From NCBI GenBank assembly GCA_022732315.1, contig JAIJUV010000017.1, forward strand, positions 1 to 27,139: a stretch of 27,139 nucleotides of DNA, read 5' to 3'. The notes beneath the pieces were generated by a model that ran no database searches, was not told the DNA's origin, and saw nothing but the letters and a program-made list of their open reading frames with translations. Below, piece by piece: positions 1-27,139 of the stretch. Made by a program: the position numbers and the translations under genes. Within the stretch, counting starts at the first letter, position 1, and the number at the start of each line of letters is the position of its first letter. The stretch comes from Prevotella sp. Its GTDB lineage: Bacteria; Bacteroidota; Bacteroidia; Bacteroidales; Bacteroidaceae.

Positions 1-110
1 TATGCCGATTTGGCAACTTTGTGCAAATCTACTCATTCCCAACTGTTTACGTTCCAACCTCTCTTATTCTCCTTTGGCTGCTTTAGAGCTTTATGTTAAA
101 CAATCTAAGT

Positions 111-198
111 CATAGTTTTGTGGGGCGGAAAACATAGGTTCTTATGTGCTAAATCATAGTTTCTCGGGTGCCAGGTTGTAGCTTCTTGGATAACAGGT
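111..198. repeat. Four-unit degenerate 22-bp tandem repeat
   Basis: Four consecutive 22-bp units start at 111, 133, 155 and 177. The first three begin with CATAG and the fourth with TGTAG. Units 2 to 4 share a TTCT motif, and units 3 and 4 end in CAGGT or a close variant. The spacing is exact although the units have diverged. Because 22 is not a multiple of three, the repeat is unlikely to have been kept as a protein repeat. Confidence 0.6.
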
Positions 199-253
199 TC
201 TCGTCTCAATCCGTAACCCCCTTTTTCTTCTTCCTCCTTTCTCATAAAAAAAT

Positions 254-370
254 AACACGGACAAATTGAATTTGTCCGGACAAATTGTCCGAACACTCGT
301 AACTTATTGATTTTCTATTGCTTATAAGCCTACCGGACAACCATCCGGACAAATTCAATTTGTCCGTGTT
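254..370. repeat. Perfect 27-bp inverted repeat with self-palindromic arms
   Basis: Bases 254-280 and 344-370 are exact reverse complements separated by 63 bp. Each arm contains its own odd palindrome (258-278 and 346-366), built from CGGACAAATT and its complement around one central base. A further 15-bp palindrome (CGGACAAATTGTCCG, 277-291) overlaps the left arm, and GGACAA recurs near 334-339. This resembles a REP/BIME-type intergenic repeat or the paired sites of an invertible segment. The 63-bp interior shows no TAnnTTTG promoter box and no recombinase gene is nearby, so a REP-like element is the likelier reading. Confidence 0.7.
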
Positions 371-651
371 TTAAAAATCACCCCGTTTAGTTCTTTGGCG
401 TAATATTCGTAATCATTTGATTATTAGTTAATTCGTAATAAAAATAATGATTTTAAACAACTTTGTTTAAAACAACCTTGTTTAATTTGTTTTTTTGCAG
501 AAGTTCTGTATCTGCTGCCAATGTAACCCGCCTAAAGAAGTCCTTGATGGTGAAAGATCTGATTACGATACCTGCCCCTAAACATCTGGAAATGAGTGAC
601 CCCATCTTGGCGTTGTGGCTCAAGAGAAGAGTGTGGAAGTTAACGTAATTT

Positions 652-698
652 AGGCTCAGGGGAGATTGTCCGTGGATAAGACAACCTCTCCTGAGCCT
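652..698 (-). terminator. Likely intrinsic terminator of the AAA-ATPase-like gene
   Basis: A hairpin with a roughly 19-bp stem (AGGCTCAGGGGAG... pairing with ...CTCTCCTGAGCCT, two wobble or mismatch positions) starts at the stop codon of the minus-strand gene ending at 698. The tail on the minus strand is only weakly U-rich, so termination efficiency is uncertain. Confidence 0.55.
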
Positions 699-2467
699 TA
701 TTCTTCCGTTACTTCCTCGCACATTACCATTTCTGCTCCTCGGTAGATAACTACGAGTTTGTGGAGCTTAGTGGTCTTTACCGACTCCTTGATGATGTCG
801 CTATTGGCATAGCGGCAGATTTGGGCAGAGGCTTCCTTGAAGAGAACTTGCAGCTGCTCATCGGCGGTATTGGTCTTGCAGTATTTCAGTTCGATGATGT
901 AACAGTCCACCATGTCCTTGTAGATGTCGCAGAGCGGAGAGAGGAAGATGTCGGCATAGCCGCCATCGTTGTCTAGCTCTGAGATAGGGCGATAGAACTG
1001 GTTTTGGCTGGTCATCGCCAAGGTGAAACCATGCACGAATGCTTCTCCCTTCTGCTTGTCACGCTGAGAAGAGTAACGCTTCAGACTGTCGGCGATGAAC
1101 TCAAAGTATGCCTTGTAGTTGCCATCGTATGCCAATTGAGACTCTAATTTCCCCTTATTGAAACTATCATAGGTCAAATCGTTCTCCTTGTAGGTGTCTA
1201 AGAGATATGTATACATCTGGTCTCGTACTACCTCGTTTGGAATGATAAACTTGGTGGCTCCCTTGTAATCACCATCTATCGTTACCATGCCGAAATAGAA
1301 AAGCAGACTCAGGAAGTTGTCTGGGTCGTTGATGCGCTCGGCAGGGAAGTTTTCCACGAGCTTACCTGTGACGAATCCTTGGGTTACCAACTGCTGGATG
1401 ATGCTGGCATCATGAGCAAATTCCTTGTCATGACGGATAAGCATACGTACCTTGTCATAGTCGATGCGTACATTGCTCTCTACCATATTCTTTGGAATGT
1501 CGTAGTTGTTGCGGATGTACTTGTCTAAGAAGTTAAGTACCATCACAGAATTGTACATCGTAGTTTTTCCGTACTCCTCTTCGGCAAAGCAATAGTTGTC
1601 ATACCATGGCTTCATCACCTTGATGAGTTCATCCACGCTGTGATTGAACGGCAATACGCTGGAGTAGTAGCCCAGCATATCTTTTACTTCATCCTCTGTG
1701 AATCCTGTCATCTCATTGAATTCCGGAGCCAGGGAGTAATTGGTGCCGATATTGAATCCGCTTGTCAGGTCATCCATGGTGACAGGGCTAACGCCTGTTA
1801 CGAAGACACGTGCTAGGGTATCGCCTGCTGCTCCCTTGATGGTATCGAAGAATTTTCTTAGATATCCTTCGCCATGTGTCTGGGTGCGGTATCTCTGCTC
1901 ATGCTCCTTGTGTGCGAGAATCTGGTTGGTGAAGTGGTCGTACTCGTCAATGAAGAGATAAATCTTCTGGCCAGATTTTTTGCTTTGGGTGCAAAGATAG
2001 TTTAATTGGTTGACGGCATCTTCCTGTTGGTTGAGGCCTTCTTTGGTACCTTCTGGTAAGAGATGCGAATATACATCTGCGAAGTAATTAAACTGCGTCC
2101 TGCAATAATTGTCCATGCCATGCTTGTAGTCGTCCAGTCCGCCTACAATAATGGCAAAGTTGAGATGGATGATGAGATAACTATTATGTTCGGGAGTTGG
2201 ATTCTCACCAATATAGAGCTTGCCAAAAATTTCATCAAACTTGTCTTTCTTGTTGATGTCATAGTAATTTTCAAGCATGGAGAGGGTAAGGCTCTTGCCG
2301 AATCGGCGAGGGCGTATATAGAAGAAGTACATATTAGAGTCTTCTATTTCCTCGATGAAAGGAGTCTTGTCTACATAGTAGCAATCCCTTTCAATCACAT
2401 CCTCAAAATTCTGCATACCATAAGGTATTCGCTTGCGATAGATTCGCTTTCTTCTTTCTCTTACCAT
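698..2467 (-). CDS. AAA-ATPase-like / DUF1703 PD-(D/E)XK nuclease-like protein
   Basis: This 589-residue cytoplasmic protein has the two-part architecture of the AAA-ATPase_like (PF09820) plus DUF1703 (PF08011) family, which is expanded in Bacteroidetes. The N-terminus carries the family opening IPYGMQNFEDVI and a Walker-A-like PRRFGKSL at residues 53-60. Walker B is LFIDEYD with D174 and E175. The C-terminal domain shows a PD-(D/E)XK pattern: D506 in ADIFL, then E526 and K528 in IIELKYCK. The length is complete for the family. It has its own promoter (-7 box at 2497-2504) and is divergent from the downstream glycosyltransferase. Its biological role is not established; proposals include mobile-element or defence functions. 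All motif residues needed for ATP binding and nuclease chemistry appear intact. Confidence 0.9.
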   Translation of the reverse strand: MVRERRKRIYRKRIPYGMQNFEDVIERDCYYVDKTPFIEEIEDSNMYFFYIRPRRFGKSLTLSMLENYYDINKKDKFDEIFGKLYIGENPTPEHNSYLIIHLNFAIIVGGLDDYKHGMDNYCRTQFNYFADVYSHLLPEGTKEGLNQQEDAVNQLNYLCTQSKKSGQKIYLFIDEYDHFTNQILAHKEHEQRYRTQTHGEGYLRKFFDTIKGAAGDTLARVFVTGVSPVTMDDLTSGFNIGTNYSLAPEFNEMTGFTEDEVKDMLGYYSSVLPFNHSVDELIKVMKPWYDNYCFAEEEYGKTTMYNSVMVLNFLDKYIRNNYDIPKNMVESNVRIDYDKVRMLIRHDKEFAHDASIIQQLVTQGFVTGKLVENFPAERINDPDNFLSLLFYFGMVTIDGDYKGATKFIIPNEVVRDQMYTYLLDTYKENDLTYDSFNKGKLESQLAYDGNYKAYFEFIADSLKRYSSQRDKQKGEAFVHGFTLAMTSQNQFYRPISELDNDGGYADIFLSPLCDIYKDMVDCYIIELKYCKTNTADEQLQVLFKEASAQICRYANSDIIKESVKTTKLHKLVVIYRGAEMVMCEEVTEE

Positions 2468-2496
2468 AGTTCTTTACTTTTTGCAATGACTGAGTA

Positions 2497-2504
2497 CAAA
2501 GTTA
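2497..2504 (-). promoter_or_regulatory. -7 promoter element for the AAA-ATPase-like gene
   Basis: Read on the minus strand this is TAACTTTG, a perfect match to the Bacteroidetes TAnnTTTG box, 30 bp upstream of the ATG at 2467. No TTTG stands at the usual -33 spacing, so the upstream half is weak. Confidence 0.55.
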
Positions 2505-2723
2505 CGAAATATTCTTGAAAGTCGATATGCTAGTAGCATTTATTTATGAAACTTTATCAAAGATAAGATAGTTCATTGTTTAAATATTATTAATGTGATG
2601 ATGCTGTATGAATATTAATGTAATATTATGGGTTGCAAAAGTACTAAAAATATTATTAACTTGCAAGAAAATGAAAGATAAAAAGTTGTTGAGAAATTCA
2701 GAAACAAGATAGTCTTTAAATAA

Positions 2724-2755
2724 TTTGGCGTTTCTGATAGTTTTTCGTATCTTTG
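2724..2755 (+). promoter_or_regulatory. Promoter of the GT2 gene
   Basis: A -33 TTTG (2724-2727) and a -7 TATCTTTG (2748-2755) are separated by 20 bp, an ideal Bacteroidetes sigma-factor promoter. Transcription would start near 2760, shortly before the glycosyltransferase. Confidence 0.75.
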
Positions 2756-2795
2756 CAAACTATATGGATTAAGTATCGTGAAAGAGGAAGAAGGT

Positions 2796-3725
2796 ATGAA
2801 GATATTAATAGTAATTCCTTGCTATAACGAGGAAGAAGTGTTGCCGAAAACCCTGGAGGTGCTTGGCAATCTGATAAAAAACATCAAGAAAGAGACTGAC
2901 GCCGACACGGGATTGCTCCTTGTTGACGACGGAAGTCGTGACCATACCTGGCAGATGATTTCGGATGCTGCCAGGGAGCACAGGTATGTGCATGGCATCA
3001 AGTTATCCCATAACCGCGGTCATCAAAATGCCCTCTGGGCAGGAATGGAGGCGGCTGTGGATCATTGCGATGCGATGGTAAGCATCGATGCCGATTTGCA
3101 GGATGATGAGAATGTGATTGTGGATATGGTGCGCCAGGTGCAGGAAGGCAAGGATATCATCTATGGTGTGCGCAAGGAACGCAAGACCGATACCTTCTTC
3201 AAACGGTTCACCGCCCAGGCTTTCTATAAGCTGATGCAGAGTGTGGATAAGGAGACGGTGTATAATCATGCCGATTTCCGCATGATGACCAACCGCACTC
3301 TGAAGGCTCTGATGCAGTATCCCGAGCGCAATCTCTTCCTCAGATCCATCGTCCGCCAGTTGGGCTTCCGTGAGGGATTCGTCTATTACGATCGTAAGGC
3401 ACGCGAGGCAGGTGAGAGCAAGTATCCGCTCACCAAGATGCTGAGCTTCAGTATCGATGGCATCACTTCTTTCTCCGTGGCACCTTTGAGGTTTATCACC
3501 TTCCTGGGTCTGGCGATGACTTTAGTAGCCTTCATCATGATTATCTTTGCCCTGGTGGAGCATTTCCAGGGCAAGACCATCCAGGGCTGGACCTCCCTGC
3601 TCGTTTCCATGTGGTTTATCGGTGGCATCATCACCACGGGTGTAGGCATCACGGGCGTTTATATCGGCAAGATTTATACCGAGGTGAAGCGCCGCCCTCG
3701 ATACTTTATCGAAGAAAGGATATAA
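2796..3725 (+). CDS. Family 2 glycosyltransferase, polyprenyl-phosphate type (GtrB/DPM1-like)
   Basis: The enzyme probably transfers a sugar from a nucleotide donor to a polyprenyl phosphate at the inner membrane. The N-terminal GT-A domain begins KILIVIPCYNEEE and carries the metal-binding IDADLQD with D98 and D100. The C-terminus has two membrane helices (about residues 225-250 and 262-285) typical of the GtrB/DPM1 subfamily. I chose the ATG at 2796, which follows GAAGAAGGT, over an in-frame GTG at 2778, because the family starts directly at the first beta strand. It is transcribed from its own promoter and converges with a GT4 gene. The sugar and final acceptor cannot be read from the sequence. 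Confidence 0.9.
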   Translation: MKILIVIPCYNEEEVLPKTLEVLGNLIKNIKKETDADTGLLLVDDGSRDHTWQMISDAAREHRYVHGIKLSHNRGHQNALWAGMEAAVDHCDAMVSIDADLQDDENVIVDMVRQVQEGKDIIYGVRKERKTDTFFKRFTAQAFYKLMQSVDKETVYNHADFRMMTNRTLKALMQYPERNLFLRSIVRQLGFREGFVYYDRKAREAGESKYPLTKMLSFSIDGITSFSVAPLRFITFLGLAMTLVAFIMIIFALVEHFQGKTIQGWTSLLVSMWFIGGIITTGVGITGVYIGKIYTEVKRRPRYFIEERI

Positions 3726-3758
3726 AGGGCTGGCTTAAAGAATCGGATTACAATAGAA

Positions 3759-3798
3759 AGTTTATGAGAACCTTTATTCTGATAGGCTCTCATAAACT
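3759..3798. terminator. Bidirectional hairpin between convergent glycosyltransferase genes
   Basis: An 11-bp perfect stem (AGTTTATGAGA with TCTCATAAACT) encloses an 18-base loop. The stop codon of the minus-strand gene (3774-3776) lies in the loop, so the element overlaps the end of that gene. U-runs are short, so this is a moderate call. Confidence 0.45.
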
Positions 3799-5030
3799 GT
3801 CATCAGGTCGTGGCTCAGTTTCTCGTCCGAGAAATTGAGCGCATATTTTTTTCCTTCGCTTATCATGTGCTGCCTTAGGGGTTCATCCGTGCAGGTGCGT
3901 AAGATGGCATCAGCCATGCCTTTCGCATCATCAGGATTCACATAGATGCTGTTTGGCCCGCCAGCCTCTTCCAGGCACGAACCGGTGCATCCGATGGCAG
4001 GAACTCCGCTGCTGATGGCTTCTAGCAGCGGGATGCCGAAGCCTTCTATTCTGGAAGGATAGGCAAAGGTGGATGCCCATTTGTAGAATGATGGCAGGTC
4101 GGCATAAGGCACCTGATGATAGAAATGAAACAGATAATCTATGCCCTGTGCCTTCAGGAAATCCTGTATCTGGTCAACATAGGCCGTGCGGCGACCCACG
4201 GCTACCACATGAATGGCTGCTGCATCCTGATTCTGTGCCTGATTCTGATTTCCTTGACTTCCTTGACTTCCTTGACTTTCCAAGCTTCCCTGATTTCCCT
4301 GACTTCTGTTTCTTCTGTTCAGTTCTGCCATGGCTTTCGCCACCAGCATCAGGTTCTTTCGCTCCTCGATGCTTCCCACATAGAGTACAAACTTATCGGG
4401 AAGCTGGTATCTTGCCTTTACTTCCTGCAGCTTTCCTTCTTCTATTTCCTGTGAAAAAACTGGGTCGCAGCCCTGGTAAACCACGTCTATCTTGCTTTCC
4501 GGAGTATGGTAATAGTGCATGATTTCCTGCTTGGTATATTCACTGACGGCTATCACGCGGTCGGCACACCGGCAGGCACGGCGGAACTTGAAGTTGTATA
4601 TCTGCCGGTCTATCCAATGATAGTATTGGGGAGTATGGATAAAGATGAGGTCGTGAATGGTGACGATGTATTTGCATCCCTTGCCGCCAGCCTTCATCTT
4701 TCGCTGCTCGGGAGTTCCGATGTTGAGCGGAAGCTCGTTGCTCAAGCCATGGAAGATTTGGATGCCGTCCTTTTGTATATCTTTTGTGATACCCCAAACT
4801 CTCCAGAGCGAGCGGATCCTGCTCCATATTCCTTGGGGCGGAAAATGGAGAAACAGGTGCTTGAGTGTTGGTATCTCCTGGAGATAGGGCATGCGATGAG
4901 GCTTGGGAGTATATAAATGATACTGATTGCCGGCGAATTTCTCCGACAAAATCCTGATGACAAACCTGCTGTAGTTGCCTAATCCCGTGCGGTTTTGTGC
5001 TGCTCTTTTAGCATCGAATCCTATGTTCAT
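3774..5030 (-). CDS. Family 4 glycosyltransferase (GT-B fold), with a Gln/Ser/Gly repeat insert
   Basis: This 418-residue retaining glycosyltransferase resembles mannosyltransferases of lipopolysaccharide and capsule pathways. It begins NIGFDAKRAAQNRTGLGNYS, whose glycine-rich loop is typical of the N-terminal Rossmann domain. The C-terminal donor-binding domain carries YVGSIEERKNL, PSRIEGFGIPLLEA (the E-x7-E signature) and a conserved CLEEAGG stretch. Between them, roughly residues 243-260, lies a low-complexity insert made of [S/N]QG triplets, encoded by a 9-bp DNA repeat. It has its own promoter (5059-5089), divergent from the next operon. Donor and acceptor specificity are unknown. Confidence 0.9.
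   Translation of the reverse strand: MNIGFDAKRAAQNRTGLGNYSRFVIRILSEKFAGNQYHLYTPKPHRMPYLQEIPTLKHLFLHFPPQGIWSRIRSLWRVWGITKDIQKDGIQIFHGLSNELPLNIGTPEQRKMKAGGKGCKYIVTIHDLIFIHTPQYYHWIDRQIYNFKFRRACRCADRVIAVSEYTKQEIMHYYHTPESKIDVVYQGCDPVFSQEIEEGKLQEVKARYQLPDKFVLYVGSIEERKNLMLVAKAMAELNRRNRSQGNQGSLESQGSQGSQGNQNQAQNQDAAAIHVVAVGRRTAYVDQIQDFLKAQGIDYLFHFYHQVPYADLPSFYKWASTFAYPSRIEGFGIPLLEAISSGVPAIGCTGSCLEEAGGPNSIYVNPDDAKGMADAILRTCTDEPLRQHMISEGKKYALNFSDEKLSHDLMTVYESLSE
4251..4304 (-). repeat. Six-unit 9-bp in-frame microsatellite inside the GT4 gene
   Basis: On the plus strand six 9-bp units run from 4251 to 4304; the first three are identical (TCCTTGACT) and the others are diverged. On the coding strand each unit encodes a triplet such as SQG or NQG. 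Slipped-strand change would lengthen or shorten a surface loop by three residues without shifting the frame. Confidence 0.8.
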
Positions 5031-5058
5031 CTTTTTGTTTTTTCTTTAATTATTGGGA

Positions 5059-5089
5059 CAAAGGTATATTAAAAAACTGATTTCTCAAA
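5059..5089 (-). promoter_or_regulatory. Promoter of the GT4 gene
   Basis: Read on the minus strand, a -33 TTTG (5086-5089) and a -7 TACCTTTG (5059-5066) are separated by 19 bp. The box ends 28 bp before the ATG at 5030. Confidence 0.75.
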
Positions 5090-5104
5090 ATAAATATGGA
5101 TTTA

Positions 5105-5136
5105 TTTGCTAATTACGTGGAATTTGCGTAATTTTG
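5105..5136 (+). promoter_or_regulatory. Promoter of the rightward glycan operon
   Basis: A -33 TTTG (5105-5108) and a -7 TAATTTTG (5129-5136) are separated by 20 bp. It sits back to back with the leftward GT4 promoter, only 15 bp away, so the two may compete or be co-regulated. Confidence 0.75.
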
Positions 5137-5172
5137 CCCCCTAAATAAAGTAATCATAACAAGACAGATAGA

Positions 5173-6375
5173 ATGGATAGTACAAAAATGGAGAATTGCC
5201 AGTGGCTGGCAGGTATCAGGCGCTTTTTCGGTCGCCCTTTCTTTAGCGACCCTCGCACCCTGCTGGGACTCTGGTTGATTCTGGGTGTGGTGTCTGCATT
5301 GACTAAAATCCACAAGTGTAATAACTTCTTAATATTCAAGTATGTTTTCTGGCATGCTTGGGAGCAGACATCATTGTATGCCCAGTATCCTTCGGAGTTT
5401 TTCGATTCGAACCACTATGGTCCGTTCTTCAGCATCATCATTGCTCCTTTTGCCGTGCTGCCCCATCCGCTGGGTCTGCTGTTTTGGCATGTACTGATGA
5501 CGCTGGCTCTATTTGTGGCTATTCGTAAGCTGCCGTTGCGTCAGGGTAAGCAGATATTCTGCTATTGGTTCTGTGCCCATGAGTTGCTCACGGCATTGTT
5601 TATGAGCCAGTTTAACATCATCATTGCCGCCATCATCATCGCTTCGTTCTATTGCGTAGAGAAAGAAAAGGACATTACGGCCGCCTGCTTCATCATGATC
5701 GGAACCTTTGTGAAGCTTTATGGCATCGTGGGGCTGGCATTCTTTTTCTTTTCCAAGCATAAGGTGAAGTTTGTGGCTGCACTGATAGGATGGGCAGCCC
5801 TGTTCTTTGTCCTGCCTATGGCGATAACCAGTCCGGAGTATATCATCGACCAGTATAAGGAGTGGCACGTCAGCCTTACAGGCAAGAACATGGAGAATAT
5901 GTTCAGTTGTGCTCAGAATCAGTCCTTGCTTGGTTTGGTGCGCAAGATTTCGCATGTTGCCACTTATTCCGATCTTTGGTTGATAGTTCCGGGCATATTG
6001 GCATTCTGCTATCCTTACCTGCGCATCAGGCAGTATGGCAACATTGCCTTCCGCTATGCTTTCCTGGCATCGGTATTGATGTTTGTAGTCCTGTTCAGCA
6101 CGGGCAGCGAATCGAGCACTTACATCATTGCCCTCTTGGGTGTAGCAATCTGGTATATCACGGCTCCTTGGAAGCGTAGCCGCTGGGATATTGCCCTGAT
6201 GGTGTTTGCCTTTATCCTGACGAGCATGTCGCCATCCGATCTTTTCCCGGCGTTTATCCGCAAGAACTATGTGCAGCCTTACGCCCTGAAGGCATTGCCT
6301 TGCGTGCTGATATGGTTTAAGCTCATCTACGAGATGTATACCAGGGATTATGCAGAAAGGAAGATAGAAAAGTAG
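5173..6375 (+). CDS. Polytopic membrane glycosyltransferase, GT87/DUF2029-like
   Basis: This 400-residue protein has about nine or ten hydrophobic segments and resembles the GT-C type, polyprenyl-phosphate-sugar-dependent GT87 (DUF2029) mannosyltransferases. The first extracytoplasmic loop (after the helix near residues 28-40) is long and contains charged and aromatic residues (YPSEFFDSNHYGPFF), where GT-C enzymes place catalytic acids. It is the first gene of an operon driven from 5105-5136 and precedes the LTA-synthase-like gene by 75 bp. A GtrB-type enzyme encoded nearby could supply its lipid-linked sugar. The family assignment rests on topology and gene context more than on a diagnostic motif. 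Confidence 0.65.
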   Translation: MDSTKMENCQWLAGIRRFFGRPFFSDPRTLLGLWLILGVVSALTKIHKCNNFLIFKYVFWHAWEQTSLYAQYPSEFFDSNHYGPFFSIIIAPFAVLPHPLGLLFWHVLMTLALFVAIRKLPLRQGKQIFCYWFCAHELLTALFMSQFNIIIAAIIIASFYCVEKEKDITAACFIMIGTFVKLYGIVGLAFFFFSKHKVKFVAALIGWAALFFVLPMAITSPEYIIDQYKEWHVSLTGKNMENMFSCAQNQSLLGLVRKISHVATYSDLWLIVPGILAFCYPYLRIRQYGNIAFRYAFLASVLMFVVLFSTGSESSTYIIALLGVAIWYITAPWKRSRWDIALMVFAFILTSMSPSDLFPAFIRKNYVQPYALKALPCVLIWFKLIYEMYTRDYAERKIEK

Positions 6376-6450
6376 AAGGGAATAGGCTGAAAAGGAAGAT
6401 TGAAAAATAGAAAAGAACAAAGATAAAAGATAAAAATAGGAATAAGAAAG

Positions 6451-8442
6451 ATGAAACTGAAGAGAAACTTGTTTTCAGCGCCTTTGTGCTTCGTCATCAA
6501 TATGGTGCTGGTTTATGTGGTGTATGAGATATGCCGCCTGGTTTTCCTGGCGACCAACTGGAGTGTGTTTTCCGAAGCGATGACATGGGGCGCCTTTGGC
6601 GAGATGCTTCATGGCGGCTGGTATTTTGATACCTCTGCCATTCTCTATACCAATGCCCTGTATGCGCTTTTGATGCTTTTCCCTATCCATTACAAGGAGC
6701 GAAACTGGTATCAGAAGATGGCGAAGTGGGTGTTCGTAATCTGCAATTCCATCTGCATTATAGCCAATCTGGTGGATTGTGTTTATTTTAAATACACCAC
6801 GCGCCGTACCACGGTCACCGTGTTCTCTGAGTTTAGAAACGAGAAGAATCTGGGTGGAATCTTTGGTGTTGAGATTCTCAACCATTGGTATCTGGTGCTG
6901 ATTGGCATCATCCTGATAGCAGGCTTGTGGTTTCTTTATCGCATGCCAAAGGGCAAGTTGCCAGTTGAGGCTTCCCGTCCTTATCAACCAAAGAGATTGT
7001 TGACTTATTATGGCGTTCATCTTCTTTGTCTGGCGGTGTTCGTACCTTTCTGCGTAGCAGGTATGCGTGGTGGTTTCACCACGGCAGTTCGCCCTATCAC
7101 CATCAGCAATGCCAATCAGTATGTAAACCGTCCGCAGGAGGCTGCCATCGTACTGAATACTCCGTTCTCCATCATCCGTACCATCGACAAGCCAGTATTC
7201 GTAGTGCCTGATTACTATACGGAGAAGCAGCTCAATGCCATCTATTCTCCTATCCATACCCCTTCTGATACGCTCGTGAAGCGCAAGAAGAATGTGGTGG
7301 TCATCATCATCGAGAGCTTTGGCCGTGAGTATATCGGCGGCTTCAACAAATGGCTGGAAAACGGCAAGTACAAGGGATATACTCCTTTTGTCGATTCCCT
7401 GATGCAGCATAGTGCCACCTATCTTTATTCCTACTGCAATGGTAGAAAGAGCATCGACGGCATGCCTAGCATCCTTTCCAGCATCCCGATGTTTGTGGAG
7501 CCGTTCTTCCTTACCCCGGCATCCATGAACAATGTGAGTGGCTTGGCTGGCGAATTGAAGAAGAAAGGCTATTATTCAGCTTTCTTCCATGGAGCAGAGA
7601 ATGGTTCCATGGGATTCCAGGCATTTGCCCGCACCACGGGATTCACCGATTATTTCGGTCGTACGGAATACAATGCCGACAAGCGATTTGGTGGCGACAA
7701 GGACTTTGATGGAACCTGGGCCATCTGGGATGAGCCTTTCATGCAGTTCTATGCCACGAAGATGGGCGAGATGAAGCAGCCGTTTATGACAGCACTCTTC
7801 ACTGCCTCTTCGCATCATCCGTATGTAATCCCAGAACAGTATAAGAAAGTATTCCCAGAAGAGGGTATCGTCATCCATAAGTGCATCCGTTATACAGACA
7901 ATGCCTTGCGTAAGTTCTTCGCCAAGGCGAAGACGATGCCTTGGTACAAGAATACCCTCTTTGTGATAACTTCCGACCATACCAACCTGAGCGACCATGC
8001 TTATTATCAGACCGATTTGGGTGGTTTCTGTTCGCCAATCATCTTCTTCGACCCTAGCGGCGAGTTTAAGCCGGGCATGCGTGATGCCATTGCCCAGCAG
8101 ATAGACATCATGCCTACGGTATTGAGCTATCTGGGTTATGACAAGAAGTATGTGGGCTTCGGCATCGACCTGCTTACCACGCCAGCCAAGGATACTTGGG
8201 CGGTGAACTATAACAATGGTTTCTATCAGTATGTAAAGGGCGATTATCTCTTGCAGTGGGATGGTCAGCAGACCAAGGCACTCTATCGTTTCCGCACCGA
8301 CCTGCTGCTGGAGAATAATGTTGCCGACAAGGAACCTGCCGTTCGCAAAGCCATGGAGCGCGAGGTGAAGGCCATTATCCAGTCGTATATGGAGAGAATG
8401 ACGAAGAACGAACTGGTGGTTGGCAATCAGTCACAACAGTAG
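6451..8442 (+). CDS. LTA synthase family, sulfatase-fold phosphotransferase
   Basis: The 663-residue protein has an N-terminal set of about five membrane helices (residues 10-195), then a periplasmic alkaline-phosphatase/sulfatase domain. Visible metal and active-site elements are E288 (IIIESFGREYIGG), the probable nucleophile S334 in NGRKSIDGMPSIL, H455/H456 in SSHHPY, and D509/H510 in TSDHTNL. Well-studied LTA synthases use a threonine nucleophile; a serine is predicted here from alignment by eye. In Gram-negative bacteria such enzymes transfer phosphoglycerol or phosphoethanolamine from a phospholipid to periplasmic or lipopolysaccharide glycans. Its position inside a glycosyltransferase operon supports modification of the glycan built by its neighbours. 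The exact substituent is unknown. Confidence 0.88.
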   Translation: MKLKRNLFSAPLCFVINMVLVYVVYEICRLVFLATNWSVFSEAMTWGAFGEMLHGGWYFDTSAILYTNALYALLMLFPIHYKERNWYQKMAKWVFVICNSICIIANLVDCVYFKYTTRRTTVTVFSEFRNEKNLGGIFGVEILNHWYLVLIGIILIAGLWFLYRMPKGKLPVEASRPYQPKRLLTYYGVHLLCLAVFVPFCVAGMRGGFTTAVRPITISNANQYVNRPQEAAIVLNTPFSIIRTIDKPVFVVPDYYTEKQLNAIYSPIHTPSDTLVKRKKNVVVIIIESFGREYIGGFNKWLENGKYKGYTPFVDSLMQHSATYLYSYCNGRKSIDGMPSILSSIPMFVEPFFLTPASMNNVSGLAGELKKKGYYSAFFHGAENGSMGFQAFARTTGFTDYFGRTEYNADKRFGGDKDFDGTWAIWDEPFMQFYATKMGEMKQPFMTALFTASSHHPYVIPEQYKKVFPEEGIVIHKCIRYTDNALRKFFAKAKTMPWYKNTLFVITSDHTNLSDHAYYQTDLGGFCSPIIFFDPSGEFKPGMRDAIAQQIDIMPTVLSYLGYDKKYVGFGIDLLTTPAKDTWAVNYNNGFYQYVKGDYLLQWDGQQTKALYRFRTDLLLENNVADKEPAVRKAMEREVKAIIQSYMERMTKNELVVGNQSQQ

Positions 8443-8497
8443 AATCTTAGATAGCCCCCCAGAAAGATAAACGTAAAGTATCAATAGCCAAAGAGAC

Positions 8498-9274
8498 ATG
8501 AACAATAACAAGATATCTGTAGTTATCAATACATACAACGCATCAAAGTTCCTGGCGAGAGTCCTAGACTCCGTCAAGGACTTTGATGAGATAGTCATCT
8601 GTGATATGGAAAGCACGGACGACACGCTTGAGATAGCCCAGCGTTATGGGTGCAAGATAGTGACATTCAAGAAAAAAGGAGTTTCTATAGTAGAACCGGC
8701 ACGCCAGTTTGCGATAGATGCAGCCTCCCATCCTTGGGTCTTGGTTGTGGATGCTGATGAGCTTGTTACGCCGGCGCTTCATGATTATCTCTATGCGAAG
8801 ATAGCTGAGGCTCAGTGTCCGGACGGCATCAGTATCCCGAGAAAGAATTACTTCATGGGTCGCTTTATGCACAGCAGCTATCCCGACTACATTCTGCGCT
8901 TCTTCAGAAAGAACAAGACCCATTGGCCGCCGGTAATCCATACATCGCCGGTAGTAGATGGTGTTGTATATCGGGTTCCCCGCAACAGGGAAGAGCTGGC
9001 CTTCGAGCATCTTGCCAACGACAGCATTGCCGACATCATGCGCAAGAACAACACCTATAGTGACTATGAGGTAGAGCGCCGGAAGGACAAGCAATATGGT
9101 GTTGGTAAACTATTCTTGCGTCCAGTGTTTCGTATGTTTAAGGCTTATATTCTAAAAGGTGGGTGGCGTGATGGTGTGCCTGGGCTTGTTTATGCCTTGT
9201 TGATGGGTACGTACCAAATGTTGATTGTTGCAAAAGTGATAGAAAAAAATAAAAGTCAGTATAATGGAGTCTGA
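8498..9274 (+). CDS. Family 2 glycosyltransferase, WaaE/KdtX-like
   Basis: This 258-residue GT-A enzyme resembles the WaaE/KdtX group that adds a hexose to lipopolysaccharide inner core. It starts KISVVINTYNASKFLARVL and has VICDMESTDDT, a nucleotide-binding segment. The metal-binding VVDADEL has D85 and D87. The C-terminal quarter contains an amphipathic to hydrophobic segment consistent with membrane association. It follows the LTA-synthase-like gene by 55 bp and overlaps the next gene by 11 bp, so translation may be coupled. Confidence 0.88.
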   Translation: MNNNKISVVINTYNASKFLARVLDSVKDFDEIVICDMESTDDTLEIAQRYGCKIVTFKKKGVSIVEPARQFAIDAASHPWVLVVDADELVTPALHDYLYAKIAEAQCPDGISIPRKNYFMGRFMHSSYPDYILRFFRKNKTHWPPVIHTSPVVDGVVYRVPRNREELAFEHLANDSIADIMRKNNTYSDYEVERRKDKQYGVGKLFLRPVFRMFKAYILKGGWRDGVPGLVYALLMGTYQMLIVAKVIEKNKSQYNGV

Positions 9275-10199
9275 AAATATAATTAAAAGATCGCAATCGA
9301 TTATAAATCAAAAATCTTGTAAGTATATACCTGATGTAAGTATAATAGTTCCTATATATAATGTAGAGAAATATTTAAGACGCTGTATTGATAGCATCTT
9401 GTCTCAAACTTTTATTAGTTTTGAATTGCTCTTGATAGATGATGGAAGTACTGATGCTTCAGGAGCTATTTGTGATGAGTATGCTCTGATGGATAGGCGT
9501 ATCCATGTTACTCACCAGATAAATAGGGGAGTTAGTGCGGCTCGTAATGTTGGATTGGATAAAAGTGTAGGTAAGTATGTATGCTTCGTTGATTCTGATG
9601 ATTGGGTAACTTCCGATTATTTGGCCACACTTATGGAGCAAGTGCAGGGATTTGATGTTCTCTTTTTTGGCTTTTTTCTTAGATATAATGATGAAAGTTC
9701 TATGAGTTTATCATTGAGAAGGCAATGTGCTGTTAATGAAATAGAAAAAGAACAATTAATGTTGTCTTTGTGTAAGAATGATACAGGCTATAATGTTTTG
9801 GGTTATGCTTTCGATAAAATTTTTAGGAGAAATTTAATTGAAAAGTATAATTTGCGTTTTGATGAGAATATTTGTTTGGGAGAAGATGAAATCTTTGCTC
9901 TGGCATATTGTCTTAAGGCGCAATATTTAAAAGTAATACCTGATGTCCTTTATTATTATTCGCCAAGGGTAGGTGGATTGGCAAGTCAAAAGGAATCATA
10001 TAAATCTTGCTACTCTAAATATAAGGCTCTAGTTGATAATATTATAGATATGGGGTCAAGTGAAATGTTGGAAATGTGGCATAAACGAGCTTATCATACG
10101 CTACAGGATGTGGCTAAAACACAAAAATATAATTTATTGTTTTACCTTTGGTTTCAACTGCGAGCTTTTTGGTATAAAATAAATTATAATCTTCATTAG
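9264..10199 (+). CDS. Family 2 glycosyltransferase
   Basis: The 311-residue protein has a classical GT-A domain: SIIVPIYNVEKYLRRCIDS, LLIDDGSTD, RGVSAARNVGLD and the metal site FVDSDDW with D110 and D112. Such enzymes extend capsule or O-antigen repeat units. The start at 9264 lies inside the end of the preceding gene (11-bp overlap). Its DNA is visibly richer in A and T, with more AAT/TTA/ATA codons, than the genes before it, suggesting separate acquisition. It is the last gene of the operon, before the terminator at 10222-10269. Confidence 0.88.
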   Translation: MESENIIKRSQSIINQKSCKYIPDVSIIVPIYNVEKYLRRCIDSILSQTFISFELLLIDDGSTDASGAICDEYALMDRRIHVTHQINRGVSAARNVGLDKSVGKYVCFVDSDDWVTSDYLATLMEQVQGFDVLFFGFFLRYNDESSMSLSLRRQCAVNEIEKEQLMLSLCKNDTGYNVLGYAFDKIFRRNLIEKYNLRFDENICLGEDEIFALAYCLKAQYLKVIPDVLYYYSPRVGGLASQKESYKSCYSKYKALVDNIIDMGSSEMLEMWHKRAYHTLQDVAKTQKYNLLFYLWFQLRAFWYKINYNLH

Positions 10200-10221
10200 A
10201 TTCTGCAGATGATAGAATTGT

Positions 10222-10269
10222 AAAACTTTGCCTTTGATTGATGCTCTTATTTGTCAAAGGCAAAGTTTT
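10222..10269. terminator. Strong bidirectional terminator between the two glycan operons
   Basis: A perfect 16-bp stem (AAAACTTTGCCTTTGA with TCAAAGGCAAAGTTTT) has a 16-base loop and T-runs on both sides. It sits between the plus-strand gene ending at 10199 and the minus-strand gene ending at 10286, so it can serve both transcription units. Confidence 0.85.
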
Positions 10270-10285
10270 TAAAAGAGTTTATCTG

Positions 10286-11086
10286 TTATCTGAGATATTT
10301 ATCTATACCGTTCTCACACCAGGACAGGTGTTCTTTCTTAACTTTTTCGAGTTCCGTGAAATGGCGTTGCTCATTGTCTCTTGATGCTTCTTTGTGGTAG
10401 AGGTGATATACGGCGCCACCCATTTTCAAAGCTTTCTTCTTGACTCCTGCGAAGTGAAGGCGGAATGCGATTTCTCCATCTTCATGTCCCCATTGCATGA
10501 GGTCTTCATTATAGCCATTTACTTTGATGAGGTCTTCTTTCCAGAAGGCCATGTTGCAGCCGCGGAGATGGTCTATCTTCTTGGCGTATCTCAAGGCCAT
10601 ATAATGGCGTAAGAGTTTGGAGCGGAAACTGTTGAGCAGAAAACTTGTTGGCATGTTCCAGATATTCAGCTTGAAATTCTTTGATGCCATGATGCGATGG
10701 GTTACTTCGGGAGAAAGCTTAACTCTACTTCCGCATACGAAATAATTTTTCTCTGCAAGCTCCAGATGGTCGCTCACGAAATGTGATGACAGTACCACGT
10801 CTCCATCTACTTGCAGGATATAGTCGCCTGTGATTTGGGCTATGGCCATATTCAAAATGATTGTTTTGCGAAAGCCTTTATCCTCATGCCATACATGCTT
10901 GATAGGGATGGTTGTTTCTTTCCTTAATTTGTCTATTAAATCCTTTGTGTCTTGTGTGGAACCATCGTCTGCAATGACTATCTCATCTGGAAGTATGGTC
11001 TGTGCAAACATGCTTCTTATCGAAAGTTCCAGGGCTTCCGGCCAATTGTATGTAGATACAAGGATACTAACTTTTATTTTTTTCAT
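10286..11086 (-). CDS. Family 2 glycosyltransferase with a galactosyltransferase-type C-terminal domain
   Basis: The 266-residue enzyme begins KVSILVSTYNWPEALELSI and carries VIADDGSTQDT, the metal-binding VDGDVVL (D94, D96) and a C-terminal WGHEDGEIAFRL. The C-terminal part matches the Glyco_transf_7C region seen in chondroitin-polymerase-like and galactosyltransferase enzymes, where the ED pair is catalytic. It is the last gene of the leftward operon, 14 bp after the Caps_synth-like gene. It probably adds one sugar to a surface polysaccharide; the sugar cannot be inferred. Confidence 0.88.
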   Translation of the reverse strand: MKKIKVSILVSTYNWPEALELSIRSMFAQTILPDEIVIADDGSTQDTKDLIDKLRKETTIPIKHVWHEDKGFRKTIILNMAIAQITGDYILQVDGDVVLSSHFVSDHLELAEKNYFVCGSRVKLSPEVTHRIMASKNFKLNIWNMPTSFLLNSFRSKLLRHYMALRYAKKIDHLRGCNMAFWKEDLIKVNGYNEDLMQWGHEDGEIAFRLHFAGVKKKALKMGGAVYHLYHKEASRDNEQRHFTELEKVKKEHLSWCENGIDKYLR

Positions 11087-11100
11087 AATGGATGTTTTAT

Positions 11101-12006
11101 TTAATTTATTGACTTGTAGAATGAGAAGAATTCATCAGGAATCTCTTTCTTGTAGGTGAGTTTATGCATAAAAGATTTTTCTTTGATTTTTGCTAACTCT
11201 TGTTGGTTGTTTGGTGTTCTTGACAAGATGAATTTCATCAAAGCTTGCGTCTCTTTCTCAGAAACAACAGGCATTTTCTGAAAATCTTCTCTTGCTTTAG
11301 AGTCTGAAGTAATGAGAGCCTTGAACATCAGATGGAGTTGAAAATAATGTAGTAGTTTCTTTTCATGAAGCCACATCGTATTCATTAGCAAACACCATGC
11401 TTGCATTATATAGTTGTTTGGTTTAGCATGCATAAAACAACTTTGTATTTGTGTAAAAGCAAACTCCCCATACGCATGATACATGAATAGTGGTTGCTTA
11501 TCCATCCATTCGGGGGTAGATTGGGTTAATAGGCAAGTTGCATCTATCCAATAACCTCCATATCTTGCTAAGAGATTGATACGTAAAATATCAGAAAACT
11601 GTGTATTGCTGATATTTCCCTTTCTCCATTTCTTAATGATGGTTGTTGGCAAGGTCAAATAGTCAGCAAAGTTTTCTGCCGTAATGATGATTCTCTTTTG
11701 GTTACTCTTCTTGTATTTTTCTACAGAATTCAAGCACATTTTTACCAAGTCTGGAGCTTGCTCTATGCCTTGCAGCCAACATTGCCAAATATATTCGATA
11801 TTTTCATTTGCGCTTTTTTCAATAGGCAAATGGTGATAGTCATTTTTCAATGGCATCACATATTTGCGCAGGAAATATCGTTCCACTCTCTTGTCGTTGA
11901 GTGGATTAAGTGCATATCTTACTTTGTGCCTTAAAGATTTGTTAGGAATGACAGCAGAGCAGATAGTGCAGAACAGTTTTCTAAATGCTAGCCAAACATG
12001 GTTCAT
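11101..12006 (-). CDS. Capsular polysaccharide synthesis glycosyltransferase (Caps_synth / GT32-like)
   Basis: This 301-residue protein has the features of the Caps_synth family (PF05704): IEYIWQCWLQGIEQAP near residue 70, a central FSDILRINLLARYGGYWIDA, and D155 in YWIDAT at the place of the DxD metal site. The expected second acidic residue is replaced (D-A-T), so the site should be checked against relatives. The DNA is AT-rich compared with the GT11 and acyltransferase genes upstream. It starts only 7 bp after the GT11 gene and is clearly co-transcribed. It is likely an alpha-glycosyltransferase for an oligosaccharide repeat or core extension. Confidence 0.82.
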   Translation of the reverse strand: MNHVWLAFRKLFCTICSAVIPNKSLRHKVRYALNPLNDKRVERYFLRKYVMPLKNDYHHLPIEKSANENIEYIWQCWLQGIEQAPDLVKMCLNSVEKYKKSNQKRIIITAENFADYLTLPTTIIKKWRKGNISNTQFSDILRINLLARYGGYWIDATCLLTQSTPEWMDKQPLFMYHAYGEFAFTQIQSCFMHAKPNNYIMQAWCLLMNTMWLHEKKLLHYFQLHLMFKALITSDSKAREDFQKMPVVSEKETQALMKFILSRTPNNQQELAKIKEKSFMHKLTYKKEIPDEFFSFYKSIN

Positions 12007-12013
12007 ATCTATT

Positions 12014-12832
12014 CTATCTTATGTTACGGAATAATTGATTGAATTTATCAAATGAGTTTAAGGAGATTTTATCCTCCTTGTTTTCTATCCATAGGAGCGG
12101 AAGATCATGATACATGGCTGCCACCAGAGAGAATGTACTTGGAGCACCTATCAGATAATCACATTCCGAAAGCAGGCATAGGTCATCTTCTTGACCGCCC
12201 TGTGGAAATACGATGGTGGCACCTTTTAGCTGATCCCGATAGAATGACTTGTCAAGGGCAGGATCGTTGCTGCAGATATACACCGTCAACTGCTTATCTG
12301 GAAACAGCGACTGGAACTGCTGAATGTAATCTTGGTATACATCATCTTCAAAATAGTATTTCCCATTATGCCATGTCTTGTAGTCACCTCGGCGAATATG
12401 CACACCAAGCCTAATCTCATCAATCTTCTTTTTGCCCATGAAGGCCTGGGTTTTATCCAGGATAGGCTTGTCGAAGGAAAAGAGGTCTATGATTTCGGCT
12501 TTATACTTGATGAAGAGTTCGTAGAAACGAACACACCAGCCTTTTATCAGAACATGTTTATGACGGGCTACAATAGCAGCATCTCTTTCAATAGCCTCTT
12601 CGGCTATGTCGTTGAAATCCACGGTAGCTATCAGTCCCCACTTGGCAGCATACTTGGCAGCTGCGTAGGTTAGGAAGTTGTGCCAACGGGTGTGGCATAT
12701 CTTGAAATACTGGTATTTATAGCAGAAACGCATGGATACGCTCTTCCTGCCATGCTCACGTGCCCAAGCGTAAACATGACCATATTGCAGGATATTGTTG
12801 CACATGCGTCCCTTGTCTGTTGCAAAAATCAT
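12014..12832 (-). CDS. GT11 family alpha-1,2-fucosyltransferase-like protein
   Basis: The 272-residue enzyme shows the GT11 signature HIRRGDY (H145, R147, R148, D150), which binds the GDP part of GDP-fucose. It also has the N-terminal pattern GRMCNNILQYGHVYAWA, equivalent to the family's GxGLGNQ-F opening, here divergent, and a C-terminal DYLIGAPSTFSLVAA. It is shorter than many GT11 members but both conserved ends are present. It lies 38 bp downstream of the acyltransferase and 7 bp upstream of the Caps_synth-like gene. The assignment to the fold is firm; fucose as the actual donor is likely but not proven. Confidence 0.78.
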   Translation of the reverse strand: MIFATDKGRMCNNILQYGHVYAWAREHGRKSVSMRFCYKYQYFKICHTRWHNFLTYAAAKYAAKWGLIATVDFNDIAEEAIERDAAIVARHKHVLIKGWCVRFYELFIKYKAEIIDLFSFDKPILDKTQAFMGKKKIDEIRLGVHIRRGDYKTWHNGKYYFEDDVYQDYIQQFQSLFPDKQLTVYICSNDPALDKSFYRDQLKGATIVFPQGGQEDDLCLLSECDYLIGAPSTFSLVAAMYHDLPLLWIENKEDKISLNSFDKFNQLFRNIR

Positions 12833-12870
12833 ATTTCTTTAATATAGATGTTATATTTTACTGGATATTA

Positions 12871-13800
12871 TTATTCTGTTCTCATCTTATGTGTCACGGG
12901 GTCTACTATCTTCAGCCATTGCTCACGGGTTCGCTTCCAGCGGTTGTGAGTCCAGAGCCAGAAGGCTGGTTGGCGTTGGATGGATTTCTCCAGGGCTCGG
13001 AAATACATCTCGGTAATCTCGAATTCCTTGCATTCCTTTGGCTTGTCTGTCAGAAGCTTGAATTCACCCTTGTAGTAGCCTCGCTTTACCCGTTGCATAT
13101 CAAGGTAATATACGGCAAAGTTGGCTTTTACGGCTATCTTCTCCGTTCCTGTCAATACTGGGGTGTCGTGGTGCAGAAAGTCTGTCCAGTAATGGATGTT
13201 GTTCCAGAACGGCACCTGGTCGGCGATGAAACCGATAACTATCTGTTTGCCTTCCTGGCGCATCTTTACGATTTTTCTCAGGGTTTCTGCCATAGGGATG
13301 CTGATGGAACCCAGGCGGTTGCGGAGATACAGGAAGAGTTTGTCAAAGGCGGGATTCTCCAGCACATGGTAAATCTGTCCGAAGGTGATGTCATCGCCAG
13401 CCCAGAGAGGCAGGGAGGTAACCCATTCCCAGTTGCAGTAATGTCCCAGATATATAGCGCACGACTGGCCTTTCTGGCATGATTCTCTTACTTTCTCTGC
13501 ACCTATGAACTGCATGCGTTTCATCACCTGCTTCTTGCTCATCGTGAAGAGCTTGATGGTTTCTACGATATAGTCGCAGAACCAGGAGTAGAATTCCTTC
13601 TCTATCTTGATGCGCTCTGCCTCGCTTTTTTCAGGGAAAGAGTCGAAGAGATGTTTTCTTACCAGTGGGCGGCGGTATTTTACCACATAATAAATAAGGT
13701 AAAATAAGCCATCGCTGAGAATGTAGAGCACTCTCAGCGGCAGCAGAGACATCAAGTACCAAATGCAGAATACACTGCCATATAATATCTTCTTCATCAT
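12871..13800 (-). CDS. Lipid A secondary acyltransferase, LpxL/HtrB-like
   Basis: The protein (309 residues from the chosen start) belongs to the LpxL/HtrB lysophospholipid acyltransferase family, which adds a secondary acyl chain to lipid A at the inner membrane. An N-terminal membrane anchor (YGSVFCIWYLMSLLPLRVLY) precedes the catalytic H-x4-E at H120/E125 in GHYCNWEW. Further conserved blocks follow, such as GFIADQVPF and the C-terminal FWLWTHNRWK. I chose the ATG at 13800, preceded by AGAAAGAAGAA. The upstream in-frame ATG at 13872 would overlap the ABC gene and add 24 residues unlike the family. Its position directly behind an MsbA-like exporter fits lipid A maturation. Confidence 0.9.
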   Translation of the reverse strand: MMKKILYGSVFCIWYLMSLLPLRVLYILSDGLFYLIYYVVKYRRPLVRKHLFDSFPEKSEAERIKIEKEFYSWFCDYIVETIKLFTMSKKQVMKRMQFIGAEKVRESCQKGQSCAIYLGHYCNWEWVTSLPLWAGDDITFGQIYHVLENPAFDKLFLYLRNRLGSISIPMAETLRKIVKMRQEGKQIVIGFIADQVPFWNNIHYWTDFLHHDTPVLTGTEKIAVKANFAVYYLDMQRVKRGYYKGEFKLLTDKPKECKEFEITEMYFRALEKSIQRQPAFWLWTHNRWKRTREQWLKIVDPVTHKMRTE

Positions 13801-13852
13801 TTCTTCTTTCTGTAAGAATGCAAATTCAACATTCAACAAATTCTTTCTTATC

Positions 13853-15706
13853 CTACACTTGCTGCATGTCATGCAGCTTGCGGTAGTAACCGTTCTTGGC
13901 TATCAGATCCTCGTGGGTGCCTCGCTCCACGATTCTTCCTTCGTGCAATACGCAGATCTCGTCGGCATTCTTGATGGTACTCAGGCGGTGGGCCACAGCC
14001 ACGGTGGTACGGGTCTTCATCAATCTCTCCAGGGCATCCTGTACCAGGCGCTCGCTCTCGGTATCAAGAGCCGATGTTGCCTCGTCGAGGATAAGGATAG
14101 GAGGATTCTTGAGGATGGCACGGGCTATGCTCACACGCTGGCGCTGACCGCCGGAGAGTCTGCCGCCACGGTCGCCGATATTGGTATCGAATCCGTGCTC
14201 CGATTTGGTGATGAACTCGTAGGCATTGGCTATCTTAGCAGCATTGGCAATTTCCTCGTCGGTAGCATCTGTCTTGCCGAAGCGGATGTTGTCCTTGAAG
14301 CTGGCGTTGAAGAGGATAGCCTCCTGGTTCACATTACCTATCAGCTGGCGAAGATCGTGTACGGCAAGGTCTTTCACGTTGATGCCGTCGATGAGCACCT
14401 CGCCCTCCTGTACATCGTAGTAGCGAGGAATCAGGTCGAGCATTGTACTCTTTCCGCTACCGCTCTGACCCACCAGTGCGATGGTCTTTCCCTTAGGAAT
14501 CACCAGGTTGATATCCTTCAATACATAAACCAGCTCATCGTTCTGATGGTCGGTATAAGCGAAAGATACGTGGCGGAACTCTATCTGATGCTCGAAGCTG
14601 CTGATATGTTCAGGGTTCTCCTTGTCCTTGATTTCGATCTTGGCTTTCAGAATCTTGTCGATACGTGCCATGGAGGCGAGACCCTTAGGAATATTGTAGC
14701 TCGCCTTGGAAAATTCCTTCAGCGGGTTGATGATGCTGTAGAGCATCACGAGATAGAAGATGATGGTAGGACCGTCTATTCTGCCGTAATCCAGAACCAG
14801 GATACCGCCAAACCACAATACTACCACGATGAGGATGGTTCCCAGGAACTCACTCATCGGGTGTGCCATCTGCTGACGGATGTTCACGCGCATGATGTTG
14901 TCGCGATAACTGCTATTCACCTGGTTGAAGCGCCAGTTCATCTTACCTTCAGCACAGAAAGCCTTGATGATGCGCAATCCGCCCAAGGTCTCCTCTACCA
15001 TACTCATCGTATCGCTCCAGAGACCTTGTGCCTCTGCACTCTGCGCCTTCAGTTTTCTACCCACATATCCCATGAACCAGCCGAATGGTGGCACAAAGAG
15101 GATGGTGAAGAGGGTGAGCTGCCAGCTGATGCAGATGAGCGTGATGAAATAGAAGAGAATCAGGATAGGATTCTTGAAGAGCATATCGAGCGACGACATG
15201 ATGCTGTTCTCCACTTCCTGCACATCACCGCTCATTCGGGCGATGATATCTCCCTTGCGCTCCTCGCTGAAGAAGCCCAGCGAAAGCGAGGTAATCTTCT
15301 GGTAGAGTTGGTTGCGGATATCGCGAACAATACCTGTACGGATAGGGATGATGGTGGCTGAAGACAGAAAATAGGCTCCCGTCTTGAGGAATGTCATGAA
15401 GGCTAGGAACAAGCCGATAACCAGCAGAGCCAGTGATGCACTGTGCGCCACGATGAACTCCTGGATGTAATAATACAGGTTGTTGGTTGCCACTTCCTTG
15501 ATGCTGCCCAGCGTTCCATCCCATTCCATATAGTCGTTGGCACGGATGCCGCCATCTACCTGGAAGAGAATCTGCAGGATAGGAATCAAGGCTGCAAACG
15601 AAAATATGTTCAATACCGCAGACAGGATATTGAACAGAACAGAAAGCCCCAGATACTTCTTGTATGGAGGGACGAATCGGCGTAAGATTTGCAAAAATTC
15701 CTTCAT
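13853..15706 (-). CDS. MsbA-like ABC exporter (membrane plus ATPase domain)
   Basis: This half-transporter of 617 residues has six membrane helices in its first 330 residues, followed by an ATPase domain. Motifs are Walker A GQSGSGKST (413-421), signature LSGGQ (517-521), Walker B LILDEATSALD with D541/E542, and the H-loop VAHRLST. Likely cargo is lipid A-core or another glycolipid, because an LpxL-like gene and several glycosyltransferases follow in the same operon. I chose the ATG at 15706 (MKEFLQILRRFVPPYKKYLG), which fits the family. The ATG at 15742 lies upstream of the -7 box and cannot be used from that promoter. The predicted mRNA is almost leaderless. Confidence 0.92.
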   Translation of the reverse strand: MKEFLQILRRFVPPYKKYLGLSVLFNILSAVLNIFSFAALIPILQILFQVDGGIRANDYMEWDGTLGSIKEVATNNLYYYIQEFIVAHSASLALLVIGLFLAFMTFLKTGAYFLSSATIIPIRTGIVRDIRNQLYQKITSLSLGFFSEERKGDIIARMSGDVQEVENSIMSSLDMLFKNPILILFYFITLICISWQLTLFTILFVPPFGWFMGYVGRKLKAQSAEAQGLWSDTMSMVEETLGGLRIIKAFCAEGKMNWRFNQVNSSYRDNIMRVNIRQQMAHPMSEFLGTILIVVVLWFGGILVLDYGRIDGPTIIFYLVMLYSIINPLKEFSKASYNIPKGLASMARIDKILKAKIEIKDKENPEHISSFEHQIEFRHVSFAYTDHQNDELVYVLKDINLVIPKGKTIALVGQSGSGKSTMLDLIPRYYDVQEGEVLIDGINVKDLAVHDLRQLIGNVNQEAILFNASFKDNIRFGKTDATDEEIANAAKIANAYEFITKSEHGFDTNIGDRGGRLSGGQRQRVSIARAILKNPPILILDEATSALDTESERLVQDALERLMKTRTTVAVAHRLSTIKNADEICVLHEGRIVERGTHEDLIAKNGYYRKLHDMQQV

Positions 15707-15711
15707 AGGTG

Positions 15712-15743
15712 CAAATATAGTGTTTTTAAGGAAGACCGCCAAA
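15712..15743 (-). promoter_or_regulatory. Promoter of the MsbA-like operon, overlapping a hairpin
   Basis: On the minus strand a -33 TTTG (15740-15743) and a -7 TATATTTG (15712-15719) are separated by 20 bp. The -33 box lies inside the hairpin at 15732-15757, and the -7 box ends only 5 bp before the ATG. Transcription would therefore start at or next to the start codon. Confidence 0.7.
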
Positions 15744-15757
15744 CTTTTGGCGGTCTT
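15732..15757. terminator. Stable hairpin between miaB and the MsbA-like gene
   Basis: A 12-bp perfect stem (AAGACCGCCAAA with TTTGGCGGTCTT) has a two-base loop. It lies downstream of miaB and upstream of the ABC gene. The side following it on the minus strand (CCTTAAAAACA) is not U-rich, whereas the plus-strand side is. Whether it ends miaB transcription is therefore uncertain; it could insulate or regulate the overlapping promoter. Confidence 0.5.
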
Positions 15758-15850
15758 TCTTGACTTTTATTCTGTTTTTTCTTATAGGAGAGTCGTTTTG
15801 ACTCTGTTTTTTCTTTTTCTGGGAGTATTTGGGTATATTTTCACTTCTTT

Positions 15851-15895
15851 TTCTAAAGAAGCATTCTTACTCTTTTAGAGGGAGCATCCTTACTC
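15851..15895 (-). repeat. Degenerate two-unit tandem repeat at the 3' end of miaB
   Basis: Two units of 22 and 23 bp (15851-15872 and 15873-15895) share the pattern TT[C/T]TAnAG..AGCAT[T/C]CTTACTC. The second unit includes the miaB stop codon, so the repeat probably arose by duplication of the gene end. Confidence 0.45.
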
Positions 15896-17224
15896 CTTCA
15901 CTTCCTCTCCGAAGAGGGTAGCAGAGGTAGAACCGGTGATGCGGACCTTTACGAACTCTCCGATGTGGTGGTTGCCCTTGTCGATGACCACCGCCTTGTT
16001 CTGCTCGGTACGGCCCATCATCTGCTCACGGCTACGCTTACTGAAGTTTTCGATGAGGATGGTGAATTCCTTGCCCTCGTCCTTCTTGTTCTGCTCGGCG
16101 CTCACTTCGGTCTGTAGCTTGATGAGCTCGTTGAGGCGGGCTATCTTGGTTTCCTCAGAAACGTTGTCTGGCAGATGCTTGGCTGCGTAGGTGCCCGGGC
16201 GCTCTGAATACTTGAACATGAAGGCGCTGTCGAAGCCTACTTCCTTCACCAGCGAGAGGGTTTCCTGATGGTCTTCCTCTGTCTCGTCGTGATAACCCAC
16301 GAAGATGTCGGTGGTGATGCCGCAGCCTGGGATGATGCGCTTGATGTCAGCGATGTGCTGCAGATACTCCTCACGGGTGTATTTGCGGTTCATCAGCTTC
16401 AGTATCTTGTTACTTCCGCTTTGGGCTGGGAAGTGGATGTGCTTGCAGAGGTTTGGCTCCTCGGCGATGGCCTGCAGGATGTCCTCGGTCATATCTTCCG
16501 GGTTAGAGGTGGTGAAGCGTACACGCATGTCTGGCACTGCCTGGGCTACCATGTGGAGGAGTTCGGCGAAGGAAAGACTGCCTTCCTCGCGCTTGCCCGA
16601 TGGCGAGAGGCCATAGCTGTTTACGTTCTGTCCCAGCAGGGTAACTTCCTTGAAACCACGCTGCTGCAAATCGCGCACCTCACGCAGGATGCTCTCGGCA
16701 TCGCGGCTGCGCTCACGTCCACGTGTATAAGGCACGATGCAGTAGTGGCAGAAGTTGTTGCAACCACGCATGATGCTTACGAAACCGCTCACTCTGTTGC
16801 CACCGATGCGCTGAGGCACGATGTCACGGTAGGTCTCGGTCTTTGAAAGTTCTATGTTGATGGCGTTGGTACCCATCTCGCACTGCGCAATCAAATCCGG
16901 CAGATTGAGATAGCTGTCTGGTCCACAGACCAGGTTGGCATAGTGGTTCTGGATGAGGTCATCCTTCACTCGCTCAGCCATGCAGCCCAATACGCCGAGA
17001 ATCACCTTTCTTCCCTTCTTCTGTTCAGCATGCAGGGTGTCGAGGCGATGGTAAATCTTGTTCTCCGCATTCTCGCGAATGCTGCAGGTGTTCAGGAAGA
17101 TGGCATCAGCCTCTTCCTCTTTCTCGCAAATCTCGTAGCCTGCCATCTGCATCACAGAGGCAACTACCTCGCTGTCTGCCACGTTCATCTGGCAGCCATA
17201 AGTCTCAATAAACAGTTTCTTCAT
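15890..17224 (-). CDS. miaB: tRNA-2-methylthio-N6-dimethylallyladenosine synthase MiaB
   Basis: MiaB is a radical SAM methylthiotransferase that converts i6A37 to ms2i6A37 in tRNAs reading UNN codons. The 444-residue protein has the N-terminal UPF0004 domain with its three cluster-binding cysteines (C11 in ETYGCQMN, then NTCSIRE and LGCMAER). The radical SAM CxxxCxxC motif is RGCNNFCHYCIVPYTRG, and a C-terminal TRAM domain follows. The family length and all cluster ligands are intact. It follows the PAP2 gene by 73 bp without a visible promoter box, so co-transcription is likely. Confidence 0.97.
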   Translation of the reverse strand: MKKLFIETYGCQMNVADSEVVASVMQMAGYEICEKEEEADAIFLNTCSIRENAENKIYHRLDTLHAEQKKGRKVILGVLGCMAERVKDDLIQNHYANLVCGPDSYLNLPDLIAQCEMGTNAINIELSKTETYRDIVPQRIGGNRVSGFVSIMRGCNNFCHYCIVPYTRGRERSRDAESILREVRDLQQRGFKEVTLLGQNVNSYGLSPSGKREEGSLSFAELLHMVAQAVPDMRVRFTTSNPEDMTEDILQAIAEEPNLCKHIHFPAQSGSNKILKLMNRKYTREEYLQHIADIKRIIPGCGITTDIFVGYHDETEEDHQETLSLVKEVGFDSAFMFKYSERPGTYAAKHLPDNVSEETKIARLNELIKLQTEVSAEQNKKDEGKEFTILIENFSKRSREQMMGRTEQNKAVVIDKGNHHIGEFVKVRITGSTSATLFGEEVKE

Positions 17225-17297
17225 TGTTCTAGATGAATTCTAATTTATATATTAATGTATAACTATGATTTCTTTTTTAGCATCCCCGATGCCGTCA

Positions 17298-18251
17298 TCA
17301 TTTCATGTTCTTCGATGCTGCCATCAGCAGGAAGTAGAATACCACGGCAGAGATCCATCCGGCGATGGCATCGATGAGATAATGTGCCTGGATATACACG
17401 GTGGCCATGCACAGGAAGATGTAGAATGGCAGCATGGTGAAGAGCAGCTTGCGGTTTCTGCTGTGCCAGGCAAGGAGCATGCAGATGGTGCTTACGCCCA
17501 CGTGCGAACTCGGAAAGGCGGCGGTAGGACGCTCTCCGGCTTCCTTGGCATCCTCCACCAGCTGGTAGAAGATTCCGTCGGTATATCCTGGGGTAGGCAG
17601 ACAGTTGGTATGGGTGTTGAAGTAATCGCCCAGTGCCGGGAAGATTCCCTTGGCTATATCCTGCACACCCACGGCATCAAAGTAGAACGTAGGTCCCACC
17701 ACCGGCACGTAGATGTAGATGAGATAGTAGAGGAAGAAGCTGGCGAGCAGCACAAAGCTAGCTCTTTCTGCCTCGTAGTATCTGCAGAAGAAATAGTAGA
17801 GCACCACTGCTGCTATCATCGGATAATACATGAAGTAGCCCATCGACATCAGCTCGCTCACCACCGCCCACGGCAACGCCTTGGCAAAGAGCAGGGCGGG
17901 CTGGCATCCAAAGAGGTCTTGTTCCCAGCCTGCGAAGATATGGTCCAGGTTGGGGAACATGCGGTTGATCTCGTAAGTGTCTGGATACCACCAGGCAAGC
18001 AGGGCGATTTGTGCCATGATGCGCACCATCTTCGTTATCCTGCATGGAATCATGCGGTATACGCCCCAGAGGGCGAGGGTGATGACTAGAATTCTCAATC
18101 GTCCCCAAAGCATCGATTCCGGGTTCACCACCTTGGTAAAGGCGAAGAGCATGGTTATCACGGTGATGGCCATATAGCCCAGCATCGCCCATTCCAGTGG
18201 CAGGAGTCCCTTCTTTGGGTTCTTGTCTATCTTAAAATAATCTTTTATCAT
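17298..18251 (-). CDS. PAP2-superfamily membrane phosphatase/phosphotransferase
   Basis: The 317-residue polytopic protein has about six membrane helices and the C-terminal motifs of the PAP2 fold: FPSSHVGVST with the catalytic H250, and AHYLIDAIAGW with H290 and D294. The layout is closest to the PAP2_3 branch that includes inositol phosphorylceramide synthase (AUR1) and related lipid head-group enzymes, but simple lipid or undecaprenyl-pyrophosphate phosphatase activity is also possible. It starts 19 bp after the SDR gene, so the two are almost certainly one transcript. Sphingolipid-producing Bacteroidales make ceramide phosphate head groups, which makes a role there plausible but unproven. 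Confidence 0.82.
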   Translation of the reverse strand: MIKDYFKIDKNPKKGLLPLEWAMLGYMAITVITMLFAFTKVVNPESMLWGRLRILVITLALWGVYRMIPCRITKMVRIMAQIALLAWWYPDTYEINRMFPNLDHIFAGWEQDLFGCQPALLFAKALPWAVVSELMSMGYFMYYPMIAAVVLYYFFCRYYEAERASFVLLASFFLYYLIYIYVPVVGPTFYFDAVGVQDIAKGIFPALGDYFNTHTNCLPTPGYTDGIFYQLVEDAKEAGERPTAAFPSSHVGVSTICMLLAWHSRNRKLLFTMLPFYIFLCMATVYIQAHYLIDAIAGWISAVVFYFLLMAASKNMK

Positions 18252-18270
18252 TAATCAATGTTTATAGTTT

Positions 18271-19266
18271 TTACAGCCATCCGTTATCCTTGTACCACTT
18301 GATGGCAAGCTTTACACCTCTTGACAGAGGGTAGTGGGGATGATAGCCCAGCTCGTCCATGGCTGGCTCGATGTCACATCGCCAGTTGCGCTGCTTCAGG
18401 ATGTTATACTTGTCGTTGTTCAGTGCCGACATCTTTCCGGTCATTCTTCCCAGGTATTCGCCCACGAAGGTTACGATGCGCAATACCCAGATAGGCGCCT
18501 TGATGCGCAGCATCCATGGATTGCCCAATTCCTTCTGAATCAGGTTGCTGAAGGTTTCCGACTGGTATACCTCGCCATCGCTGAGGAAGTATTTCCTGCC
18601 GTTCATACCGTGGTCCAGAGCCAGGAACACAGCCTGCACCACATCCTGAACATACACAAAGGTGATGTCCTGACGCTTGAATCCTACGGCGAAATCCACG
18701 TGCTGCCTGATGCTCTGAGCCATGAGGAAATAGTCCTTCTCTCGGGGACCGTATACGCCGGTAGGGCGCAGGATGATATAAGGGAAGTTGTTGCCGATGC
18801 TGTCTAGATAGCGTTCTGCGGCAAGCTTGCTCTTGCCGTATGCCGTATTAGGCTTAGGCACATCGTTCTCACTGATTTCCTGATAAGGCTGATCCTCACG
18901 GATAGCTCCGAAGATGCTGAGCGAACTGACGAATACAAATCGCTTGATGGGCATTCCCAGATGCAGGATGGCATTCACCAGGTGCTTGGTGCCCTCGGTG
19001 TTCACCTTATAGAAATCCTCTGCATGCAGGCACTTGGTGGCGCCGGCTGCATGCACTATATAGTCGAACTCGTGCGGGGCGAGTTCTTTCTCCAACTCTT
19101 CCTCTGAAGAAAGATTGAGATTGATGAAATGGATGCGATCGTCTTGCAGGTATTTCCTGGAACTGCTGGGGCGTACTGCCGCCCAGGTCTCCATGCCTTG
19201 TCTTAAGGCTTCTTCCACGATGTAACTGCCGATGAATCCCGACGCACCCGTTACTAGAATCTTCAT
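18271..19266 (-). CDS. NAD-dependent epimerase/dehydratase (extended SDR)
   Basis: The 331-residue Rossmann-fold oxidoreductase opens with KILVTGASGFIGSYIVEEAL (NAD(P)-binding GASGFIG at residues 7-13). It carries the catalytic YxxxK as Y143/K147 in AYGKSKLAAE, a VHAAGATKCL segment and RPTGVYGPRE. Members of this group act on nucleotide sugars, 3-beta-hydroxysteroids or ceramide precursors (the CerR ceramide reductase is an extended SDR). The nearby PAP2 lipid enzyme favours a lipid substrate, while the wider glycan region favours a sugar; the sequence alone does not decide. It is the first gene of the leftward SDR-PAP2-miaB group. Confidence 0.87.
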   Translation of the reverse strand: MKILVTGASGFIGSYIVEEALRQGMETWAAVRPSSSRKYLQDDRIHFINLNLSSEEELEKELAPHEFDYIVHAAGATKCLHAEDFYKVNTEGTKHLVNAILHLGMPIKRFVFVSSLSIFGAIREDQPYQEISENDVPKPNTAYGKSKLAAERYLDSIGNNFPYIILRPTGVYGPREKDYFLMAQSIRQHVDFAVGFKRQDITFVYVQDVVQAVFLALDHGMNGRKYFLSDGEVYQSETFSNLIQKELGNPWMLRIKAPIWVLRIVTFVGEYLGRMTGKMSALNNDKYNILKQRNWRCDIEPAMDELGYHPHYPLSRGVKLAIKWYKDNGWL

Positions 19267-19297
19267 TAATTAATTATGTAAAATTGCAATTTCGCTG

Positions 19298-19305
19298 CAA
19301 AATTA
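19298..19305 (-). promoter_or_regulatory. -7 element for the SDR-PAP2-miaB group
   Basis: On the minus strand this reads TAATTTTG, a perfect TAnnTTTG box, ending 32 bp before the ATG at 19266. No TTTG occurs at the expected -33 spacing. Confidence 0.6.
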
Positions 19306-19365
19306 CAACAAAAAAATGAGTTATCATGCATGTTTTTCCGAAATATGACGAAAATATTTAATTTC

Positions 19366-19399
19366 TTTGTCGTATTTGTATAAAAATGTAGTATCTTTG
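19366..19399 (+). promoter_or_regulatory. Promoter of the kinase gene, implying a leaderless mRNA
   Basis: The -7 box TATCTTTG (19392-19399) is preceded by TTTG at 19366-19369 (22-bp spacing) and again at 19375-19378. The ATG is at 19404, only 4 bp after the box, so the predicted transcription start coincides with the start codon. Confidence 0.6.
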
Positions 19400-19403
19400 C
19401 AGT

Positions 19404-20666
19404 ATGGAACAAGTTTCGGGATTCTATTTCCCTCTTTCTGGTCAGACTTCCTCCGATTTTTCGGAAATGGAGGAAATCTCGGTTGGTGGCTTTAATGTCC
19501 TCATTCGTGCCAAGCGTGATGGCAAATGGTGGGTGTTGAAGGCGCTGGCACCCGATGTACGTCATAACGAAGTGTTCCGAAACCTGTTGCATAAGGAGTA
19601 TGATATCCTTTCCAAGATTCAGCATCCGGGCGTGGTTTACGTGGAGGGCATCGAAGAGGTGGATGGCTACGGAGAATGCCTGGTGCAGGAATGGATTGAT
19701 GGCGTTACCCTGGATGAATGGCTCAGCACGCCGCATACCCGGTCGCAGCGCAGGCAGGTGGCTCACCAGCTGCTCGAAGTGATGGAGTATGTGCATAGCC
19801 AGCAGGTGGTGCATCGCGACCTGAAACTCTCGAACATCATGGTTACGCGCAGCGGATGCGTGGTGAAGGTGATTGACTTCGGATTGTCGGATGCCGATTA
19901 CTATGCCATATTGAAGTCGCCTGCGGGCACCGAGGGATACATCTCGCCCGAACAGCAGCGGGGTGGACCCACCGATGTGCGCAACGACATTTACAGTCTG
20001 GGCATCATTCTGGATAAGCTGCAGCTCGGTTTGTCCTGCAAACTTTCCATCGGGCGCTGTCTTTGTCCCCTCGAAGCTCGCTATCCCAATGTAGCTGCCC
20101 TGCGCCATCGCATCCTGTTTCTCCACCGTTCCCTGCTGGCGCTCTGGATGGTGCTGGCTTTGCTGCTGGTGGGCATTGCCGGAGGTGCTATATATAATAA
20201 GGTGAACCAGCCTGAAACCATCTATGATGTGGTAACCCAGTTTAAGGTGGGCAACTTCTTGTGTACTTCCTGGGGCGGCGGTGTTGTTTCGGTGAAGGCA
20301 ATCAACCAGAAGGATTCCTGCATCGAGGTTCCCAAGACGGTGACTTACCAGGGCATGATCTATAAGGTGGATGAGATAGAGAAGAATGCCTTTGCCCGGC
20401 ATTCCGTTCTGAAGTGGCTGGTATTCCCCGATACCCGGCTTCATGTGATGCGTGGCATGATTACCGGCAGTCCTCATATTCAGAGCATCTGTTTCCGCAG
20501 TGCCCAGCCGCCTATCATAGGCAATGCCATCTGGAAAATCAAAATCACGGATGTATTCGAGGCTCCTTGCTTTGAAAAGGTAAAGCTGCTGGTTCCTAAG
20601 GGCAGCCTTGATGCCTATCGGAATTCTCCTTGGGGCAGATTCCGGCATATTGAGGAATATGAATAA
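19404..20666 (+). CDS. Membrane Ser/Thr protein kinase fused to a BspA-like LRR domain
   Basis: The 420-residue protein has three parts. A cytoplasmic eukaryotic-like kinase domain (about 20-235) carries the ATP lysine K46 (WVLKAL), catalytic loop HRDLKLSN (H137, D139, K141, N144), metal-binding DFG (D158), SPEQ in place of APE, and DIYSLG. A single membrane helix follows at about 244-266 (LLALWMVLALLLVGIAGGA). The C-terminal extracytoplasmic domain (about 280-420) has BspA-type leucine-rich repeat features: VTYQGMIYKVDEIEKNAF and the closing VPKGSLDAYRNSPWGRF. The glycine-rich loop is weak (SVGGFNVL) but the other catalytic residues are intact. An alternative start at 19467 would remove the leaderless arrangement but also residues before the kinase fold. 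It is convergent with the transglutaminase-like gene. Confidence 0.88.
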   Translation: MEQVSGFYFPLSGQTSSDFSEMEEISVGGFNVLIRAKRDGKWWVLKALAPDVRHNEVFRNLLHKEYDILSKIQHPGVVYVEGIEEVDGYGECLVQEWIDGVTLDEWLSTPHTRSQRRQVAHQLLEVMEYVHSQQVVHRDLKLSNIMVTRSGCVVKVIDFGLSDADYYAILKSPAGTEGYISPEQQRGGPTDVRNDIYSLGIILDKLQLGLSCKLSIGRCLCPLEARYPNVAALRHRILFLHRSLLALWMVLALLLVGIAGGAIYNKVNQPETIYDVVTQFKVGNFLCTSWGGGVVSVKAINQKDSCIEVPKTVTYQGMIYKVDEIEKNAFARHSVLKWLVFPDTRLHVMRGMITGSPHIQSICFRSAQPPIIGNAIWKIKITDVFEAPCFEKVKLLVPKGSLDAYRNSPWGRFRHIEEYE

Positions 20667-20679
20667 GATAAGACGGAAA

Positions 20680-20731
20680 ATATAAAAGCCAAAAGGCGCT
20701 CACCCAGGTGGGCGCCTTTTGGCTTTTATAT
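20680..20731. terminator. Very stable bidirectional terminator
   Basis: A stem of about 25 bp (ATATAAAAGCCAAAAGGCGC... with ...GCGCCTTTTGGCTTTTATAT), containing one wobble and a CA loop, lies between the convergent kinase and transglutaminase-like genes. T-runs on both strands fit termination in both directions. Confidence 0.9.
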
Positions 20732-20740
20732 CATTTCTTT

Positions 20741-22531
20741 TTAGTACCACACTTCAATCTGTGGCGACTCTTTTGCGTAACTTGGCATGCATCTGCCTAT
20801 TCTTGCGCCGATGTAAGTTGGGTCGCAGATATAGTAGGTCTTGCCCTTGTATTCATACGAGGTGCCGTTTGCCACTGGCTGGTTGAAAGCCACGGCAGTA
20901 CACTCATGACCAGGGAACTGGATGAGATGCACATCAAGACCCAGAATTTCGTGCACCAGATAGGCGTAGAAGATGGCACGATCCTCGCAGTCGCACAGCG
21001 GATAATAGAGCGTCTCCTCGAAGTAGAAGTACTTCTCGCGCTTAAACTGCTCATCATCTGTGGCGTATGGGAAACCCTTCTGTATGAATCTCAGAATTCG
21101 GTTGGCAGCATCCTGCTCGTCCAATCCAGCCACCTGGGTGCGGATCTGCTCCACCACTTCGTTGCGGAACTTCTTGTCTACCACGCTGGAAGCCACTGTA
21201 GGAATATCTATCACCGGATATTCATCGAGCATCGGCATGATGCCTGTAGGCACTTCGCCCTTCAGGGTGATGCCCGCCGCCTCGTAGCTGAATGGCTTGG
21301 TGCCGCTTCCTATCACGGTCTTGCCGGTGAATCTCAGCTCCATGTCCTTACCCAGTTCTGCATCCTTAGGCAGGTCGCAGGTGCGGAAAGCGCCGCTGTC
21401 GTCGATGTTCGGATAGATATAGTACTTCTTGCCGTCGATGTTGATGTATGATTTCTCAAACACATGCTCTGCGTAAGGCACGAGCATTGCCACCTGGTGG
21501 TCGTTCATACCCAGACGGATGTTGTAGCCGCAGTTCACCAGAACATACTGTGCCGCCACAATCTTTTCGTTCTGGCTGGCGTTCGGCATCACGGCGTTGA
21601 TGTATTTCTCTACGAGCATGGCAGAAGCCCAGTCGCTGAGTCCCATCTTGCGCGATTCGGTGGCGAAAGCCTGGGTCACCTCCTTGAGGTCTGATTTCTT
21701 CAGCGTCTTCCAGTAAGCTACCACGTCGTTGGTAGAGGCGATGTCCTTCTTTGCCAGCAATATGGCCTTCTGGAACTGGATGTTCTCTCCGTAGTAATCC
21801 ACGTCGATGGTCTGCTTGCTCACTGGCACCTTCACATGTCCGATATTCGGCAGTGCCGGCATCACAGGGATGGCAGATACGGCTGGCATCAGCGGGATTT
21901 CTATGCCCGAACCGGTGAACTCGATGTCTGGAATATCCGGCTTCACCTCCGGCAGCTTCGGCTTGTTCACAGGGTCAACACCTGGACGGATGGTAGGTGC
22001 CTTCGGATTCTTCTTGTTGGTAGGCACCTTTGCCAGTGGGTCGGTAGGCAGTGCCGGCACCTTGGTAAGGTCTGGCTTCTTGTTGATGTCGCCCAATCCA
22101 CCTTCCGGGATTTCGATGCCCGAACCGGTGTAGTCGATATCTGGAATATCCGGCTTCACCTCCGGCAGCTTCGGCTTGTTCACAGGGTCGATGGTAGGGC
22201 GCACCTTAGGTGCAATCGGACTCACCGGCATCTTAGGTTTCACGGTCACCGGCTTTTCCGGCTGCTTAGGCTCCGTATAGGTAGGTGGAGTCTTTGGCTT
22301 AGGAACCTGCGAGCGTATATCTCCCTTAAATTTCTTATACTCTTTCCACACACCTTGCATGTACTTATCGTAGTCGGTAAGTATGGTGTTGCGGAACTTG
22401 TTGTAGTCGTCCATCATGCCTTGTCTTGCCTGCTGGAACTGCTTCACGAAGTCATCGTTCTGCGCAAAGGTTGGTGTTGCCTGTAAGCCAAGCAACAGTA
22501 TCATGCTGAGTGTAGGATATATTCTTTTCAT
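20741..22531 (-). CDS. Secreted transglutaminase-like protein with Pro-rich repeat linker
   Basis: The 596-residue protein starts with a signal peptide (MKRIYPTLSMILLLGLQATP, then TFAQ). Next comes a charged helical segment (residues 25-75), then a proline-rich linker (about 75-250) containing two near-identical copies of DPVNKPKLPEVKPDIPDI followed by TGSGIEIP. The C-terminal half ends in a transglutaminase-like fold: Cys in YPLCDCEDRAIFYAY (C513 or C515), H542 in FPGHECTAVAF and D570 in YICDPTYIG form a plausible Cys-His-Asp triad. It is likely exported to the periplasm or surface, where it could cleave or cross-link peptides. Substrate unknown. It has its own promoter (22581-22611). Confidence 0.8.
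   Translation of the reverse strand: MKRIYPTLSMILLLGLQATPTFAQNDDFVKQFQQARQGMMDDYNKFRNTILTDYDKYMQGVWKEYKKFKGDIRSQVPKPKTPPTYTEPKQPEKPVTVKPKMPVSPIAPKVRPTIDPVNKPKLPEVKPDIPDIDYTGSGIEIPEGGLGDINKKPDLTKVPALPTDPLAKVPTNKKNPKAPTIRPGVDPVNKPKLPEVKPDIPDIEFTGSGIEIPLMPAVSAIPVMPALPNIGHVKVPVSKQTIDVDYYGENIQFQKAILLAKKDIASTNDVVAYWKTLKKSDLKEVTQAFATESRKMGLSDWASAMLVEKYINAVMPNASQNEKIVAAQYVLVNCGYNIRLGMNDHQVAMLVPYAEHVFEKSYINIDGKKYYIYPNIDDSGAFRTCDLPKDAELGKDMELRFTGKTVIGSGTKPFSYEAAGITLKGEVPTGIMPMLDEYPVIDIPTVASSVVDKKFRNEVVEQIRTQVAGLDEQDAANRILRFIQKGFPYATDDEQFKREKYFYFEETLYYPLCDCEDRAIFYAYLVHEILGLDVHLIQFPGHECTAVAFNQPVANGTSYEYKGKTYYICDPTYIGARIGRCMPSYAKESPQIEVWY
21894..22189 (-). repeat. In-frame duplicated 83-bp segment in the transglutaminase-like gene
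   Basis: Bases 21894-21976 and 22107-22189 are near-identical and are offset by 213 bp, exactly 71 codons. They encode the two DPVNKPKLPEVKP... blocks of the linker. Only a few third-position and conservative changes separate them, which points to recent duplication or gene conversion. Confidence 0.8.
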
Positions 22532-22580
22532 AAGCTCTTTTTTATGTTGTATACTATTATAAAGATAGATATCTGCGATG

Positions 22581-22611
22581 CAAAGATACTATTTTTTTCT
22601 TTATAGTCAAA
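22581..22611 (-). promoter_or_regulatory. Promoter of the transglutaminase-like gene
   Basis: On the minus strand a -33 TTTG (22608-22611) and a -7 TATCTTTG (22581-22588) are separated by 19 bp. This leaves an approximately 45-bp leader before the ATG at 22531. Confidence 0.75.
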
Positions 22612-22628
22612 GTTTTCTTAAAAAAAAA

Positions 22629-22663
22629 GCTCTCTACCCCATTATTTTTTTGGGATAGAGAGC
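22629..22663 (-). terminator. Terminator after the small secreted-protein pseudogene
   Basis: A 12-bp stem with one mismatch (GCTCTCTATCCC with GGGGTAGAGAGC on the minus strand) is followed by eight T residues, a textbook intrinsic terminator. It lies 23 bp beyond the restored stop codon of the pseudogene at 22686. Confidence 0.8.
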
Positions 22664-22685
22664 CTGACAGTATCGTTCTTAGAAG

Positions 22686-22982
22686 TTACCTGGCCCGATT
22701 TCTTACCTTGATGGATGGATTCTCTGGGTCGTTGAAATCCACCATCAGGAATTAGGTAACCATGATCGCCATAGTTGGATGAATAGTAATCCTGTTTAAT
22801 CTGGATGCCGTAGGTCTCGCCTCCGGCGCCCATCTTCACCACGTCGTTGTCGGCAAAGCGGATATTGATAAACTGGTTGCTCTGGAAGCACATCTTCAGC
22901 TTTCTCAGATACTCGCTTGTGCTGTGGTGCAGTTCAAGGCTAGTGCCAGGGCTGCCACCATCATAATCATAATCTTTCTCAT
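22686..22982 (-). pseudogene. Small secreted protein, broken by two frameshifts
   Basis: Reading from the ATG at 22982 gives a clear signal peptide (MRKIMIMMVAALALALNCTT, then AQA), followed by a stop a few codons later. In the next frame the text continues as SEYLRKLKMCFQSNQFINIR and IQIKQDYYSSNYGDHGYL. After an apparent one-base insertion near 22750-22754 a third frame continues as LMVDFNDPENPSIKVRNRAR to a TAA at 22686-22688. The middle frame instead runs on into the terminator hairpin, showing it is not the native end. The intact ancestor was probably a roughly 98-residue exported protein of a family I cannot name. A promoter (23027-23034) and a terminator remain, so it may still be transcribed. 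Confidence 0.75.
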
Positions 22983-23026
22983 AATTATATTATCATTTAT
23001 CATTTGTTTTTTATTGTTGTCGGCGG

Positions 23027-23100
23027 CAAAATTACAAAAATCTTCTGAGAGTGGATTGGTTCAATTTGGTTCAATTTCATTTTTGAGTGCAAAAAAAACT
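23027..23100 (-). promoter_or_regulatory. Promoter module A: -7 box plus tandem TTGAACCAA repeats
   Basis: On the minus strand the -7 box TAATTTTG (23027-23034) is preceded by two direct repeats of ATTGAACCAA (about 23056-23075), one helical turn apart, in the place of the -33 region. The module is duplicated upstream of the nuclease-like gene at 24660-24727 with the same spacing. Confidence 0.65.
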
Positions 23101-23116
23101 TAAAAGGCAATGGCGT

Positions 23117-23242
23117 GGGTAAAATAATAGCCATAACTAGCACTATCAGCATAGTTATGGCTACTGGATTTTATTTACCCTTAAGGCAAAAAATAATTAG
23201 CCTTAAGGGTAAATATATTTAGCCTTAAGGGAAAATTTTCCT
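23117..23242. repeat. Palindrome-dense intergenic element
   Basis: A perfect 11-bp hairpin (AGCCATAACTA 23130-23140 with TAGTTATGGCT 23153-23163) has imperfect outer arms (GGGTAAAATAA with a TTTATTTACCC-like arm). A second perfect 11-bp hairpin follows (ACCCTTAAGGC 23178-23188 with GCCTTAAGGGT 23201-23211). A third GCCTTAAGGG (23223-23232) and the palindrome GGAAAATTTTCC (23231-23242) complete it. Both stems have 12-base loops. It lies in the gap downstream of the nuclease-like gene and may include its transcript end. Confidence 0.7.
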
Positions 23243-23307
23243 GTGGTTCCGGATGTATGCTCTCCAAACCCCCAGTTTAGATGATACAAGGAACCATGGT
23301 TTTGCAG

Positions 23308-24579
23308 TTAGATTGATGCTGCATCCAAACTTCCGTTCTTAAGATGAGCTACAATCTTATTCATTTTATTCTTCATATACTCCAGTGTCTTCAGGATAGG
23401 CATGACATCTGATTCTATGTTGAAATAATAGAATGAGCCATAAGAGTTGAAAGAATTTTCTTCTTTTTCTAATTCTTTTTGGAATGCCGGATAGTTATCC
23501 AGTCCGCAAAGTTCGAGGTGCTTTCTTACTCTATTCTTCCAGGCAGCAATATCTTTCTTTTTGGTTGTCTGGTTTATACCATGATTGGTATTTGTAGCCA
23601 CAATTCCTATTCTCAAAGGATGATTGCCTTGTTGCTGAAAAGTCAAGATACCTTTTTCTGGAATAAGATACTTGAGCTCCAGTAATGCTTCGCCATGGAA
23701 GAAGTTGACCATTATAAAGAACTTGTTTTTGTTCTTGCTTTGGCTCTCGGTTCCCTCCATCTGCAGGATGTCTTTGTCTGAATGCGCCATGACAACCTCT
23801 TTTTCTTCTCCCAGCTCTTCCTTTATCATTCGGAGTAATATGCTAGCGCAATGCTGCATCACCAGCTTTTGCCAAATGTCATAGCAGCGGATGGCATAAA
23901 ACTCCTGATGGTTAAGAAGTGAACTCCAGCTTGCTGTCGGTAGAATCGCATTCTGATAGCAGATTTCTTTCTTCAGGATTTTTTTGATGTAGTCAGCAAA
24001 ACTGCGAACAAAGTTGCAATACTGTGTTATCAATTCCTGATAGAAAGGAGTAATCTGTTGGCTCTTGTTGGCCCTATCAAGATACTCTATATATTGAGAG
24101 TAATATATAAGCTTCCAGTTGCAGTCGCTGGCGTAACTTTCTGTCAGACAGAGAAGGACGTAGTTGGTCTTGACATTAGTTCCTTTGTTAAGCTTTTGAA
24201 CTTTTTTCTGATATTCAGCCAATTGCTCCTGGTAAGGAATGCTCTTGAATTTGTTTTCAAGCACAAACAGAACATCTCCAGGAACGTCCTCTTCTTCTAG
24301 GTTATTTTCAACCTTTTCCTTATTTGTATTCTTTGTCTTTTGGCAAATACACAAATCGAAGTTCTTGTATTCTCGCTTTACCATCATCGTGTTGGAATCG
24401 AAATCCCAATCCACGCCAAAGCAGGAATGCAGGAGTTCGTTGAAAACTCCTCTTGTTGCATCATCCTCAGCCAACCATGCCAGAAAGTTGCTATGGAATA
24501 GCTCCTTGGAAGACAGAGACAGCTGGAAGATGGCGTTAGCTTTTAGCTCTTTCACAAAATCTTCTTGTTCTTTTGTCAT
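23308..24579 (-). CDS. PD-(D/E)XK nuclease superfamily protein (PDDEXK_4-like)
   Basis: The 423-residue protein resembles the PDDEXK_4 (PF14281) family. It opens with a segment typical of the group (IFQLSLSSKELFHSNFLAWL), has D75 in KNFDLCIC, and the ExK pair E108/K110 in FVLENKFKSI followed by YQEQLAEY, the usual nuclease-core order. The remaining 300 residues are a family-specific region without a motif I can name. It is expressed from promoter module B (24660-24727) with an approximately 80-bp leader. There is no methyltransferase or helicase beside it, so a classic restriction system is not evident. A role in nucleic-acid processing or defence is possible but unproven. Confidence 0.82.
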   Translation of the reverse strand: MTKEQEDFVKELKANAIFQLSLSSKELFHSNFLAWLAEDDATRGVFNELLHSCFGVDWDFDSNTMMVKREYKNFDLCICQKTKNTNKEKVENNLEEEDVPGDVLFVLENKFKSIPYQEQLAEYQKKVQKLNKGTNVKTNYVLLCLTESYASDCNWKLIYYSQYIEYLDRANKSQQITPFYQELITQYCNFVRSFADYIKKILKKEICYQNAILPTASWSSLLNHQEFYAIRCYDIWQKLVMQHCASILLRMIKEELGEEKEVVMAHSDKDILQMEGTESQSKNKNKFFIMVNFFHGEALLELKYLIPEKGILTFQQQGNHPLRIGIVATNTNHGINQTTKKKDIAAWKNRVRKHLELCGLDNYPAFQKELEKEENSFNSYGSFYYFNIESDVMPILKTLEYMKNKMNKIVAHLKNGSLDAASI

Positions 24580-24659
24580 AAGCCGTTCATTTTATTAAGT
24601 TGTTTGTATTATCATTCGCCAGTTCATAGGCTTTTCGCCTAATATCACCTTTTCGCCGG

Positions 24660-24727
24660 CAAAGTTACGAAAAAAAAACGAAAGTGGATTGGTTCATTTT
24701 GGTTCAATTTCATTTTGCATCAAAAAA
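24660..24727 (-). promoter_or_regulatory. Promoter module B of the nuclease-like gene
   Basis: On the minus strand the -7 box TAACTTTG (24660-24667) is preceded by ATTGAACCAA and AATGAACCAA repeats one helical turn apart (about 24689-24708). The distance from the -7 box to the shared GGATT (plus strand) is 19 bp, identical to module A. Similarity extends to the A-rich tract near 24727. Confidence 0.7.
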
Positions 24728-24789
24728 ACTTAGTGGTTTCTTGTAACTTGCTTCTTAAACGTCTTGTTTTGATGATCTCGTCGATTGTT

Positions 24790-24919
24790 GGGGGATTAAA
24801 ATCCCCCGGTTTGATAGGTCGAACCTTTTTTACTGCGGATTTCAAATCCGCAGGGACGCCTAGCGGAATAAAAATCTTAAATTTTCAGTCGGAAAGATTT
24901 GCAATGATTCCGACTAAAA
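24790..24919. repeat. Three consecutive short palindromes (REP-like)
   Basis: Hairpin 1 is GGGGGATT/AATCCCCC with a 2-base centre (24790-24807). Hairpin 2 is CTGCGGATTT/AAATCCGCAG around one base (24833-24853). Hairpin 3 is AGTCGGAA/TTCCGACT with a 13-base loop (24887-24915), extended to about 13 bp by flanking ATTTT/AAAAT with one bulge. Such GC-rich palindromes in AT-rich intergenic DNA resemble REP sequences. Confidence 0.65.
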
Positions 24920-25088
24920 TCTAATTGATAAAACGATATAAAAGTCTGTAGTTGAAAAGATTAAAAGAAATATAATGCTTTGTAACTTCGGAGATTTTTG
25001 GGGTAAACGTATATATACAAAAGAGCCCCACGCATTTGAACTTCGTTGAGAGGCTTGGTGGGAACTGACGCTATAAAGATACACATAA

Positions 25089-25496
25089 TTATCTGGTATC
25101 GTCCGTATTCTTGCAGAATATCCCGATATTCGATTGGAAAACGACGTAAACGGAAAAGAGTTTAAGGTAATGATACCGAGAACTATCCAAAAGGACAATA
25201 ATACTATCCCAAAGATAGATATCACTACCCAAAAGGATAGCTTAAAGGATAGTAATACTATCCCAAAGGACAGTTTAAAGGATAGCAATACTATCCTAAA
25301 GGCATTAGAGCCTATACAGGCAGAAGTTCTAAGATACATAATGGCTCATCCGCAAACAACCAGAGAGGAAATTGCAGATTCCATAGATGGAATTTCGTTT
25401 GGTGGAGTAAAATTCATTATAGCAAAATTACAGAAGAAAGGCTTGCTGAAACGTATTGGCGGAAGAAAACACGGAGAGTGGCAGATATTAATTTAA
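25089..25496 (+). pseudogene. Truncated AlbA_2/RecG-like regulator, C-terminal winged-helix part only
   Basis: The open part starts after a TAA at 25086 and begins in the middle of a conserved block (SGIVRILAEYPDIRLEND, then KEFKVMIPR), the usual end of the ATP-binding region in AlbA_2 (Schlafen-like) transcription regulators. A linker of repeated QKDS/LKDSNTIPKDS-type units follows, then a complete winged helix (ILKALEPIQAEVLRYIMAH, REEIADSIDGISFGGVKFII, LLKRIGGRKHGEWQILI). The N-terminal AlbA_2 domain is missing. An ATG at 25170 could still produce a 108-residue DNA-binding remnant; a TTG at 25134 is less likely. No promoter box is seen. Confidence 0.6.
25184..25300 (+). repeat. Palindromic tandem repeat coding for the linker
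   Basis: Units of about 20-27 bp alternate AAAGGA[T/C]AG and ACTATCC. Paired units such as GGATAGTA-A-TACTATCC form perfect odd palindromes while remaining in frame. The same DNA could therefore form hairpins and encode a flexible linker. Confidence 0.6.
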
Positions 25497-25769
25497 AATA
25501 AGAGGGTGTGGCACAAGCCACACTTACGTATAAAAAAGTTTTAGAATTTTATTGCCACTATTGCCACGCAGCAGATAACTGTTTGGTGTATAGTTGTTTA
25601 AGCGTGGCAATAACATCGTTTTTATTGCCACGCTACTACCACGCTATTTCCTAACGGAAGAAGGGACTCCTGACGGAATATGGGACACCTGGCAGAAGAC
25701 ATGGAATGCCTGGAGGAAAGTTAGATTGATGCTTCAAAAAAAGGCTTCATTTCATCCTTTTTTGCCCCT

Positions 25770-25833
25770 AATCCCAAAAATCATATAGAATTTTGGGATT
25801 ACAATCCCAAAAATCAGTATAAATTTTGGGATT
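25770..25833. repeat. Two tandem 31-bp palindromes overlapping a -33 box
   Basis: Units 25770-25800 and 25803-25833 each have perfect 10-bp arms, AATCCCAAAA and TTTTGGGATT, around an 11-base AT-rich centre that differs slightly. The period is 33 bp, about three helical turns. The right arm of the second unit contains the -33 TTTG of the downstream promoter. Confidence 0.85.
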
Positions 25834-25855
25834 AGGATATTTTTTCTTATCTTTG
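25825..25855 (+). promoter_or_regulatory. Promoter of the DUF4143 ATPase gene
   Basis: A -33 TTTG (25825-25828) and a -7 TATCTTTG (25848-25855) are separated by 19 bp, giving a leader of about 45 bp before the ATG at 25907. A protein bound to the overlapping palindrome would block the promoter. Confidence 0.8.
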
Positions 25856-25906
25856 TGCCGGAATTGAAATAAAGAACATTATTAATAATGGAAAGGGTTA
25901 AATGAT

Positions 25907-27034
25907 ATGATACAACGTCAACTGCAAGATGTGATAGAGTCACGGATGTTTGCTGGAAAGGCTATTATCCTGATTGGAGCGAGACAGGTGGGAAAGAGTA
26001 CGCTTTTCAAAATGATTCTTGGAAAGCACGACGAACCAACTCTGTCTTTGAATTGTGATGAGCCGGAGGTAATACAGATGCTGTCGCAGATTAACTCTGC
26101 CGAACTCAAACTGCTGATCGGACATCATCGGATTGTTGTCATTGATGAAGCACAACGAGTAGAGAACATCGGAATGGTGTTGAAAAGAATCACTGATAAT
26201 TTTCCCGATGTGCAGCTACTGGTAACCGGCTCTTCCTCGTTTGAATTACAGAACAAACTTAATGAGCCGTTGACCGGACGTAAGTTTGAGTACCATCTCT
26301 TCCCTGTTTCTACTGGAGAATTGCTCAAATCCCAGGGGCTGTTGGGTGTCAAGCAGACATTGGAAAATCGACTTATTTATGGATCTTATCCTGATGTCAT
26401 TAATCATGCCGCAGATGCGAAGGAGCTGCTTTATAATCTCGCCAACAGTTATCTTTATAAAGACTTACTCAATTTAGAAAGCGTTCGTCGTCCAGCTTTG
26501 CTGGGCAAGTTGCTTACAGCTTTGGCTTTACAGGTAACGAGCGAGGTTTCTTATAATGAGTTGGCACAAACGGTGGGAACAGACAACAAAACGGTGGAGA
26601 AATATATTGATTTGCTGGAGAAATGTTATATCATCTTTAAGTTGAGCGGATTCAGTCGCAATCTTCGCACGGAATTAAAGAAGGCTAAGAAGTTTTATTT
26701 CTATGACAATGGTATCCGCAATGCCATTTTGCAGAACTTTGCTCCACTTTCGCTTCGCCAGGATGTTGGTGCCTTGTGGGAGAACTTCTTCATCAGTGAG
26801 CGGTTAAAGGCAAATCAGTATGCCGGCAGATATGTGAACAGTTATTTCTGGCGAACCAACCAGCAGCAGGAGATAGATTATATAGAGGAGTGTGACGGAC
26901 AATTCTCTTTGTTTGAGATGAAGTGGAATCCCAAGAGAGCCAACACTCAATTTCCGAATACCTTTCTTACTGCATACGATGTGAAGGAAAAAGCCATTGT
27001 AACACCAGAGAATTGGTTGGAATGGGTGCTATAA
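25907..27034 (+). CDS. ATP-binding protein, AAA_14 plus DUF4143
   Basis: The 375-residue protein matches the AAA_14 (PF13173) plus DUF4143 (PF13635) architecture common in Bacteroidetes and archaea. The Walker A motif is GARQVGKST (24-32) and Walker B is VVIDEAQ with D80/E81. The arginine-rich segment VTGSSSFELQNKLNEPLTGR fits the sensor region. A central winged-helix-like part (VSYNELAQTVGTDNKTVEKY) suggests DNA binding. The C-terminus (FWRTNQQQEIDYIEE, then FEMKW) has the D/ExK pattern of a nuclease-like fold. All family hallmarks are intact. Function is unknown; the palindromes over its promoter suggest autoregulation (inference). Confidence 0.93.
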   Translation: MIQRQLQDVIESRMFAGKAIILIGARQVGKSTLFKMILGKHDEPTLSLNCDEPEVIQMLSQINSAELKLLIGHHRIVVIDEAQRVENIGMVLKRITDNFPDVQLLVTGSSSFELQNKLNEPLTGRKFEYHLFPVSTGELLKSQGLLGVKQTLENRLIYGSYPDVINHAADAKELLYNLANSYLYKDLLNLESVRRPALLGKLLTALALQVTSEVSYNELAQTVGTDNKTVEKYIDLLEKCYIIFKLSGFSRNLRTELKKAKKFYFYDNGIRNAILQNFAPLSLRQDVGALWENFFISERLKANQYAGRYVNSYFWRTNQQQEIDYIEECDGQFSLFEMKWNPKRANTQFPNTFLTAYDVKEKAIVTPENWLEWVL

Positions 27035-27084
27035 ATAAGTCGTGTCTTTTTATAAATATGGTTGACTCCTAAAGTTTCAATTAC

Positions 27085-27139
27085 ATGAAAGAATCATTAG
27101 AAGCAACATTGAAAGATGTCGAACTTACCAAGGAAGTGT
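27085..27139 (+). CDS. Possible 5' end of a gene cut by the window edge
   Basis: An ATG at 27085 opens a frame (MKESLEATLKDVELTKEV) that runs off the window. There is no clear ribosome-binding site or promoter box in the 50 bp after the ATPase gene. The 18 visible residues are too few to name a family. Confidence 0.3.
   Translation, partial: MKESLEATLKDVELTKEV

Follow-up and report, generated by a model that had tools for sequence, protein, structure and literature searches.

A receptor-type Ser/Thr kinase with a BspA-like ectodomain and its putative dedicated partner in Prevotella-like Bacteroidales

The receptor-type kinase studied here is encoded in a 27,139-nucleotide stretch of a Prevotella sp. 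genome (referred to as the window; Table 1). We favour, with moderate confidence, a reading in which Prevotella-like Bacteroidales use a receptor-kinase signalling pair: this protein would be the sensor half, and a dedicated cytosolic partner would be its substrate. The protein belongs to a known kind, bacterial receptor Ser/Thr kinases of ordinary topology; of most interest is the wider family, which joins a compact kinase domain and exchangeable sensors to a conserved partner that has no name.

Table 1. Coordinates of the kinase gene, its parts and its surroundings in the window.
Feature	Position	Strand	Basis
Receptor-type kinase gene, 420 aa	19404..20666	+	ORF, full-length homologues, Pfam, structure model
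Cytosolic kinase domain, residues ~1-235	19404..20108	+	Pkinase E 3.1e-31
Transmembrane helix, residues ~243-264	20130..20195	+	hydrophobic stretch in translation; predicted helix 230-268
BspA-like LRR ectodomain, residues 269-420, expected in periplasm	20208..20663	+	
Stretch where the partner of sister genomes was expected; none found	22532..27139	.	six-frame hmmsearch, tblastn, blastn
Convergent neighbour, 596 aa, exported-looking	20741..22531	-	tblastn, ORF comparison
Divergent neighbour, NAD-dependent epimerase family	18271..19266	-	Pfam Epimerase 7.7e-43
Likely -7 promoter box TATCTTTG, 4 nt 5' of ATG	19392..19399	+	sequence; kept in relatives
Probable two-way terminator separating the convergent genes: 18-bp inverted repeat, 12-nt loop	20682..20729	.	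by eye

Kinase domain, membrane topology and ectodomain

The reading frame, which starts with ATG and stops with TAA, is considered a real gene because 5989 of the 7998 scored candidate proteins match its product at E ≤ 1e-3, and the 37 homologues aligned with it are 41–95% identical. These 37, taken from 120 homologues among the matches listed, form together with the window kinase the 38 rows of alignment A1. An overlapping antisense reading frame (19266–20648) is most probably a shadow of the gene. Three clusters of full-length homologues at 90% identity alone comprise 3745 (P0001), 7196 (P0033) and 4844 (P0050) member sequences. Inspection by eye of another homologue, P0077, revealed a first half like that of P0033 and a second half like that of P0056, so that it is either a recombinant allele or an assembly chimera.

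Profile and catalytic residues identify the window protein as a predicted Hanks-type Ser/Thr protein kinase. Pfam Pkinase matches residues 21–207 with 109.2 bits against a cut-off of 31.7. The sequence-only reading had recognised the HRD and DFG motifs and the ATP-binding lysine, and had named variation of the active site among relatives as an argument against its interpretation. All three elements are present and nearly constant: K46, E65, HRD (137–139) and N144 are invariant in the 38 aligned rows, and DFG occurs in 37 of them, the remaining row having a deletion at that place. The activation segment is of uniform length, with 27 residues from DFG to EQ in all 37 rows that possess it. The best relative in the PDB, by sequence as well as by Foldseek rank, is PknB. 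Structure prediction, which had been proposed as a check, yielded a model of the whole protein with a mean pLDDT of 86.6, confidence being low in residues 1–15 and in the activation loop (162–172).

The single membrane helix proposed earlier agrees with a hydrophobic stretch that lies inside a predicted helix. Residues 206–242 contain six Lys/Arg and one Asp/Glu, as compared with three and two in residues 266–300, a charge bias that fits a kinase inside and a C-terminus outside. PASTA repeats, reported as absent by the sequence-only reading, are indeed not among the Pfam hits of the window protein at E ≤ 1, and the PknB_PASTA model matched over the kinase part only (113 bits against a cut-off of 450). 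By contrast, that reading's comparison with a eukaryotic receptor kinase in reverse order has lost its force because PASTA-type membrane kinases share the kinase–membrane helix–ectodomain order, which is usual among bacterial membrane kinases according to the available text of a review (PMC6213207).

The C-lobe of the kinase domain appears to be shortened. The Pkinase match of the window kinase stops at profile position 191 of 263. The distance from the αF aspartate (DIYSLG) to a conserved arginine near the end of the C-lobe is 31 residues in 31 of the 36 measurable rows of A1, versus 56, 59 and 44 residues in three control kinases (L081, L088 and L138, respectively; counted by eye, with the search pattern readable in three of eight control loci). 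In alignment A2, which holds 48 of the best 80 kinase loci of the genome collection described below, the same spacing was obtained for 26 of 40 measurable rows, a lower share explained in part by the search pattern, which can catch other arginines. Because the profile match ends early and the Asp–Arg spacing is short, we regard the αG region as missing or nearly so in this kinase family. In PknB, αG is involved in dimer contacts and substrate docking; activation of a kinase deprived of it is therefore probably different from that of PknB.

The C-terminal domain was originally assigned to the BspA type, and this assignment stands on other grounds than the profile match expected for the protein itself. 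The sequence VPKGSLDAYR is present as noted before (residues 397–406). A mismatch with LRR_5 had been named as a reason to abandon the assignment, and taken literally this is what the window protein shows, with no hit up to E 1 for the whole protein or up to E 10 for residues 240–420. We nevertheless consider the domain BspA-like, with a BspA-LRR fold, because orthologues match LRR_5 and the fold agrees: LRR_5 is found at E ≤ 1 in 25 of the 38 family rows, P0110, an orthologue with the same ectodomain, scores 33.9 bits against a curated cut-off of 27.7 (E 3.3e-8), and the best structural matches of the predicted window ectodomain are solved bacterial LRR structures. Since the protein has one inner-membrane helix in a Gram-negative cell, the LRR domain would reside in the periplasm, and the earlier comparison with cell-surface adhesins is unlikely to hold.

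Relatives of the kinase were traced in two collections. Matches at E ≤ 1e-3 occur in 122 of 150 genomes from the genus-level group of G001, which holds Segatella copri contig L001. Near-whole-length matches were restricted, among the matches listed, to five of these genomes, at 60–65% identity in G001, G048 and G051 and at 42% in G083 and G044. In the wider genome collection, a scan with the single window protein gave nothing and one with alignment A1 found relatives, with at least 554 of 588 candidate stretches encoding one; the best 80 loci were retained, near-duplicates included (e.g., L004–L006, L055/L059/L062 and L067/L068). Six of these loci (L001–L006) share the window ectodomain at clear scores, the rest scoring far lower or not at all. 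The ectodomains of the best 80 of at least 554 relatives fall into 13 sequence clusters with 42, 24, 3 and 2 members and nine singletons; the largest is helical-looking, and the cluster of 24 consists of LRR domains including long versions. Pfam profiles run on 48 of the best 80 relatives detected LRR_5 in 12, a weak EF-hand in at most four and Lcl_C in one, and four of the 80 lack a membrane helix at the hydropathy cut-off used. As far as can be judged from these clusters, kinase and partner were retained through exchanges of the ectodomain. Viral contigs contained no relative, and none of the 501 matching plasmid records covered 80% of the query.

The partner and its linkage to the kinase in relatives

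Clustering of neighbouring reading frames at the best 80 kinase loci returned one top family in 37 loci at a median start-to-start offset of 1.0 kb, followed by a runner-up in 26 loci at 3.1 kb. The partner profile was seeded with 28 motif-bearing reading frames from those same kinase loci. With this profile, 68 of the best 80 of at least 554 loci show at least part of a partner no more than 1.3 kb away from the kinase, mostly touching the kinase gene or within 300 bp of it; the partner is full-length in 64 loci, and 12 loci are without a neighbouring one.

A comparable picture emerged from the 150 genus-level genomes. Among the matches listed, 67 of 80 places with a full-length partner lie within 2.5 kb of a kinase, 61 of them within 1 kb, the partner being located upstream on the same strand (42), downstream on the opposite strand (13), downstream on the same strand (11) or upstream on the opposite strand (1). 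Seen from the kinase side, again among the matches listed, 2.5 kb or less separates kinase and partner at 66 of 93 places, and at 36 of the 46 strongest, which leaves 27 and 10, respectively, without an adjoining one. These places were drawn from the matches listed and comprise 93 kinase rows with E ≤ 1.5e-16 together with 80 partner rows; kinase rows of lower strength, partial-profile partner rows and partner rows below 99.5 bits were excluded. Adjacency that survives a rearranged order and strand speaks in favour of function.

The two genes also go together by genome. The genomes of kinase rows 1–46 were compared with those of the 80 full-length partner rows, among the matches listed. Of the 40 genomes that possess a strong kinase, 39 also encode a full-length partner, as do 17 of the remaining 110 (Fisher p 2e-21). 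G057 alone departs from this, with fragments of a partner next to its kinase gene. G083 and G044, whose kinases carry the same ectodomain, have no neighbouring partner and encode one on another contig of the same genome, the partner gene of G044 containing an in-frame stop. Pairwise distances of kinases and partners correlate with an r of 0.84 over 56 pairs (maximum of 2000 permutations, 0.22), to which species history contributes; for the 33 distant pairs, r is 0.61 versus 0.28, again with a contribution of shared species history. Taken at the level of sequence, kinase and partner are likely to constitute a dedicated signalling system.

The partner comprises about 190 amino acids. T49, L50, R52, L71, G76, W116 and G181 are invariant among the 42 sequences of alignment A5, and a serine at position 93 is conserved in 41 of them. 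This serine is situated between two regions, which seem to be an N-terminal helical and a C-terminal strand-rich one, a division that we guessed from the sequence. Nothing of note was found for the partner in Pfam and NCBIfam (42 sequences), PHROGs (three), PADLOC (one) or the PDB, and among the 120 homologues listed just two bear a name, 'hypothetical protein' and 'FL=1'. An FHA domain is absent from the 42 sequences when compared with Pfam, the best value for any family being 0.016. NCBIfam response-regulator hits (E 0.034–0.14), hits of the N-terminal part to HTH_3 and HTH_26 (23 sequences, Pfam) and PDB hits to phage CI structures are all at chance level. Because hhalign comparison of the partner profile with the XRE repressors HipB, PuuR and SutR of E. 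coli performed no better than shuffled columns, and the other hits are at chance level, DNA binding by the partner is a guess. P0261, a solo homologue, carries a UniRef name that begins with 'XRE family transcriptional'. The N-terminal region also occurs alone (~95 amino acids) or ahead of a membrane helix in proteins of about 300 amino acids (L192, L193, L194, L184–L191), and it is, by its distribution, a putative mobile domain without a Pfam match.

The failure of the profile comparison to support DNA binding fits a different assignment of roles, in which the kinase is a stand-alone envelope sensor of the PASTA-kinase type with many substrates, and its neighbour an accessory factor such as an inhibitor, anchor or adaptor and not a regulator of transcription. 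The kinase–membrane helix–sensor layout, the rank of PknB as best PDB relative and the intact frame of the window kinase in a stretch without a partner point in the same direction. We consider this alternative unlikely in view of the lack of PASTA domains in the window kinase and of the co-occurrence with a single protein family, which is better explained by a dedicated partner. The phosphatase complement of relatives may argue against it as well. PASTA kinase genes generally stand beside a phosphatase gene according to the available text of PMC6213207, whereas PP2C families PF13672 and PF00481 occur in one of five genomes of relatives, G048, and are absent from the other four (G001, G051, G083 and G044); none of the five has PF07228.

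The window locus and divergence at a fixed site

All three sister genomes (G001, G051 and G048) have a partner at this chromosomal site, located about 360 bp after the kinase on the same strand in G001 and G051 and separated from it in G048 by a homologue of the convergent neighbour. No partner was found in the window, either at E ≤ 10 in a search of all six frames with the partner profile or at significant scores with three partners in tblastn and blastn. The kinase–partner pair is thus one seen in relatives of this strain. The strain's own partner may have been lost or moved, may be encoded elsewhere or may follow past position 27139; we infer that one exists in its genome. Genes that follow in G051 and G048 find no match in the window before 27139, short intergenic stretches excepted. 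The convergent neighbour has Pro-rich repeats, no Pfam hit below E 0.28 and, near its C-terminus, a pattern that may resemble transglutaminase-like proteases. Its counterpart beside the kinase in G048 is 80% identical (dS 1.26), and no homologue was found near the kinase in G051 and G001.

On the other side of the kinase, a row of genes pointing away from it (13853–19266) encodes an MsbA-like ABC transporter, MiaB, a PAP2 phosphatase and the NAD-dependent epimerase. The row could serve lipid metabolism, and three of its four members have relatives near the kinase of Prevotellamassilia (L003) too. With 94–97% identity in G048, G051 and G001, the epimerase provides a yardstick for divergence. 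The four upstream genes together are 84–99% identical at the protein level to those of the three sister genomes (dS 0.24–0.98), as compared with 60–65% for the kinase and dS values of 1.35, 2.11 and 2.19, which, being above 1, are near saturation. Nucleotide identity falls across the 150-base bins flanking 19300, a position that separates the start of the epimerase gene from the kinase gene. Because dN and dS are both raised, in kinase part and ectodomain alike, the pattern is more readily explained by allele exchange, or by old alleles having been kept for long, than by selection on the ectodomain alone. Gene 12871–13872, upstream of the conserved block, reaches just 45–47% identity with its best match in each of G048, G051 and G001; it may be a second divergent spot or a non-orthologue. 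The kinase is thus not alone in its divergence here, and both this gene and the convergent neighbour (dS 1.26) weaken the argument drawn from it.

Such divergence at a constant position could also be the signature of an arms race, as expected of an anti-phage defence kinase, with infection sensed by its ectodomain or by the cell and growth halted by the kinase. Compatible with this idea are the PADLOC matches of the kinase domain to Mad6 (9.7e-35) and PD-T4-6 (2e-34), the matches of two downstream genes to PDC-S26 and PDC-S01, which we take to be phage-defence candidates, and the dS of the kinase (1.3–2.2, near saturation) relative to that of the four upstream genes. However, the matches of the kinase are confined to its generic kinase domain (within residues 13–209), its site and orientation are kept in three of three sister genomes while the genes beyond differ, and a periplasmic sensory domain is, to our knowledge, not typical of defence systems of the Mad6 or PD-T4-6 type. 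A role in defence is therefore improbable in our estimation. The two downstream genes encode a PDDEXK_4 protein (23308–24579; PDC-S26, 2.5e-12) and an AAA_14/DUF4143 protein (25907–27034; PDC-S01, 6e-165), and they occupy the stretch that holds the partner in the sister genomes. The PDDEXK gene is flanked by two copies of an element of about 70 bp with TTGGTTCA direct repeats (23008–23079 and 24659–24728), and related sequence is located near the partner gene in sister genomes. The element was dropped as a candidate shared operator: an 18-mer taken from it occurs no more than one to five times per genome in three genomes when one mismatch is allowed.

Promoters of Bacteroidota follow the consensus TAnnTTTG. 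The box preceding the kinase ends 4–5 nt before the ATG in all four genomes examined (window, G048, G051 and G001). A promoter box about 10–12 bp ahead of the start codon denotes a leaderless gene according to the available text of PMC3160421, and under this rule the kinase mRNA is probably leaderless. Predicted N-terminal extensions of several homologues read F-A-x right before the true start, which fits a translated box.

Proposed signalling and comparison with known systems

A sensing role, suggested already by the sequence-only reading, is still the best explanation for the architecture of the kinase. In the receptor–partner reading that we favour, the periplasmic BspA-like LRR domain would bind some ligand, and binding would shift the single-pass protein into another state or oligomeric form, thereby modulating its compact kinase domain in the cytosol. 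This kinase would act mainly on one dedicated cytosolic protein, the TLKRLWGY partner, whose phosphorylation, perhaps at the conserved serine, might change gene expression. Ligand sensing, kinase activity, the role of the partner as substrate and an effect on transcription all have the standing of proposals here. With ectodomains swapped and kinase and partner constant, the family would amount to an array of sensors that all feed the same output.

It is tempting to speculate further, at what we judge slightly below even chances, that the family represents an undescribed Ser/Thr-kinase counterpart of two-component signalling. Such a system would combine an αG-less kinase and interchangeable periplasmic sensors (BspA-LRR, helical and others) with one dedicated two-region output protein. 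Many genomes would carry a single copy or several, often working without PP2C phosphatases, and within the Segatella copri group one chromosomal position would retain highly divergent versions. The human gut commonly harbours S. copri and related bacteria. If true, a conserved kinase–partner pair with exchangeable sensors would offer a directly testable signalling system, together with a nameless protein family and a route to signals that differ between species and strains. A description of the kinase family was not found by title or abstract opening in the full-text literature searched, and neither 'leucine-rich' nor 'Bacteroid' occurs in the available main text of two kinase reviews (PMC6213207, PMC4601284).

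The closest known systems are the PASTA receptor kinases PknB, StkP and Stk1/PrkC, which likewise possess an N-terminal Hanks kinase, one membrane helix and a C-terminal sensor outside. The window kinase differs from them by an LRR domain in place of PASTA repeats and by the lack of an αG segment, and no PP2C phosphatase was found in four of the five genomes of its relatives. For the ectodomain, BspA-type LRR proteins of gut bacteria (4oju, BACCAP_00569; 4gt6; 3sb4, BT_1240) form the comparison set; unlike them, the window kinase has a single small domain that is tethered to a kinase by a membrane helix, and its copy of the domain misses the LRR_5 profile.

HipBA resembles the present pair in that a Ser/Thr kinase gene adjoins a small partner gene, as it does in most relatives studied here, yet a toxin–antitoxin role, the kinase being the toxin and the adjacent gene product the antitoxin, is very improbable, given that no HipA family is among the hits of the window protein in Pfam (E ≤ 1) or NCBIfam (E ≤ 0.01), that the kinase has the layout of a single-pass membrane receptor with a sensory domain, that gene order and orientation vary, and that the window kinase is without a partner and the genes of G083 and G044 are on different contigs.

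PknH–EmbR of Mycobacterium tuberculosis consists of a membrane kinase and a transcription factor that it phosphorylates, as described in the available text of PMC4601284 and PMC6213207. The partner described here differs from EmbR by the absence of FHA (42 sequences, Pfam), no shared ectodomain was seen, and EmbR is targeted by several kinases according to the available text of PMC6213207. Under the receptor–partner reading, the two systems would nevertheless be alike in that a membrane kinase with an outside domain acts on a regulator.
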